From assembly GCA_021772775.1 (NCBI GenBank), contig JAJFLH010000006.1, positions 1-64,000 on the forward strand: DNA of 64,000 nucleotides, in the 5' to 3' direction. Under the pieces are notes generated by a model. The model was given only the letters and a program-made list of their open reading frames with translations, searched no databases and was not told the origin of the DNA. Position numbers and translations under genes: made by a program. Source of the DNA: Mariprofundus sp. GTDB lineage: Bacteria; Pseudomonadota; Zetaproteobacteria; Mariprofundales; Mariprofundaceae. Of the stretch, positions 1-64,000 are shown piece by piece. The first letter of the stretch is position 1. The number at the start of each line of letters is the position of its first letter.

Positions 1-283
1 TACCGATTAATACTGGCCTTATAAACCGACCAAGACCTTCTTTTGCTTGAATCAAAGCCAAATACGGTCATAAAATGCAGTTAAATAATATTAGCGCAAC
101 AGATCACTGTTTGATTTACGTTTTCACACGGTCTGGGCCGATGTCGGCCTGTCATGCGCAAATAAATAGTTTGTACTATAAGCATAACTCTTGTGCCAAA
201 GATAGGACAAGCACATACCAACAACCCTGACAGCCAGACTAATCATTCTCCGTATTACTTCGGTTTAAAATATACCGATAGCT

Positions 284-1837
284 TCAAAATTCATATCCTA
301 GAACTAATTTCACACTTCCCTGAGCTGTGGCTGTGGTGAGGCCAAACAGGTAGCCGATTTCATAACTCATGCCGTTACGAAATTTTCCCATGAATACGGG
401 GCCTGCCTGATGAACCTGCTGTACCAGTGGACTCGTATTTCCCACCTCACCTAAGGTGCCGTACATTTCAAAAGCCGGTTCAAGGTAACGTTTCCAGCGC
501 CATCTTGTCTGCCACGCATAGGCAGCAATGGTATTGTTTACGGCATTTGCTCCCAGCTCCTTTTTCAAAATGATGTTGGCGGTATTGATTAAGCGGCCCG
601 TCTCTTTTTCCAATAACAATTTGAATTCAAAGAGATCCGGTTTGTTCAGTGATGACTCAGGTACGATATATTCAACATAGGCTCCTGCATCCAGAAAACG
701 TTCACCCTGTTCAAACAGTTGATAAACATTTTCCCATTTGAAACCCTGATAGGCAAAAGTTTTGTTCGGCCTTTTTCTGAAATCACCTACGATTGCTGTC
801 ATCCAACGATCAGTGACACCATATTCAAATTCAAACTGATGGCGGGCACTGCTATTTTGAGCCGGATCAGCATCAATGGCATAATCCAATAGATATTCAA
901 ATTCGACTTCGCCCTGCTCAACGATAGGTGAATATATTTTCCTAGCTTCAGCATTTGTTGGTAAGATTGATACAGATATACCCACAAGCATCACTGCCGC
1001 AGCTATTACCGCCGCTTTTTGTGGTAATTTCTGAGGTGCTTTTTTCTGCCAGCGAATGGCTGACCAGGTTACCAAAAATAGGCCGACAAATGCTAATACT
1101 TGCATGCCACTAGGCCTGTCATCATACCCCATCAAGGCGTGTAGCAGCTGTCCAACAATGCTGCGTTCTGAAATGATATGGGATGTGTTCCATATGCTAT
1201 GACCCAGGGCGGGTAGTTCATCAATCATCACTAAGTACGATACCCCCTGCGATGCCATGCCCGCAGCCAACAGAACAATCAAAAATGTTATAACTGAAAA
1301 CACATGCCGAATCGGCAATTTAATCAAGCTGCGATACAGCACCAGAGCCACCATGACGCCGGACAGAAGGCCAATGGCTGCTCCGCTTAACATGGTTAGA
1401 GTTCCAGCTTCGCCAGATGCCGCTACGCCATGTAAGAATAGAACAAGCTCTGAACCTTCCCTGGCCACCGCTAATGCTACGACCGTTGCCAAAATCATAG
1501 GGGCTGAGGAGTTATCATTGTCTGCCTGACACACCTGTTTAATACGCGCCGATATTTCACGCCCATGTTTACCCATCCATATTGCGGTCCAACTCATCAA
1601 TAGAGCAGCCGATAACAGTACCGTTGCATTGAAAAGCTCTTGTCCCATGCCTTGCATCGACTCAGCAATCAGGTCGGCAAACAGGGCCACGATCAGGGCT
1701 ATGATCAGGCCTGTGAACATACCAGCATAGATCCAACGGCTGCTGATATTCACTTCCCGGGCTGCTGCTGTTGCAATACCGACAACGAGCATAGCCTCTA
1801 ATACTTCACGAAATACGATAATGAGTGTGGATAACAT
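284..1837 (-). CDS. FTR1-family iron permease fused to a C-terminal beta-barrel-like domain
   Basis: Residues 1-270 form a multi-pass FTR1 iron permease. It has the two acidic signatures of the family, seen here as REVLE (10-14, with Val where Gly is usual) and REGSE (126-130). Family knowledge predicts high-affinity iron uptake across the inner membrane. Residues 271-298 then look like an internal signal peptide: lysines, a hydrophobic AVIAAAVMLVGISVSIL core and an NAEA cleavage-type end. Residues 299-517 are rich in alternating aromatic/hydrophobic strands and end in Phe (VLGYEF), as outer-membrane barrels do. No in-frame stop or ATG separates the halves at the junction. The gene lies 13 bases downstream of the cupredoxin gene and probably shares its Fur-controlled promoter. 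The FTR1 part is near certain; the barrel reading of the C-terminus is inference. A sequencing error joining two genes is possible but would require the loss of a stop. Confidence 0.85.
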   Translation of the reverse strand: MLSTLIIVFREVLEAMLVVGIATAAAREVNISSRWIYAGMFTGLIIALIVALFADLIAESMQGMGQELFNATVLLSAALLMSWTAIWMGKHGREISARIKQVCQADNDNSSAPMILATVVALAVAREGSELVLFLHGVAASGEAGTLTMLSGAAIGLLSGVMVALVLYRSLIKLPIRHVFSVITFLIVLLAAGMASQGVSYLVMIDELPALGHSIWNTSHIISERSIVGQLLHALMGYDDRPSGMQVLAFVGLFLVTWSAIRWQKKAPQKLPQKAAVIAAAVMLVGISVSILPTNAEARKIYSPIVEQGEVEFEYLLDYAIDADPAQNSSARHQFEFEYGVTDRWMTAIVGDFRKRPNKTFAYQGFKWENVYQLFEQGERFLDAGAYVEYIVPESSLNKPDLFEFKLLLEKETGRLINTANIILKKELGANAVNNTIAAYAWQTRWRWKRYLEPAFEMYGTLGEVGNTSPLVQQVHQAGPVFMGKFRNGMSYEIGYLFGLTTATAQGSVKLVLGYEF

Positions 1838-1850
1838 TATATCCCCCCCC

Positions 1851-2207
1851 TTATTTCACGATCAGACGGCCCTGAGCCGTCGCTTCATTGAATTCACCAA
1901 AGAAGGGGTAAGTGCCTGCATCTAGTGGCGGCAAAAAAACGGTGATTTTTGAATTGCCCGCCACAATTTTTTCACGATTGAGTTCATAGCTTTCAAACTC
2001 TTCCGGCGTAGCATCTTTGTTGATGACGATTAGCCGGTGTTTTTCACCTGCTGTCACTTCTAATTGCTCAGGGATGAAGTGGTGGTTCTCAATCTTCACT
2101 TCATATTGAGCTGCGGTAGCCAGGCCGGCTAAGCCCATGGTGCAATATAAAGCCGAGCAGCAAGTAATAGTTTTTAAAATATTAGTTTTAGTGCTATTTA
2201 CAGTCAT
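1851..2207 (-). CDS. Periplasmic cupredoxin-like protein paired with FTR1 permease
   Basis: A 118-residue protein with a signal peptide (hydrophobic stretch ending GLATAA) followed by a small all-beta domain. It has motifs seen in cupredoxin-like partners of iron permeases: a YEVKIENHHFIPEQLEV opening, PEEFES in the middle and a GTYPFFGEFNEATAQG loop near the end. The usual copper-binding Cys is absent from this loop, so it may bind iron or be an electron or metal chaperone rather than a blue copper protein. I chose the ATG at 2207 over one 12 bases upstream because GGAG (2214-2217) lies 6 bases before it, while the upstream ATG has no ribosome site. It is first in a two-gene unit with the FTR1 fusion. 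It is probably expressed under iron limitation, given the Fur boxes immediately upstream. The exact metal and redox role is not visible. Confidence 0.8.
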   Translation of the reverse strand: MTVNSTKTNILKTITCCSALYCTMGLAGLATAAQYEVKIENHHFIPEQLEVTAGEKHRLIVINKDATPEEFESYELNREKIVAGNSKITVFLPPLDAGTYPFFGEFNEATAQGRLIVK

Positions 2208-2227
2208 GATTGTCTCCATGGCAGAGA

Positions 2228-2270
2228 ATGATAATGATTATCATTAGCTATGTAAACGATAATCATTATC
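2228..2270 (-). promoter_or_regulatory. Fur-box pair over the cupredoxin-FTR1 promoter
   Basis: Two adjacent sites match the 19-bp Fur consensus GATAATGATAATCATTATC. Plus-strand 2230-2248 matches at 17 of 19 positions and 2252-2270 at 16 of 19. On the minus strand a good sigma-70 promoter is superimposed: -35 TTTACA (2251-2256), 17-bp spacer, -10 TATCAT (2228-2233). One Fur box therefore covers the spacer and part of the -10, and the other lies immediately upstream of the -35. Iron-loaded Fur would be expected to shut off the iron uptake genes. The divergent arsR starts about 115 bp away, so an effect on it is less likely. Confidence 0.8.
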
Positions 2271-2383
2271 GGTCACTCTGTTGGCTTATAACAATGAGCT
2301 AACAATCCAATAGAGGCGGCTGGACCGCGGGCTGGCCTGCAGAAATAAAAGCTATTCAGATCAATGCGCGTTAACATCGGCTC

Positions 2384-2701
2384 ATGAGTTTAGTACCAAT
2401 ATTCAAAGGTCTATCTGATCCTGTAAGGCTTCGCATTGCGCATCTTCTAGCTCAAAAAAAGGAGCTTTGTGTCTGCCATATTACGGATGCCCTATCGCTA
2501 CCCCAAAGCACGGTTTCCCGTCACCTGAATACCTTGAAGAACTGCGGCCTGGTGCTAGCAGAGCGCAGAGGGAAATGGGTCTATTATAATATGGCCCGCA
2601 CTGATGAGATTACAGCGATTGCTGATATGATTACAAACAGCGCCGTCTCTGATCAGCTGCTACAAGCAGATCTGGCCAATCTAAAAGAATCGACCTGCTA
2701 A
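2384..2701 (+). CDS. arsR: ArsR/SmtB-family arsenical repressor
   Basis: A 105-residue winged-helix regulator. The N-terminal FKGLSDPVRLRIAHLL helix is typical of the family. ELCVCHI (about residues 27-33) carries the Cys-x-Cys pair used by ArsR proteins to sense arsenite. The recognition helix region reads SLPQSTVSRHLNTLKNCGLV and the wing ERRGKWVYY. A further Cys is the last residue. It is the first gene of an arsR-acr3-gapdh-arsJ run, so an arsenic-responsive repressor is the natural reading. No clear Shine-Dalgarno precedes the ATG. The candidate operator is not in front of arsR but in the arsR-acr3 gap. Confidence 0.93.
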   Translation: MSLVPIFKGLSDPVRLRIAHLLAQKKELCVCHITDALSLPQSTVSRHLNTLKNCGLVLAERRGKWVYYNMARTDEITAIADMITNSAVSDQLLQADLANLKESTC

Positions 2702-2729
2702 TTTACATATCCGCATAAGCGGATATAAT
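2702..2729 (+). promoter_or_regulatory. Promoter with overlapping palindromic operator between arsR and acr3
   Basis: Immediately after the arsR stop codon there is a -35-like TTTACA (2702-2707), a 16-bp spacer and a perfect TATAAT (2724-2729). A perfect 8-bp inverted repeat, ATATCCGC (2707-2714) and GCGGATAT (2719-2726), fills the spacer and runs into the -10. That is where a repressor would block RNA polymerase. An ArsR site is the obvious candidate. The same element could also fold as an RNA hairpin in an arsR read-through transcript. Confidence 0.6.
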
Positions 2730-2752
2730 AGTCTCCTGTTCTGGAGGTCTGC

Positions 2753-3790
2753 ATGCCTGAATTAAAATCAATAGGACTATTTGCCCGCTTTTTAACGCTG
2801 TGGGTCTTTGTTGCCATTGTTGCGGGCATAGCTCTTGGTGCCTTGATGCCTGAATTTTTTCAGATGATTGGTAGTATTGAACTGGCACACATCAATTTAC
2901 CTGTTGCGATGTTGGTTTGGGTGATGATTTTGCCGATGTTGCTCAAAATTGATTTCACTTCCCTGCATGAAGTTTGGAATCAACGGCGCGGCATTGCGGT
3001 TACCCTTGGTGTTAACTGGTTGTTCAAACCATTCTTCATGGCTCTTCTGGGATATATCTCTGTTTATCATCTGTTCGCTTCTTTTCTTGATGCAAGGATG
3101 CTGGATGGTTACTTCGCAGGCTTAGTGATTTTAGCCGCAGCGCCATGTACGGCGATGGTTTTTGTCTGGTCGAAATTGACCCAGGGTGATGCCCAGTTCA
3201 CGCTTTCTCAAGTGGCACTCAATGATGTGGTAATGGTCTTTGCCTTTGCACCGATTGTCGCTCTGCTGCTTGGTTTTGCTTCGGTCACTGTTCCCTGGGA
3301 TACATTGTTGCTTTCGGTTCTACTCTACATTTTAGCACCTGTTCTGGTGGCATATGGCTGGAGAAAACATCTGCTCAAGCAGGGGGCACTTGATGTTGTC
3401 TTGCAGCGCCTTGATCCTCTGTCTATGGCAGCACTACTACTTACTGTGGTGTTGCTATTCGCCTTTCAGGGGCAGGAGATTCTGCAACAGCCTTTGGTGA
3501 TTGCCATCCTGGCAGTGCCGATTGTGATACAGGTGTATACAACTTTTGGCTTGGCCTATCTATTAAACCGTAAGCTTGGAGTACAGCATAATGTCGCTGC
3601 ACCATCTGCCTTGATTGGTGCATCAAACTTCTTCGAACTGGCTGTAGCAACGGCAATTGCACTGTTTGGTTTTGAATCTGGAGCGGCATTGGCAACAGTG
3701 GTTGGCGTGCTGGTAGAAGTGCCTGTGATGTTAACGTTGGTGTCCATCGTGAACCGGAGTAGAGGCTGGTATGAAAAGGGCCTCAAGTAA
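2753..3790 (+). CDS. acr3: Acr3-family arsenite efflux permease
   Basis: A 345-residue membrane protein with about ten hydrophobic segments and the Acr3 hallmarks. The conserved cysteine lies in AAAPCTAMVFVWS in the fourth helix region, and the glutamate sits in the ASNFFELAVA segment. Acr3 exports As(III) as an antiporter at the inner membrane. GGAGG at 2741-2745 lies 7 bases before the ATG. It follows arsR with a promoter-like element in the gap and precedes the GAPDH/ArsJ pair, so arsenite and arseno-phosphoglycerate efflux are likely co-regulated. Length and motifs are ordinary for the family; alternative assignment is unlikely. Confidence 0.95.
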   Translation: MPELKSIGLFARFLTLWVFVAIVAGIALGALMPEFFQMIGSIELAHINLPVAMLVWVMILPMLLKIDFTSLHEVWNQRRGIAVTLGVNWLFKPFFMALLGYISVYHLFASFLDARMLDGYFAGLVILAAAPCTAMVFVWSKLTQGDAQFTLSQVALNDVVMVFAFAPIVALLLGFASVTVPWDTLLLSVLLYILAPVLVAYGWRKHLLKQGALDVVLQRLDPLSMAALLLTVVLLFAFQGQEILQQPLVIAILAVPIVIQVYTTFGLAYLLNRKLGVQHNVAAPSALIGASNFFELAVATAIALFGFESGAALATVVGVLVEVPVMLTLVSIVNRSRGWYEKGLK

Positions 3791-3853
3791 GGGTATAGAG
3801 CAGTAACCGCATCCGAATCTGGATTGCAGCATAGATAAGCAGGGGGGTGAATA

Positions 3854-4858
3854 GTGAGTATTCGAGTTGGAATTAATGGGTTTGGCAGGATGGGTAGGCT
3901 TGGTTTCCGGGCAGCATGGGATTATACAGAACTGGACCTCGTCCAGATTAATGAAATTTCTGGTGATGCGACATGCTCTGCGCATCTGCTGAAATTTGAT
4001 TCGGTTCATGGTCGTTGGGATAAGAATTGTTCTGCTGAAGATGGGAATATGATTGTCGATGGTCAATCAATCTCTTATTCCATGCATAAAAGCATCGCAG
4101 ATACCGATTGGTCAGGTTGCGATATTGTCATTGAATCATCGGGTAAATTCAGAACGCCTGAACTGCTGCAGCCCTACTTCGATCAAGGGGTGAAAAAAGT
4201 CATTGTTGCAGCACCTGTCAAAGATGGGGCGTTGAATATTGTCATGGGTGTGAATGACCACCTCTACAATGTGGACGAACATCATCTACTGACTGCCGCC
4301 TCTTGCACCACCAACTGTCTGGCTCCTGTGGTGAAAGTGATCAATGAGAAGATCGGTATCAAACATGGCTGTATGACCACCATCCATAATATCACCAATA
4401 CCCAAACCATTATCGATAAAGGCCATGCTGATCTGCGTCGTGCTCGTGCCTGTGGTCTATCACTGATTCCAACATCAACAGGCTCTGCCAAAGCCATTAC
4501 CCAAATATTTCCGGATTTAAGTGGTAAACTGAATGGTTTAGCGGTGCGTGTACCGCAGCTCAATGCATCGATTACCGATTTTGTCTTTGAAGCGCAACGG
4601 GCAACCACTGCAGAAGAGATTAATGGATTCATCAAAGAAGCATCTGAAGGTGAATTGAAAGGTATCCTTGGTTTTGAAGAGCGGCCTCTGGTTTCGGTGG
4701 ATTATAAAGATGATATCCGCTCAGGCATTGTCGATGCACTCTCCACCATGGTGATTGATGATACGCAGGTAAAACTACTGATCTGGTACGATAATGAAGT
4801 GGGCTATGCCAACCGCATGATGGAATTGGCCCGTAAGGTTGCCAGCAGCATCGCTTAA
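3854..4858 (+). CDS. ArsJ-associated glyceraldehyde-3-phosphate dehydrogenase
   Basis: A 334-residue type I GAPDH with the NAD-binding start [16 protein letters not shown] and the catalytic Cys in [11 protein letters not shown]. The conserved tail is [16 protein letters not shown]. Its start is GTG, preceded by a run of six Gs and GTGA that can serve as ribosome site. In ars operons this GAPDH forms 1-arseno-3-phosphoglycerate from glyceraldehyde 3-phosphate and arsenate, and the product is exported by ArsJ. The adjacent arsJ, four bases downstream of the stop, makes this role much more likely than central glycolysis. The sequence also reads GRMGR rather than GRIGR near the N-terminus, as in the ArsJ-linked subgroup as I recall it. 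Confidence 0.9.
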
Positions 4859-4862
4859 TCGA

Positions 4863-6065
4863 ATGAATCAGCAACTTCATCATTATGCCGTTGTAACTGG
4901 TGGTTATTGGGCATTCACCATCACCGATGGGGCTATTCGCATGCTGGTGGTGCTCTACTTCCATCTCTTGGGTTACAGCCCCTTGGAAGTGGCGATGCTG
5001 TTTCTGTTGTATGAGTTATGCGGTGTATTCACCAATCTGGTGGGCGGCTGGATGGCGGCCCGCATGGGGCTTAATGTGACCATGCATATGGGCATGGCAC
5101 TGCAGGTGATTGCTTTGGCCATGCTGACTGTGCCCGACAGCTGGTTATCGGTGCTTTATGTGATGATGGCTCAGGCCTTAAGCGGTATTGCCAAAGACCT
5201 GAATAAGATGAGTGCAAAAGCCAGTGTGAAACTGCTGGTGCCTAAGGATGCCGAAGCCAAGCTATTCAAGTGGGTGTCGATTTTAACAGGCTCCAAGAAT
5301 GCGCTGAAAGGCGCTGGTTTCTTTATTGGTGCGATCTTACTCGATGCGGTTGGCTTTCGGGCCGCTCTGGGCATTTTAGCCTTGTTGCTGGCCATCGTAC
5401 TGCTGTTGACATGGATCAAATTGCCGAAACAGATGGGCCAGATGAAAAGCAAGGCAAAATTCACTCAGGTCTTTTCTAATAATAGTGCAATCAACTGGCT
5501 CTCCGCCGCTCGCCTGTTTCTGTTTGGCTCCAGAGATGTCTGGTTCACCGTCGCCCTACCGGTATTTCTCTATTCGGTAGTGGGTTGGTCATTCACTCAG
5601 GTGGGCAGTTTTTTTGCCCTGTGGATTATCGGTTACGGATTCATTCAAACGATTGCACCCAAACTGTTATCGCTGGGCTCAAAGCAACACAAGGTTGATC
5701 GCTCGACTGTTGTTGGCTTGGCTGCAGTTTTATCGCTTACACCAATTGCTATTGCGATCGGATTAGACTTCAAGCTCGAACCGAGCCTTCTTCTGATTGC
5801 AGGTCTAGCTATGTTTGGAGTGCTGTTTGCACTGAATTCAGCCGTACACTCTTATCTGATTCTCTCATATGCAGAACGTGACCGTGTATCACTCGATGTT
5901 GGCTTCTACTATATGGCCAATGCCAGCGGTCGACTGTTTGGCACAATTCTGTCCGGTTTAATCTATCAAGAGTGGGGGCTGCAAGCCTGTCTCTACTGCT
6001 CATCAGCAATGATCATCATGGCAACCCTGTTATCGCTTCGCCTACCTTCTGCAACTGCAAAGTAG
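4863..6065 (+). CDS. arsJ: ArsJ organoarsenical efflux MFS transporter
   Basis: A 400-residue major facilitator protein with about twelve membrane segments. The N-terminal VTGGYWAFTITDGAIRMLVV motif is typical of ArsJ, which expels the 1-arseno-3-phosphoglycerate made by the preceding GAPDH. The reading frame could open at a TTG at 4839 inside the GAPDH gene. I prefer ATG 4863 because it gives the usual ArsJ N-terminus and lies just after the GAPDH stop, consistent with translational coupling. It ends the ars operon. No intrinsic terminator is evident in the 59 bases before the convergent kinase gene. Confidence 0.92.
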   Translation: MNQQLHHYAVVTGGYWAFTITDGAIRMLVVLYFHLLGYSPLEVAMLFLLYELCGVFTNLVGGWMAARMGLNVTMHMGMALQVIALAMLTVPDSWLSVLYVMMAQALSGIAKDLNKMSAKASVKLLVPKDAEAKLFKWVSILTGSKNALKGAGFFIGAILLDAVGFRAALGILALLLAIVLLLTWIKLPKQMGQMKSKAKFTQVFSNNSAINWLSAARLFLFGSRDVWFTVALPVFLYSVVGWSFTQVGSFFALWIIGYGFIQTIAPKLLSLGSKQHKVDRSTVVGLAAVLSLTPIAIAIGLDFKLEPSLLLIAGLAMFGVLFALNSAVHSYLILSYAERDRVSLDVGFYYMANASGRLFGTILSGLIYQEWGLQACLYCSSAMIIMATLLSLRLPSATAK

Positions 6066-6124
6066 TTAGATTGAATTTAAGCGTATGCTCAGGCTGAAGA
6101 GAGATGATGATTCGTCGAATTCTA

Positions 6125-7096
6125 TTATAGCTGTGCAAGCACATCGAGTGTGATGCGTTTGTTATAATCATTGATTTTCCAGTGGGTGGGCATCCAGCCG
6201 ACCAGGAAACGATAAAAATCAGCTTGGGCGATTGGGAAAAGAGATCTCCATTCACTCTCTAATACCTGGAAATCAACAGTGCACCCATGTTTGGCTATGG
6301 CTTTATTCAATGCATCAAAATAGTGATTTAACAGTGCTTCTTCAAGCTGTTCATGCTCACGATCAGAGAGGCAGCTGCTGAGGAAGTAGGCGACATCTTT
6401 CATGCCGCAACCGGAGCCAATATATTGAAAATCAACCGCAGCGACACTTTGACCATCGGTGGAAAAACAGAAGTTGGCCAACTTGGCGTCGCCATGTATC
6501 AGAGTTTTGAACTGGCAGTTGCTCAACATCGAATCGATGACTGGAGCCGCATCACGTAGGGTTTCATCATCCATCACAGCCAATTCATCCGGGCGTGTGG
6601 CCAGATGCCAATAACTACCAGTTGGCCACAGCGTGTCGGCTTTAACATTTAAAAAAGTTGCATGAAAGTTAGCTAACCATGTCAGACATGTTTGTACGCC
6701 AGGCAGATCAAGCTGTCCTTTGCGCAGTGGGAAACCGGAGGCATCCAGATCCTCTAAAATCATGATATGTTCATCGCCCACTGTTTTAGAGCTAAGGCAA
6801 TGTGGTACACGGCAACCATCATCACAACGGTCGGCCCAATCCCGGTACCAGGCCATCTCCACTTTATACGATTTCACTTTACGTTGATGTGAATGGTCGT
6901 TGTGCCAGCCACGTGGATGGTTTACTTTAGAAGGAAATTTTACATGTTTAATCACCACGCTTGGCATCGTTGTGCCAGAGAGAGAGTAGCGTACAATCTC
7001 GCCATAGCCGCTCCAAAGCGATTGAATGACCTCACCGGGTTGGTAATCACGTGCCCCGGTGGCTTGTAAAATGATCTCATTCCATTGTGTCTGCAT
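6125..7096 (-). CDS. Ecdysteroid-kinase/aminoglycoside-phosphotransferase-like kinase
   Basis: A 323-residue soluble kinase-fold protein. The catalytic loop LIHGDAKLANFCF carries the HGDxxxxN pattern of phosphotransferases of the choline kinase/APH/EcKinase group. The metal-binding motif is VDFQYIGSG, followed by MKDVAYFLSSCLS, as in EcKinase-like (CHK) proteins. MILEDLD precedes these as the hinge. The substrate cannot be told: small hydroxylated or aminated metabolites are usual for the fold. I chose ATG 7096, preceded by GAGA; the longer frame to 7171 adds an unlikely N-terminus. It converges on arsJ and diverges from a lipoprotein gene, so it appears to be a single-gene unit. Confidence 0.7.
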   Translation of the reverse strand: MQTQWNEIILQATGARDYQPGEVIQSLWSGYGEIVRYSLSGTTMPSVVIKHVKFPSKVNHPRGWHNDHSHQRKVKSYKVEMAWYRDWADRCDDGCRVPHCLSSKTVGDEHIMILEDLDASGFPLRKGQLDLPGVQTCLTWLANFHATFLNVKADTLWPTGSYWHLATRPDELAVMDDETLRDAAPVIDSMLSNCQFKTLIHGDAKLANFCFSTDGQSVAAVDFQYIGSGCGMKDVAYFLSSCLSDREHEQLEEALLNHYFDALNKAIAKHGCTVDFQVLESEWRSLFPIAQADFYRFLVGWMPTHWKINDYNKRITLDVLAQL

Positions 7097-7197
7097 TTTA
7101 TCTCGGTACCTGCCTTTCTTAGTCTGCGTGAATATGCCAGCATCTGGCATACTCCGCCTCAAAGTAGGCAATGCTATCCATGAAGGAGATCAATCCA

Positions 7198-7755
7198 ATG
7201 AAACAGATGATGTTTGTATTTCTTGTCGCTTGTTTGACACTGTCGGCATGTTCACAGCAGCATGATAGTGGGAAAGAGTCGCAAATGCTGCGCTTGCAGT
7301 TATTGCTAACGCAATCAGCCCATTTTGCAATATTGCCGGGCGAAGCGGCGCGCAAACATTCAGCTGAACTTGCACGCAGAGCGATGTCGGGGCCGGAGAT
7401 GAATGCCATGCATCGTGGTGAGGATGACCATCAGACGATGATGCACGCGACTCATGATCTGGGTGACGCTGTGTTTGATCTGCTTGAAGCGGCAACGTCG
7501 CAAGTAGCTGAACATAAAAGCCTGCGATCTCAAATCCAGATGGCTGTAGAGGGGGCTCAACTGCGTCTGACTGGACAGTTATTGGGTGATGAGACTGGAG
7601 CATTCATGCTGGAGAAGGGAAACAGCATTGTTGCGACATCAATGTCTCATGCCACAGGAGAGACTGCTTATGAAAAATCTGCGACTCATTTGCTGGGGCT
7701 GTTGCATCAAACAGGCGTGAAGGAAGTTCAAACTAGCCATCCATCCAGCCATTAG
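7198..7755 (+). CDS. Hypothetical lipoprotein
   Basis: A 185-residue protein that I do not recognise. The N-terminus MKQMMFVFLVACLTLSAC is a lipoprotein signal with lipobox LSAC, so the mature protein would start at Cys18 and be membrane-anchored. The rest looks helical and is rich in His and Met (for example MHRGEDDHQTMMHATHD and TSHPSSH at the end), which could bind metal. I chose ATG 7198 because AAGGAG lies 9 bases upstream; an in-frame ATG at 7171 lies upstream of that site. It is flanked by the divergent kinase gene and convergent thyA, so context gives no function. Confidence 0.6.
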   Translation: MKQMMFVFLVACLTLSACSQQHDSGKESQMLRLQLLLTQSAHFAILPGEAARKHSAELARRAMSGPEMNAMHRGEDDHQTMMHATHDLGDAVFDLLEAATSQVAEHKSLRSQIQMAVEGAQLRLTGQLLGDETGAFMLEKGNSIVATSMSHATGETAYEKSATHLLGLLHQTGVKEVQTSHPSSH

Positions 7756-7803
7756 TTCGGCTATTGGTCTGCTAGCAACGACTTCCCTTACGAATAAAGC
7801 GGA

Positions 7804-8637
7804 TTAAATTGCGATGGGGGCACGAATGCCGGCATGGCATTGGTAATCGAGCAGCTCAAAATCATCAATGGTGAAATCGAATATATTTTTTATATCCGGA
7901 TTGATCTTCATGGTGGGGAGAGGGAAGGTCTGCCGGGATAACTGCGTTTCTACTTGCTCTGCGTGATTGGAGTAGAGGTGCGCATCACCGAAGCTGTGAA
8001 CAAAATCACCTACCCCAAGCTCACAAACCTGGGCAATCATCATGGTCAATAGTGCATAGGACGCAATATTAAACGGTACCCCGAGAAAGATATCGGCACT
8101 GCGTTGATAGAGTTGGCAGGAGAGTTTGCCATCGGCAACATAAAACTGGAAAAAAGCATGGCACGGGGCCAGAGCCATTTTTCCGTTGTTCACATTCTCC
8201 TGCGGGCTGATCGATTCATCCGGCAGGTCGGCTACATTCCATGCCGAAACAATCAAACGGCGGGAGTTAGGTTTGGATTTGATCTGTTCAATGAGCTCAG
8301 CAATTTGATCGATGGAGTCTCCATTCGGAGTTGGCCAGTTACGCCACTGAAAACCATATACTGGCCCAAGTGAACCATCTTCAGTGGCCCATTCATTCCA
8401 TATTTTTACGCCATTCTCTGTGAGATAAGCCGTATTGGTATCGCCTTTGAGAAACCACAATAGCTCATGAATAATGGATTTCAGGTGTACTTTCTTGCTT
8501 GTGACGAGCGGGAATCCTTCAGACAGATCAAAGCGCATTTGATAACCAAATACCGATTGTGTTCCGGTACCTGTGCGGTCGCCTTTTTGCGTGCCGTGAT
8601 TGCGCACATGAGACATTAAATCAAGATATGCTTTCAT
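7804..8637 (-). CDS. thyA: Thymidylate synthase
   Basis: A 277-residue ThyA that makes dTMP from dUMP using methylene-tetrahydrofolate. It has the N-terminal [19 protein letters not shown] loop and the catalytic cysteine in [13 protein letters not shown]. It also has [24 protein letters not shown] for dUMP binding, and DAHLYSNH. The C-terminus RAPIAI is the conserved folate-closing tail. Length is slightly above the E. coli enzyme because of small insertions around residues 80-135. It is transcribed alone, divergently from a small EF-hand gene. Its folate link fits folP and metF elsewhere in the window but they are not adjacent. Confidence 0.98.
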
Positions 8638-8720
8638 GTTCCCCTCGCCTGATGAAAATAACTTGGATATGATGCCGTCTGCTGTTTGTTTGTCACGGCA
8701 ATTATGAATGCGAGGTCGTT

Positions 8721-9017
8721 ATGTTTATGCGTTGCTTTGGTGCAGTTTTTATCTGTTGTCTTATCTCAAGTATGGCGAGCATGCCCGCTTTAGCCGAAGT
8801 GAAATCGAGTACAGATAAAATTGCCGATGCATTCATGGAACTCGATTTCGATGAAACAGAGTCGGTATCTTTTGAAGAGTACAAAGCGATGGTTGATCTG
8901 CGCGCGATGGCACGTTTCGAAGAGATGGATGCCAATTTAGACGGTGAAGTGACTGATGCTGAATACCGCGAATTCTGGCGTAAAAACAAAGCCAAATGGT
9001 ATCGCCTACAGCGCTAA
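8721..9017 (+). CDS. Secreted EF-hand calcium-binding protein
   Basis: A 98-residue protein with a signal peptide ending ALA (residues 23-25) and two EF-hand loops. Loop 1 starts at Asp42 (DFDETESVSFEE, Glu at position 12) and loop 2 at Asp70 (DANLDGEVTDAE, Glu at position 12). Both have the spacing needed to bind calcium; the second is the more canonical. The mature protein is therefore probably a small periplasmic or secreted calcium sensor or buffer. No partner gene is adjacent; it diverges from thyA. Confidence 0.8.
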   Translation: MFMRCFGAVFICCLISSMASMPALAEVKSSTDKIADAFMELDFDETESVSFEEYKAMVDLRAMARFEEMDANLDGEVTDAEYREFWRKNKAKWYRLQR

Positions 9018-9212
9018 CCCTTAGTGACTCTTAAGCATGTCTCTGTCTCTGTCTTAGTGAGGGACTAAAGCCGCTAGCTGGTCTAACAATTACAGGGTTT
9101 GATGAAACTTAATGGGCTATCCAAGCTATAATTTATCTTCAGCGTACTCAAAGGGACTAATAATTAACGGCTATTTCGAAGAGATGGGGATTAAGTGGAG
9201 TCACTGAAAGCG

Positions 9213-10127
9213 TTAATCTTTTGTCACTCTCAGGTGTATCACAAACTGGCGTTTTCCGATTGTTGAAAAGCGGGACAGGAGGGCACCGCCCAGTTTTTCA
9301 GCTTCGCGATTAGCCGCTGCGATGGTGACCGATTGATCAACTGGAATGACTAATTCAGTTGCGGCACCGGTCAGTTTGATTACGGGCTGTTCATTGACGA
9401 CTGGGCGCGCATTGAGGCGCATATTGGCGCTATTACCTGGTGTCATCGTTGGAGCATTGCTGCTGCCGAGATCAATCAACATCTCCTGCTGTCCTTGAAC
9501 ATTAGCTTGCAGGCGTTTCATCCAAGGCACGATGCGGACACGCAGTTGATCCATGCCTGCAGGGGATACTGTGATGTGAAAGCCGGATGTGAGTGGTATC
9601 ATCTCAACACTATTTGCAGAGATGACTCCATAACCGGATAACCATAATCTGGTGGTGCGGTTAAAGCTTTGAAGTGTGCCTGTTTCAATACTACCCGGCA
9701 GGTTGCTGGATGTGCGCAGTTGAAAGGATTGACGGTGATTGCTCTGTGATTTCCGCTTTTTCAGCTGCAGCGCTAACCAGCCACCGGAGAGTTGCCCCAG
9801 GCTGAGTTGGCCTGATGCTTGAGCTGAACGGCTTATATTGGCGCTAATATCTTCGATGCTGAGATAAGCAGTGTATTGGCCGGGTGCACGATCTATGCGT
9901 TTGAGTAGAGCTTTCGCTTTGTTGATATGTGCCGAATCGTCATCAATGATCAGCAGGCGTTGTGAAGCGATGGCTGCGACTTTACCACTGTCTGAAAGTT
10001 GGGTGCGTACTGCATCAGCAGCTTCCTGCATGGGGAGGTAGTCGATGTTCACCGCATCGGTAGCAGCGAAGGCAGGCAGGCTTGTACTCAACCATACAAG
10101 CATAGCTACCGCGATGAAGCGATTCAT
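9213..10127 (-). CDS. Periplasmic protein with secretin-N-like domain
   Basis: A 304-residue exported protein with a signal peptide ending PAFA. Residues about 27-85 (IDYLPMQEAADAVRTQLSDS, then LLIIDDDSAHINKAKALLKRID) resemble the N1/NolW-type repeat of secretins, a ring-building domain of type II/IV pilus secretion. No secretin beta-barrel follows. The rest is a beta-rich region with a GxxxTxxP-like LIDLGSSNAPTM segment and ends at RVTKD. It may act as a stand-alone secretin-like assembly factor or an orphan periplasmic domain. Its start overlaps the end of the CDF transporter by 4 bases, so the two are translationally coupled. The functional link is unknown. Confidence 0.6.
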   Translation of the reverse strand: MNRFIAVAMLVWLSTSLPAFAATDAVNIDYLPMQEAADAVRTQLSDSGKVAAIASQRLLIIDDDSAHINKAKALLKRIDRAPGQYTAYLSIEDISANISRSAQASGQLSLGQLSGGWLALQLKKRKSQSNHRQSFQLRTSSNLPGSIETGTLQSFNRTTRLWLSGYGVISANSVEMIPLTSGFHITVSPAGMDQLRVRIVPWMKRLQANVQGQQEMLIDLGSSNAPTMTPGNSANMRLNARPVVNEQPVIKLTGAATELVIPVDQSVTIAAANREAEKLGGALLSRFSTIGKRQFVIHLRVTKD

Positions 10128-11032
10128 GCAGCAAAATCCGGTAATGGCTCTTTCAGACTGGCTGGGTCTTCATGAATAATGACTTCAGAGTCGGGATATT
10201 CAGTTCGTATGAGCTCCTCTACTGCATCTGAAATAGTGTGAGCTTGCATCAGAGTCAGGCAATCATCGAGTTCCAGGTGGAGTTGAATAAATGTTGTGGT
10301 GCCGGATCTACGGGTGCGAAGATCGTGCATGCCACGAGCCTCGGGATGATTGCGTACGATGGCTTTGATGCGCTCTCTCTCTTCATCAGGTAGCTCTCTG
10401 TCCATCAATAGGTCCAATGACTCTTTGGCGATTTCCCAAGCGCTGTACAAGATGTAAGCAGCAATGCCGATTGCAAACAGCGGATCAAAACCGAGCCAGC
10501 CATAGTATGCCAATAGCAGCGCTACAATAACGCTGATATTGACCAGCAGATCAGTTTTATAATGCATATGATCTGCTTTGATAGCGGTGGAGTTGGTTTT
10601 ATTAATGACATGTTTTTGGAACATTAGTAGTCCCATGGTTGCCAGAACAGAAACAATCATCACCCAGACACCGACAGACATGGAGGTGATGGGTTCCGGA
10701 TTCATGAGATGAGAAACTGCTTCGAGCACCAGAAACAGTGCTGATCCCGTAATGAAGGTGGCTTGTCCAAGGCCGGCCAATGCTTCGGCTTTACCGTGAC
10801 CAAAGCGATGTGCTTTATCGGCTGGTGCCAGAGCATGGTGTACGGCAACCAGATTCAAAATGGAGGCCAAAGCATCGAGGCATGAGTCCATTAATGTGGC
10901 CAGTAGACTCACGGATCCAGTCATGAACCAAGCTACCAGCTTGATTATAATGAGGCTGACAGCGACTGTAGTGGAGGCATATGTCGCCATGCGCATCAGA
11001 CGAGCTTTATCTTGGTCAAGGTTAGAGAACAT
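10124..11032 (-). CDS. Cation diffusion facilitator (FieF-like metal efflux)
   Basis: A 302-residue CDF transporter with six membrane helices and a C-terminal cytoplasmic domain. The metal site residues are DSCLD in helix 2 and HYKTD in helix 5 (two Asp plus His and Asp, as in FieF-type exporters of iron and zinc). RFGHGKAEALAGLGQA is the family signature. The C-terminal domain carries GMHDLRTRRSG and IQLHLELDD, the usual dimerisation fold. It would expel Fe(II) or Zn(II) by proton exchange, complementing the uptake systems elsewhere in the window. First gene of a two-gene unit with the secretin-N-like protein. Confidence 0.9.
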   Translation of the reverse strand: MFSNLDQDKARLMRMATYASTTVAVSLIIIKLVAWFMTGSVSLLATLMDSCLDALASILNLVAVHHALAPADKAHRFGHGKAEALAGLGQATFITGSALFLVLEAVSHLMNPEPITSMSVGVWVMIVSVLATMGLLMFQKHVINKTNSTAIKADHMHYKTDLLVNISVIVALLLAYYGWLGFDPLFAIGIAAYILYSAWEIAKESLDLLMDRELPDEERERIKAIVRNHPEARGMHDLRTRRSGTTTFIQLHLELDDCLTLMQAHTISDAVEELIRTEYPDSEVIIHEDPASLKEPLPDFAA

Positions 11033-11153
11033 GCTGCTATTGTGACAACAATTTCATATGAATAAAGCTGTAATTGAGTCAGGGGGTAGGTGTGAGCAGT
11101 GAGAGTGGTGCATGTGGCTTGTGCCATAAGCCTTTCCTGACCATCATAAGCCC

Positions 11154-11696
11154 ATGCGCCAGATCAATTCTCCCCATTTTAATGCTCGCCCCGATGGGGT
11201 GGAGATTGATCTGATTGTGTTGCACGCGATCAGTCTGCCTGCCGGTGAATTTGAATTGAACTATATTGAAGAGTTGTTCACGGGTTGTTTGGATCATCAT
11301 GCCCATGCCTCTTTTGCAGATTTGGAAGGTTTGCAGGTCTCAGCACATTTTGTTGTTGATCGTGGTGGTGAAATTATCCAATGCGTAGGCACGGAGCAGC
11401 GTGCATGGCATGCCGGTGTGTCTCAATGGCAGGGGCGTGAAGGCTGCAATGATTTTGCTATAGGTATTGAGATGATTGGCGATGAAGAGATGCGGTTCAC
11501 TGCAGCCCAGTATCGGGAGACGGCGCGTTTATGTAGGCAGCTGATGCAACGTTATCCTGCTATTTCAGTTGATCGTATTGTAGGGCATGAAGATATTGCA
11601 CCGGGACGCAAATGGGATCCGGGCAGGCAGTGGAGCTGGCAACAGTTTCATCGATCCCTGAGCCATATCCGCAAGTTGCATTTGGAATTCTTATAA
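11154..11696 (+). CDS. ampD: 1,6-anhydro-N-acetylmuramyl-L-alanine amidase
   Basis: A 180-residue AmpD, a cytoplasmic zinc amidase that cleaves the peptide from anhydro-muropeptides during wall recycling. Zinc ligands are His in VLHAIS (about residue 24), His in GHEDIAPGRKWDPG and the Asp of that motif. INSPHFNARPDG at the start and RAWHAGVSQWQGREGCNDFAIGIE are typical. It is transcribed toward the dcw cluster and ends 107 bases from lpxC. With anmK at the right edge of the window it points to an intact recycling pathway. The ATG has no clear ribosome site. Confidence 0.95.
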   Translation: MRQINSPHFNARPDGVEIDLIVLHAISLPAGEFELNYIEELFTGCLDHHAHASFADLEGLQVSAHFVVDRGGEIIQCVGTEQRAWHAGVSQWQGREGCNDFAIGIEMIGDEEMRFTAAQYRETARLCRQLMQRYPAISVDRIVGHEDIAPGRKWDPGRQWSWQQFHRSLSHIRKLHLEFL

Positions 11697-11718
11697 GTTT
11701 TGCCAAGAGCTATGTCAC

Positions 11719-11759
11719 AAAAGAAACAGGCCAGCATCTCGTGAAAGAATGCCGGCCTG
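11719..11759 (-). terminator. Intrinsic terminator-like hairpin after lpxC
   Basis: An imperfect stem pairs CAGGCCAGCAT (11727-11737) with ATGCCGGCCTG (11749-11759), with one A-C mismatch. On the minus strand it is followed by a T-rich run, TTTCTTTTG. This would end the long minus-strand dcw transcript. On the plus strand no T tract follows, so it is mainly a terminator for lpxC. Confidence 0.6.
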
Positions 11760-11778
11760 AATACACACACAGAACAGG

Positions 11779-11810
11779 GTTGAACGGTTGAACGGTTGAA
11801 CGATTAAACG
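11779..11810. repeat. 8-bp tandem repeat at the lpxC stop codon
   Basis: Three perfect copies of GTTGAACG run in tandem (11779-11802). A fourth diverged copy, ATTAAACG, follows and contains the lpxC stop codon (11804-11806). Because a unit is 8 bases, unit gain or loss lies outside the reading frame and would not change LpxC unless it reached the fourth copy. Confidence 0.7.
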
Positions 11811-12700
11811 TGTTGCGTTTCTCCTACAGCTTCTTCAGCAGAAGATTCAGCTTGAAGCTCTTCAATGCGATAGCTTGATGGATCAGCTAACAGCGTTGTG
11901 ACCAATTTATGATTCATGTCGTGACCGGTTAATTCACCTTCAAAGGCACCTACGATGGGGTAACCGGAGAGGGATAAATCACCCAGCGTATCTAAGATTT
12001 TATGGCGTACGCATTCATCTTCATAACGCAAACCACCTTCATTCACGACGCGGTGAGTATCCAGCACAATAGCATTTTCTAGTGAACCACCAAGCGCTAA
12101 ACCAGCTTTTTGGAGTGCTTCTACTTCGTGCAGGAAGCCGAAGGTGCGGGCGCGGGAAATTTCACGGGTATAAGCCTGACGTGAAAAATCAATGCTAACC
12201 TGACGTTTGCGTAGCAGTGGATGATCATAGTCCAACAGATATGAAATTTTGAATCCGGCAGAAGGATAGAGAGCGCATCGTTTGTTGCCCTCTTTGACTT
12301 CAACGCGTTTGAGAATGCGCAATACTTTCTTGGCGACAGACTGTTCACGAATGCCTGCACACTGGATTAAAAAGACAAAAGGAGCTGATGAACCATCCAT
12401 GATTGGCACTTCTGCGCCACTGACTTCGATTCGTGCATTGTCTACACCAAGGCCGGCCAAAGCGGATAACAGGTGTTCAATGGTGGAAACGTGCGCATCC
12501 CCCTTACCAATGGTGGTACACAAACGTGTGTCAGTGACAAATTCAGCTTTGGCCGGGAACTCAATACCCAGATCAGAGCGAATGAATGTAATACCACTGT
12601 CCACTTCTGCTGGATGCAGTACAAGCTCAATTTTGCGACCGGAATGAAGTCCAATACCACTACAGCGTATCGAATGATCCAGCGTTCTTTGTGCTATCAT
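11804..12700 (-). CDS. lpxC: UDP-3-O-acyl-N-acetylglucosamine deacetylase
   Basis: A 298-residue LpxC, the committed zinc deacetylase of lipid A synthesis. HLLSALAGLGVDNARIEV contains a zinc-ligand His, and SGAEVPIMDGSSAPFV follows. The C-terminal GHDMNHKLVTTLLA has the catalytic/zinc residues. I chose ATG 12700 with GGAGG six bases upstream over a longer frame to 12730. The gene comes after ftsZ across a 314-base gap that contains hairpins, so it may have its own promoter as well as read-through. It proves a lipid A-bearing outer membrane. Confidence 0.97.
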   Translation of the reverse strand: MIAQRTLDHSIRCSGIGLHSGRKIELVLHPAEVDSGITFIRSDLGIEFPAKAEFVTDTRLCTTIGKGDAHVSTIEHLLSALAGLGVDNARIEVSGAEVPIMDGSSAPFVFLIQCAGIREQSVAKKVLRILKRVEVKEGNKRCALYPSAGFKISYLLDYDHPLLRKRQVSIDFSRQAYTREISRARTFGFLHEVEALQKAGLALGGSLENAIVLDTHRVVNEGGLRYEDECVRHKILDTLGDLSLSGYPIVGAFEGELTGHDMNHKLVTTLLADPSSYRIEELQAESSAEEAVGETQHV

Positions 12701-12765
12701 CAAGGCCTCCTTAAACGGCTGATAAAGCAAATGTTAGTACCTTTGCAGGTGCGCCTAAGCTTATG

Positions 12766-12801
12766 TTGGGTGAATAAATGACTGTGATTTGTATCACCCA
12801 A
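12766..12801. promoter_or_regulatory. Inverted repeat upstream of lpxC
   Basis: Perfect 8-bp arms TTGGGTGA (12766-12773) and TCACCCAA (12794-12801) are separated by 20 bases, in the ftsZ-lpxC gap upstream of lpxC. The spacing suits binding of a dimeric regulator on one face of the helix. No regulator can be named. Confidence 0.35.
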
Positions 12802-12906
12802 TATCAGAAACTAAATGCATAGTGCCCCTACAAGCGCGCCATTATGGCATAAATGCCCATAAAATAAAAATAATCCAGTTACATCCCTGCAACGAACCTT
12901 GATCCC

Positions 12907-12966
12907 CCTAAGGTGCTAGCGTCAAAAAACTAATATAGTACTAAGTATTTTTGACGGGCACTTAGG
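12907..12966. repeat. Large imperfect hairpin between ftsZ and lpxC
   Basis: Left arm 12907-12929 (CCTAAG, GTGC, then CGTCAAAAA) is mirrored by right arm 12948-12966 (TTTTTGACG, then GGCACTTAGG), with a few unpaired bases and an AT-rich loop of about 18. It lies 50-110 bases after the ftsZ stop on the minus strand. It could attenuate or process the ftsZ-lpxC transcript. No T tract follows, so it is not a textbook terminator. Confidence 0.55.
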
Positions 12967-13014
12967 TAAATCAGCGGCACAGGAATAACTGAGTCATTCA
13001 AACGGTCTGTTTTC

Positions 13015-14199
13015 TCAGTCAGCTTGTCTGCGCAGGAATGTAGGCACAGCGAATTCATCATCATTGAAGCTAGGCTCACCTAGAGACTGCGGTTTGGCTT
13101 GTGAGACAGCACTTTGCTGGCTAGGCATTGGCTGCTGAGGAGGCGTAGCAGCAATGGGTTGAATATTTGGAATGTAGCGCTGCGTTGCTGCAGCCGGCTC
13201 CTTCTCGGCAGTGGCAAGGTAAATAGAGGCTTCACCGGAGAGGCCAGTTGCGACCACAGTAACTCGGATGCTGTCATCTGAATCCTGATCATAAACCATA
13301 CCGCAAATGATGTTCGCATCTTCATCTGCCATATTATGAATAATCGAAACGGCTTCATCGTATTCAGCCAGTGTCATATCTTCATTACCTGTAACATTAA
13401 CGAGAATACCTTGCGCGCCATGAATATCGATATCTTCCAGTAGAGGCGAAGAGATAGCGCGTTCAGCCGCTTCGATGGCACGGTTTTCACCGTTTGCAAA
13501 ACCGGAGCCCATCATCGCGACACCGCGTGTTTCACTCATGACTGCTTTCACATCCGCGAAATCCACATTCATGTAGCCAGTATGGGTGATTAGTTCAGCA
13601 ATACCTCGTACGGCCTGCAACAACACATCATCTGCTTTGCGAAAGGCTTCCAGCATACTGGTGTTTTTGCCCACTGCACCAATCAGTTTCTGATTTGGAA
13701 TAGTGATCAGTGTGTCGACATGTTTACGTAGTTCTGCAATACCTACTTCAGCCTGTTTCATGCGGCGCTTGCCTTCAAAGCTGAATGGTTTGGTTACAAC
13801 AGCAACAGTCAAAATACCCAGTTCACGAGCCACTTCAGCGATGACTGGTGCAGCTCCTGTACCAGTACCGCCACCCATGCCAGCAGTAATGAATACCATA
13901 TCAGTATCCTGCAAAAACTCACTCATATGCTGGCGTTCAGATTCAGCCGCTTCACGTCCCACCTGTGGGTTGGCCCCAGCACCAAGGCCGCGTGTGATAT
14001 TTGCACCCAACTGCAATTTGTTTTCGGCCATATTACGCTCAATGGCCTGTGCATCCGTATTGGCTACGATAAAATCGACACCACGCAATTTCTGATTAAT
14101 CATGTTGTTCAGGGCGTTGCCGCCACCACCACCGACGCCAATGACCTTGATCTTGGCTGATTGCGCTGCGGTGTCATCGAATGTAAATAATGTTGTCAT
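13015..14199 (-). CDS. ftsZ: Cell division GTPase FtsZ
   Basis: A 394-residue tubulin homologue that polymerises into the division ring. VIGVGGGGGNALNNM (about 19-33) and GGGTGTG (109-115) form the GTP site, and the T7-loop side carries NVDFADVKAVM. A variable linker rich in Pro/Gln/Ala follows. The last residues, DDEFAVPTFLRRQAD, are the conserved tail that binds FtsA and ZipA-like anchors. I use ATG 14199, preceded by GAGGAAGGC; the open frame continues to 14301 through a (CA)n repeat but that is non-coding. It follows ftsA after 62 bases. Confidence 0.98.
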   Translation of the reverse strand: MTTLFTFDDTAAQSAKIKVIGVGGGGGNALNNMINQKLRGVDFIVANTDAQAIERNMAENKLQLGANITRGLGAGANPQVGREAAESERQHMSEFLQDTDMVFITAGMGGGTGTGAAPVIAEVARELGILTVAVVTKPFSFEGKRRMKQAEVGIAELRKHVDTLITIPNQKLIGAVGKNTSMLEAFRKADDVLLQAVRGIAELITHTGYMNVDFADVKAVMSETRGVAMMGSGFANGENRAIEAAERAISSPLLEDIDIHGAQGILVNVTGNEDMTLAEYDEAVSIIHNMADEDANIICGMVYDQDSDDSIRVTVVATGLSGEASIYLATAEKEPAAATQRYIPNIQPIAATPPQQPMPSQQSAVSQAKPQSLGEPSFNDDEFAVPTFLRRQAD

Positions 14200-14220
14200 G
14201 CCTTCCTCTCCTGTTCGTCC

Positions 14221-14239
14221 TGTGTGTGTGTGTGTGTGT
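14221..14239. repeat. (TG)9 dinucleotide repeat between ftsA and ftsZ
   Basis: Nine TG units plus a T (plus strand), or (CA)n in the transcript, sit in the 62-base ftsA-ftsZ gap about 20 bases upstream of the ftsZ start. This is a slippage-prone tract. It is upstream of the ribosome site, so length change would alter leader length, not the protein. Confidence 0.85.
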
Positions 14240-14261
14240 TCGTAATCTGGTGTGTTATTGC

Positions 14262-15494
14262 TCAAGATGTGTCTCCGAACCAACTTCGCATGCGTGTCCA
14301 TACACGCGCGAAGATATTAATATCGTTCGATTTAATCGGTTGTGAACTTTGTCTATAGCGATGTCCGTACAAAATCAAGCCAACGCCAGTGGCATACATT
14401 GGACTTGATACAACATCAGCTAATCCGCCTACGCCTACCGGGCGACCGAGACGGACAGGCATATCAAATACGTCTTCTGCCAACTCCACCATACCTTCAA
14501 GTAGAGAAGATCCTCCTGTGAGTACCATGCCTGCTGCGACCAGCTCCTGATATCCGGAGCGCTGTAGTTCATCACGAATCATTTCAAATAACTCTTCAAC
14601 CCTCGGCTCCAGAATTTGTGCCATCACTTGGCGCGGTAGCGGGCGCGGGGTTCTACCACCTACGCTGGGAATCTCAATCTGTTCTTCAGGCGCCACCAAT
14701 GATGTCATGCAGGCGCCGTACTTGCGTTTTAACTGATCGGCTTCTCGAGCGGATGTGCGCAGGCCAATGACCAGGTCGTTGGTCAGATGATCGCCACCAA
14801 TTGGAATCACATGGGTATGGCGGATTGAACCGTTGAGAAAAATAGCCACGTCGGTGGTGCCGCCGCCAATATCAATGAGTATAACGCCCATATCTTTTTC
14901 ATCTTGCATCAGCACAGCTTCGCTAGAGGCGACCTGTTCAAGTACCATGTCTGAGACATCCAAATCGCAGCGGTTACAGCATTTGATAATATTCTGAGCC
15001 GATGATACGGCGCCTGTGACGACGTGCACTTTGGCTTCCAAACGCACGCCTGACATGCCGATAGGTTCACGAATACCATCCTGGTTATCGATAATGTATT
15101 CCTGCGGCAGAATATGCAGAATTTTCTGATCGGCAGGAATATTCATCGCACGTGCAGCATCAATCACACGATCAACATCTTCACGGCCTACTTCATGGTT
15201 CTTCGTGGCGACAACACCATGGCTGTTATAACCACGGATATGTGAACCTGCTATACCGGTAAATACCGATTGAATATCAACACCGGCCATCAGTTCGGCT
15301 TCTTCCACGGCTAGACGAATCGATTCCACAGTGCTCTCAATATTTACCACCACACCCTTACGCAAACCGCGTGATGGATGGGTGCCGATACCAATGACAT
15401 CGACTTTTCCATCCGGACTTACTTCGGCGACAATGCATGCGATTTTGCTGGTGCCAATATCAAGCCCAACCAATACCTGATCATGTTTGGACAT
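14262..15494 (-). CDS. ftsA: Cell division protein FtsA
   Basis: A 410-residue actin-fold protein that tethers FtsZ to the membrane. VGLDIGTSKIACIVAE is the phosphate-1 motif and VILIDIGGGTTDVAIF the phosphate-2 motif. AAGMVLTGGSSLLEGMVELA is the adenosine motif. The C-terminal helix (VWTRMRSWFGD) is the membrane-targeting amphipathic helix. The final codons overlap the upstream end of ftsQ by one base, consistent with coupling. Length is usual for the family. Confidence 0.98.
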   Translation of the reverse strand: MSKHDQVLVGLDIGTSKIACIVAEVSPDGKVDVIGIGTHPSRGLRKGVVVNIESTVESIRLAVEEAELMAGVDIQSVFTGIAGSHIRGYNSHGVVATKNHEVGREDVDRVIDAARAMNIPADQKILHILPQEYIIDNQDGIREPIGMSGVRLEAKVHVVTGAVSSAQNIIKCCNRCDLDVSDMVLEQVASSEAVLMQDEKDMGVILIDIGGGTTDVAIFLNGSIRHTHVIPIGGDHLTNDLVIGLRTSAREADQLKRKYGACMTSLVAPEEQIEIPSVGGRTPRPLPRQVMAQILEPRVEELFEMIRDELQRSGYQELVAAGMVLTGGSSLLEGMVELAEDVFDMPVRLGRPVGVGGLADVVSSPMYATGVGLILYGHRYRQSSQPIKSNDINIFARVWTRMRSWFGDTS

Positions 15495-16249
15495 TAGATC
15501 ACTCCTCCATGGCTGGCTGGTCGAATAAACCAGCGGGATTGCAGCCTTGCATCGACGCGCCAGTGTTGATTACGCCAGCGTGGTTGTTGCATTAAATCAT
15601 TAATATGATCAATCACGTTAACCTCATTGTTTTGCGGAATGGTCCATGAGACACCGCGAGAAAAATAGATCTGCCAATGCTGATTACCAGCACGAATTTC
15701 ACTTAATGAAGCCAGTTGTTCTGTGTCTTGATGCGCGATCGCATCAATCATCAGCTTGACTTGAGGCAATTGCGCTTGATTAACCCGCAACAGGGGTAAG
15801 TCTGGTGATTCACCTTTGTTCAGAGGGCGATAGGCAATGCCCAATTCATCAAACAGATAGAGCTGCCCCTGCTCATCTTGCCACAAGGCAGTGGGGATTC
15901 GAGCTTCAGCTTGAATGTGCAGGCTGTCGGGCAAAATACGCGTAATGCGCACAGCCACCAGATCAGGAATATCCTGCAGCCATTGTTGACGCAAATGGTT
16001 AGGCATCATGCTGATGAAATCTTTGTCCTCTTTGGCTGCCAACTGAGCTTCAATTGCAGCTTTAATAGGTTCATCAGCAGCAATATCCCAATGCTTGATG
16101 CTCCACTTTTCGTTCAGCCACAAAGCACTGCTGGTGAGAGCCCCGACGATGGCACAAAAAGCTAGTGTACGTCCCATACGCTTAAGGCTGATTTGGAGGG
16201 ATTGTTTCTTCACGCCCGGATTGATGCGGCGTTGATTGTGTCGACTCAT
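15494..16249 (-). CDS. ftsQ: Cell division protein FtsQ
   Basis: A 251-residue bitopic protein: a short basic cytoplasmic tail, one membrane helix (about 27-46, LAFCAIVGALTSSALWL), a weak POTRA-like region and a beta domain that recruits FtsB/FtsL. Low sequence conservation is normal. The position between ddl and ftsA, and the ITRILPDSLHIQAEARIPTA motif typical of the FtsQ beta domain, make the call secure. Its ATG overlaps the ddl stop by 4 bases and its stop overlaps the ftsA start by one. Confidence 0.92.
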   Translation of the reverse strand: MSRHNQRRINPGVKKQSLQISLKRMGRTLAFCAIVGALTSSALWLNEKWSIKHWDIAADEPIKAAIEAQLAAKEDKDFISMMPNHLRQQWLQDIPDLVAVRITRILPDSLHIQAEARIPTALWQDEQGQLYLFDELGIAYRPLNKGESPDLPLLRVNQAQLPQVKLMIDAIAHQDTEQLASLSEIRAGNQHWQIYFSRGVSWTIPQNNEVNVIDHINDLMQQPRWRNQHWRVDARLQSRWFIRPASHGGVI

Positions 16250-17169
16250 GCTGCACCTCCCAGATCATCTGCTATGGAGCTGTGTTCAAGTGTTGCACTT
16301 TCAATCAATCGCACACACAGAGTGGGAAAGTCTATGCCAGCGGCAGCGGCAGCTTTGGGTAACAAGCTGGTTTCAGTCATGCCTGGAATGGTATTGATTT
16401 CAAGAATCATAGGTTCACCACCGGATGGCACAATCATGTCCACACGCGGGGCACCGGAGCAACCGGTTGCAGCCACTGCCTGCTCAGCACGCTGCATGCA
16501 GTGGCGTAGTGTTTCTGCGGGTAAACGGGCAGGGCAAAAATACTCCGTTGCGCCGACGGTATACTTGGAGGCGTAATCATATACGCCGGAGTGGGGTGCC
16601 ACCTCAACGGGCATCAACGCTTTTCCATCCAATACAGAGACGTTAATTTCCACACCCTTGACCGGGAGTTCGGCCATCCATTGTGGTAGGTTATTCAGTT
16701 GTAATGCCTGCCACTCGGATGCAGATGAAAGATGATGCAGACCGATACTCGAGCCTTCGGCTACAGGTTTGATAAATACAGGATAACGCAGCGGCCCATC
16801 TGCAGTAATGCTGATATCTATAGGGGCCTGCAGTCCAGCATGTCTGAGTACGTGTTTGCATAACACCTTATTCATGCACAAAGCCGATGCTGTGACTCCA
16901 GAACCAGTATAAGGGATCTGCATGGTCTCCAACAAACCCTGTACACAACCATCTTCACCGAGAGTTCCATGCAGAGCGATAAAGGCGATTTGAATCTCGG
17001 TATTTTGAATGGCATCCGCCCAGTTCGTTGTTAAATCGATTGCGACAGCATCAATGCCAACAGATTGCAAAGCAGTAAATACAGCAGCACCCGATTTGAG
17101 TGATATTTCACGTTCGGCTGAATTGCCCCCCATCAGGACACCGACCCGACCATAATTAGGAGTACTCAT
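16246..17169 (-). CDS. ddl: D-alanine--D-alanine ligase
   Basis: A 307-residue ATP-grasp ligase that makes D-Ala-D-Ala for the lipid II stem peptide. VGVLMGGNSAEREISLKSG is the N-terminal signature, LHGTLGEDGCVQGLLE the substrate loop and VFIKPVAEGSSIGLHH the ATP-grasp lysine region. PRVDMIVP and LEINTIPGMTETSLLPKAA supply Mg ligands. I use ATG 17169, which overlaps the murB stop as ATGA and is preceded by GGAGAAG. The frame could extend to 17187. Confidence 0.96.
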   Translation of the reverse strand: MSTPNYGRVGVLMGGNSAEREISLKSGAAVFTALQSVGIDAVAIDLTTNWADAIQNTEIQIAFIALHGTLGEDGCVQGLLETMQIPYTGSGVTASALCMNKVLCKHVLRHAGLQAPIDISITADGPLRYPVFIKPVAEGSSIGLHHLSSASEWQALQLNNLPQWMAELPVKGVEINVSVLDGKALMPVEVAPHSGVYDYASKYTVGATEYFCPARLPAETLRHCMQRAEQAVAATGCSGAPRVDMIVPSGGEPMILEINTIPGMTETSLLPKAAAAAGIDFPTLCVRLIESATLEHSSIADDLGGAA

Positions 17170-18113
17170 GCTTCTTCTCCTGGCCATGCACTGTTGGTGT
17201 CGCTAATCATGCGCACTTCCGGTTCCAGTTCGATGCCGGATTGCTGTTTCACGACGCGTTGAGCCCGCTCAATCAGAGCCATGATATCGGCACTGCTGGC
17301 ATCACCTTCATTGACGATGAAGTTGGCATGTTGTTGCGAGATGCGTGCCCCACCGATGCTAAAACCTTTTAAGCCTGCCGCTTCAATCAGACGAGCGGCA
17401 TGATCGCCCTCGGGATTCTTGAATACCGAACCGCAATTGGGTTGTGTCAACGGTTGTGTGGCCGAGCGGCGGCTACGCATAGCGCGCATGCGTTCACGAA
17501 TCTCTTCAGGGTGATCTGTGCGCAATTCAAAGCTTGCAGATATCACCAGACTAGCTTTGGGCAGAGCGGTGTGACGATAGCTGATGTTCAAGTCAGCGGC
17601 ATTTATCTCTTGTATATCGCCATTGGCTAAAACCACTTCGATGTATGTTAATGTGTCGGAGACCTGCTGGGCAAAACAACCTGCATTCATGGCAACTCCA
17701 CCACCAATATCGCCAGGTACGGTGGCCATGAATTCGCAACCGGTTAAACCGTTTTCAGCGCATTGGCGAGCCAATCGAGACATGCGTGCGCCGGCTCCTG
17801 CTTTTACGCTGCAACCATTAAATTCAATGGTGTTGAGTTCGCTCAAGTCAATAACCACACCATCATAGCCGGTATCCGGAATGAGCATATTACTGCCCCT
17901 GCCCAGTGGTAGAGTTGGCACATCAGCAGGAGATAGCGTCATTGCTTCAATCAGTGCGGCACGATCATTTGGCCTGAAGAACCAGCGTGCTGCTCCACCG
18001 ACGGCAAGCGTGGTATGACGCGCCATAGGTTCATGCTCAATGAGCGTACCGAGTTGACTCATCTGTTGGCTCCAATCGAGTTCTTGTAGGGGTGTATTCA
18101 TGGCTATATTCAT
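17166..18113 (-). CDS. murB: UDP-N-acetylenolpyruvoylglucosamine reductase
   Basis: A 315-residue FAD enzyme that reduces UDP-GlcNAc-enolpyruvate to UDP-MurNAc. HTTLAVGGAARWFFRP and LGRGSNMLIPDTGYDG are FAD-binding motifs. MATVPGDIGGGVAMNAG and NCGSVFKNPEGDHAARLIE carry the catalytic Ser. The protein is type II in being compact. In E. coli murB lies elsewhere; here it sits between murC and ddl. ATGA overlaps link it to both neighbours. Confidence 0.96.
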   Translation of the reverse strand: MNIAMNTPLQELDWSQQMSQLGTLIEHEPMARHTTLAVGGAARWFFRPNDRAALIEAMTLSPADVPTLPLGRGSNMLIPDTGYDGVVIDLSELNTIEFNGCSVKAGAGARMSRLARQCAENGLTGCEFMATVPGDIGGGVAMNAGCFAQQVSDTLTYIEVVLANGDIQEINAADLNISYRHTALPKASLVISASFELRTDHPEEIRERMRAMRSRRSATQPLTQPNCGSVFKNPEGDHAARLIEAAGLKGFSIGGARISQQHANFIVNEGDASSADIMALIERAQRVVKQQSGIELEPEVRMISDTNSAWPGEEA

Positions 18114-19483
18114 GCAGCTACTCCCTCACGAATCTGATTGGCTAAAGCACCGATGGAGCCAGCCCCCATCATTAAGACAATATGGCCGGCTGCCAAAGCA
18201 GCATGGGCACAGCTTCTGGCATCATCAAGATCAGTCAGTAAGGAAACACCACGATGACCACGCGCAACCATACCATCTTGCAGACATGCACTGTTTACAC
18301 CTTCAATGGGTGATTCACTGGCGGCATAAACAGGCAGTAGAGCTACCTCATTGGCGGCATCAAAGGCTCCCATAAACTCATGCATCAGATCACGTGTACG
18401 ACTAAAACGATGGGGCTGAAAAATGGCCGTGATATGATGTTTAGGCCAGCAATCACGTGCGGCTGCTAATGTTGCGATCACCTCTTTTGGATGATGGGCA
18501 TAATCATCAACCAGGATACCTGCACCGATTTGAGCCCGTTGAAAACGCCGTTGAATGCCTTCAAATGAAGCCAGTGACTGACGAACGGTTTCAATATCAA
18601 TGCCCATGTCCAATAGAACAGCAATCGCAGCCAATGCATTTTCAGCATTGTGGCGGCCGGGCATGGGTAAGCGAAAGAGTCCAAGGCTTCCATACTCTCG
18701 GCTGGCTGCACTAAACTCCTGACCCATGGCATCGGCATGCGTATGCAGCAGGTGAATATCTGCCTGCGGACTACTGCCGTAGGTGGTGGTTGGTTTATGC
18801 AGCGACTCGCGAAGCTTGGCGACATTCGGATGTTCATGGTGCAGCACGACGCGGCCATAAAATGGAACCAGATTAACAAAGCTGCTAAAGGCCTGCATCA
18901 GTGATTCGAAATCGCCATAATGATCGAGATGTTCAGGGTCAATATTGCTGACGACTGCAATGGTAGGTGAGAGGCGCAGGAATGATCCATCACTTTCATC
19001 GGCTTCGGCGACCAACCATGGGCTGGCACCAAGACGGGCATTATTGCCACAGGCGGTCAAGCGCCCACCAATGATATAGGTGGGGTCTAATCCTGCTGCT
19101 TCCATGCCATGTGCAATTAATGATGTCATGGTGGTTTTGCCATGGCTGCCAGCAACTGCAATACCCTGCTTCATGCGCATCAGCTCAGCCAGCATATCGG
19201 CGCGAGGAATGACAGGAATACCGCACTTTTGTGCGCTGGTGATTTCAGGGTTACTTTGGTCAATGGCTGAGGAGACAACAACAACTTGTGCATCTCCAAG
19301 GTTTGCTGTCGCATGGCCAACAAACACCTCAATGCCGAGATCGCGTAGGCGCTTCACATTGGGGCTCTCAGCTGCATCACTGCCCTGCACCTTAAAACCC
19401 TGATTATGTAAAAGTTCGGCAATACCACTCATACCGATTCCGCCGATGCCGATCAAATGGATACGCTGTACACGTGCTTTCAT
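18110..19483 (-). CDS. murC: UDP-N-acetylmuramate--L-alanine ligase
   Basis: A 457-residue Mur ligase that adds L-Ala to UDP-MurNAc. IHLIGIGGIGMSGIAELL binds UDP-MurNAc, VAGSHGKTTMTSLIAH is the P-loop and VAEADESDGSFL supplies acidic residues. DDYAHHPKEVIATL is the domain-3 signature, and FQPHRFSRTRDLMHEF follows. Length fits the family. The start overlaps the murG stop by 4 bases. Confidence 0.98.
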   Translation of the reverse strand: MKARVQRIHLIGIGGIGMSGIAELLHNQGFKVQGSDAAESPNVKRLRDLGIEVFVGHATANLGDAQVVVVSSAIDQSNPEITSAQKCGIPVIPRADMLAELMRMKQGIAVAGSHGKTTMTSLIAHGMEAAGLDPTYIIGGRLTACGNNARLGASPWLVAEADESDGSFLRLSPTIAVVSNIDPEHLDHYGDFESLMQAFSSFVNLVPFYGRVVLHHEHPNVAKLRESLHKPTTTYGSSPQADIHLLHTHADAMGQEFSAASREYGSLGLFRLPMPGRHNAENALAAIAVLLDMGIDIETVRQSLASFEGIQRRFQRAQIGAGILVDDYAHHPKEVIATLAAARDCWPKHHITAIFQPHRFSRTRDLMHEFMGAFDAANEVALLPVYAASESPIEGVNSACLQDGMVARGHRGVSLLTDLDDARSCAHAALAAGHIVLMMGAGSIGALANQIREGVAA

Positions 19484-20625
19484 GCGCGCACCTCCTGATC
19501 GAGACTCTGTTCTGTTGGAGTAAACGTCAGCTCTGGCAGATATTCGGCTATGACAGACAGCTGTTTATCACGTGCATCATAAGGCGCATTGGCTTGAGCT
19601 GCCTGACTCATGCGATGCAGTAGATCCGTGTCGAATAAATGTACATCGATCTGTTGCGCCAACGCTTCAGCACACAATGCATGTTGATCCAGTACAACAG
19701 CAGCGCCTGCTTTGGCCAATGCATTGGCGTTATGGCGCTGATGATCATCGGCTGCATGTGGTAGGGGTACAAACAGGCTAGGTAGGCCACAGCATGCCGC
19801 TTCACTGACGGACATTGCGCCTGCGCGTGCTATCATCAGATCACCACTGGCATAAAAACTCGCCATATCTTCACAGAAAGGGTGAACCTCAGCTTTAATA
19901 TTTGCCTGGGCATACATTTCAGCCACTTCCTTTAAGGTCTGCTGATTTGCCCCAACAATGTGAGTGACTACAAAATCCCGGCCTTCGCGCATCAATAACT
20001 GACATGCCTGAGGCACAGTTTGATTTAATACCAACGCACCTTGCGACCCGCCCAATACCAATAAACGTACAGGGTTATGCGTTTGCCAGCGGGTAGTGGC
20101 AATCTGTTCACGCACAATATTGCCGGTCACAATGCTATGAATCCGAACGCTTAAGTGGTCGGAAGCAGCGGCAAACCCAAGCATCATGCAGCGACTAAAA
20201 CGCGCTAAAGTGCGGTTGACGAGGCCCGGCATGGCATTTTGCTCATAAAGCACAACCGGGATTCGGCTGATCAGGGCTGCTGCTACACCGGAAATACTGG
20301 CATAGCCACCTACACCGACCAGCAGATCAGGACGTTCGGTCTTCCAGCCGCGTCGAATAGTCAGTACTGCTTTTGGTAGCTCCCATAGCAATACACGCAA
20401 GCGTTGCAGGATACCTGCGCCTTTAACGCCATGCATGGCCAGTAACTGCACTTTTTCACCGCGTTCAGGCAGTAATTTGGCTTCTAAACCGCGTTCGGCA
20501 CCAATAAATGAAACGCTCAACTCAGGCCATTGCGCCCGTGCCGAATCAGCTAGCGCTAAAGCAGGCATGACATGGCCGCCGGTGCCGCCACCGGCAATGC
20601 AAAGAGTGGGAGAATGTTTACTCAA
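19480..20625 (-). CDS. murG: UDP-GlcNAc:undecaprenyl-PP-MurNAc-pentapeptide GlcNAc transferase
   Basis: A 381-residue GT28 glycosyltransferase that converts lipid I to lipid II on the inner face of the membrane. The N-terminal glycine loop is IAGGGTGGHVMPALALAD. VGVGGYASISGVAAALI and VLYEQNAMPGLVNR follow, then VLGGSQGALVLNQTVP. The donor site RAGAMSVSEAACCGLPSLFVPLPHAADDHQRHNA is present in full. The C-terminus is about 20 residues longer than the E. coli protein. It overlaps ftsW and murC by 4 bases each. Confidence 0.97.
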   Translation of the reverse strand: MSKHSPTLCIAGGGTGGHVMPALALADSARAQWPELSVSFIGAERGLEAKLLPERGEKVQLLAMHGVKGAGILQRLRVLLWELPKAVLTIRRGWKTERPDLLVGVGGYASISGVAAALISRIPVVLYEQNAMPGLVNRTLARFSRCMMLGFAAASDHLSVRIHSIVTGNIVREQIATTRWQTHNPVRLLVLGGSQGALVLNQTVPQACQLLMREGRDFVVTHIVGANQQTLKEVAEMYAQANIKAEVHPFCEDMASFYASGDLMIARAGAMSVSEAACCGLPSLFVPLPHAADDHQRHNANALAKAGAAVVLDQHALCAEALAQQIDVHLFDTDLLHRMSQAAQANAPYDARDKQLSVIAEYLPELTFTPTEQSLDQEVRA

Positions 20626-21872
20626 AACAGATGCTCCATACCTTTATCCATCGCCTGTACAGGTGCTTTTGGAGTTGGTGATTTTGCTGTTGCCGTTTTT
20701 CTGTTCGTGTTGTTACTGCTACGCTTGCGAGGAGAAGCAGTGCTTTTTTCATGACGTTTATTGCCGGGCAGATGACGTTGTACGGATAACACCAGCCCCA
20801 ATAAAATACATTCACCAAACAGAGCACTTCCACCATAAGAGACAAATGGCATTGGCATGCCTTTGGTGGGGAGCATACCCATCGCGGCGCCCAGATTAAT
20901 CATCAGAGCAGTAGCGAGCATTACCACGCAGCCGATGATGAGCAGGCGAGAAAACATATCTTCAGTACGTATCGCTATCCAAAGTGCGCGTCCAAGCAAC
21001 AGAGAAAAAACAATCAGCACAGCCAAGATACCGGCCAAGCCCAGCTCTTCACCAATGCTGGCGGAAATAAAATCATTAAATGCTTCGGGTAGATAAAAGA
21101 GCTTCTGTACCCCTTGGCCAACGCCTGTACCAAACAGGCCACCGCTGCCAAAAGCAATCATCGATTGAATCAATTGATAGCCACTGCCATACGGATCATT
21201 CCATGGTTCGAGAAAACTGGTCAATCGTTGCATGCGATAGGGTGCGGCAATCATTGCAGCGCCAGCTACAGGCACAAAAGTCAGTGTTAAAAGTGCCATA
21301 TGACGAATGGGTACACCGCCAACAAACCACATGGCAAAGCAGACGGCTGATAATAATACTGCACTACCGAAGTCCGGCTGCAGTAACAGCAGTGCCAGAG
21401 AGACTCCCAATACCACTAACATGGGGGCAAGGCCAGAGGAGAACTGTTTCATACGGTCAGGGTAGGAGCTCATATAATAGGCCATGTATACAATCACTGT
21501 CGGTTTCAGCAACTCAACCGGTTGCAGGGTTAAGCCGAAGAGTGAAAACCAGCGTTGTGCACCATTAATTTCACGACCTATGCCGGGGATTAATACTGCA
21601 ACCATCATTGCAATACCAACGCCTAATATTGGCAATGCAATCGCCCGCCACCAGGTAACATCGATACGCGATAATCCCCACATGATCGCCAGACCGATGG
21701 GGATATAGATTAACCAGTGACGGATGATGCGCAACGGATCACCATAACGTACCTCTGCTACGCTGATGCTGGTGCTATAGACCATTAAAATACTAAAGCT
21801 CAACAGTGCGATAACGCAACCGGTTAGGATTGGATCCAGAGGAGATAAGGTTTTTTTCGTTACCTTACTCAT
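20622..21872 (-). CDS. ftsW: SEDS-family septal glycosyltransferase FtsW
   Basis: A 416-residue polytopic SEDS protein that polymerises lipid II with FtsI at the septum. About ten membrane segments are visible. LTLQPVELLKPTVIVYMAYY and LLLQPDFGSAVLLSAVCF carry the conserved Pro/Asp. Near the end are GMLPTKGMPMPFVSYGGSAL and a basic cytoplasmic tail (KRHEKSTASPRKRSSNNTNR) of about 50 residues, longer than common. The SEDS active Asp lies in LLQPDFG. The gene is coupled to murD and murG by 4-base overlaps. Confidence 0.96.
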   Translation of the reverse strand: MSKVTKKTLSPLDPILTGCVIALLSFSILMVYSTSISVAEVRYGDPLRIIRHWLIYIPIGLAIMWGLSRIDVTWWRAIALPILGVGIAMMVAVLIPGIGREINGAQRWFSLFGLTLQPVELLKPTVIVYMAYYMSSYPDRMKQFSSGLAPMLVVLGVSLALLLLQPDFGSAVLLSAVCFAMWFVGGVPIRHMALLTLTFVPVAGAAMIAAPYRMQRLTSFLEPWNDPYGSGYQLIQSMIAFGSGGLFGTGVGQGVQKLFYLPEAFNDFISASIGEELGLAGILAVLIVFSLLLGRALWIAIRTEDMFSRLLIIGCVVMLATALMINLGAAMGMLPTKGMPMPFVSYGGSALFGECILLGLVLSVQRHLPGNKRHEKSTASPRKRSSNNTNRKTATAKSPTPKAPVQAMDKGMEHLF

Positions 21873-23275
21873 GTTGTTTGTCCATCTTCAAGAGCGCTAA
21901 CTGCAGTCGCGAAATCATTGCCGCGTTCCATATAGTTTTTATACTGATCCTGACTAGCCGCTGCCGGTGATAGCAGTACGGGTAGAGAGGCTTGTACCTG
22001 TGCAGCTTGTTTTACAGCTTGTTGAATGGTTTTAACAAAGTTACATGAAACACCAGCCAGTTCAGCCAATTCAGTGAATGGTTTGGCATCGGTACCAACA
22101 ATGAATATGTGTTCAACATGATGAGCTACGGTGGCCGCTAATGTTGAAACATCGAGTCCTTTTCTCAGGCCACCGCAAATCCAAATGACTTGATGAAAAG
22201 AGCTTAAAGCAGCTTTAGCGGCGTCAGGGTTTGTGGCTTTGGAGTCATTATACCATTCGCGCCCTGCAAAAATACCAAGTGATTGCAGACGATGTGGTAG
22301 GCCTCGGAATGAAGTCAGTGATTGACGGATCACACTGGGGGTGAGGCCATAATCAGCGGCAGCTTGTGCTGCTACGGCAAGGTTCAAATGTTGATGTATG
22401 CCCAAGGTAAGCAGATCATCGGAAGGGATTTTATGGGCTTGATCATAATGGTGCCAAAACAGATGCCATGAACCATCTTCATTCAACTCCACACCTGAAT
22501 CCAATATTGTAGATGAACCAATGCCAAAGCGGCGTACAAACACGCTGCGTTGGCGTAATGTTTCGGCTAATTCATCCCAATGACTTTCAGCCGGTAACAT
22601 TGTTTTGTCACCTTCCCCCTGGCAGGCAAACAGGCGTAGTTTAGCTTCTTTATAGGCCTGCATATCGGTATGCATGTCAGCATGATCCGGCTGCAGGTTT
22701 AGTAGAGCCGCCCAGTTCGGGTGAATTGGATTGGCACGCTCAATTTGAAAGCTGGAGAGTTCCAGCACAACGCGTGGCGGTTCTGCTTCATCAATCAAAT
22801 CAAGCATTGGCGTGCCAATATTACCACCGGCTTCAATGCCGCCAGACAATACATCAAGCATTGTTTTGATGAGCGTAACAGTAGTGGTTTTGCCATTGGT
22901 GCCGGTAATTGCAATCAAGTCACCATGGTAGTGTTGGGCAAACAGTTCCAGATCGCCATACATTGGCACATTGGCAAGACGCAGCTCTTCGAGGGCCGGG
23001 TGATGCCAGTTGACGCCGGGGCTGACAATAATACGAGAAAAGTATTTTAAAATATTGGCATTGAGTTGGCCAATATGAAGCTCGATCCTCAGATCAGCAG
23101 GGATATTTTCTGATGCACTGTTTGATTCATCAAATGCAGCACAATCAATACCTTTCTCAAGCAGAAAACGGGCCACAGCATGGCCAGTCTTACCCATGCC
23201 GATGATTGCTGTAGTGGCAGCAGTATCCAGCCTTTGAGTCGCAGGGGAGGTTGATTGTTTCAATATTTTATTCAT
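21869..23275 (-). CDS. murD: UDP-N-acetylmuramoylalanine--D-glutamate ligase
   Basis: A 468-residue Mur ligase that adds D-Glu to UDP-MurNAc-L-Ala. [19 protein letters not shown] is the N-terminal UDP-binding part and [18 protein letters not shown] the P-loop. [11 protein letters not shown] is the MurD-type substrate motif. [20 protein letters not shown] follows in domain 3, with [14 protein letters not shown]. It overlaps mraY by 4 bases at its start and ftsW by 4 bases at its end. Confidence 0.97.
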
Positions 23276-24348
23276 CTTATTTTCAAAGTGGAGAGGGCCA
23301 CCAACGCTAAGATCATGGAGATAATCCAGAAACGAACAATCACTTTAGGCTCAGGCCAGCCCTTTAACTCATAATGATGATGGATAGGTGCCATGCGGAA
23401 TACGCGTTTGCCGGTCAATTTGAAACTGGCCACCTGAACCATGACTGATACGGCTTCGAGCACAAACAGACCACCGGCGATAGCGAATAAGAACTGTTGA
23501 TGTACGGCGCAGGCAACAAACCCCAGTGCGCCACCGAGTGCCAATGCTCCGACATCACCCATAAATACCTGAGCGGGATAGGTGTTGAACCATAGAAAAC
23601 CAAGGCAGCTTCCCACAAGAGCACCACAAAATACAGCCAGTTCCCCGGAGCCGGGTACAAATGGAATCATCAGATAAGCCGCAAACTTTGCGTGGCCAGC
23701 CAGATAGACAACCACAGCTAAGGCGCTGGCCACCATGAAGGTGGGGGCAACAGCGAGCCCATCGAGTCCATCGGTCAGATTGACGGCATTCGATGCCCCT
23801 ACCAATACAAACAACACGAATAGCGGATAGAACCAGCCCATATCCCACTGCATATTGAAGAAAGGTACGTCGACTACGGGATCAGTCATGACCATTAAGC
23901 CTGCAGCGGCAATGCCACCAAACAAACATTGCAGCAATAGCTTCCAGCGTCCGGCCAATCCTTTGGGATCGTGACGGATGATCTTCAGATAATCATCCCA
24001 CCATCCGATCAAACCAAAACCGAGGGTCACCAACAGCGCCAACCAGATAAAGCCATTGGTTAAATCGGTCCATAAAAGCGTCGTAATGGTTAGGGAGAAC
24101 AGGATCAACAGTCCGCCCATCGTTGGGGTGCCCTGTTTGATCAAATGTGTTTGTGGCCCATCATGGCGAATCGGTTGGCCTTTACCCTGATGTACTTTTA
24201 ACCAGCGAATAAAAAATGGGCCCAAGACCCAGCATAGCACCAGTGAGGTAACCAGAGCATAGACGGTGCGGAATGTGATGTACTGGAACAGATTAAAAAA
24301 TGAATATTGCTCGGCCAGTGGATAGAGAAGGTTATAGAGCATGAGCAA
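23272..24348 (-). CDS. mraY: Phospho-MurNAc-pentapeptide transferase
   Basis: A 358-residue polytopic enzyme that makes lipid I from UDP-MurNAc-pentapeptide and undecaprenyl phosphate. [11 protein letters not shown], then GWWDDYLKI with the Asp pair, [17 protein letters not shown], and [17 protein letters not shown] are family motifs. The C-terminal [21 protein letters not shown] is the His-rich loop of MraY. I chose the ATG at 24348, with GGAGG 6 bases upstream; it overlaps the murF end by 17 bases. Length equals the E. coli protein. Confidence 0.98.
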
Positions 24349-25708
24349 CCTCCGGCGAGGATAAAAGCTGCACTATTTTTTCCAGCGCCATGGAGCGTGA
24401 TGCCTTAATCAGCACGGTATCATTTGATGTGAATGACTCTTGCGCCAGTGCTGCTACGGCATCATCGGTGTTGGCAAACCAGTTGGCTTGTTTATGTCTT
24501 GCTGCCAATACTTGCATGTGGGAGCCGATGAGATAAACCCGATCGACTCCACTGATATTCAGCTCTGCATGTGCGGAGGCCGATGCCGCACCTAATTCAG
24601 CCATATCCCCCAGTATCGCCACTTTTGTACCATCCAAAGCGCACAGCGTATCAATGGCGGCCTGCATGGAGACCGGGTTGGCATTGTAGCAGTCATCAAG
24701 AACAACTGAGTCATTTTTGCCAACGCATGAACGCAACCGTCCTGCAGGCGGCTGCCAGTCTGCGATGGCAGTCGCAACATCGTTCAGGGATACTTTGCCG
24801 TTATCAACAGCATTGAGGTGGCGAAGCATGATAGAAGCTGCAAAGGCGAGATTAGAGCCCCAATGTGCGGCCGGTAAGTCCAATATAATAGAAGCTTGTT
24901 GGGTGCAATCATGCTGTTGGTATGAGAGTAGTAGTTCGCACCCGTTCAGCTGCCAAGTGACGTTGTCAGCAGGCGCTTGATCGACAGCCATGCTTTGAGT
25001 GGGGATGCTAATATGATGTGCTTCAAGTAGATCGGCAACGCCTGCACCGAGTCCGCACCAGTCAGCTCCTTCGAGTAACAATGATTTCTCTCTGACGACT
25101 CCGGCAAGTCCACCGAGGCCATCGGAATGCGCCGCTGAGATGCCGCTTAATATTGCGATGTCGGGCTGCACAATTGCAGCTAGGCGTGACATTTCACCTG
25201 TTTCACTAATGCCGCATTCAATAATGGCAATTTCAGTATCGTTTGGTACAGCCAACAGAGTTTGTGGTACACCGATTAAATTATTGAGATTGGCGTGTGT
25301 GGCCGCGACCTTGAGGCCCAAGGCGATAAATCCAGTTTCAAGAATGGAGCGTAAACTGGTTTTACCGTAGGAGCCGCTAATGGCGATGACGGTGGTGTTG
25401 GTTAAGCGCTGTCTCCATGCATGGGCAATGTCGCCGAAGGCTTGCAGTGTGTCGCTGACTTCAAGAACAGTGTTGTCTAAGTCTATCCATGATTTCACGC
25501 CGGTGTGATCGCCAATCAAGGCGATGGCACGATCTGCTACCGATGCTGCAAACGTATGGCCATCAAAATTTGGCCCACGTAGAGCAAGAAAAGTATCACC
25601 GCTTTGAAAAGCACGCGTGTCCGTCACAACCTTGTTCAGGTTGTCCGGTTGTTGGCCATGCCAGCAACCACCGGTAGCACGTTGCATATCTGCAGCGCTT
25701 AAATTCAT
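24332..25708 (-). CDS. murF: UDP-MurNAc-tripeptide--D-alanyl-D-alanine ligase
   Basis: A 458-residue Mur ligase that adds the D-Ala-D-Ala made by Ddl. [15 protein letters not shown] is the P-loop; note SYGK in place of the more usual [28 protein letters not shown], then [16 protein letters not shown] and ILGDMAELG are MurF signatures. Its ATG overlaps the murE stop by 4 bases. Confidence 0.97.
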
Positions 25709-27252
25709 GCAGCCAGTCCAGACTGTTTACGGTGCAGATATTTTTCAGCCATGCTTGCATCGCCCCATGGCAGGCGCTGACCAGCTACATCCATGTAGGC
25801 TTCATGTCCCTTGCCTGCAATGACCAGTATGTCACCGTCCTGTAGCGCATCAACAGCTTCAGCAATAGCCAGTTCACGGTCCAGTTGCAGATGTACAGTT
25901 GCTTTATAAGGTTGGTCGGTGCCGGTTTGGCGCATGCCAGCTTCAATTTCTGAAGCGATGACCGCAGGCACTTCGCCACGTGGGTTGTCCGATGTAAGCC
26001 ATACTATGTCGGCTAAATTAACGGCGATTTCACCCATTTTAGGGCGTTTTTCGCGATCACGTTCACCACCACATCCAAACAATACAATCAGTCGTTCACG
26101 TGTGAGTTTACGGGTTGCTTTAAGGCAGCTCTCCAGGGCTTCAGGTGTATGGGCATAATCGACATAGACTTGTCCTAAGCCTGCATCCAGCTCCTGCATT
26201 CTACCCGGTGGTGCCGTGATATTACGCAGCAAGTCGGGCAGCTCTGCCAAAGGAATGGCCATGGAGACCATAAGTGTTAATGCCACACAAGCAACATTTT
26301 CAGCATGAAAGTCACCGAGCGGAATATCTTCGATGACAACTTCGGCATCACGAGTCTTTAATCGTAACAGCCCCGGTAGCTCCTGTTCCCAAGCCAGATC
26401 AACATCATCACGAAACAGACCATGACCATACCAGCAGGCTTGCTCTGGAGCATATTCCCGAATATCTGCATGATCTGCATTGGCGATTACATTGCCGCCA
26501 TGCGATGCTGTTTGTTGAATGAATTTGGCCTTGGCTCCCAAATAACCAGCATATCCACCGTGATCCTGCAGATGATCGTGCCCCATATTGGTCCAGATAG
26601 CAGTGTTGAAATCGAGGCCCGCAATGCGCTCTTGAGCGATACCATGTGACGATATTTCACATGCTACGGAGTGCACATTAGCCAGGCAGGCAGAAGCAAG
26701 CATGGCGTGGAGGGTTAGCATTGATGGCGTAGTGTTGCCGATGTCGCGAATGTCATTGGGATCACGCATCCAGCCTAGTGTGCCGCAGCTCCAAACAGGC
26801 TTATCTTGATGGCGGGCCAGGGCTTCACGTAGCATCCAAGCCACGCTGGTTTTTCCATCGGTGCCGGTAATGCCATAATAATGGCTGCCTGCACCTTCAG
26901 TTTTGAACATGCGACGTAGCAACTGACCTGCTTGCAGCATGTTTTCCAACCGTAAAACAGGCAGCTCCGTCTCCACCTCTACACCGACGCTGATGATTGC
27001 GGTGGCACCTTTCTGTTGTGCCGATGCGGCATACGCATTGGCCTGATCCTGACTGCGCGGTAAGCACATCAGGGCATAACCCGGCCTGGCAAAGCGTGAA
27101 TCATCACAAATGCCCATGATGATGACATCATCATCAGATGATGAGCCAAAGTCGATCTGGCCAAGCTTTTGGCTGATCTCGCGCAGGGAGAATCCGTGCT
27201 CAAGTTCAGTGGCGCGTGTTTGCGCTGACTGTTTTGTATCTGCTTCACTCAT
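25705..27252 (-). CDS. murE: UDP-MurNAc-dipeptide--meso-diaminopimelate ligase
   Basis: A 515-residue Mur ligase. ITGTDGKTSVAWMLREAL is the P-loop. YVDYAHTPEALESCLKA and LFGCGGERDREKRPKMGEIA are domain-3 motifs. The residue-recognition motif reads TSDNPRGEVP; DNPR is the signature of meso-diaminopimelate addition, so the wall is of the meso-DAP type. The start codon overlaps the ftsI stop region by 8 bases. It runs a little longer than the E. coli enzyme at the N-terminus. Confidence 0.97.
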   Translation of the reverse strand: MSEADTKQSAQTRATELEHGFSLREISQKLGQIDFGSSSDDDVIIMGICDDSRFARPGYALMCLPRSQDQANAYAASAQQKGATAIISVGVEVETELPVLRLENMLQAGQLLRRMFKTEGAGSHYYGITGTDGKTSVAWMLREALARHQDKPVWSCGTLGWMRDPNDIRDIGNTTPSMLTLHAMLASACLANVHSVACEISSHGIAQERIAGLDFNTAIWTNMGHDHLQDHGGYAGYLGAKAKFIQQTASHGGNVIANADHADIREYAPEQACWYGHGLFRDDVDLAWEQELPGLLRLKTRDAEVVIEDIPLGDFHAENVACVALTLMVSMAIPLAELPDLLRNITAPPGRMQELDAGLGQVYVDYAHTPEALESCLKATRKLTRERLIVLFGCGGERDREKRPKMGEIAVNLADIVWLTSDNPRGEVPAVIASEIEAGMRQTGTDQPYKATVHLQLDRELAIAEAVDALQDGDILVIAGKGHEAYMDVAGQRLPWGDASMAEKYLHRKQSGLAA

Positions 27253-29143
27253 TCAACCACACCTCAAGTGTTTCACCATGTTTTAATCCGCTTGTAGCGG
27301 TTGGTTTTTGTCGTATTACCCAGCCGGATCCGTGCACATGCAGTCGCAGTCCTCGCTGGGCAGAAAAATGTCTAACTTCGCGCATCGACATACCGAACAG
27401 GGACTCTGAATCGAGAATCGATTTCTCTGCTGCGATGGGCATGGTGCGCCATGTTTGATTGTTTAAATCTTGCTCATCGCCTAGGTGATCAAAACGGGCT
27501 GGAATACCGAGATAAGGCAATGCGCTTTCTGCAATCTGACGGAATATGGGAGCTGCGACCTGACCGCCATAAATGCTTTTTTGAGGCTCATCAATGAGGA
27601 CGATAATCACCAGTTGGGGATCATTGACGGGAGCAAAACCTGCAAATACAGCATTGTATTTGCCTTTGCTGTAACCACCTCTTGGATTAGGTTTTTGTGC
27701 AGTACCTGTTTTGCCAGCCACATGATAGCCCGCCGGAACGGCCTGAGAGCCGGTTCCATCTTCGCTGGTTGCGTATTCCAACATTTGGGTTACCTGACGT
27801 GCGATTGTAGAGCTCATGACTCGTGTCGGAGCATGTTGCCCCAGTTGATCAGCAAATAGTGAAGGAGTCACATGGACGCCATCGTTGGCCAACACGGAAA
27901 ATGCCGTCGCAAGTTGCAACGGCGTGACAGCGATACCCTGTCCGAAGGCTATATTGGCAGTTTCGACTGGCCCCCAACGTTCGGGGGGTAGCACAATGCC
28001 AGGGGATTCTCCGCTTAATCCGGTTCCGCTTCGTTTTCCGAAACCAGCTTTTTCCATCATGTTGTGCAATGGTCGGGCACCAATATCCAGGGCCATTTTT
28101 GCAGAACCAATATTACTGGAGCGAACCAATACACCGGTTACATCTAGCCACTCCTCGGCATGATCATCGTGGATGATATAGTCGGCTATTCGCATCGCAC
28201 CTTTTTCACAATAAACTTGTGTATCCGGTTGCCAGCGACCAGACTCAAGTGCGGCAGCGACGGTGAATGGTTTCAGTGTTGAACCTGGTTCGAACACATC
28301 TGTAATAGCACGATTGCGCCAGTCGCTTGGACGATAGTGGCGGAAGCTGTTTGGATTGTAGCCCGGCCAGCTGGTCATGGCCAAAATTGCTCCATCTTGT
28401 GGCCGCATCACAACAACTGAGCCGCCTTTGGCATTCTGATTGCGAACACCTTCGGCCAATGCTGCATATGCAATGCTTTGAATGGATGCATCCAGCGTCA
28501 ATGTGATAGCTTGCCCGGCTGCAGGTTCGCGTACCCAATGACCATCCGGTAGTGAGTGGCCACGTGCATCACGTCTAACCTGACGCAGGCCGGATTCACC
28601 TGAAAGTTGCGTGTTCCATGTGCGTTCAATGCCTTCAAGTCCACGCCCATCAATACCGACGAAGCCTAGCAGATGACCTGTTTCAGGTCCGAGGGGGTGA
28701 TAGCGTTGCCATTCAGTCTCTTGGCGTACGCCTGGAACATTCAGGGCCATAACTTTTCTTGCTACCGTGGGTGGTACTTGGCGTGCCAACCAGACGAAGC
28801 CCTTACGTTTGTTTAGTTTGTGCTGCAGTTTTTTATGCGATATGCCGAGTGCCTTAGCCAGTTCGCTGATGCGATCTGAGGGTACTTCACCCGCTATAGC
28901 AGCAAGAGATGGAGTCTCAATACTTTTTGCTAGGATACGCCCTTTTTGATCCAGAATAGGGCCACGCGGAGCAACGGTAGTGAATTGCCGATAACGTTGT
29001 TTTTCGGCTAAATTGGTTAGATGGTCGGCTTGCAGCCACTGCAGATCAACGGCGCGTACACCAAGCATTAGAATGCCCAGTGCCAAAACTCCGGCCACCG
29101 CTTCAATGCGGCGGCGAATAAATGTGTGCTCTTTGCTGATCAC
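27245..29143 (-). CDS. ftsI: Septal peptidoglycan transpeptidase FtsI with C-terminal PASTA domain
   Basis: A 632-residue class B penicillin-binding protein that cross-links septal wall. It has one N-terminal membrane helix (about 12-32) and a pedestal domain. The catalytic motifs are STLK (Ser288), SSN (342-344) and KTG (478-480). Residues about 575-632, starting SLFGMSMREVRHFSAQRGL, form one PASTA repeat. The E. coli-type enzyme lacks this, whereas it is common in Gram-positives and some deeper proteobacterial lineages. PASTA may bind uncross-linked muropeptides. FtsL overlaps it upstream by 4 bases. Confidence 0.97.
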   Translation of the reverse strand: MISKEHTFIRRRIEAVAGVLALGILMLGVRAVDLQWLQADHLTNLAEKQRYRQFTTVAPRGPILDQKGRILAKSIETPSLAAIAGEVPSDRISELAKALGISHKKLQHKLNKRKGFVWLARQVPPTVARKVMALNVPGVRQETEWQRYHPLGPETGHLLGFVGIDGRGLEGIERTWNTQLSGESGLRQVRRDARGHSLPDGHWVREPAAGQAITLTLDASIQSIAYAALAEGVRNQNAKGGSVVVMRPQDGAILAMTSWPGYNPNSFRHYRPSDWRNRAITDVFEPGSTLKPFTVAAALESGRWQPDTQVYCEKGAMRIADYIIHDDHAEEWLDVTGVLVRSSNIGSAKMALDIGARPLHNMMEKAGFGKRSGTGLSGESPGIVLPPERWGPVETANIAFGQGIAVTPLQLATAFSVLANDGVHVTPSLFADQLGQHAPTRVMSSTIARQVTQMLEYATSEDGTGSQAVPAGYHVAGKTGTAQKPNPRGGYSKGKYNAVFAGFAPVNDPQLVIIVLIDEPQKSIYGGQVAAPIFRQIAESALPYLGIPARFDHLGDEQDLNNQTWRTMPIAAEKSILDSESLFGMSMREVRHFSAQRGLRLHVHGSGWVIRQKPTATSGLKHGETLEVWLNE

Positions 29144-29406
29144 TGGTGTATGACCTGTATGGGACTAGGCGGTGCCATATTGAGGGAATCACGGGCGTAT
29201 TGACGCAGCCGTTCAGGGCGCGTCAGGCTGGCAATTTCAAGACGTAGCTGGTTTGATTCCTGTTCAATATTCTTTTTCTCTGTCGTGACGCGCTGAGTTT
29301 CAAGCGATAGTTCGTAGCGCAGGTGAGATAGCCAGATCAAGCCACCTGCCAGTGCTGCGGCAGTAGCTGGAATAAGTAGCCAAGGCTTTAGGTGTGTAGA
29401 CATCAC
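29140..29406 (-). CDS. ftsL: Cell division protein FtsL
   Basis: An 88-residue bitopic protein with one membrane helix (about 8-27, WLLIPATAAALAGGLIWL). A periplasmic coiled coil follows, rich in Glu/Gln/Leu with heptad spacing (TEKKNIEQESNQLRLEIASL). FtsL pairs with FtsB and activates FtsWI. Sequence alone is weak, but size, topology and the slot between rsmH and ftsI are diagnostic. It overlaps both neighbours by 4 bases. Confidence 0.9.
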   Translation of the reverse strand: MMSTHLKPWLLIPATAAALAGGLIWLSHLRYELSLETQRVTTEKKNIEQESNQLRLEIASLTRPERLRQYARDSLNMAPPSPIQVIHQ

Positions 29407-30398
29407 TGCTGCCCGACACTATAGCCGGCCTGTTTGGCGGCTTCTTCATCAGTTAATCGTTGAGCCACCCGCAACATGGAGGAGCGGGAGCGCGGATTGC
29501 TCGATATCTCTTGCTCATCAGCACGAACAGGTTTCTTTTGTAACCAGCGCATGGTGGGTTTTTTACCACATACACAGATTGGCATCTCCGGAGGGCATGT
29601 GCAGGGGCGAACTTCTGACGCAATGAGATCACGAATGCGTTTGTCTTCACCGGAGTGAAATGAGATGATAGCCAATTTACCACCGGGTTTGAGATGCACC
29701 ACTGCGGCATGAATGCCGGCATCAATCTGATCCATTTCACCATTTACCCAAATGCGCAGGGCTTGAAAAGTACGTGTGGCTGGATGGGTGCTACCGTAGC
29801 GGGCTTGTTTAGGCACGGCATGGAAACATATGTTTTCCAGATCAGCAGTGCTGTTGAGTGTGTTGGATCGTCTGGCTTTCAGGATAGCAGTGGCAATGCG
29901 GCGTGCATAACGCTCATCACCAAAGCTACGCAACAGATCGACTAATTCTCGTTCGGATACGCGATCAAGCATGTCACTTAAAGGCTGACCATTTTCGGTA
30001 TCCATACGCATATCCAAGGGCCCATCATATCGGAATGAGAAACCGCGAGCTGCGTTGTCTACCTGCGGTGAAGAGACGCCAAGATCGAAACCAATGCCGC
30101 TGACCTTGTTCCAGCCCTCGCCATCAAGGGTGGCGCTAAGCTGGGCGAAGTCGCTGTGGCAGATAGTGAAACGTTCATCTTGTTGCTCGAGCTCTTTTCC
30201 TACTGCGATAGCATCAGAATCCCGGTCGAGCGCAAGCAGGCGGCCGCGGCTTGAGAGGCGTGCAAGCAGGGCGCGGCTATGGCCCCCTCTGCCAAAGGTG
30301 CAGTCGACATAATGGCCATCCGGATCAGAGAGTATTGCGTCAATAAAAGCGTCTCGGAGTACTGGGATGTGTTCGGGATATTGTGTTGAAGTATCCAT
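29403..30398 (-). CDS. rsmH: 16S rRNA m4C1402 methyltransferase
   Basis: A 331-residue SAM-dependent methyltransferase (MraW) that methylates N4 of C1402 in 16S rRNA. HIPVLRDAFIDA, then DCTFGRGGHSRALL is the SAM loop. IGFDLGVSSPQVDNAARGFSFRYDGPLDMRMD is the family block. CTCPPEMPICVCGKKPTMRW near the C-terminus carries a conserved Cys cluster. The ATG directly follows the mraZ stop codon. Confidence 0.97.
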   Translation of the reverse strand: MDTSTQYPEHIPVLRDAFIDAILSDPDGHYVDCTFGRGGHSRALLARLSSRGRLLALDRDSDAIAVGKELEQQDERFTICHSDFAQLSATLDGEGWNKVSGIGFDLGVSSPQVDNAARGFSFRYDGPLDMRMDTENGQPLSDMLDRVSERELVDLLRSFGDERYARRIATAILKARRSNTLNSTADLENICFHAVPKQARYGSTHPATRTFQALRIWVNGEMDQIDAGIHAAVVHLKPGGKLAIISFHSGEDKRIRDLIASEVRPCTCPPEMPICVCGKKPTMRWLQKKPVRADEQEISSNPRSRSSMLRVAQRLTDEEAAKQAGYSVGQQ

Positions 30399-30827
30399 CT
30401 AGATATCCAACTCGAAATCTTGTAGGGCGAGCAGGTCTGCTTGCAGCTGCTTATTCCAGCACTCTTTGTCCCAAATCTCAAAAGTCTCACCGGTACCTGC
30501 AAAATGCACGGTGCGAGATAGGGCCGCATGTTCGCGCAGTACGCCAGCCAAAAGAATGCGGCCCTGTTTGTCGGGAGAAAAAAGCTGTGATGGTGTGATG
30601 ACGGCACGTTTAAAATGGGGTTTTAGTTTGGCGGGCATCTCTTTGATGGCGGCTTGAAGGCGCTTCCATTCACGGGTGGGATAAGCAATCAGGCAATCTG
30701 TATTATGCGAGCGAGTGATAACCAGTTGGCCATCGGCATGATGGGTTTTCAGGGTGTCACGAAAAGGCGCAGGAATGCTAACGCGTCCTTTCTCATCCAT
30801 GTTGTTGCTGAACTCACCTTGAAACAT
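30399..30827 (-). CDS. mraZ: Transcriptional regulator MraZ
   Basis: A 142-residue AbrB-like DNA-binding protein with two SpoVT/MazE-type repeats. MFQGEFSNNMDEKGRVSIPAPFRDTL is repeat 1, and FSPDKQGRILLAGVLREHA repeat 2. MraZ represses its own dcw promoter by binding tandem TGGG boxes, which are visible just upstream. As first gene of the cluster it would set the level of all the downstream division genes. Confidence 0.97.
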   Translation of the reverse strand: MFQGEFSNNMDEKGRVSIPAPFRDTLKTHHADGQLVITRSHNTDCLIAYPTREWKRLQAAIKEMPAKLKPHFKRAVITPSQLFSPDKQGRILLAGVLREHAALSRTVHFAGTGETFEIWDKECWNKQLQADLLALQDFELDI

Positions 30828-30867
30828 GTGCCGTTGGCCTCTCCCTCTGATTTAAGCGGACTTGGGT

Positions 30868-30925
30868 TTATCACCCACATTTCCCCACCAACTGCCAATA
30901 GTGTCCCATGAACAACCCTTGTCAA
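30868..30925 (-). promoter_or_regulatory. Three tandem MraZ boxes and a putative dcw promoter
   Basis: Read on the minus strand, three contiguous 10-bp units start TGGC (revcomp of 30888-30897), TGGG (30878-30887) and TGGG (30868-30877). Their exact 10-bp period is the pattern known for MraZ operators, the first unit having one mismatch. Upstream is a perfect -35 TTGACA (plus 30920-30925) with a weak ACTATT -10 17 bp away (30897-30902). The boxes therefore cover the likely start of transcription, about 40-70 bp before the mraZ ATG. The rest of the 332-base gap up to yceD holds the yceD promoter and nothing else that I can identify. Confidence 0.7.
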
Positions 30926-31099
30926 CCCACCTTTCTATTATAGTTGTCGAATTGAAACATTTGGTCACAGGCTAGGGCTCGAAAATTGAGGTGTTTTCAA
31001 GCGTGGGGGAATGTGGGGGCGGTGTTTCAATGGTGTTCGGTTAATAGGCGTGATGAGGTGGATTCAGCTGCAGGATATTGAATCGAAAATCAATGGAAC

Positions 31100-31127
31100 T
31101 TGACCAGTTAGACACTTTCACGATAAT
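31100..31127 (+). promoter_or_regulatory. Putative sigma-70 promoter for yceD-rpmF-fab genes
   Basis: TTGACC (31100-31105), a 16-bp spacer and GATAAT (31122-31127) each match the consensus at 5 of 6 positions. They lie about 33 bases upstream of the yceD ATG, which has GGAGG four bases before it. This is the natural start of the plus-strand fatty-acid operon. Confidence 0.6.
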
Positions 31128-31159
31128 GCGCGCCTGCCTAAAAATGGCTTGGAGGAAAT

Positions 31160-31705
31160 ATGCAGCGACACTGGATGGTGACTTTGCAAAATCTTTCATC
31201 CTCGGGCAGAAGCTGGGATGCTGATGTTCCTAAGGCTTTGCTGGAAGATGAGCTTTACGGCTCAGTGAATGTTTTACCAGGGTTGGCTGGAGATGTTCAT
31301 TGGCAGTTGTCATTGCAGCGAGAAGGCAGTGCTTTCCGTTTGAATGGTAGTTGGGAAGCCTGTTTGGCGCGTAGTTGTAGTCGTTGCACTGCCGGTTTTA
31401 ACTGGTCTGTAGCAGGGGCGAGTGAACGGTTATATCAGTTTTCTTCGAGTTCGGATAAGAAGTCGGATACTGATGAAGATGAACAGTCGTATGATTATAT
31501 AGAGCGGCCGGGTGAAGTGAATTTGCTTGATGTGTTGCGTGAAGATATATGGCTGGCATGGAAGGCTGATGTGATTTGTAGCGATACATGCAAAGGTCTG
31601 TGTCAGGGTTGCGGTGTTAATTTAAACACTTCACCCTGTCAGTGTGTGCCGGATGATAGTAATAATCCCTTCGCTGCATTGCGCAGTTTGAAGTTGGATG
31701 GTTAG
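31160..31705 (+). CDS. yceD: YceD/DUF177 family protein (23S rRNA accumulation)
   Basis: A 181-residue protein of the YceD family, thought to support 23S rRNA accumulation or 50S assembly. The N-terminal part includes ACLARSCSRCTAGFNW. The C-terminal CKGLCQGCGVNLNTSPCQC has several Cys that could bind zinc. The family usually lies immediately upstream of rpmF, as here. GGAGG is 4 bases before the ATG. Confidence 0.88.
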   Translation: MQRHWMVTLQNLSSSGRSWDADVPKALLEDELYGSVNVLPGLAGDVHWQLSLQREGSAFRLNGSWEACLARSCSRCTAGFNWSVAGASERLYQFSSSSDKKSDTDEDEQSYDYIERPGEVNLLDVLREDIWLAWKADVICSDTCKGLCQGCGVNLNTSPCQCVPDDSNNPFAALRSLKLDG

Positions 31706-31769
31706 AGTTTAAGTTAGAGCAATAGTTTTTTAAGATGGGTCTGTTTGACCGATCTTGCAGGAGAGTAAG

Positions 31770-31952
31770 ATGGCAGTACCAAAGAGAAAAACCAGTGTAT
31801 CCAAGCGTAAAATGCGCCGTTCGCACCACGCGATCGTTCCAGCCGGTATGTCTGAATGCCCGGAATGTGGCGAAATGATGCGTCCTCATCATGCATGCCC
31901 GCATTGTGGTACGTATAAGGGTCGTGAAGTAAAACCTTCTGCTGAAGACTGA
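31770..31952 (+). CDS. rpmF: 50S ribosomal protein L32
   Basis: A 60-residue basic ribosomal protein starting [21 protein letters not shown] zinc ribbon follows, [18 protein letters not shown] (two CxxC pairs). Start at 31770, preceded by AGGAGAG; the frame extends 15 bases upstream without need. The yceD-rpmF-plsX-fabH order is the classical one. Confidence 0.98.
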
Positions 31953-31969
31953 TCAGAAAGATAATCACC

Positions 31970-33040
31970 TTGGCTGAATCTGACATCAGTTCCAGCGCAA
32001 TCGCTCAACCAAAGAGCGAGATTCGCCTGTTGGTTGATGGACACGGCGGCGACGCTGCGCCAACCATGGTGGTTGAGGCGTTAGTGATAGCGCTCTCTAA
32101 GGCGTTCACACATCAGTTCTCGAAGCCCATTACGTTTGGTATTGTGGGGCAGGAAGAGCTTATGCGACCGCTTTTGCAGCAGCATGGTCTTGAAGACCGG
32201 GTTACTCTGATCGCTTCTACGGATATTGTTGGCATGTGCGATTCACCATCGCATGCGCTGCGGCGCAAAAAAGATTCCTCTATTCATGTAGGGGCGCGAT
32301 TAGTGCGTGATGGAGAATGGGATGCGCTGGTCAGTGCCGGTAATACCGGTGCACTGATGGCGATATCCAAGTTGGTGTTGCGCATGGTGCCGGGTATTGA
32401 TCGCCCAGCCATAGCATCGATGATTCCTGCTGTAGACAATGGACGTACCCTTATGCTTGATGCGGGTGCTAACTCGGAGTGTACCTCTGATCATCTGGTT
32501 CAATTTGCTATTATGGGTAGCTGCTATTTGCAGGCTGCTGAAGGTATTGAGAGTCCACGTGTGGGGCTGCTTAATATTGGCTCCGAAGATATCAAGGGTA
32601 CCGATGTTATTAAATTAACCTCTAGCAAGTTGGCAGAAACCGACCTTAATTATATTGGCAGTGTCGAAGGTACTGATCTATTCAGTAACAATGTCGATGT
32701 TGTGGTCTGTGATGGCTTTGTGGGTAATGTAGCGTTGAAAACGATGGAAGGTACAGCGCGTTTTCTGGCTAATAGTATGAAGCAGGAGCTCACATCGGGC
32801 CTTATATCCAAGGCTGGAGCGTTAATCGCAAGAAAAGCTTTGAAGCGATTTAAAGATAAAGTGAATCCGGGAAAATACAATGGTGCTCCATTGCTTGGTT
32901 TGAACGGTATTGTGGTGAAAAGCCATGGTGGTGCTGATGCCGAGTCGTTTGTGAGTGCAATTGCTGTTGCCTGCCGCGAAGTAAGTGAAAATTTGACGGA
33001 TCGCATCTCTGAATCAGTGCAAGAGCAGGTGGAGTTATGA
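31970..33040 (+). CDS. plsX: Phosphate acyltransferase PlsX
   Basis: A 356-residue enzyme that makes acyl-phosphate from acyl-ACP for phospholipid synthesis. IRLLVDGHGGDAAPTMVVEA, then ALRRKKDSSIHVGARLVRDGEWDALVSAGNTGALMA are family signatures. VVCDGFVGNVALKTMEG is near the C-terminus. The start is a TTG, since no in-frame ATG precedes the conserved GHGGD block. ATGA overlaps the fabH start. Confidence 0.96.
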   Translation: MAESDISSSAIAQPKSEIRLLVDGHGGDAAPTMVVEALVIALSKAFTHQFSKPITFGIVGQEELMRPLLQQHGLEDRVTLIASTDIVGMCDSPSHALRRKKDSSIHVGARLVRDGEWDALVSAGNTGALMAISKLVLRMVPGIDRPAIASMIPAVDNGRTLMLDAGANSECTSDHLVQFAIMGSCYLQAAEGIESPRVGLLNIGSEDIKGTDVIKLTSSKLAETDLNYIGSVEGTDLFSNNVDVVVCDGFVGNVALKTMEGTARFLANSMKQELTSGLISKAGALIARKALKRFKDKVNPGKYNGAPLLGLNGIVVKSHGGADAESFVSAIAVACREVSENLTDRISESVQEQVEL

Positions 33041-34059
33041 GTCTTTGCTCAGTACATATTACTGGTATTGGTGGTTATCTGCCCGAACGCATTATGACCA
33101 ATGCGGATCTGGAAGTGTTGGTTGATACTACTGATGAGTGGATCACTGAACGCACTGGTATTCGTCAGCGTCATATCATTGCTGAAGATCAGATGACATC
33201 TGATTTGGCTGTTGAAGCGGCCAAAGCGGCCATGCTTGATGCCGGTATCACCATTGATGACATTGATGCATTGGTCGTTGCGACGACTACGCCAGATATG
33301 ATTTTTCCTGCTACTGCCACTGTGGTGCAGAGCAAGTTGGGTGGTAAAGATTTTCCGGCCTGGGATGTGCAGGCTGTATGTTCTGGATTTGTTTATGGAT
33401 TAGCACATCTGGAAGGTATGATGCGCGCCGGCATGTATAAACGTGTGCTGATGATTGGTGCTGAATCGATGAGTCGCATTGTGGATTGGACAGATCGCGG
33501 TACCTGTATCCTGTTTGGTGATGGTGCTGGTGCGGTTGTTCTGGAGGCAGGGGAACCGGATGCAGAGAATGGTTTGATCGGTTCTGTTTTGCATGCCGAT
33601 GGCTCTTATCGTGAACTATTAAAAGCACATCATGCTCATCCACAACTGAGTCCTGAAATGCACCACCAAAACATTGATTTTCGTATTGATTCTGCAGGCA
33701 CTGCGGCTGTTGAGATGAAGGGTAACGAAGTATTCCGTGTGGCTGTAACCAAGCTCGGTAGTGTGGTGAAAGAGATTCTTGAGAAACATGAGTTAAACGA
33801 TTCCGATATTGATTGGCTGGTGCCACATCAGGCCAATATTCGTATCGTTCAGGCGACGGCTAAAAAGCTGAAGATGGATCTGGCTCGTGTTGCACTGACC
33901 GTATCCAAACATGGCAACACCTCGTCTGCCAGTGTGCCTCTGGCACTTAATGACCTCTATCGTTCAGGTAAGCTGGAGAAAGGGCAGTTGATTCTGCTTG
34001 AAGCGTTCGCTGGTGGTTTCGCCTGGGGTGCCAACCTCTTGCGGTGGTCAAAAGGATAG
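33037..34059 (+). CDS. fabH: Beta-ketoacyl-ACP synthase III
   Basis: A 340-residue condensing enzyme that starts fatty acid synthesis from acetyl-CoA and malonyl-ACP. The catalytic triad is Cys in AVCSGFVYGL, His in VPHQANIRI and Asn in HGNTSSASVPLAL. The N-terminus holds GIGGYLPERIMTNADLE. It is slightly longer than the E. coli enzyme. Translationally coupled to plsX by an ATGA overlap. Confidence 0.97.
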   Translation: MSLCSVHITGIGGYLPERIMTNADLEVLVDTTDEWITERTGIRQRHIIAEDQMTSDLAVEAAKAAMLDAGITIDDIDALVVATTTPDMIFPATATVVQSKLGGKDFPAWDVQAVCSGFVYGLAHLEGMMRAGMYKRVLMIGAESMSRIVDWTDRGTCILFGDGAGAVVLEAGEPDAENGLIGSVLHADGSYRELLKAHHAHPQLSPEMHHQNIDFRIDSAGTAAVEMKGNEVFRVAVTKLGSVVKEILEKHELNDSDIDWLVPHQANIRIVQATAKKLKMDLARVALTVSKHGNTSSASVPLALNDLYRSGKLEKGQLILLEAFAGGFAWGANLLRWSKG

Positions 34060-34072
34060 AGAGGGTGTAGTC

Positions 34073-34178
34073 AAAAGCATTTGCCGCAAAGGTACGCGGA
34101 GAGAACCTTTAGGTTGTTATATATTCACATCTTTAGTCTCTCCTTTGCGAAACTCTGCGTCCTCTGCGGTGAAAGACT
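34073..34178. repeat. Palindromic repeat-like element in the fabH-fabD gap
   Basis: Left arm CCGCAAAGGTACGCGGAGAG (34084-34103) is mirrored near 34153-34170 by a copy that reads CCGCAGAGGACGCAGAG on the minus strand. Some identity continues outward (TAGTC near both ends). The element looks like a dispersed intergenic palindrome; CCGCAGAGGACGCAGAG-like blocks occur in many bacterial genomes as I recall them. It fills most of the 156-base gap and would fold into a long hairpin in the transcript. Confidence 0.55.
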
Positions 34179-34215
34179 ATGAATAGAATGATTAAACGAA
34201 CTGAGGATATTAAAC

Positions 34216-35157
34216 GTGACTGATTTTGTATTTCTATTTCCCGGTCAGGGTTCACAATCGAAAGGTATGCTTGATGGATTTGATGGTGTTGATGTCGTAA
34301 AGCGTACGCTTGAAGAGGCATCTGATGCGCTCGGCTACGATATGGCCGCTCTCATCCGTGATGATGGGGATAATAAACTCGGTCAAACACAATTTACGCA
34401 ACCTGCTCTGTTAACCGCTTCAACTGCGATGCTGCGTTTGTGGCAGCAGCGGGGTGGGCCTGTGCCTGTGCAGGTGGCTGGACACTCTTTGGGCGAATAT
34501 TCAGCTTTGGTTGCAGCAGGTGTGCTCGGCTTTGCTGATGCGGTGAAATTAGTCTCTTTTCGTGGTAAAGCGATGACTGAAGCGGTGCCCGCAGGTGTTG
34601 GCAGCATGGCTGCTATTTTAGGTTTGGCTGATGATGTGATTGGTGAGTTATGTAGCTCTGTTTCTGATTCAGATGCCAAGGTTTGGGCGGCCAACTATAA
34701 CTGTCCAGGTCAATTGGTTGTTGCTGGCCATGCCGCTGCAGTTGAGCGTTTGATGGTTGCTGCGAAAGAAGCGGGTGCAAAACGTGCTTTGCCGCTAGCA
34801 GTGAGTGCCCCTTCACATACGCCATTAATGCAATCGGCTGCAGATCAGATGGCGCAGCGCTTGCAGGAGATAAGGTTTAATGTACCAGCATGTCCGGTAT
34901 GGGGGAATGCAAGTGCGACGACTGAAACCGATGTCGACAAACTCAAGGCTGCACTTGTAGCGCAGCTGGTTTCACCTGTGCGCTGGACAGAGACTGTTCA
35001 GAAGCTGTCAGGCGCTGGAATTACAAAAGCAGTGGAGATGGGGCCGGGTAAAGTATTGGCGGGTCTCGTTAAGCGTATTGATCGCGGTATAGCCGTTGGT
35101 GCAGTTATTGGGCCTGATCAGATTGAAAGCAGCATCGCTTTGATGAGTGCTGAGTAA
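34216..35157 (+). CDS. fabD: Malonyl-CoA:ACP transacylase
   Basis: A 313-residue enzyme that loads malonate onto ACP. FVFLFPGQGSQSKGML opens the protein, the nucleophile elbow is GHSLGEYSAL and the catalytic His lies in SAPSHTPLMQ. The start is GTG at 34216, after GAGG; the nearest ATG upstream is out of frame. It follows fabH after the palindromic element. Confidence 0.97.
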   Translation: MTDFVFLFPGQGSQSKGMLDGFDGVDVVKRTLEEASDALGYDMAALIRDDGDNKLGQTQFTQPALLTASTAMLRLWQQRGGPVPVQVAGHSLGEYSALVAAGVLGFADAVKLVSFRGKAMTEAVPAGVGSMAAILGLADDVIGELCSSVSDSDAKVWAANYNCPGQLVVAGHAAAVERLMVAAKEAGAKRALPLAVSAPSHTPLMQSAADQMAQRLQEIRFNVPACPVWGNASATTETDVDKLKAALVAQLVSPVRWTETVQKLSGAGITKAVEMGPGKVLAGLVKRIDRGIAVGAVIGPDQIESSIALMSAE

Positions 35158-35168
35158 GGGAGATGAGC

Positions 35169-35909
35169 ATGAGTGATTCTAAAATTGCATTGGTGACCGG
35201 TGCTAGCCGGGGTATTGGCAATGTAGTGGCCAGAGAATTGGCAAAAGCTGGTTTTAACCTGGCAATTTGTGGTACAACTCAAGGCACAATTGATAAAACA
35301 GCTGAAGTTTTACGTGCCGATTTTGGTGTGGAGGTTTTGGCCAAAACCGTAGACGTATCTGATCGCGCACAGATGCAGGGTTTTGTGCAAGAGACGGCCA
35401 AATATTTTGGTAAGCTCGATGTTCTGGTCAATAATGCCGGTATTACGCGCGACAATCTCTCTATGCGTATGAAAGAAGAGGAGTGGAATGCGGTGATTGA
35501 TACCAATCTATCTTCCGTGTTTCATGCCATGCAGGCCGCCATCAAGCCAATGATGCGTGCCCGTGGCGGTCGTATTATTAATATTTCATCGGTTGTAGCA
35601 GGCATGGGTAATCCGGGGCAGCTCAACTATTGCGCCAGCAAAGGCGGTGTTGAAGCGATGACACGTTCATTGGCGCGTGAAATTGGTTCGCGTGGCATTA
35701 CCGTCAACGCAGTAGCGCCTGGTTTTATTGCTACTGATATGACCGCTGATCTGGGCGATGATGCGCATGCAAAATTGACCAGTCAGATTCCATTGGGCCG
35801 GTTAGGGCAGCCTGAAGATATCGCCGCAGCGGTTCTCTTTCTGGCCAGCGATGCGGCGGGATATATCACCGGGCAAGTGCTGCATGTAAATGGTGGTATG
35901 CATATGTAA
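35169..35909 (+). CDS. fabG: 3-oxoacyl-ACP reductase
   Basis: A 246-residue short-chain dehydrogenase, NADPH-dependent. VTGASRGIGNVVARELA is the cofactor site, NNAGITRDNLSMRM the family motif, and the catalytic residues are Ser (INISSV) and Tyr/Lys (YCASKGG). LHVNGGMHM ends the protein. I chose ATG 35169, since GGGAG (35158-35162) is 6 bases upstream; an ATG at 35163 touches the same site. Confidence 0.97.
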   Translation: MSDSKIALVTGASRGIGNVVARELAKAGFNLAICGTTQGTIDKTAEVLRADFGVEVLAKTVDVSDRAQMQGFVQETAKYFGKLDVLVNNAGITRDNLSMRMKEEEWNAVIDTNLSSVFHAMQAAIKPMMRARGGRIINISSVVAGMGNPGQLNYCASKGGVEAMTRSLAREIGSRGITVNAVAPGFIATDMTADLGDDAHAKLTSQIPLGRLGQPEDIAAAVLFLASDAAGYITGQVLHVNGGMHM

Positions 35910-35911
35910 TT

Positions 35912-35946
35912 TAATCGTTGGCGCCCTAATTGTGCGTCAACGATTA
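35912..35946 (+). promoter_or_regulatory. Hairpin in the fabG-acpP leader
   Basis: TAATCGTTG (35912-35920) and CAACGATTA (35938-35946) are perfect 9-bp arms, extended by a G-T pair and CGC/GCG to a stem of about 13. No T tract follows, so it is not a standard terminator. It may be a processing site or attenuator that lets acpP be expressed above fabG, since ACP is needed in much larger amounts. Confidence 0.5.
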
Positions 35947-36013
35947 GGTTCTATACTTGTGTGGGTATAGGGCTTGTGATAGAAGCCGCACTATAAAAAT
36001 TTCGGGAGGACTT

Positions 36014-36253
36014 ATGTCTGCAGAAATCGAAGCTAAAATTATTAAAATTGTATCTGATCAGTTGAATGTTGATGAGGCTGAAATCAGCCCTGATTCATCT
36101 TTTGTTGATGATCTTGGTGCAGATTCATTGGATACAGTTGAGCTGGTTATGGCATTTGAAGAAGAGTTCGGTGTTGAAATTCCAGATGAAGATGCTGAAG
36201 GCATCCAGAGCGTACAGAACGCAATCGACTACATCGCTGCTAAAGCTGAATAA
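36014..36253 (+). CDS. acpP: Acyl carrier protein
   Basis: A 79-residue acidic ACP that carries growing acyl chains on a phosphopantetheine. The attachment Ser sits in [19 protein letters not shown]. Start ATG 36014, 5 bases after GGGAGGA; the longer frame to 35957 is not real. It precedes fabF by 6 bases. Confidence 0.98.
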
Positions 36254-36259
36254 TCGATT

Positions 36260-37504
36260 ATGACCAGACGCGTAGTCGTCACTGGTGTTGGGTTGGTTAC
36301 GCCGCTCGGCACTGGTACGGATGTCACATGGAATAATCTTATAGCTGGTAAATCAGGTATTCGTCGTATCACAAATTTCGATGCTGAAGCGACGGGGATG
36401 GCCTGTACTATTGCCGGTGAGGTACCTGACTTTGTAGTCGGAGATCACATCAATCGTAAGGATGCACGAAAAATGGATAAGTTTATCCAGTTTGGTGTAG
36501 CCGCCTCGATGATGGCACTCAAGCAGTCGGGCCTGACTATCGATGACTCCAACGCTGAGCGTGTTGGTGTTGCTGTTGGTGCTGGTATTGGTGGTCTGGT
36601 GACCATTGAGAATACCATGCGTGCGTATCAGGCCGGCGGTGCTCGCAAGATCTCACCATTCTTCATCCCTCAAACCATTATCAATATGACATCCGGTTGG
36701 GTCTCTATGATGTCCGGTGCGAAGGGGCCAAATGTTGCAACTGTAACAGCCTGTGCAACCGGTACACATGCGATTGGTGATGCATTTGAGATTATCGCTC
36801 GTGGTGATGCTGATGCTATGATTGCAGGTGGATCTGAAGCATGTATCTGTGAACTGGGTGTTGGTGGTTTCTCAGCTGCTCGTGCACTCTCCACGCGTAA
36901 CGATGATCCAACTACTGCATCTCGTCCGTGGGACAGAGATCGTGATGGTTTTGTCATGGGTGAAGGGGCTGGTGTGCTGGTACTTGAATCGCTTGATTCT
37001 GCCAAAGCGCGTGGTGCTGACATCCTTGCTGAAGTGATCGGTTACGGCATGAGTGGTGATGCTTATCATATGACTTCTCCTTCTCCAGGTGGTGAAGGCG
37101 GTGGTCGCTGTATGACTAAAGCATTGAATCGTGCTGGCATTAATATCGAAGATGTGGACTACATTAATGCACATGGTACCTCTACACCTGCAGGTGATGT
37201 GGCTGAAACTCAGGGCATTAAATCAGTATTTGGTGAGCATGCCAAAAAGCTGATGGTCTCTTCATCGAAATCGATGACAGGTCATCTGCTCGGTGCTGCC
37301 GGCGGTATTGAAGCTGCATTCTCAGTCTTGGCTGTGAAAAATGGTGTCGTTCCACCAACGATCAATATTGAAAATCAGGATCCGGATTGTGATCTTGATT
37401 ATGTGCCGAATGAAGCACGTGATGTTGATATCAAGGTAGCTGTCTCCAACTCGTTTGGCTTCGGTGGTACCAATGCGACAGTCATCGTTCGTAAGTTCGA
37501 CTAA
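36260..37504 (+). CDS. fabF: 3-oxoacyl-ACP synthase II
   Basis: A 414-residue condensing enzyme that elongates acyl-ACP chains. The catalytic Cys lies in VTACATGTHAIGDAFE, the two His in NAHGTSTPAGD and KSMTGHLLGAAGGIEA. VVVTGVGLVTPLGTG opens and SNSFGFGGTNATVIV closes the protein. Last gene before the terminator at 37553. Confidence 0.98.
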   Translation: MTRRVVVTGVGLVTPLGTGTDVTWNNLIAGKSGIRRITNFDAEATGMACTIAGEVPDFVVGDHINRKDARKMDKFIQFGVAASMMALKQSGLTIDDSNAERVGVAVGAGIGGLVTIENTMRAYQAGGARKISPFFIPQTIINMTSGWVSMMSGAKGPNVATVTACATGTHAIGDAFEIIARGDADAMIAGGSEACICELGVGGFSAARALSTRNDDPTTASRPWDRDRDGFVMGEGAGVLVLESLDSAKARGADILAEVIGYGMSGDAYHMTSPSPGGEGGGRCMTKALNRAGINIEDVDYINAHGTSTPAGDVAETQGIKSVFGEHAKKLMVSSSKSMTGHLLGAAGGIEAAFSVLAVKNGVVPPTINIENQDPDCDLDYVPNEARDVDIKVAVSNSFGFGGTNATVIVRKFD

Positions 37505-37552
37505 TCGCCTTAAGAGTATAGTGACGTGATTTTCCGCGTCATGGCAAACAGA

Positions 37553-37583
37553 GGCCGTAAGCTTAGTGCTTACGGCCTTTTTT
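37553..37583 (+). terminator. Strong intrinsic terminator after fabF
   Basis: GGCCGTAAGC (37553-37562) pairs perfectly with GCTTACGGCC (37568-37577) across a 5-base loop, followed by six Ts (37578-37583). It lies about 50 bases after the fabF stop and ends the yceD-fab transcript. A following reading frame overlaps it, which argues for a later start for that gene. Confidence 0.93.
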
Positions 37584-37597
37584 CTTCATGTCCTGAT

Positions 37598-38845
37598 ATG
37601 TTTTCAGCCCTGCTTGAAGATCCTTCAGGCAATGGTCGTCAGTTTTTAACCTCAAAAGTGGGCGTATCTTCTGCCTTAGCCCAAGATGCAGATCAATCTG
37701 CTATTGATCTATTTATGCAAAACTGGAAATCAGCCGTTACAGCAGAGCGAGAAGAGTCCCCTGCTATTCGTTGCCTGTTTTATGCCGCTTATGAGGCATG
37801 TTTGCTGATTGAAACATTGCCCACTCCCAAAACCAAAGTGCCGGGGCCAGTGTTGTGGACACTACTGCCTGATTTTTCACTCTGTTTTGACGCGGATAAG
37901 ATTCATTTGGCAGTAAGTGATGAAACTAAGCTGCAAGCTGTGCTGGATATGTTGCGTCAGGCCGAAGAGATTGAATTCGATAACTTTTCTGCTGACCCAT
38001 CAGCAGCGAAAGTGGCCGACTCTGCTGTTTATACCAAGGCTGTTGAATCTGTAAAAGCATACATTGGCGCGGGTGATGTGTTTCAGGCCAATATTGCCCG
38101 TTTTTGGTCGATGCCATTTCAGGCTGCTGATCTGTTGGCTCTTTATGCCCGTCTGCGTCAGGTGAATTCCGCGCCATTTTCATCTTATGTTGCGATTGAT
38201 GCTCAAGATGGTTCCGTTCAGGGCGGGCTGCATTTGATTTCCGCATCTCCTGAGCGTCTCTTTCGTACTCTGGCCGATGGTGAGGTGGATACACGACCCA
38301 TTGCAGGCACGAGAAGGCGGGCTGAAGGTGATCTGGATGAATCACTAAGGGCTGAGCTGTTGTTATCTGAGAAAGAGTGCGCTGAGCATATTATGCTGGT
38401 TGATCTTGAGCGTAATGACCTGGGGCGTGTTTGTAAGCCGGGTAGTGTCGAAGTAAATGAAAAGATGGTTATTGAGCAATATGCCACGGTTCAGCATATT
38501 GTATCCAATGTGCGTGGGTTTCTAGATGAAGGCATGGATTTGGTTGATCTGTTCAGAGCCATGTTTCCGGGCGGTACGATTACCGGTTGTCCCAAGGTGC
38601 GCTGCATGGAAATTATCCATGAATTGGAAAACAATGCCCGAGGCCCATATACCGGTGGTTTAGGTTATGTGGCTTGGGACGGCTCATCCGACATGAATAT
38701 TCTCATTCGTACTTTTTGGCATTTTGATGATCATCTACACTGGGCAGCAGGAGCCGGCATTGTGGCAGACTCTGACCCCGAACATGAATTGATCGAAACC
38801 GAGCACAAAGCCGAAGGTCTGCTGCGCGCCTTTTTACACAAATAA
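37598..38845 (+). CDS. pabB: Chorismate-utilising enzyme, PabB/TrpE family
   Basis: A 415-residue chorismate-binding enzyme, probably aminodeoxychorismate synthase component I. YIGAGDVFQANIARFW, ISASPERLF and LVDLERNDLGRVC are family motifs, with FPGGTITGCPKVRCMEII and the C-terminal GAGIVADSDPEHELIETEHKA. At the active-site loop the sequence is PIAGT (Ala236) where E. coli-type PabB has PIKGT with a catalytic Lys. PIAGT is the anthranilate-synthase form. Length and the short N-terminus favour PabB; TrpE-like chemistry or a Lys-less PabB remains possible. I start at ATG 37598, beyond the terminator; a GTG at 37526 would put the terminator inside the gene. No ribosome site is obvious. Confidence 0.8.
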   Translation: MFSALLEDPSGNGRQFLTSKVGVSSALAQDADQSAIDLFMQNWKSAVTAEREESPAIRCLFYAAYEACLLIETLPTPKTKVPGPVLWTLLPDFSLCFDADKIHLAVSDETKLQAVLDMLRQAEEIEFDNFSADPSAAKVADSAVYTKAVESVKAYIGAGDVFQANIARFWSMPFQAADLLALYARLRQVNSAPFSSYVAIDAQDGSVQGGLHLISASPERLFRTLADGEVDTRPIAGTRRRAEGDLDESLRAELLLSEKECAEHIMLVDLERNDLGRVCKPGSVEVNEKMVIEQYATVQHIVSNVRGFLDEGMDLVDLFRAMFPGGTITGCPKVRCMEIIHELENNARGPYTGGLGYVAWDGSSDMNILIRTFWHFDDHLHWAAGAGIVADSDPEHELIETEHKAEGLLRAFLHK

Positions 38846-38862
38846 CTGCGATTTATTGATCT

Positions 38863-40206
38863 TTAGCAGATCAGTTCGCGAATTGCCTCTGTGAGTGGTT
38901 CACCAACATCCAGCATGAGTGTTTCATCTTCGGCTTCAACCATAATGCGGAGTTTTGGTTCTGTGCCAGACATGCGTACATTGATACGCCCATTTCCACT
39001 TAATCGCTGTTCAGCATCTGCAATGAGTGCCTGTACCTGTTTGTTGGCCAGTACATCTTTGCGCTCAGGCATAACTATATTCCATAATTTTTGAGGGAAT
39101 AGCACCATATCAGAAGCCATATCGGCCAATGCTTTGTTCTGTTCAGTCATAGCTGAGAGCAATTGCAAGGCTGTCATTAGCCCATCGCCTGTGGTGTTAT
39201 GATCGAGAAGAATCATATGGCCGGATTGTTCACCACCAATATTGCACTCTTTCTCACGCATCATTTCGAGTACATAGCGGTCACCAACTGCGGCACGGTG
39301 CATCTGCAGCCCATGCTCTGCCAAGTAGCGTTCCAGCCCCATATTACTCATCAATGTGGTGACCACAGCGTCGCCGGTTAAAACGCCATGTTTGTGTGCA
39401 TGTTCAGCTAGAATTGCAATTACACGATCACCATCGATAAGCTGGCCGTTGGCATCGCAGGCAATGAGTCGATCGGCATCACCATCGAGTGCTAAACCAA
39501 TATCAGAACCGGTCTCTACCACACGTCGCATCATGTGTTCAGGGTAGGTTGAGCCGCATTCACTATTGATATTGTAACCATTGGGTTCATCAAACATACT
39601 GACCACATCGCAGCCGAGCTCTCTTAAAATGTGAGGGGCAACATCATAGGCCGCGCCATTGGCTGAATCGACAACTACTTTGATGCCATCCAGACGCATA
39701 CGTCTGGGTAGTGAGGCTTTAAGAAATTCAATGTAGCGACCGCGTGCATCATCAATGCGATAGGCTTTGCCTATCTCAAGTGCAGGTGGAAGCGGCGGTA
39801 AGTTATCAATGCAGGCTTCAATTTCCAACTCAATGTTGTCAGGCAACTTGAAACCGTCTGAGGCAAAAAACTTAATGCCATTGTCGCCGGCGGGATTATG
39901 TGATGCAGAGAGCATGACACCAGCATCGGCACGTAAGCTGCGCGTTAAATATGCTACTGCCGGTGTCGGGATGGGGCCGACCAACAGGACATCCATGCCC
40001 TGGGCTGTTAAGCCGGCACACAGAGCTGATTCAATCATATAACCCGATAGGCGTGTATCTTTACCAATCAGAATACGGGGCTGGTGAGAGAGATGACGGG
40101 TGAGCACGTGGCCGGCGGCCCGCCCAAGCGATAAAGCAAATTCAGCAGTCATAGGTAGTTGATTGACTGGGCCGCGTACGCCATCGGTACCAAAGTAGCG
40201 TCTCAT
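38863..40206 (-). CDS. glmM: Phosphoglucosamine mutase
   Basis: A 447-residue enzyme that interconverts GlcN-6-P and GlcN-1-P, feeding UDP-GlcNAc. The phosphoserine loop is MLSASHNPAGDNGIKFF, the metal site LALDGDADRLIACD, and the C-terminal MSGTEPKLRIMVE binds phosphate. It is the last gene of a unit starting with the c-di-AMP cyclase, overlapping cdaR by 4 bases. In Firmicutes GlmM binds and inhibits the cyclase CdaA. Confidence 0.97.
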   Translation of the reverse strand: MRRYFGTDGVRGPVNQLPMTAEFALSLGRAAGHVLTRHLSHQPRILIGKDTRLSGYMIESALCAGLTAQGMDVLLVGPIPTPAVAYLTRSLRADAGVMLSASHNPAGDNGIKFFASDGFKLPDNIELEIEACIDNLPPLPPALEIGKAYRIDDARGRYIEFLKASLPRRMRLDGIKVVVDSANGAAYDVAPHILRELGCDVVSMFDEPNGYNINSECGSTYPEHMMRRVVETGSDIGLALDGDADRLIACDANGQLIDGDRVIAILAEHAHKHGVLTGDAVVTTLMSNMGLERYLAEHGLQMHRAAVGDRYVLEMMREKECNIGGEQSGHMILLDHNTTGDGLMTALQLLSAMTEQNKALADMASDMVLFPQKLWNIVMPERKDVLANKQVQALIADAEQRLSGNGRINVRMSGTEPKLRIMVEAEDETLMLDVGEPLTEAIRELIC

Positions 40207-40898
40207 AATGTTTCTCCCGGTAAAGTGTTATGCATGAGTCTTGTTTTGTTCTGCAATAAAATACCTTTGACTGATATTTCCATGTTGCCATCGGTCAGGC
40301 GAATAGCTTTTCCTGAAGGGCTTTCAATGCCGGTGCTGGTTTCAAAAGCACCGATCTTTAATGCCAGTCGAATGGGGGCAGTGCCTACTTCGCGTAGTGT
40401 TTCCAGCCATACTTCAGGGCCTGTGAGTTTGACCTGAAGAGGTTGAATGCTGACATTATTAACTTGCCAGCCCTCTGGCAGTTCAAAGCTGGCGCGTACT
40501 GGAATAGAGCGGGTGACCAGGCGATCAACCTGCAGCTCAAGGCGATCCGGCTGCACTTTATCAATATGTAAGCCGACAGGTAGAGATACCGAGGATAGCT
40601 GTGGTGCACGTTCAACCACCCCCGGTGTGGTTAAATCAGAGGCATCGATGGGAATGGATAAGTTAAGTTGGCGCAGATCTTTTAGGCGGGATTGCAGGCC
40701 ATTAACGGTTATTCGTACATGATCAGGAAAATCATTCACAATCACCATATCAGCGGGTAATCCATGCACCTGAAGAGGCACATCCAGACTGACAGAGCCT
40801 TCACCCTGCCCGTGCACTTGAAACCATAGAGCAACAGCAATGAGCAAAGCCCAGAAGTGTAAGCTATAACGTCGAAATAGAGCCAGAGATTGTGTCAC
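40203..40898 (-). CDS. cdaR: YbbR-domain protein, CdaR-like regulator of diadenylate cyclase
   Basis: A 231-residue protein with one N-terminal membrane helix (about 11-27, LHFWALLIAVALWFQV) and extracytoplasmic YbbR repeats, for example VPLQVHGLPADMVIVNDFPDHVRITVNG and IPVRASFELPEGWQVNNVSIQPLQVKLTGPE. In Firmicutes CdaR controls CdaA. Here it sits between cdaA and glmM with 4-base overlaps on both sides, so the same role is likely. Confidence 0.87.
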   Translation of the reverse strand: MTQSLALFRRYSLHFWALLIAVALWFQVHGQGEGSVSLDVPLQVHGLPADMVIVNDFPDHVRITVNGLQSRLKDLRQLNLSIPIDASDLTTPGVVERAPQLSSVSLPVGLHIDKVQPDRLELQVDRLVTRSIPVRASFELPEGWQVNNVSIQPLQVKLTGPEVWLETLREVGTAPIRLALKIGAFETSTGIESPSGKAIRLTDGNMEISVKGILLQNKTRLMHNTLPGETL

Positions 40899-41698
40899 GA
40901 TGCTTCACCTGTTGGCTTGGTATCACGTTGCCGGGAAGAGATATGTATGTCGAATAGCTCTTTCTCCAGAGCTTGATGCAATGCTTTGCTATCGAGTACC
41001 TCTCCCAGCTGTCCGCTCTTGGCTAGATGTATATTCCCGGTCTCTTCCGATATAACAATGACCAGCGCATCGGTCTCTTCCGAGATGCCTACTGCGGCAC
41101 GGTGACGAGTACCATATTGCCCGGCCACGCTGTTTGATTGTGCCAGAGGCAGTAGAACACGTGCGGCAAGCACTCTGCCACCACGTTCATCACGACCGAT
41201 GATGATGGCGCCATCGTGCATGGGGGTATCGGGGCAAAATAGGGATTGTACTATATCTGAGCGCAGTGGGGCATCCAGCACCACGCCGGAATCAAACAGA
41301 TGCCTTAAACCTGTATCCCGTTCAATCACAATCAGACCACCCCACCCACGATGCACCAATGAAAAAGAGGACTCCACCATGGCATCTACCACTCCGGCTA
41401 TAGGGCCAGAGTTTCCAGCCAGTGGATTAATGGCGACACGCATCAAAGCACGTCTGATCTCCTGTTGAAACAGTACCACAAGAATGACCATGAAGGCGGA
41501 GAAGAAGTGGCCAAACATCCACTCTACTGTGAACAAGCCAAAAGTACGCGCCAGCTGATAGGTGATGACTACGATGGCTACGCCGATCAGCATTTGCACG
41601 GCACGAGTGCCGCGAATTAGGTGTAAGAAAAAATAAACAACAACGGCAACAACCGCAATATCTATAAAATCAGTGATGCCGAACTGCCAGTTGGACAT
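40895..41698 (-). CDS. cdaA: Diadenylate cyclase CdaA
   Basis: A 267-residue membrane cyclase that makes c-di-AMP from two ATP. Three N-terminal membrane helices are followed by a DAC domain. The catalytic DGA motif is at 162-164 (MHDGAIIIG) and GTRHR at 196-200. VGISEETDALVIVISEETG follows, as in CdaA. The motifs look intact, so the enzyme should be active. It is the first of cdaA-cdaR-glmM and lies 63 bases after folP. CdaA is standard in Firmicutes but uncommon in proteobacteria. Confidence 0.95.
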   Translation of the reverse strand: MSNWQFGITDFIDIAVVAVVVYFFLHLIRGTRAVQMLIGVAIVVITYQLARTFGLFTVEWMFGHFFSAFMVILVVLFQQEIRRALMRVAINPLAGNSGPIAGVVDAMVESSFSLVHRGWGGLIVIERDTGLRHLFDSGVVLDAPLRSDIVQSLFCPDTPMHDGAIIIGRDERGGRVLAARVLLPLAQSNSVAGQYGTRHRAAVGISEETDALVIVISEETGNIHLAKSGQLGEVLDSKALHQALEKELFDIHISSRQRDTKPTGEAS

Positions 41699-41761
41699 TT
41701 AGTTGATGCACCTCGATAAAAAAATTGAACTTAGGCTAGTTCGATTACCTTAGCTTGCAAG

Positions 41762-42610
41762 TTAAAAGCGTTGCATTGCGGTGATTGCAGAAGCAACCTG
41801 CACAGCACGTCGCTGTAGTGCGACATCATGCACACGAAGAATGTCGGCACCATAAGCAATGCCCATTGCTCCGGCGACGGCAGTTTCGATCTCCCGATCA
41901 TTGACCTCGCAGTTGGTTATCTGGCCTAAAAATGATTTGCGTGAGACGCCTAACAGTACTGGCATGTTAAATGTTTGTTTTAAATTTTTGATGCCTTGGA
42001 TCAAGGCTAAATTATCCTCAAGCCGTTTGCCAAAACCGATACCCGGATCGAGAATGATCGCAGACTCCCTGATGCCGACCTCTAAACAGGCATCTATACG
42101 CTGGCTAAAAAAGTCTATAACCTGTTGTATGACATTATCATATGCTGGTCGCTGTTGCATACTCTTTGGGCTGCCCTGCATATGCATCAGACATACATCA
42201 ACGCCTGAGTCTGCTGCCAGATGGAGGCTGTCAGAATCATGTGTAAGGGCGCTGACATCATTGATCATACTTGCACCAGCCTCGATAGCCTGAGACATCA
42301 CGGCTGCTTTCATGGTGTCGACAGAGACGTAATGACCTTGCTTCGCCAATGCCTTGGTGACAGGGATCACGCGTGCCAACTCCTCCTGCAGGGGAACTGC
42401 ATCAGAGCCGGGGCGGGTAGACTCTCCACCCACATCGATAATCACAGCGCCTTGTGCGCGCATGGCTTGAGCATGAGCAATGGCGCTTTCCAGACTCAGA
42501 TAACTGCCGCCATCTGAAAATGAATCGGGGGTGCAATTTAGCACCCCCATAATCCAAGCATCAGCACCCTCAGTATGATTGAGTTGAGGGCGCAACCAGC
42601 GTGATTTCAT
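41762..42610 (-). CDS. folP: Dihydropteroate synthase
   Basis: A 282-residue TIM-barrel enzyme of folate synthesis that joins pABA to the pterin. IMGVLNCTPDSFSDGG, then IIDVGGESTRPGSDAV, VDTMKAAV, ILDPGIGFGKRLEDNL and GVSRKSFLGQI are family motifs. The PabB-like gene in the same window supplies the pABA branch. It follows ftsH by 15 bases, as in E. coli, and precedes cdaA. Confidence 0.97.
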   Translation of the reverse strand: MKSRWLRPQLNHTEGADAWIMGVLNCTPDSFSDGGSYLSLESAIAHAQAMRAQGAVIIDVGGESTRPGSDAVPLQEELARVIPVTKALAKQGHYVSVDTMKAAVMSQAIEAGASMINDVSALTHDSDSLHLAADSGVDVCLMHMQGSPKSMQQRPAYDNVIQQVIDFFSQRIDACLEVGIRESAIILDPGIGFGKRLEDNLALIQGIKNLKQTFNMPVLLGVSRKSFLGQITNCEVNDREIETAVAGAMGIAYGADILRVHDVALQRRAVQVASAITAMQRF

Positions 42611-42625
42611 AGAACTGGCTAATTC

Positions 42626-44554
42626 TTAGCTGGCCTGGCCAGCCTCATCACCCGATGCTTTTGTTTCACCGTCATCACCAACATCCATTTTGGTAGTTGG
42701 CTCTTCTGGAGGCGTGCCTGAAGACGCCTCATATTTTTCTGCCTCTTTGATAAGTAGCGGCTCTTTGCCTTCCATGACACGGTCAATGTCAGTTGTATCC
42801 AGCGTTTCATATTTGATTAACGCCTTAGCCAGTAGATGCAATTGATCCATATTCTCTTCAAGGATCTGTTTGGCTCTATCGTAATTATCTTCGATGAGTT
42901 GACGTACTACGCCATCAATTTTACGCGCTGTCTCTTCGGAGATATTGGTTTGACGTGTCATTTCACGGCCAAGGAACGGTTCGTGATCACGCTCGCCATA
43001 TACCATAGGGCCCAGCTCAGACATGCCCCATTGCGTCACCATGCTGCGAGCAAGGTTTGTGGCGCGTTCGAAATCGTTGGATGCACCTGTCGTCATCTGA
43101 TTGAGCACCAACTCTTCGCCGAGCCGGCCTCCCATCATGATAGATATCTGATCCAGTAGATAACCTTTATCGTGGTTGAAACGGTCCTCTTCCGGCATCT
43201 GCATGGTAATACCGAGCGCTTGACCACGTGGGATGATGCTTACTTTATGTACCGGATCAGCGTTTTTCAGATGTTTGGCAACCAGCGTGTGACCGGCTTC
43301 GTGATAGGCTGTGGTCTCTTTCTGATCATCGGAGATCAACATAGAGCGACGTTCTGTGCCCATCATGACCTTATCCTTGGCCGTTTCAAAATCAGCTCGC
43401 ATGACTTTATCACGGTTGTAACGGGCTGCGTTCAGGGCCGCTTCATTGACCAGGTTAGCCAGATCAGCACCGGAGAAACCGGGTGTACCACGCGCCAGCT
43501 CTTTGCCGTTTACATCGGAAGCGAGTGGAACTTTACGCATATGAACTTTTAAAATCTGCTCACGACCCAATAGATCAGGGCGCGGTACTACGACTTGACG
43601 GTCAAATCGACCTGGACGCAACAGAGCCGGATCCAATACATCAGGGCGGTTGGTAGCAGCGATCAGAATCACCCCTTCATTGGATTCAAAACCATCCATT
43701 TCGACCAGCATCTGATTGAGTGTCTGTTCGCGTTCATCATTACCGCCACCAACACCGGCGCCGCGATGGCGACCCATGGCATCGATTTCATCGACGAAAA
43801 TAATGCATGGTGAGTGCTTTTTAGCCTGTTCGAACATGTCGCGTACACGAGATGCTCCGACACCGACAAACATTTCAACAAAGTCGGAGCCGGAAATCGA
43901 GAAGAATGGTACTTCAGCTTCACCAGCAATGGCACGGGCCAATAGTGTTTTACCGGTACCCGGAGGGCCAACCAATAACACACCCTTAGGTAGCTTGCCG
44001 CCAAGCCGAGTAAATTTAGATGGATCACGCAAAAATTCGATCACTTCGGTGACTTCCTGTTTGGCTTCATCACAACCGGCGACATCTTCAAAGGTTACAC
44101 GTGTGGTGTTTTCATTCAGTAGCTTGGCTTTGCTCTTGCCGAAGCCCATGGCACCACCCTTGCCGCCGCCTTGCATCTGACGCATGAAAAATACCCATAC
44201 GCCAATCAACAGTAGCATTGGGAACCATGAAATCAGCACAGATAACAGGAATGGCACTTCATCGGGTGCTTTCACATCGACTACAACATGCTGATCCAGT
44301 AGACGTTGTGACAGGGTCATATCATTGCTAGGTACGGTGACATTGAACTTTTTCAATTCGCCTGAATTATCGCGATATTGACCAACAAGAAGGTTATCCT
44401 TGATGGTGGCGGTTTCGACCATGCCGGCATCTACTTTCTCAATAAAAGTAGAGTAGGCCATCTTATCTGCTTTCTGCATTGGTGGCGAAAACATGTTGAA
44501 AAGGCTCATCATGGTTAAGCCAATAACCAGCCAAAGTAGTAAATTTTTGCCCAT
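42626..44554 (-). CDS. ftsH: ATP-dependent zinc metalloprotease FtsH
   Basis: A 642-residue membrane AAA+ protease for membrane and short-lived proteins, such as LpxC in E. coli. Two N-terminal membrane helices flank a periplasmic region. Walker A is GPPGTGKT and Walker [34 protein letters not shown] is the second region of homology, and the zinc site is HEAGH. The acidic C-terminal tail is variable, ending in GDEAGQAS. It lies between tilS and folP. Confidence 0.98.
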
Positions 44555-44639
44555 AAACTAAAGTCCTCTTTCGCTTATTCTGCATGGCCTAAACAGTGCC
44601 TGCTTTTGGTAAGCGTGGTGTATCTGCGTGAATATAATA

Positions 44640-45626
44640 TTAAAGATCTACACTTGGTTTGAGTGCAAAAGATGCCGTTGTTGGCTGTAGATGCAAGTAA
44701 CCACGCTTTCTGTAGAGACGGCAACGTGATAAATCAACCCCCCCAAGGCCACTTTTCTGACTCCATAGCTCTACCAGTTCAATATGTCGACGTCCTGGTG
44801 TGACGCCATCGCCAAGCAGTTGAGCCATCATCTTTTGCAGTAGACGTGCCCGGATGACCGAAGAGCAGGATCTCCACAGCGCCCACGGGATTGTAACGCA
44901 GTCAGGAGTCGTTTGGATTTCGCTAAGCCATATCTTGTCGGTCGCTTGATCAATACGTTGTGCCAACAGTTCAGCTTGCTGCTGCCAGCGTAGAAACAGC
45001 TCATGTGGAGAAATACCAGCTTGAGCGATAGCGGGGAAGAGTTGGTGCCGGATACGATTGCGCCAAATGCTCATGTCTGTATTGCTAGGATCTTCAAACC
45101 ATCTGACCCCTGCATTGCTTAAGGCCTGCCTTAAATCCTGCACGGACAGATGCAGCAGAGGCCGCACAATGCGAAGTTCATCGAACTGCCGTTGACGCCA
45201 CATGCCTCTGCAGCCTCCTGCACCGGCTCCCTGTAATAGACGCATGCATACTGTTTCGGCTTGATCTTCCAAATGTTGGGCCAGGCATAGTGTGGAAATA
45301 CCGTTTTTCCGGCTCCAGATCTGAAATTGTTGCAAACGACCTTGTCTTGCTTCTGCTTCACGGTTTTTACCGGTTGGGGAACTCAATCGGGCACAAAAAA
45401 AGGCAATATTCCAGCTTGCTGCCTGTGCTGCCAGCGATGCCGCTTCGTGTCGCGATGAATCACGCCAACCATGATCGACATGCCAGGCCTGAACCTCATG
45501 CCCGGCTTGCTTCAGAGCCAGTAACAGCGCTGTAGAATCAGCGCCTCCTGACCAGCCAACGGCGAGTTGTTGAGGTAAGCTTGGTATGTCGGCATGGCTT
45601 AACCACTGCTGGTGGGGAAGTGTCAT
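44640..45626 (-). CDS. tilS: tRNA(Ile)-lysidine synthetase
   Basis: A 328-residue PP-loop enzyme that converts C34 of tRNA-Ile(CAU) to lysidine. The PP-loop is GWSGGADSTALLLALK. LAQHLEDQAETVCMRLLQGAG, then IRHQLFPAI and RPLL also fit. It is shorter than E. coli TilS, with the C-terminal domains reduced, which is common. The ATG at 45626 has no clear ribosome site and follows the 747-residue gene by 29 bases. Confidence 0.93.
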   Translation of the reverse strand: MTLPHQQWLSHADIPSLPQQLAVGWSGGADSTALLLALKQAGHEVQAWHVDHGWRDSSRHEAASLAAQAASWNIAFFCARLSSPTGKNREAEARQGRLQQFQIWSRKNGISTLCLAQHLEDQAETVCMRLLQGAGAGGCRGMWRQRQFDELRIVRPLLHLSVQDLRQALSNAGVRWFEDPSNTDMSIWRNRIRHQLFPAIAQAGISPHELFLRWQQQAELLAQRIDQATDKIWLSEIQTTPDCVTIPWALWRSCSSVIRARLLQKMMAQLLGDGVTPGRRHIELVELWSQKSGLGGVDLSRCRLYRKRGYLHLQPTTASFALKPSVDL

Positions 45627-45655
45627 GGTGATGGAGTTAGCCTGATCTGTTGGTT

Positions 45656-47899
45656 CTATTTCCAGCGTATCAATCCGCGTTCTATAATCTGCTGGGTTGC
45701 CAGAGCATCAGAATCGAGCAGCTCAAACAGATCCAGATCGCCTGCGCCGAGGTTGGCTTTGCCTGCTTTCATTAATATCCAGGGCGGTTCATTGTCGGAA
45801 GTAAATGAATGGATAACCAGTAACTCTAAACCTCCTGGCGGTATATGATAGCCATCAAGTACGCCCTGTAATTGAGTCGAGTTTAATCGATAGCTTTTGA
45901 TGCTGACTTTTTTGGCCAATAGAGAGGTCAGCTCAGTTACTGCGGCAGCAGTTAAAGCGAAACCAGTATTGTGTAACACTTGTAGGATCAGCCCTTCTGC
46001 TGTTTTGACGGGTTCGAGATGAACACGGCCAATCGGTTTAATGCTCTGTTTTGTATTGCGATCGACTATTAATTTGCCGATTTTGCTGTCACGCCTAAGA
46101 CCTGCTTCTACCTGTGGAACAGCGAGAGAAAAGGCGATGCGATAATGGCCCATATTTGGGTCATTGAGCTCAGAAAAGGTCCATTCACCTGTCATATCCA
46201 TGCATATCGAGATGAACGGGAGATTCAGAGTGTTATCATTTTTTTGTTGCGCAGATGCCGCAAACCACTGTTTTAGCTGCTGTTGTAAGGCAATGCCTGT
46301 TTCGGTTAGATGCAATATTGAACCACGCAGTGAGCAGCCGGATGCCGAACAGTTATCCAGGAATACCCCATCACGGCCATGCACAAGTGATAATATGCCA
46401 GGTAAAAAAGTGTGGCTTAAATAATTACCTGCTTCCGCCCCATGCCATGCACTTAACCCGACTAAATATTCTGACCACTCGATACGCAAGCAGCCCTGGC
46501 GTTGCGACAGTGCGCGACCGCTGTGTAGAGCCTTGGTGACATCAAGTTGAATTAATACCAAGTCTCCATCGCGCCAGGCTCTATCCAGCAGAGCAGCAAC
46601 TTCACCGGCAGCCCCCTTGCCCGCAGCTACATTGCCGCCACTGCGTAAGCCACCTGCAGCACGCATGCCACTGGTAGGGCGGGTTGTTGAGGGGGCGTTC
46701 TCTTTACTGGCGAGTTTGTCTTTTCTATCTAGCCATGATTTTTCAGAAGCTCGTCGTGCCACTTCAATTTTAACATCTTCATCAAACACTCGGAATGCCA
46801 TCAGGGTTATATTATCTTCTAACCAGGGTTCACCGACTGCTTTGGCTGCGCGCCCGCCTTGCAGCCAGGCCAGTAGCCACTTTGCTACAGGTGCGTCCTG
46901 ATTAGCTTTCAGGTTATCAATGGCTGCCGCATCCGGTTGAACCTGTTTTGCCAGCAGTTGATCCAGCCGTTTGGCATCCAATACATAACGCATCCAGCCG
47001 CCATAGTTACTGTCCATACCCAGTTTCCACAGTGAGAGGCGAGCCCAGCTACGGCGTTGCAGATGTGCTCCCAGCTCGTCTTTGGCTAACAGTTGTAGCA
47101 TGCCGCCTTCATTGTGCATACCTACTTTGCTACGCAGCAGACGCATGCGGGGCACAATTTCAGGCTCCAGTCCATAAGCCCGAATGACACGGCTATCGTC
47201 AGCCAGAAGGTTTGCATCCGGTTGATATTGTAAAAAGGCCATTGGTGTGGCGGGCAGCATCATCGATTCATAGGATGCAATACGATTGACTTCAACGACA
47301 CCTTCAAGATAACGCTTTAAAAACCGTTGTAAGGCCCAAATGTAAAGTCCGCCAATGACACATAGTAAAATATGGTTGGTTTTATCGGCATGTTCATCGG
47401 AAAGGCTGGCAATGCCCTCTCGGATGAACTTCAGTAACAATACATTTATGGCAGGAACCCATGGTGCTGCATCAGCCTGATCCTGTTTCCAGCCCTGTTC
47501 CCACATTACTTCACATACGTGTAGCAGTGCGGTCGCACCTTCCGGATCAGCACACCAGTGATGTAGCAGATCCCGCGACAGATGTGGATTTTGTTTGCGC
47601 AGATAAGCCACCATACGGCGGACTTTTTCATCCATATTGGGTAGCTGATGGGCTGAAACCTTTTCTCTCCGTACCTCATAGCGTACGGCATAATCCTGCA
47701 GTCGGTGCAGAGATGTTGAAATGGTTCGTGCTACCTGAGGATGAATGACATAGGGAATATATTCGCGGGCATCTTCACCTGAAATGCGAATTGGTAAGCG
47801 GCGCACATTCACTGCACAGCGATGGGCAGGCTGTTCATGTCGGTTGAGAATGGGGCGGTACCAGCTCCAACGGAATGAAAAATAGTCAGGGGAAATCAT
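45656..47899 (-). CDS. Uncharacterised 747-residue protein with cyclase-like C-terminal segment
   Basis: I do not recognise this protein. The N-terminal 350 residues are helical and rich in charged and aromatic residues (RRLPIRISGEDAREYIPYVI, then YLRKQNPHLSRDLLHHWCAD). One short hydrophobic segment near 180 (ILLCVIGGLYIWAL) may be membrane-associated. A low-complexity Ala/Gly linker near 410-430 precedes a region where LVLIQLDVT (about 447-455) and HGRDGVFLDN (about 507-516) loosely resemble the two metal/acid motifs of class III nucleotidyl cyclases; that is weak. Start ATG 47899 rather than TTG 47929. It is the first gene before tilS and is divergent from the znu genes. Confidence 0.75.
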   Translation of the reverse strand: MISPDYFSFRWSWYRPILNRHEQPAHRCAVNVRRLPIRISGEDAREYIPYVIHPQVARTISTSLHRLQDYAVRYEVRREKVSAHQLPNMDEKVRRMVAYLRKQNPHLSRDLLHHWCADPEGATALLHVCEVMWEQGWKQDQADAAPWVPAINVLLLKFIREGIASLSDEHADKTNHILLCVIGGLYIWALQRFLKRYLEGVVEVNRIASYESMMLPATPMAFLQYQPDANLLADDSRVIRAYGLEPEIVPRMRLLRSKVGMHNEGGMLQLLAKDELGAHLQRRSWARLSLWKLGMDSNYGGWMRYVLDAKRLDQLLAKQVQPDAAAIDNLKANQDAPVAKWLLAWLQGGRAAKAVGEPWLEDNITLMAFRVFDEDVKIEVARRASEKSWLDRKDKLASKENAPSTTRPTSGMRAAGGLRSGGNVAAGKGAAGEVAALLDRAWRDGDLVLIQLDVTKALHSGRALSQRQGCLRIEWSEYLVGLSAWHGAEAGNYLSHTFLPGILSLVHGRDGVFLDNCSASGCSLRGSILHLTETGIALQQQLKQWFAASAQQKNDNTLNLPFISICMDMTGEWTFSELNDPNMGHYRIAFSLAVPQVEAGLRRDSKIGKLIVDRNTKQSIKPIGRVHLEPVKTAEGLILQVLHNTGFALTAAAVTELTSLLAKKVSIKSYRLNSTQLQGVLDGYHIPPGGLELLVIHSFTSDNEPPWILMKAGKANLGAGDLDLFELLDSDALATQQIIERGLIRWK

Positions 47900-47966
47900 A
47901 GACCAGATAGTTTCCTTGTAACTGTACAATTAATCAAGGGATGGACTTTTCCGTTAAGCTGCTAGC

Positions 47967-48857
47967 ATGCCGCCTATGAGAATTTTGTACCACAAACTTA
48001 AAGCATTGAATTTTGCAGTTGCATTGATGTTGATCTCCCCCTCTTTTGCAGTCGCCGCTGACGTCGCTGTTACACTGCCGCCATTGGCCGGATTGATCAG
48101 CATGCTGGATAAAGAAGCCGATGTGATCTGTCTGCTTGCCAATGGTGCTGACCCACATCATTTCCAGCTGACACCGCGTAAAATTGAGGCTACGCAGCAG
48201 ACAGGCCTGTTGATTCGTGCCTCCAGAGACGATGGCGGCTGGCCATTACCACCACATCATAAAAGCACGCTGGATGTGTGGCCCGATATTGATCATGGCT
48301 GGCTTAGTCCTGTGGCTGTTAGAGAAGCGCTACCGGTTATCGCTAAAGCATTGACTGGTCTACATCCCGAGCGACATACAGAGATTGCAGGGGAATTAGA
48401 GCATGCGTTAAAAATAACAGAAATAATAGAACATGAGTGGATGGTGACGCTTGAATCAGCCAAAAAAACTGGAGTTTTAATGCAGCACCCATCATGGCGG
48501 CGATTAATGCAGTTGATGGATATACCTGTTTTGGGTGTATTAGAGTCCGGTCATCATGGTCATGAATTTGGGCCGCGCCAGCTTGAGCAAGCTCTGCGTA
48601 CATTGAATGAACATTCGGGCGCATGGTTGATTGCCGATGAGGGTCACAGCAATCGTGCACTGGACTGGCTGCAGGATCATGCCTCAGCAAAGCTTAATCG
48701 TGCCGACTTGAATGCTCTGGGTACATGTTTATTATCATGGCCTGAATTGATGCGGCAGAATCTTGCTCAGTTTAGTGGGGGCTCTGTGAAGCCCGGCGGC
48801 AGGCAGTCAGGGCATCTACCAGGGCATGAGCATGAAGATCACGCCGAGGACCATTAA
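47967..48857 (+). CDS. znuA: Zinc/manganese ABC transporter substrate-binding protein
   Basis: A 296-residue periplasmic protein of the cluster A-I metal-binding family. The signal peptide ends SFAVAA. Metal ligands likely are His in GADPHHFQLTP, His in DIDHGWLSP and His in VLMQHPSWRRL. The usual His-rich loop is absent, but a tail of His and acid residues (SGHLPGHEHEDHAEDH) closes the protein. It delivers metal to the ABC permease encoded next. Start 47967 or 47976; neither has a strong ribosome site. Confidence 0.82.
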   Translation: MPPMRILYHKLKALNFAVALMLISPSFAVAADVAVTLPPLAGLISMLDKEADVICLLANGADPHHFQLTPRKIEATQQTGLLIRASRDDGGWPLPPHHKSTLDVWPDIDHGWLSPVAVREALPVIAKALTGLHPERHTEIAGELEHALKITEIIEHEWMVTLESAKKTGVLMQHPSWRRLMQLMDIPVLGVLESGHHGHEFGPRQLEQALRTLNEHSGAWLIADEGHSNRALDWLQDHASAKLNRADLNALGTCLLSWPELMRQNLAQFSGGSVKPGGRQSGHLPGHEHEDHAEDH

Positions 48858-49666
48858 TGAGTGCGCCGGTTGTTCAAATCAGTCATTTGCATTTCGGGCC
48901 TGCCAGCAAGCCTGTTTTGGATAACATCAATTTGGAGCTGGAGGCGGGTCATTTTCTCGGCATTGTTGGTCCAAACGGGGCAGGAAAAAGCACACTATTA
49001 AATATCCTTGCGGGCTTAACACAGCCGTCGGGCGGACATATTGACCTGTTTGGAAAGTGTTTAACCAGATTTAGTCGGCACGCCTTACTTAAACAGATCG
49101 GTTTTCTGAATCAGCTGCATGACCATGAGCCACGTTTACCAATGCGTGTGCGTGATGTTGTCGCAATGGGGCTGAGTAATTACACTATGCCCTGGCAGTT
49201 TGGTGATCATGATGGCGCGCTCATGAGCGCCTTGCAGCTGGTTGATATGCAGAATCTCGCCGAGGCCGATTTTCGTATGCTGTCCGGCGGCCAGCGCCAG
49301 CGTACCCGTCTGGCCAGAGCGTTGGTTCGTCAGCCCCGCCTGTTACTGCTTGATGAGCCTTCTGCGGCACTTGATAGTGTGCGGCAGGAGAAGTTGTTTC
49401 AGTTATTGAGAAGGCTTTGTGATGAGACGGGCATGAGTGTGATCATGGTTGAACATGATATTGCAGCGATTAGTTCACATGTTGACTCCGTCGCCTGTCT
49501 GAATGGCCAGATTCATCATCATGCTATGAAAGGAGAAGATATTCCTGAAGATATATGGCGTGCGATGTATGGTGATCATATTCATATCATGGCGCATGAT
49601 GCAGGTTGTATTGGTTGTGGGCCAAGTGATGTGCACAAACCCCATGATCATGGGCATGTATCATGA
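48857..49666 (+). CDS. znuC: Zinc/manganese ABC transporter ATP-binding protein
   Basis: A 269-residue ATPase of the metal-type importer. Walker A is GPNGAGKSTLLNILAG, signature RMLSGGQRQRTRLARALV and Walker B LLLLDEPSAALDS. A His switch lies in MVEHDIAA. The last ~40 residues are rich in His and Cys (HIMAHDAGCIGCG, then HKPHDHGHVS), which may sense or buffer zinc. Overlaps znuA by one base and znuB by four. Confidence 0.9.
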   Translation: MSAPVVQISHLHFGPASKPVLDNINLELEAGHFLGIVGPNGAGKSTLLNILAGLTQPSGGHIDLFGKCLTRFSRHALLKQIGFLNQLHDHEPRLPMRVRDVVAMGLSNYTMPWQFGDHDGALMSALQLVDMQNLAEADFRMLSGGQRQRTRLARALVRQPRLLLLDEPSAALDSVRQEKLFQLLRRLCDETGMSVIMVEHDIAAISSHVDSVACLNGQIHHHAMKGEDIPEDIWRAMYGDHIHIMAHDAGCIGCGPSDVHKPHDHGHVS

Positions 49667-50487
49667 TTGATCTGCTCACTCAGTTTTGGGTCAGTGCCGT
49701 GATGCGCGAGGCCTTAATACCTGCGCTGTTGATTGCGCTGGTGACAGCCTCGATGTCGGTCATGGTGATGGCGCACCGACTCTCTTTCCTAACCGTAGGT
49801 GTATCGCATGCCTCATTGGCGGGTCTTGGATTTGCAGTGACGTTGGCGCTGCCTCTATTGCCTACTGCCACCATATTTGCAGTGCTTATTGCCCTGTTGC
49901 TGGCACTCATGCCAAAGAAGAAGGGTATTTCGGAAGATGCCGGTACCGGCATGCTATTTGCAGGCAGTATGGCATTGGGCATTGTGCTGATTTCAAATGC
50001 AGCAAGCTCAGAAGTGGATCTGTTTGGCTTGCTGTTTGGTAATATCCTGACTATCTCATCTGCAGAGTTGAATTGGTTGTATCTGCTCAGTGCTTTGATT
50101 CTGCTTGCCTTGTTTTTGGCTGCACGGGCTTGGTGGAGTATCGCTTTTGATGCGGTGACTGCCGATGCTTCCGGCCTGCCGGTATCCAGTCTGAAGCTGC
50201 TGCTTTATGGAATGGTGGGGCTGACGGTTATCTTGTGCGTGAAGTTGGCAGGCATTGTATTAACTGCAGGCCTGATGATTTTGCCAGCAGCATGCGCATG
50301 GATTTGGGGGCGTTCGCTGTTTAGTTTGTGGCTGCTCTCCGTTATTTTTTCGCTAGCAGGTACATTGCTGGGTTTGATCTGGTCATATGCTTATGAGTGG
50401 CCAAGCGGAGCGACGGTTGTATTAACGTTGTGCCTGTTTTTCATGATCAGTTGGTGCAGCAATTGGCTTAAATGCAAGCTTGTTTAA
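49663..50487 (+). CDS. znuB: Zinc/manganese ABC transporter permease
   Basis: A 274-residue polytopic permease of the ABC-3 family. About eight membrane segments are visible. VGVSHASLAGLGFA and ISEDAGTGMLFAGSMALGIVLI are family motifs, along with LLFGNILTIS. GIVLTAGLMILPAACAWIWG follows. Completes the importer with znuA and znuC. Confidence 0.9.
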   Translation: MIDLLTQFWVSAVMREALIPALLIALVTASMSVMVMAHRLSFLTVGVSHASLAGLGFAVTLALPLLPTATIFAVLIALLLALMPKKKGISEDAGTGMLFAGSMALGIVLISNAASSEVDLFGLLFGNILTISSAELNWLYLLSALILLALFLAARAWWSIAFDAVTADASGLPVSSLKLLLYGMVGLTVILCVKLAGIVLTAGLMILPAACAWIWGRSLFSLWLLSVIFSLAGTLLGLIWSYAYEWPSGATVVLTLCLFFMISWCSNWLKCKLV

Positions 50488-50531
50488 GCTTCAAGAATGA
50501 TATTAAAACTTAGTATTGGAAAGGAACTATT

Positions 50532-51053
50532 ATGTCTGATCAGTCTCATCATCAGCGCCTGCAAGGCGTCAATGCAGGTATTGGAATTCGCTTATTAGCC
50601 AGTTGTTATGATGGGCTTATTCTGCTCGGTATATCTATGCTTCTGGTTGGTATTCCAATCACCGTAAGCGTTGAAATGTTGGGGGCAACACCGCCAAAGT
50701 GGGTGCAGTATCTGCTATTTATGGCAGTGGCTTATGCCTATTTTGTTGGTTTTTGGGTCAAGGGTGGAGCTACAACGGGCATGCGTCCATGGAAGTTGAT
50801 GGTGGCTTCTAGCGAAACGGGTAACCCTCTGACATGGATGACTGCATCGGTTCGTTTTGCAGTGTTGATGCTCACCTGGCTAACGTTGGGTATGACGCTT
50901 TGGTATATCGTTACAAAAGATACGGGGCACTTCCTGTTTTTTGTGGCGGCGGCAATTCCTGCTGTCAGTCTGGTTGTGATGATGCTGAGTAAAGATCGTG
51001 CTGCTCTGCAGGATTTAGTTTCAAAAACTGGTGTGTTCAGGGTTTCTACTTAA
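50532..51053 (+). CDS. RDD-family membrane protein
   Basis: A 173-residue inner-membrane protein with an RDD domain: IRLLASCYDGLILLGISML near the N-terminus (Arg...Asp), then WVKGGATTGMRPWKLMV and a final hydrophobic helix. KDRAALQDLVSKTGVF ends it, as in RDD proteins. Function of this family is mostly unknown; some are ion transporters. It lies 44 bases after znuB, so may be cotranscribed. Confidence 0.8.
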   Translation: MSDQSHHQRLQGVNAGIGIRLLASCYDGLILLGISMLLVGIPITVSVEMLGATPPKWVQYLLFMAVAYAYFVGFWVKGGATTGMRPWKLMVASSETGNPLTWMTASVRFAVLMLTWLTLGMTLWYIVTKDTGHFLFFVAAAIPAVSLVVMMLSKDRAALQDLVSKTGVFRVST

Positions 51054-51075
51054 TCTGCATCAATCATCGTGCCGG

Positions 51076-52077
51076 TTAAATACCGGCGCAAATAACCTGG
51101 TTACGACCGCTTCGTTTAGCCTCATAGAGGGCATTATCTGCTGAGTGTAACAGCTCAGAAGGTTTATGCTTAAGCATGGGGGAGACTGTTGCAGCGCCTA
51201 TGCTGACGGTAACTAAATCATCAGCGGTCGAATTTTCATGCGGCAGTTGCAGTGCTAATATCTCTTTGCGCATGCGTTCAGCGACTTTAATCGCCCCGCG
51301 AGCATGTGTGCCGGGTAACAAAATGACAAACTCTTCACCACCATAACGGGCTGCCAAATCGGTTGGGCGTTGCAATTGTTGGTGTAGAGAAAAAGCCACG
51401 AGTTTTAGGCATTCATCCCCAGCCAGATGGCCATAGCTGTCGTTGTACTGTTTGAAACAATCGATATCAATCATGAGCAGGGAGAGTGATTCTGTTTCGC
51501 GCATAGCCCGGCTCCACTCTTTGCTGAAAATGAGATCAAAGTGGCGGCGATTGGGGATATCAGTTAGCCCATCGACTGAAGCCAGGCGTTCCAGCTCTTT
51601 ATAGGCTTGCGCAAGTTTTTGTTTCTCCTGCTGCAGTTGTTGGAGTGCGAGCTGTCGTTCTTGATGTTCAATGTATGCCTTGCTGTGATGGCGAAGGCGG
51701 GCCAGTAGCTCAAGCTGATGTGGCATTTTCACCATATAATCATCGGCCCCATGCCGAAATGCATCTACTTTGATTTCCACTGTGTCTGAGCCGGATAGCA
51801 TTAATACTGGCACGTCGGAAATGGCTGGATGTGAGCGGTATTGGTGCAATAGATCCAGGCCATTGATGTCGGGCATGTTGATATCTTGCAGGATCACGGT
51901 GGGTTTCAACTGCTCGGCCATTTCAACAGCCTGGTTAGCCTCTTTACAGCAATGCAATTGAATATCGTTTGCAGGCGCTAAGAGTTTCTTCAGTGCAATA
52001 TGAACTGTTTTCTGGTCATCGACGAGCAGTACAACTGCATGAGGTCTCTCTGTCACTTCAGCTGAAAGAGTATTCAC
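51076..52077 (-). CDS. Response regulator with GGDEF domain (diguanylate cyclase)
   Basis: A 333-residue protein with an N-terminal receiver domain (VVLLVDDQKTVHIALK; phospho-acceptor Asp65 in LQDINMPD) and a C-terminal GGDEF domain. The active site reads RYGGEEFVILLPG. The inhibitory I-site RPTD lies five residues before GGEEF, so product feedback is likely. It should make c-di-GMP when phosphorylated. Overlaps the HD-GYP regulator by 4 bases as last gene of the signalling operon, so the two enzymes have opposing activities. Confidence 0.94.
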   Translation of the reverse strand: MNTLSAEVTERPHAVVLLVDDQKTVHIALKKLLAPANDIQLHCCKEANQAVEMAEQLKPTVILQDINMPDINGLDLLHQYRSHPAISDVPVLMLSGSDTVEIKVDAFRHGADDYMVKMPHQLELLARLRHHSKAYIEHQERQLALQQLQQEKQKLAQAYKELERLASVDGLTDIPNRRHFDLIFSKEWSRAMRETESLSLLMIDIDCFKQYNDSYGHLAGDECLKLVAFSLHQQLQRPTDLAARYGGEEFVILLPGTHARGAIKVAERMRKEILALQLPHENSTADDLVTVSIGAATVSPMLKHKPSELLHSADNALYEAKRSGRNQVICAGI

Positions 52078-53108
52078 TCTTGAAAGGATTCCATAATTTC
52101 CAAAACTTTATCTAAAACAACTAAAAAGGCATCAACACACTGGGGGTCAAAATGTTCACCACGCTCCTCTTTTAAAAGGGTGATGGCTTTTTCTACCGGC
52201 CATGCTTTTTTATACGGTCGCTCGGAAGTGAGGGCATCAAAAACATCTGCAACAGCAACAATGCGTCCATATAGTGGGATCTCGGTACCTTTTAAGCCGT
52301 TAGGGTAGCCCATGCCGTTAAACTTTTCATGATGAGAGAGGGCTATCTCAGCGGCAACTTTGAGCAAATGAGAGCTGCCCTGACTAAGGATTTCATGGCC
52401 ATGTTTTGCATGCTGTTTCATGATGCCAAACTCATCGGGTTCCAATCGACCAGGTTTGAGTAAAATGCCGTCGGGCGTTCCTACTTTTCCTACATCATGC
52501 ATGGGAGAAGCTTCAAGAATGAGTTCTTGCTCAATCTCACTGAGACCTAACTGCTCTGCAATAAGTTTTGAATAGTGTGACATACGCGAAATGTGAGCGC
52601 CAGTTTCGGGGTCTCGATATTCAGCTGCTTTTGAAAGAATGAGCAGTGCTTCGCCCTCCTGCTCACGCAGGGCTGTGGTTGCTTTGCGTACTTCAGAGGC
52701 CAGCCATTGAGCCCGGTTAGCTAGTTGGATCTGGTTTTTACGTAAATTTAGCATATTGCGTGTACGCGCAAGAAACTCAGCTTTGTCGATGGGTTTGTTG
52801 AGGAAATCACTGGCACCAATTTCCAAGGCTTTATATCTGATGTCACGATTGCTGTCAGCCGTGATCATCACGATAGGAATATCTTTGCAGGCGGGCAATT
52901 GGCGAAACTGTCGAATAAACTCCATGCCATCGAGTTCTGGCATCATATAATCTACCAGCAACAGATCTGGTTTGCCGTTATCGCACCATGCCAGAGCCTC
53001 TACAGAGCTGGTAAAACAGACCGGTTCATGACCATCTTTCAGGTTTTCGATCAGGCGCTTTAATAGTAGTACATTGGTGGGATTATCATCAACGATTAGT
53101 ATTCTCAT
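52074..53108 (-). CDS. Response regulator with HD-GYP domain
   Basis: A 344-residue protein: receiver domain with DDNPTN and the acceptor Asp in LLVDYMMPELDG, a coiled linker, then an HD-GYP domain. The catalytic motifs HDVGKVGTPDGILLKPG, then HHEKFNGMGYPNGLKG and VAVADVFDALTS are complete, so it should hydrolyse c-di-GMP. I use ATG 53108 with GGGAG seven bases upstream and a 4-base overlap with the kinase stop; the longer frame begins at 53132. Confidence 0.95.
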   Translation of the reverse strand: MRILIVDDNPTNVLLLKRLIENLKDGHEPVCFTSSVEALAWCDNGKPDLLLVDYMMPELDGMEFIRQFRQLPACKDIPIVMITADSNRDIRYKALEIGASDFLNKPIDKAEFLARTRNMLNLRKNQIQLANRAQWLASEVRKATTALREQEGEALLILSKAAEYRDPETGAHISRMSHYSKLIAEQLGLSEIEQELILEASPMHDVGKVGTPDGILLKPGRLEPDEFGIMKQHAKHGHEILSQGSSHLLKVAAEIALSHHEKFNGMGYPNGLKGTEIPLYGRIVAVADVFDALTSERPYKKAWPVEKAITLLKEERGEHFDPQCVDAFLVVLDKVLEIMESFQE

Positions 53109-56100
53109 GCCTGTGCTCCCAAATTGCTGCATATGCCTTTCAACTGTTCATAAGCTTCATGCAGATGGGCCACCTTAGCTTCAATGGAATCCCATTGCTC
53201 TGCTTCAGCCAGCTCTTCTATTTGAGCGCATATAGAAGCCACATCATCACCTCCAATATTTGCTGAGGCACCTTTCAAATCGTGTGCCAATTGTTTCATG
53301 CTCAGTGCATCCTGCAGACGCAATGCCAGCGGCATTTTTTCCATTAAGAGCTGCTGCATGGAGTGTTGGAAAAGTTGTAATATTTCCGCAATGGCTTCGT
53401 CGTCATCACCAAACAGGTCCTTCAATTGATCCAGGTTAATATAGCTGGCATGGGCTTCTCTGTCGTCACTGCCATGCCTGAGAGAACTCTCTTCACTGCT
53501 ATCAATGAGATTTCGATTGATCGCTTCAGAGATCTTTTCTCTGGATACCGGTTTGCTCATGTAGTCATTCATGCCCGCTTGTAAGCAGATTTCCCGATCA
53601 CCTTTCATCGCATTGGCTGTCATCGCTATGATGATTCTGGAACCACCATGCTCTTTTTCATAAGCGCGTATATGTCTTGTAGCTTCAAGCCCATCCATGA
53701 TCGGCATCTGGCAGTCCATAAATATTATATCATATATATCAGCAGCCATGGCTGTGTGCACTGCTTCCTGGCCATTTTCGACCGTGTGTACAATGCAGCC
53801 CAGCTTACTCAGATGTGTTTGTGCGACCTTTTGATTGACAGGATTGTCCTCTGCCAGCAGTACGTGAATGCCTGATTGGGCATCGAGTGTCTCATCGGGC
53901 AAGGGTTGCGTTGCTGTGATGCTGTTCTCTTCGACACTGTCCAAGCGTAATGCCTGAGCCAGACAATCGAACAGATGCGACATATTGATTGGCTTGGGAA
54001 GTAGTGAGTTGAAACCGACATCGAGGGCTTTCTGCTTCAGGCCAAAGTGATCGTGACCGGTATGTAAAATCATGGGAGTCTCAGTGTAAGCACTCTGTTG
54101 ACGAATATATTCAGCCATCTCCAGGCCAGTTTGATTCGGCATATGATGGTCAATAATCATCAAATCAAACGGTTTGTTGTTAGCAGCAGCTAATTCTAAT
54201 GCTTCAAGCCCGGCTGCACTGCTTTCGGTGCTGGTCACTTCTATATCCCAGTGCGAAAGGTAATGGTCGAGAATAAAACAGGCGTTGGCGTCGTCATCAA
54301 CCACCAGGATATTTAACCCGGCCAAGTTTTCCACATTATAACCTGCATTGATCAACTCGAGATCTTCACTGGCTTCAAATTCAAGTGCAAAGGAGAATTC
54401 AGAACCTTTTCCAAGCTCACTATGCAGTTGAATATCTCCGCCCATCAGTTGTATGATTTTTTTACTGATGGCGAGTCCCAGGCCTGTGCCGCCGTATTTG
54501 CGGGTAGTTGTGCCATCAGCCTGTACAAAGGGCTGAAACAGCCGTTTTTGAGCATCCGGACTTAAACCAATGCCTGTATCACGTACGAAAAAACTTACTT
54601 TGATGTGATCATCGATTTTTTCCTGGCACATAATGCGAATGTTTACCTCACCTTGCTCGGTAAATTTCACAGCATTATCGACCAGGTTCAGTATCACCTG
54701 ACGCAGGCGGCCAGTATCTCCAATCAAGGCGGCTGGAATAGTTGGGTCAATAAAAAGATTGAGTGCGATGCCTTTGTCATTGGCTTTGATGGCAACAACG
54801 CCGACAGCCCCTTCAACCATGGAGTGTAGGGAGAAGGCTGCCTGCTCAATGTCCAGGTGACCGGCTTCCACTTTGGAGAAGTCGAGAATGTCATTGATGA
54901 TCATCAACAGAGCATCGGATGAGGCGTGTATAGTTCGGGTGAATTCACGCTGTTCAGCATTTAGCGGGGTATCGAGTAAAAGATCGGTCATGCCGATGAT
55001 ACCGTTCATTGGGGTGCGAATTTCATGGCTGACGGTGCTGAGGAACATGGATTTCATTTTTGATGATTCAAGGGCTTGATCTCGTGCCTCTTTGAGGGCT
55101 TTCTCACTGTTGATGCGTTCTGAAACATCATGAATGGTGATACTGAAATAATCAAATACCCCTTTAGTTTTAATCATCATGACAGAGAGCTCTATGGGAA
55201 CGTCAAAGCCATCTTTATGCCTGGCCACTATTTCAATGCGTTGATTTAAAACACTGGAAAACTGTTTTTGAACCATAATCATCTGATCTTTGGGGAACAG
55301 TTGATATAGGCCGCTGGTGCCTATCATCTCCTCAGCTGATCTGCCGAATATCTTTTCTGCCTGCGGATTCCAATAGGTTATTTTAGCATGAGAGTCGACC
55401 ATAATCATACCGTCGAGAGCTGTATCCATGACCTGACGGATACGCTTCTCGCTGGTTTCAATAGCCTCTATGCTATCCTTAATCTCCGTGATATCACGGG
55501 CATAGAGGTTGACATCATCGGTGCCTGGCAGTGATGCATAGGTCAATTCAAACACTTTATTGGCAGCAACAAGTTCACTACTGCGGTTCTGTTTATCGGT
55601 CAGTACTATCATGCACTCTTGCAACATCTCTGAGGGTAATTTTTCGTGGATGGATATCTCTAGAGCATCCAGAATATATTTACTGGCTGCATTGGCATAG
55701 CTCAGTTCACCATGATGATTGATGCGCATGACCGGAGCCGGGTTTTCAGATGAAAAACGAGCCAGTGAAGCGCTGCGTGCTTCTTCTTCTTTACGTTGGG
55801 TGATATCAGTACGGATGGCGATATAGCGTTCCACTTTGCCGTGCTGCCCCATGAATGGAATGATTGATGTGTCCACCCAGTAGAACGAACCATCTTTCTT
55901 TCTATTTTTGACCTCTTGATGCCATGCTTTTCCCTTGCCTATAGTCTGCCACATCTCTTTGAAGAAGGAGCGGGGATGATATCCAGAATTGAGTAGACGG
56001 TGATCCTGGCCGAGTAACTCTTCTCTACTGTATTGTGAGATTTCACAAAACTTATCATTAGCATAAGTGATGCGACCTGTTCGATCAGTAGCGGCGACAA

Positions 56101-56986
56101 TGGAGTGTTGATCGAGTGCGAATTTTTGGTATTCCAGTTCAGAAACAGCCTCTTCGAGCTCGCTGGCGGCGCGACGCAGGCGATACATGACATATGCAGC
56201 ATAAAATAACAGCAGCACTGCCAGCATGCTCATTAACAGCATGACATTATCGGTATGATGTACATTTTCAGCATGTCTGCCCTGTTGTAAGTGTTCGATA
56301 TCTTCAACCAATTGTACGGTAGGCTGACGCAATATTGTTCGGGCAAGCATATGAAGCTCGTCTGTTTTACTCAGGATGATATCAATATGGCTGAAGATAT
56401 TATCCAGCTTGTCCATGCTCTTTGAATGCAGATTCTGTTGTTTAAAAGCAGTGATCATGGCATTGATATGTTGCCGTAGCCGCTGTGATGGTTTGGTGAT
56501 GTAGATATAAACATCTGAGGTTAAATCATATAATTTCGCCCGTATTTCAATGCTCAATTTAGGTGCCGTCTGTTCGACAGCGATAGGTAAATAACCTTGT
56601 GAATTGCGTAAAATGGAGTGATCCGCTTTAAATTGTTCGATGGATAAAATTTTCTGTTTTAATTGTAAGAACAGTCTGTTTGCCCCTGTCTCAAGCGATT
56701 CTCTGGCCTCTTCGGACATGCTGGATTGTAGCTTGCTTAGTTCTTCCTGCTGCTTGTTCAGACGATTGGTGATATCTACCATGGAGTCAAAGTTACGCAG
56801 CATGCCACTTCCCGCTAACAGCATATGTTCATTCATACGCACATCTTGATCTTTGAGCTGTGTCAGCACATTGGTCAGATGTTCATATTGCTTCATATCA
56901 ACGCGTTGAGATTGTGGTCCGAAAAGAAACATGAGCAATAGGGCTGAAAGCAATATTGCCAATGTCGGTATTGTGTATGTTTTCAT
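53105..56986 (-). CDS. Hybrid sensor histidine kinase with PAS, two receiver and HPt domains
   Basis: A 1293-residue membrane kinase. Helix 1 lies at 5-22, followed by a periplasmic helical sensor (about 30-245) with FKADHSILRNSQGYLP, which resembles DAHL-type sensors. Helix 2 lies at 247-268. PAS-like regions follow at about 295-400, 410-500 and 515-625. The HisKA phospho-acceptor is His654 in VSHEIRTPMNG, then a full HATPase (NLVDNAVKF, GTGLGLAISKKI). Two receivers follow (LNILVVDDD, then LLAEDNPVNQ with MDCQMPIMDG), and a C-terminal HPt with HDLKGASANIG. All phosphorelay residues appear present. It is the likely controller of the two downstream regulators. Coupled by 4-base overlaps to both flanking genes. 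Confidence 0.96.
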   Translation of the reverse strand: MKTYTIPTLAILLSALLLMFLFGPQSQRVDMKQYEHLTNVLTQLKDQDVRMNEHMLLAGSGMLRNFDSMVDITNRLNKQQEELSKLQSSMSEEARESLETGANRLFLQLKQKILSIEQFKADHSILRNSQGYLPIAVEQTAPKLSIEIRAKLYDLTSDVYIYITKPSQRLRQHINAMITAFKQQNLHSKSMDKLDNIFSHIDIILSKTDELHMLARTILRQPTVQLVEDIEHLQQGRHAENVHHTDNVMLLMSMLAVLLLFYAAYVMYRLRRAASELEEAVSELEYQKFALDQHSIVAATDRTGRITYANDKFCEISQYSREELLGQDHRLLNSGYHPRSFFKEMWQTIGKGKAWHQEVKNRKKDGSFYWVDTSIIPFMGQHGKVERYIAIRTDITQRKEEEARSASLARFSSENPAPVMRINHHGELSYANAASKYILDALEISIHEKLPSEMLQECMIVLTDKQNRSSELVAANKVFELTYASLPGTDDVNLYARDITEIKDSIEAIETSEKRIRQVMDTALDGMIMVDSHAKITYWNPQAEKIFGRSAEEMIGTSGLYQLFPKDQMIMVQKQFSSVLNQRIEIVARHKDGFDVPIELSVMMIKTKGVFDYFSITIHDVSERINSEKALKEARDQALESSKMKSMFLSTVSHEIRTPMNGIIGMTDLLLDTPLNAEQREFTRTIHASSDALLMIINDILDFSKVEAGHLDIEQAAFSLHSMVEGAVGVVAIKANDKGIALNLFIDPTIPAALIGDTGRLRQVILNLVDNAVKFTEQGEVNIRIMCQEKIDDHIKVSFFVRDTGIGLSPDAQKRLFQPFVQADGTTTRKYGGTGLGLAISKKIIQLMGGDIQLHSELGKGSEFSFALEFEASEDLELINAGYNVENLAGLNILVVDDDANACFILDHYLSHWDIEVTSTESSAAGLEALELAAANNKPFDLMIIDHHMPNQTGLEMAEYIRQQSAYTETPMILHTGHDHFGLKQKALDVGFNSLLPKPINMSHLFDCLAQALRLDSVEENSITATQPLPDETLDAQSGIHVLLAEDNPVNQKVAQTHLSKLGCIVHTVENGQEAVHTAMAADIYDIIFMDCQMPIMDGLEATRHIRAYEKEHGGSRIIIAMTANAMKGDREICLQAGMNDYMSKPVSREKISEAINRNLIDSSEESSLRHGSDDREAHASYINLDQLKDLFGDDDEAIAEILQLFQHSMQQLLMEKMPLALRLQDALSMKQLAHDLKGASANIGGDDVASICAQIEELAEAEQWDSIEAKVAHLHEAYEQLKGICSNLGAQA

Positions 56987-57963
56987 TCAGCGGCTTCCTG
57001 ATGAAGTTTACCCACTAAAGAGTCTAGAAATGAGATTATTAGCTTGATATCCTGATCTGATATGGGGCGACCCAACTGGTATTTGGCCATCACACGAATG
57101 GCATCGGGCAAGGTTTTGACTGAGCCATCGTGGAAGTAAGGCGCTGTCAGTGTTACCAGCCGTAAGCTTGGAACCTTAAATTTCTGTTTGTCAGCAGCGG
57201 TATTGGTTACAGCAAAACGGCCAAGGTCAGCATCTGTGATATTGCCTCTATCTTTAAAGTAATCACCGAACACACCTAGTTTTTGGAACATATTACCGCC
57301 GACATTGGCACCTTGATGGCATGAAATGCAGCCATAAGACTGAAACAGTTGGAAACCTTTTTTTGCATCGTCGCTGATAGCATCTGCATTGCCATTTACG
57401 AAACGGTCAAAGGGGGAGTCTACGGTTACCAATGAGCGTTCAAATGTGGCGATTGCATCTTTGATTTGCTTGGCTGTAATACCCTCTTCGCCATAGATGC
57501 TGGCGAAGCTCTGAATATAAAGTTGGTCAGTCGATAATTTCTTTATGATTTGACCCCAATTGGAGGCCATCTCAACAGGGTTATGTGTAGGACCATCGAT
57601 CTGATCTTCCAGGCTTGCTGCGCGTCCATCCCAGAACTGGGCGAGATTGTAACCGGCATTGTATACCGTTGGCGTGTTGACGCCGCCTTCACCGCCATTG
57701 ACGCCAAACGAATGAGGCAAGTTATCGGTGCCGCCGCCTGATTCCAGATTATGGCAATGGGCACAACTGATTGAATCATCGCCGGATAGGCGATTGTCAT
57801 GAAACAGTTTATCACCCAGCTTAATCTTCTCAGGGTTGAGGCCCTCAGGCATCAGCAATGGGGCTATAGGGGTTTCGTAATCGTTCATGCCATTGGCTAG
57901 TGCTGAATTGCTCATGTTCAAGAATAAGAGGCAACAACTGAGGTATAGGCTAAAAAATTTCAT
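56983..57963 (-). CDS. MauG/CcpA-type dihaem cytochrome c peroxidase
   Basis: A 326-residue exported protein with a signal peptide (ends SNSALA) and two haem c motifs, CAHCH (67-71) and CISCH (212-216). MauG-family landmarks LGDKLFHDNRLSGDDSISC, TPTVYNAGYN, FWDGRAASLEDQ and APYFHDGS (a haem ligand side) are present. It would reduce hydrogen peroxide in the periplasm, or act as a MauG-type oxidase. It overlaps the kinase gene by 4 bases. A small Cys/His-rich reading frame and a palindrome lie upstream. Confidence 0.93.
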   Translation of the reverse strand: MKFFSLYLSCCLLFLNMSNSALANGMNDYETPIAPLLMPEGLNPEKIKLGDKLFHDNRLSGDDSISCAHCHNLESGGGTDNLPHSFGVNGGEGGVNTPTVYNAGYNLAQFWDGRAASLEDQIDGPTHNPVEMASNWGQIIKKLSTDQLYIQSFASIYGEEGITAKQIKDAIATFERSLVTVDSPFDRFVNGNADAISDDAKKGFQLFQSYGCISCHQGANVGGNMFQKLGVFGDYFKDRGNITDADLGRFAVTNTAADKQKFKVPSLRLVTLTAPYFHDGSVKTLPDAIRVMAKYQLGRPISDQDIKLIISFLDSLVGKLHQEAAE

Positions 57964-58035
57964 CTAAGCGAGCTCCCTGATAGGAAAGGATAGTGTGATT
58001 GAGAGAGCTGAGGGTTGGATAATGACGATGCCATA

Positions 58036-58179
58036 TTATTGCAGCCCTGTTCGGCAGTGGACTGCAGGGCAATGATGGTCACATTTGTTATCGGAAAAAT
58101 TCTGTTGCGAACAGAGCTCTGCTGCGAATACAGAGGCTGTTTGTATCACAAGCTGAAGACTATTTGTGGCTGGCATCAT
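58036..58179 (-). CDS. Small Cys/His-rich protein upstream of peroxidase
   Basis: A 47-codon frame that is easily missed. GGAGG lies 3 bases before the first ATG (58179) and 6 before a second at 58176, a strong ribosome site. The N-terminus is mildly hydrophobic (LQLVIQTASVFAAELC) and the C-terminal half holds CDHHCPAVHC, a plausible metal-binding knot. It reads into the leader of the peroxidase gene 72 bases downstream. Coding status is an inference from ribosome site, motif and position; no family recognised. Confidence 0.45.
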   Translation of the reverse strand: MMPATNSLQLVIQTASVFAAELCSQQNFSDNKCDHHCPAVHCRTGLQ

Positions 58180-58186
58180 GCGCCTC

Positions 58187-58212
58187 CTATTAACTCAATA
58201 ACGAGTTAATAG
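58187..58212. promoter_or_regulatory. Perfect 10-bp inverted repeat before the peroxidase operon
   Basis: CTATTAACTC (58187-58196) and GAGTTAATAG (58203-58212) are perfect arms separated by six bases. It lies just upstream of the ribosome site of the small Cys/His-rich frame, facing the peroxidase-kinase operon, and about 45 bases after leuD. A dimeric repressor operator is the natural reading; an RNA hairpin is the alternative. Confidence 0.55.
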
Positions 58213-58255
58213 AAGCAAAGCACATGCCACTCTGTTTATGCTGGTGGTCGTTGTA

Positions 58256-58891
58256 TTAAAATAACCAGGGAGCCTGCTTTATACGGCTCTGTTCGTAGTT
58301 GCGAATGTTATCCGATTGAGTCAATGTCAAACCAATATCATCGAGTCCGTTTAGCAGGCAATGTTTACGGAAATCATCAACCTCAAAAGAGAGGCTTTTA
58401 CCAGATGGCAAACTTACGGTCTGGGCGATCAAATCAATATTTAGCGAAAAACCTTCGGTTGTCGCACAAGCATCAAATAGCGTATCCATCTGACTGTCAT
58501 TCAGAACAATGGGAAGAATGCCATTTTTGAAGCAGTTGTTGTAAAATATGTCGGCAAAGCTTGGGGCAATGACGCAGCTAAAGCCGTAATCAAGGATTGC
58601 CCAGGGTGCGTGTTCACGAGATGAACCACAGCCGAAGTTTTCACGTGTGATTAGAATTTCAGCGCCCTGGAAACGTGGCTGATTAAGCACAAAATCATTC
58701 CGTTTGGGGCGATGGGTGCAATCCATTTCAGGTTCACCATGATCTTCATAACGCCATTCATCAAACAGGAATGGACCGTAACCGGTGCGTTTGATGGATT
58801 TGAGAAACTGTTTTGGAATAATCGCATCAGTATCAACATTGGCGCGATCCATTGGCGCAACTAAGCCGTTTAAAGTTGTAAATGCTTGCAT
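58256..58891 (-). CDS. leuD: 3-isopropylmalate dehydratase small subunit
   Basis: A 211-residue Leu[29 protein letters not shown] and [39 protein letters not shown] are family blocks. Works with LeuC in leucine synthesis. 9 bases after leuC. No leuB or leuA here. Confidence 0.97.
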
Positions 58892-58900
58892 GGTATACTC

Positions 58901-60304
58901 CTAGACCCAATCTCTGATATCAACAAAATGGCCGGCAATTGCAGCGGCTGCAGCCATAGCAGGGCTGACCAGATGCGTGCGCCCACCCATACCCTGGCGG
59001 CCTTCAAAATTACGATTGGAGGTAGAGGCACAGCGCTCGCCCGGCTCCAGTCGATCGGCATTCATAGCCAGGCACATTGAGCAGCCCGGATCACGCCATT
59101 CAAAACCTGCCTGACGGAAGATCTCATCGAGACCCTCTTCTTCAGCCTGCTGTTTTACCAAGCCTGATCCGGGTACTGCCATGGCTAGTTTTACATTTGC
59201 AGCGACGCTTTTTCCTTTCACCATGGCGGCTGCTTCGCGAAAATCTTCGATGCGACCATTGGTGCAGGAGCCGATGAATACTTTATCAATATTGATCTCT
59301 TGCAAAGGTGTACCAGCCTTCAGATCCATATAAGCCAGAGCTCTGTTCCAGCCCTCCTGTTGTACATCATCTTTCGCGTCGCTCGGGTTTGGAATGGATG
59401 CGGTGATTGGCAATACCATTTCAGGACTCGTGCCCCAACTTAGTTGTGGCGCAATATCTTCGGCTTTAAATAACAGCTCTTTATCAAACTCTGCGTCAGC
59501 ATCGGAGTGTAACTCTGACCATGCAGCTTTGGCACTGTCCCAGTCGTTAGCTTTTGGTGCATAAGGACGTCCTTTGACGTATGCAATGGTGACATCATCG
59601 ACGCCAATCATGCCGCAACGGGCACCGGCTTCAATGGTCATATTGCATAGACTCATACGTCCTTCCATGGAGAGTGCACGAACAGCGCTGCCAGCAAATT
59701 CAATGGCGAAACCTGTGCCACCGGCGGTCCCGATTTCACCAATAATATAAAGTGCCACGTCTTTGCCTGTCATGCTGGTAGGCAGTGTACCTTCGACGCG
59801 AATACGCATGGTCTTTGGCTTTTTTTGAATCAGACACTGGGAGGCTAAAACATGTTCTACTTCAGAGGTTCCGATACCCATGGCAATTGCACCAAAAGCA
59901 CCATGGGTGGAGGTGTGCGAATCGCCACAAACCACGGTCATGCCCGGTAAAATCAATCCCTGCTCTGGCCCCATAACATGTACTACGCCCTGACGAATAT
60001 CATCCAAAGCAAATTCAGTGATACCAAACTCTGCGCAATTGGCATCCAAGGCTTCTACCTGTGCGCGTGATACAGGGTCAGTGATGCCTTGATCACGATT
60101 GTTGGTAGGTACATTGTGATCGGGTGTCGCTACCGATGCATTGATGCGCCATGGCTTGCGCCCTGCCATGCGTAAACCTTCAAATGCCTGTGGGCTGGTA
60201 ACTTCATGAACCAGCTGGCGGTCAATATAAAGTAGCATAGAGCCATCGTCGTTTTCAGACACGACATGCTGATCCCACACTTTTTCAAATAACGTTTTTG
60301 CCAT
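58901..60304 (-). CDS. leuC: 3-isopropylmalate dehydratase large subunit
   Basis: A 467-residue Fe-S hydratase-lyase. [16 protein letters not shown] and GCSMCLAMN carry [4Fe-4S] ligands, with [30 protein letters not shown] choose the second of two adjacent ATGs (60304), with GGGAG six bases upstream; the first, 60307, has only three. Pairs with leuD. The gap to the divergent dcd is 166 bases. Confidence 0.97.
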
Positions 60305-60470
60305 CATAAACTCCCACGCTTACCCATTAAAGGCGGGCAGTGTAGCGATATTAGTGTTGTGAGGCGAATTTATGCGAAGGCGAGAATCAAAGCGGATGAT
60401 AGATTCGAGCCAATTGCTTTTGAAATCTTCACAGTTATGCTGCGCAATCACAGTTCTAATGGAGGCAAAG

Positions 60471-61040
60471 ATGTCCATCAAATCAGATAAATGGATTCGC
60501 AAAATGGCGCAGGAACAGGGGATGATTGAGCCATTTGTCGATGGCCAGGTTAAAAAGCGGGAAGATGGCACTGGCATTGTCTCCTATGGTCTCTCTTCTT
60601 ATGGCTACGATGTGCGGTGCTCGGATGAGTTTAAGGTTTTCACCAATATCAATTCGGCCGTGGTTGATCCGAAAGATTTTTGCCCGAGTTCTTTTGTCGA
60701 TATTCAGTCGGATGTCTGCATCATTCCGCCCAACTCATTTGCACTGGCGCGTACGGTGGAATACATGCGTATCCCTCGCTCAGTGCTGACTATCTGTCTG
60801 GGCAAATCGACCTATGCACGCTGTGGTATTATCGTCAATGTCACGCCGCTTGAGCCCGAATGGGAAGGTCATGTGACGCTGGAGTTTTCCAATACGACGC
60901 CATTGCCAGCCAAGATTTATGCCAATGAAGGTGTGGCTCAGTTTCTGTTTTTAGAGTCTGATGAAGAGTGTGAAACCTCCTATAAAGATAAAGCCGGTAA
61001 ATATCAGGGACAAACGGGCGTGACCGTTCCGAGGTTATAA
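60471..61040 (+). CDS. dcd: dCTP deaminase
   Basis: A 189-residue enzyme that turns dCTP into dUTP, the precursor for ThyA via d[69 protein letters not shown] are family motifs. Start ATG 60471, GGAGG five bases before; the open frame to 60372 is not used. Confidence 0.96.
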
Positions 61041-61042
61041 AT

Positions 61043-61918
61043 ATGAAATTATCTGAAATACTCTCTCAGGCAGACAAGCCACTTATCTCTTGTGAATTCT
61101 TCCCTCCCAAAACAGATAAGGGTGAAGAGAATCTATGGAACTGTTTGGATGAATTAAGAAGCATCGATCCAGCTTACATTTCGGTCACCTATGGTGCCGG
61201 TGGCACAACACAGGGGCGTACCAAAGGTATTGTGACCCGTATCAAAGAAGAGACGGGGCTCTCTCCAGTAGCGCATTTAACTTGTGTTGGTGCCAGCAAA
61301 GGTGATTTGGCGGAGCTTCTGGCAGAATATCGTGCTGCCGGCATCCAGAATATTCTGGCCCTACGTGGTGATGCGCCGGAAGGTATGGATCGTTTTGAAG
61401 CAGCAGACGGTGGTTTTTCCTACGCTACTGATCTGATTGCCTTTTTACGTACACAGGGTGATTTTTCAATTGCCTGTGCGACTTATCCGGAAGGGCACCC
61501 TGAGTCCAAGGGTGGTGTGGCTGATGATATTCGATATCTGAAAATGAAACAGGATAATGGTGCTGACTGTGCTGTGACCCAGTACTTTTTTGATAACGAT
61601 GCATTTTTTAGATTCCGTGATGCGACAGAAAAAGCCGGTGTGACGATTCCGATTGTGCCGGGCATTATGCCAGTCGGTAATTTTGAGCAAATTGTGCGTT
61701 TCTCTAATATGTGTGGCGCAACGATACCAGCCTGGATGCATGAACAGATGGAGCCGATTAAAGGCGATCTGAAGGCTGTGCAGGCACTCGGTATTGAGCT
61801 GGCGGTGAAGCAGTGTCGTGAGCTGTTAGAGGCTGACGCACCTGGTTTGCATTTTTATACCCTGAACAAATCAGCCGCGACCATCGCTATTCGCAATCAG
61901 TTAGTCGACCTTCTTTAA
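61043..61918 (+). CDS. metF: Methylenetetrahydrofolate reductase
   Basis: A 291-residue flavin enzyme that makes 5-methyl-THF for methionine. CEFFPPKTDKGEENLW, VTYGAGGTTQGRTK, HLTCVGAS and ILALRGDAPEG are signatures. CDS begins two bases after dcd, so they are probably cotranscribed. Confidence 0.96.
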   Translation: MKLSEILSQADKPLISCEFFPPKTDKGEENLWNCLDELRSIDPAYISVTYGAGGTTQGRTKGIVTRIKEETGLSPVAHLTCVGASKGDLAELLAEYRAAGIQNILALRGDAPEGMDRFEAADGGFSYATDLIAFLRTQGDFSIACATYPEGHPESKGGVADDIRYLKMKQDNGADCAVTQYFFDNDAFFRFRDATEKAGVTIPIVPGIMPVGNFEQIVRFSNMCGATIPAWMHEQMEPIKGDLKAVQALGIELAVKQCRELLEADAPGLHFYTLNKSAATIAIRNQLVDLL

Positions 61919-61933
61919 GGCCTGATTGAAGAG

Positions 61934-62881
61934 ATGATGTTCTGGCGGTTTTTGTCCCGTAATATGGCCGCCTTAACGCTGTTTGGTGCAGTGGCGGCAT
62001 TTTTGTATCCGCCACTATTTTTGATTTTTAAAGATTATTTTCTCGGCTGTTTTGCAGCCACCATGTTTGCGCTTGGTGTTGTCTTAAAACCGACCGAAGC
62101 GCGTTCTGCTTTATCACGCCCGTCCCAAATCGCTCTGGGTGTGCTCTGCCAGTTTTCGATTATGCCATTGCTGGGTTTTACAGCGGCATCTATCGCGGTA
62201 TGGCAAGGTGTCTCTCCTGCCATTGCTTTGGGATTCATCATCGTAGGCTGTGCACCGGGAGCGATGGCAAGTAATGTCATCACTTATTTAGCGGGCGGCG
62301 CAGTCGCCTTCTCCATTGCTATGACCATGCTTGCGACCACGCTGTCTCCGCTACTGACGCCTGCACTGGTTGAGTTCTTTGGCAGTGCATATATGGATAT
62401 TCCATTCTGGCCTATGATGCAGACGATTGTGCTGACTGTGGTATTGCCTCTGATGTTTGGCATGTTACTGCGCACCCGCCTTGGTAACCATATCGCACAA
62501 GCAGAGCAGATTGCGCCGGGTATTGCTGCTATCGCCATTATTATTATTTGTAGTTATGCGGTAGCAGCGAATCATGATCGTATTGCAGATACACCAGCTC
62601 TGGTTATCGGTCTTGTAATTCTTCTGAATGCTTTGGGTTATGGGCTTGGCTGGTTAGCCGGTGTACTATTCCGTTTTGATTTCACCTACAAAATCACCCT
62701 GGCTATTGAAATTGGTATGCAGAATGCGGGTCTAGGTGTGGCATTGGCATTGAAACATTTTCAACCTGAAACGGCGCTGCCCGGTGCATTGTTCGCGGTT
62801 TGGTGCATCATTACTGCTGCAGGCATGACCCGTTATTTGCGCCATAGAGCCAGAGATGAGGCCGCGTCAGCTCAACACTGA
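61934..62881 (+). CDS. Bile acid:sodium symporter-family transporter
   Basis: A 315-residue membrane protein with about ten helices of the BASS fold. Conserved stretches are FIIVGCAPGAMASNVITYLAGG and ALAIEIGMQNAGLGVALA (reading TLAIEIGMQNAG here), which form the crossover region. The substrate of bacterial members is uncertain; organic acids and pantothenate-like compounds are known for relatives. The gene starts 15 bases after metF. Confidence 0.85.
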   Translation: MMFWRFLSRNMAALTLFGAVAAFLYPPLFLIFKDYFLGCFAATMFALGVVLKPTEARSALSRPSQIALGVLCQFSIMPLLGFTAASIAVWQGVSPAIALGFIIVGCAPGAMASNVITYLAGGAVAFSIAMTMLATTLSPLLTPALVEFFGSAYMDIPFWPMMQTIVLTVVLPLMFGMLLRTRLGNHIAQAEQIAPGIAAIAIIIICSYAVAANHDRIADTPALVIGLVILLNALGYGLGWLAGVLFRFDFTYKITLAIEIGMQNAGLGVALALKHFQPETALPGALFAVWCIITAAGMTRYLRHRARDEAASAQH

Positions 62882-62924
62882 GTTTTATTCTTTGTTCGAG
62901 TGAAAGTCAGTGACTTATATCAAG

Positions 62925-63000
62925 GCCGATGTAGCTCAGTTGGTAGAGCATCTCACTCGTAATGAGAAGGTCTCCGGTTCGATTCCGGACATCGGCTCCA
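62925..63000 (+). tRNA. tRNA-Thr (anticodon CGT)
   Basis: Acceptor GCCGATG pairs with CATCGGC. D-arm GCTC/GAGC, anticodon stem TCTCA/TGAGA with loop CTCGTAA, giving anticodon CGT, and T-arm TCCGG-TTCGATT-CCGGA. The discriminator base is T and CCA is encoded. It decodes ACG (Thr). Confidence 0.97.
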
Positions 63001-63148
63001 TATAAATCAATAACTTAGGAATATCTTGTTTAGCGCGGGTCTATTATCTGAACTTAGGTGCAATATTTCAAATGTAATTCAGAGGTGTCGTCTGCAAGGT
63101 TCATTGATGGTGATAGCATGACGCAAAAACGTTACCCGTTCCTGTTTT

Positions 63149-63280
63149 TTAACTCCAAGGGTTATAGTTAAAAGCCTTCTTATCACGCTGGTGAAGTCGG
63201 TATGCCCGGACAGCTGCAATTAGAGCAATGCCAACTGCTAAAAGCAGCACCAATATAAAGAAGATTGTTTCAATATCCAT
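63149..63280 (-). CDS. Small single-pass membrane protein
   Basis: A 43-residue frame starting MDIETIFFILVLLLAVGIAL with one membrane helix and a basic tail (RAYRLHQRDKKAFNYNPWS). I take ATG 63280; the frame opens at 63373 but the extra residues look non-coding. No strong ribosome site. Coding status and role uncertain. Confidence 0.4.
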   Translation of the reverse strand: MDIETIFFILVLLLAVGIALIAAVRAYRLHQRDKKAFNYNPWS

Positions 63281-63518
63281 GAGGCGGAGAGTAACAGAAA
63301 GGGAGCCTATAGGTGCTAGTTTTTGATCGGCCGAGGGTCTATTCTCGTTTATACATATGCTCTGGCTACTCAATTAGACCGAGTCAGTGGGATTGTATTC
63401 GCAGACTCTTGGACAAAACCTGTTCAACTTACTTGCGGAAGAGTATCTACTGTCCATTTCCACACCTTAGTTATAAGCACCTTTTACTTTTTTAAGCTGT
63501 AACTTAACAGATTAAAAT

Positions 63519-64000
63519 TTAGCGAGACCAGGTGTGGATGTTGTTTAATAACTTGCTCCAATTATTGCCCGGTGTGATCTGTCCACCGCAAACATCGTGA
63601 TTTGCACCAGTGACGGCAGAGAGGGTATTCGGTGCGCCCATTAGCGTGGCGCGAGCTAATAGGGCAAAGCTAATCGCTTCAACGGCCTGGGCGCTTATGC
63701 CGACTTCATCAGTGCTCTCTACAGTCGCGGGAGCTAACTTTTCTCTAAGCAGAGTCATCAGATGTTGGTTGCGTGCGCCACCGCCACAGATCAACCATGC
63801 TAGTTCCTGCTTGGATTCAGAAGCTTGGGGAATCAAGCTGATAGAGTCGGCAATGGCATCAGCAGTGAAACTACAAGCTGTGGCTAAACGGTCGGCATCG
63901 GAGAGCTCAGGCCAGTCGATAATTTGCTGGATGATCGTTTCGCCGAACATTTCACGGCCCGTTGATTTGGGAGGTGTGCGCGTTAGAAAAGGGTGTGCGA
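63519..64000 (-). CDS. anmK: Anhydro-N-acetylmuramic acid kinase (partial, runs off right end)
   Basis: The C-terminal ~160 residues of AnmK, which phosphorylates and opens anhydroMurNAc for recycling to MurNAc-6-P. The sequence continues in frame through the ATG at 63950 to the window edge, reading FLTRTPPKSTGRE, a block conserved in the family. DRLATACSFTADAIADSI, LAWLICGGGARNQHLM and EAISFALLARATLMGAPNTLSAVTGA follow. Pairs functionally with AmpD at 11154. Confidence 0.93.
   Translation of the reverse strand, partial: AHPFLTRTPPKSTGREMFGETIIQQIIDWPELSDADRLATACSFTADAIADSISLIPQASESKQELAWLICGGGARNQHLMTLLREKLAPATVESTDEVGISAQAVEAISFALLARATLMGAPNTLSAVTGANHDVCGGQITPGNNWSKLLNNIHTWSR

Follow-up and report, generated by a model that had tools for sequence, protein, structure and literature searches.

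A Fur-box-preceded operon of Mariprofundus with an FTR1-family permease fused to a probable outer-membrane barrel: a likely polyprotein for ferrous-iron uptake

The iron operon and its fused gene

The window analysed here is a stretch of 64,000 nucleotides from a Mariprofundus sp. contig. Near one edge of it, on the minus strand, lie a small cupredoxin gene and a gene that joins an iron permease to a barrel-like domain. The features of this region are as follows.

284-1837, minus strand: fused gene for an FTR1 permease, an internal signal peptide and a probable outer-membrane barrel; a single open frame, with the fusion kept in relatives
1055-1837, minus strand: FTR1-family permease domain, residues 1-261
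1796-1810, minus strand: first RExxE iron motif, REVLE, residues 10-14
1448-1462, minus strand: second RExxE iron motif, REGSE, residues 126-130
1016-1054, minus strand: linker RWQKKAPQKLPQK, residues 262-274, basic (five Lys/Arg, no acidic residue) and predicted to be cytoplasmic, corresponding to the n-region of a signal peptide
944-1015, minus strand: internal signal peptide, with its core at residues 275-293 (Kyte-Doolittle 2.38) and its c-region running to NAEA (residue 298)
287-943, minus strand: residues 299-517, with GYEF at the end, predicted to form the mature outer-membrane beta-barrel (from AlphaFold2, Foldseek, the terminal Phe and strand alternation)
1851-2219, minus strand: FtrB/EfeO-type cupredoxin gene, 13 bp upstream of the fused gene and in the same operon
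2224-2270, no strand assigned: cluster of overlapping Fur boxes (2224-2242, 2230-2248 and 2252-2270), with one to three mismatches to the 19-bp consensus

The fused gene is one frame of 517 codons with an ATG start and no internal stop, and the protein reads from FTR1 through the basic linker and the signal peptide to a domain of 219 residues whose last residue is Phe. The original prediction had proposed just such a one-frame fusion, with an inner-membrane permease at the N-terminus and an internal signal peptide ending in NAEA; each of these parts is supported by the evidence below, and the strand, which it did not give, is the minus strand.

The permease domain is a complete seven-helix protein. 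Pfam FTR1 (PF03239) matches residues 1-283 at 4.4e-32 (112 bits against a cut-off of 25.3), hydropathy gives seven hydrophobic segments, and both RExxE motifs expected of an FTR1 protein are present. The score against the EfeU equivalog model NF041756 is 135.4 bits, below its cut-off of 255. The valine of the first motif had been singled out as a departure from the usual glycine. REVLE is indeed found at residues 10-14, but it is not unusual, as relatives carry REVLE, REALE, REILE, REMLE or REIIE and the first two of these are common; it was therefore set aside as an anomaly. Lys and Arg residues in alternate loops number 2, 4, 3 and 5 on one side (14 in sum) and 0, 0 and 2 on the other (2 in sum), which by the positive-inside rule places the N-terminus outside and the C-terminus inside. 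The basic linker would thus be cytoplasmic and the signal peptide correctly oriented.

The gene upstream encodes a cupredoxin (Cupredoxin_1, 2.4e-26) that is related to the EfeO-type cupredoxin of PDB 8vuk (3e-13) and retains a Glu-rich EEFES...NREK stretch. Brucella FtrB binds copper through Asp118, and cluster III proteins have Gly in place of this residue (PMC11966278); the cupredoxin of the window likewise has Gly at the apparent site, as judged by alignment to 8vuk. The Fur boxes lie ahead of the cupredoxin gene, and five matches to the Fur consensus were observed in the window, where 0.03 would be expected. Fur boxes likewise stand before most of the other fused operons in Mariprofundus; none was found upstream of the fused operon of one genome (G027), in which a FUR gene lies directly upstream. 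The genes flanking the fused operon differ among genomes, indicating that the iron unit consists of two genes. FtrA/P19 (PF10634) had no match in the whole genome. No FtrD ferredoxin was found in the operon, where the window offers only 283 bp downstream before the contig ends, and the flanking genes at three related loci (L031, L054 and L087) are unrelated ones. Divergent from the iron operon, at 2384-6065 on the plus strand, are genes for an ArsR-type regulator, an SBF-family (Acr3-like) transporter, GAPDH and an MFS transporter; together they resemble the gene sets for arsenic resistance of GAPDH-ArsJ type.

The internal signal peptide

The linker of the fused proteins can be aligned, column by column, with the signal peptides at the N-terminus of free-standing barrels. 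In the protein of the window, the c-region reads ...ILPTNAEA, with a predicted signal peptidase I site between residues 298 and 299, and the features of a signal peptidase I substrate are all present: a basic n-region, a hydrophobic core, small residues at -3 and -1 and an n-in orientation. An [A/S/T]-x-A site occurs at each of the 18 distinct fused junctions: residue -1 is invariably Ala and residue -3 is Ala, Ser or Thr, whereas position -2 and the hydrophobic core vary freely. The cleavage-site column is the same as that of the free-standing barrels, shifted by one residue in the Dadabacteria group. Judged by these features of the sequence, the fused protein is probably cut in two by signal peptidase I.

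An alternative is that the protein stays uncut, with the barrel tethered to the inner membrane or the two membranes bridged by one chain. The signal segment is hydrophobic enough to serve as an eighth transmembrane helix, as this would require. Against it, the cleavage motif is kept in 18 of 18 fused proteins though adjacent residues drift, and in relatives in which the module is split the barrel is a separate protein. The geometry of a bridge is also unfavourable. The periplasm is typically 150-200 Å wide, and in the AlphaFold2 model about 12 residues, at most ~42 Å when extended, separate the predicted cut site from the first strand, too few to span that distance in an uncut chain. We therefore regard an uncut protein as unlikely.

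The C-terminal domain

Searched alone, the C-terminal domain had no match in Pfam, NCBIfam or the PDB sequences above sub-threshold noise, so that the profile half of the check proposed with the original prediction gave no family. An AlphaFold2 model built from a five-row alignment of the window and related-locus sequences has 12 strands (pLDDT 68.8, pTM 0.56), with other models scoring lower; the model of the full-length protein was poor (pLDDT 40.7) and adds no support. When the barrel model was compared with the PDB by Foldseek, the best matches were nearly all membrane barrels, with OmpG at the top (E 4.6e-3, TM about 0.5) and FapF, OmpC and other outer-membrane barrels also matched, at E-values of only ~0.005.

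The sequences of the family point the same way. The protein of the window ends ...VLGYEF, and 48 of the 59 homologues with a complete end have a C-terminal Phe, as expected of the aromatic beta-signal of outer-membrane proteins, with Leu or Tyr in another 8. Positions -1, -3, -5, -7 and -9 are hydrophobic in 85-95% of them, and the residues between are mostly polar or charged. Averaged over the family, the hydropathy alternation along the predicted strands is 2.42, against 1.13 +/- 0.24 in shuffled sequences, none of which reached the observed value in 5000 trials; in the sequence of the window taken alone the alternation was not significant (p 0.24).

These data are to be weighed against the reading of the domain as a soluble periplasmic beta-domain, for example one that binds iron. 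The domain of the window has no confident family match and the confidence of its model is moderate, both of which would fit a soluble domain. The terminal Phe, the family-wide alternation and the fold matches to membrane barrels argue against it, as do weak matches of a few distant relatives to the outer-membrane barrel families OMP_b-brl and Phenol_MetA_deg. A soluble C-terminus is thus quite improbable, and the domain is very probably an outer-membrane barrel, as the original prediction had suggested.

Translation and conservation of the fused gene

Synthesis of the barrel, wholly or in part, from a start codon inside the fused gene would also yield a free barrel and would do so without cleavage. 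Most Mariprofundus genes have a GTG or ATG near -16/-15 relative to the cut site. These codons lack a good Shine-Dalgarno sequence upstream, are not conserved at that place at two loci (L009 and L034) and lie inside the hydrophobic core, so that the product would have a signal peptide lacking its basic n-region. With no conserved start and usable ribosome-binding site before the core, an internal start was rejected as highly improbable, and cleavage is the likely route by which the barrel is freed.

The fusion itself is widely conserved. A search of relatives with the whole protein returned uninterrupted, full-length fused homologues in eight other Mariprofundaceae genomes at 52-78% identity (67-78% within the genus and about 53% in another genus). 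A class-wide search of 78 genomes found the complete fused gene in 10 Mariprofundaceae genomes, the window counted; in another genome (G255) the gene is broken by a contig end near the C-terminus, and in two more (G017 and G018) it also meets contig ends. In none of the genomes of the class covered by this search were FTR1 and the barrel found as separate neighbouring genes. Beyond the class, the fusion occurs in one further family of Proteobacteria (three genomes, G370, G399 and G408) and in four genomes (G421, G431, G432 and G443) of the phylum of a Candidatus Dadabacteria MAG. A joining of two genes by assembly error, or a pseudogene, had to be considered in view of the mere 283 bases between the fused gene and the end of its contig (C36), but it has a negligible probability and was rejected, as independent assemblies, including that of the isolate Mariprofundus sp. 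EBB-1, share the fusion with no stops and both domains conserved. The junction frame is kept across these relatives, which disposes of the concern, raised with the original prediction, that a frameshift or missed stop had joined the two parts or that this assembly alone carried them fused.

Split relatives

In Alteromonas and Pseudoalteromonas the module consists of three successive genes, for a cupredoxin, an FTR1-like permease and a barrel, and the permease and barrel genes overlap by 4 bp in Alteromonas and 13 bp in Pseudoalteromonas. The split barrels begin with a signal peptide of their own, which in the alignment takes the place of the fused linker. Altogether, 64 distinct barrel homologues were found, of which 18 are fused, 17 are separate but beside FTR1 and 29 stand apart from FTR1, five of these last having a cupredoxin neighbour. 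Almost all relatives, whether fused or split, have a cupredoxin gene upstream, and the alternative order of cupredoxin, barrel and FTR1 is seen at one locus (L092) and in one genome (G402).

Several of these relatives have features of their own. The Alteromonas-type split operons (L036, L037, L040, L083, L084, L090 and L094-L098) encode an FTR1-like protein that has lost both RExxE motifs and may no longer be an iron permease; no Fur boxes were found in this group, and in the annotated plasmid cases the FTR1-like gene comes after genes for a two-component system and for a cupredoxin. An in-frame TAG interrupts the FTR1-adjacent barrel gene of Hydrogenophaga sp. PBL-H3 and one further genome (G055), in identical copies (L035, 6890-7720; L038; L039). 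Barrel and cupredoxin genes without an adjoining FTR1 gene (L052, L088, L100, L119 and L121) suggest that this pair is a unit of its own. Near the fused Mariprofundus clade, two genomes have stand-alone barrels (L012/L042 in G022 and L013/L041 in G003), each with an N-terminal signal peptide, and these are possible products of gene fission.

In both the barrel tree and the FTR1 tree, the fused proteins fall into three separate clades, with split or unlinked proteins interspersed among them. The branches with strong support, taken alone, require at least four state changes in the barrel tree and at least six in the FTR1 tree, some of which may stem from genes cut by contig ends. This pattern implies either that fusion and separation have both occurred or that fused genes have moved between lineages; the direction of change, gain or loss of the fusion, is beyond the reach of these trees.

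A model for the operon

It is likely that the locus is a Fur-controlled operon for ferrous-iron uptake, in which a single polyprotein contains the permease and the barrel and is cleaved by signal peptidase to separate them. This reading draws on the fusion, its conservation, the gene order, the Fur boxes and the signal-peptide features. Fur would repress the two genes. The first would supply a periplasmic FtrB-like cupredoxin and the second the polyprotein, whose N-terminal part would fold as a seven-helix FTR1 permease in the inner membrane with its C-terminus in the cytoplasm. The basic stretch and hydrophobic segment that follow would act as a Sec signal peptide in mid-protein and send the remaining chain to the periplasm, where signal peptidase I would cut after Ala298. 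The freed domain of 219 residues would then be passed to the Bam machinery and inserted as the predicted 12-stranded barrel in the outer membrane, probably a small channel giving iron access to the cupredoxin and permease, and, through the fusion, an inner-membrane protein and an outer-membrane protein would be synthesised in a one-to-one ratio. It is the gene order and the fusion partners that point to an iron-channel role. Barrels that stand beside a cupredoxin without FTR1, or alone, indicate that this role need not be specific to FTR1, and the barrel may work for the cupredoxin no less than for the permease. On the broader scale, we think it reasonably probable that polyproteins in three separate groups give rise to inner- and outer-membrane products by way of a cleaved internal signal peptide, and that their barrels represent an unnamed family of outer-membrane proteins devoted to iron uptake through cupredoxin and FTR1.

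Gene order, gene overlap and repeated fusion link this unnamed family to FTR1/cupredoxin uptake, and the fusion is a natural example of a polytopic inner-membrane protein within whose chain lies the signal peptide of an outer-membrane protein. The gene permits a direct test of how one chain destined for two membranes is handled by Sec, signal peptidase and Bam. Its hosts in the Zetaproteobacteria are iron oxidisers, in which iron uptake must stay apart from iron respiration.

Comparison with known systems

Our search of the literature found no description of an FTR1-barrel fusion or its operon, of any fusion between a permease and an outer-membrane barrel, or of the barrel family of the window, and no dedicated outer-membrane partner for FTR1/cupredoxin ferrous-iron uptake. 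Nearest in composition are FtrABCD and FtrB-FtrC of Brucella and Bordetella, in which an FTR1-type inner-membrane permease and an FtrB-like cupredoxin share one operon (PMC11966278). Unlike FtrABCD, the genome of the window lacks FtrA/P19, its permease is fused to a probable outer-membrane barrel, and its cupredoxin has Gly for the copper-binding Asp118. EfeUOB shares the FTR1/EfeU permease, and fusions of this permease are known, as a few EfeO-family proteins carry an N-terminal fused EfeU domain (PMC3143127). There, however, the permease is joined to a periplasmic domain, whereas in the window it is joined to a probable outer-membrane barrel; moreover, the two-gene unit has neither EfeB nor EfeO and its permease falls below the EfeU equivalog cut-off. 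The split cupredoxin-FTR1-barrel operons of the Alteromonadaceae and others found here have homologous genes in the same order with overlapping frames, but the genes are separate, and the Alteromonas-type group has no Fur boxes and has lost both RExxE motifs. The closest parallel for the proposed processing is the FbcH cytochrome b/c1 polyprotein of Bradyrhizobium, in which a polytopic inner-membrane protein is followed by an internal signal peptide and a product released by signal peptidase. Both FbcH products, however, reside at the inner membrane, whereas the second product of the fused gene would be an outer-membrane barrel.
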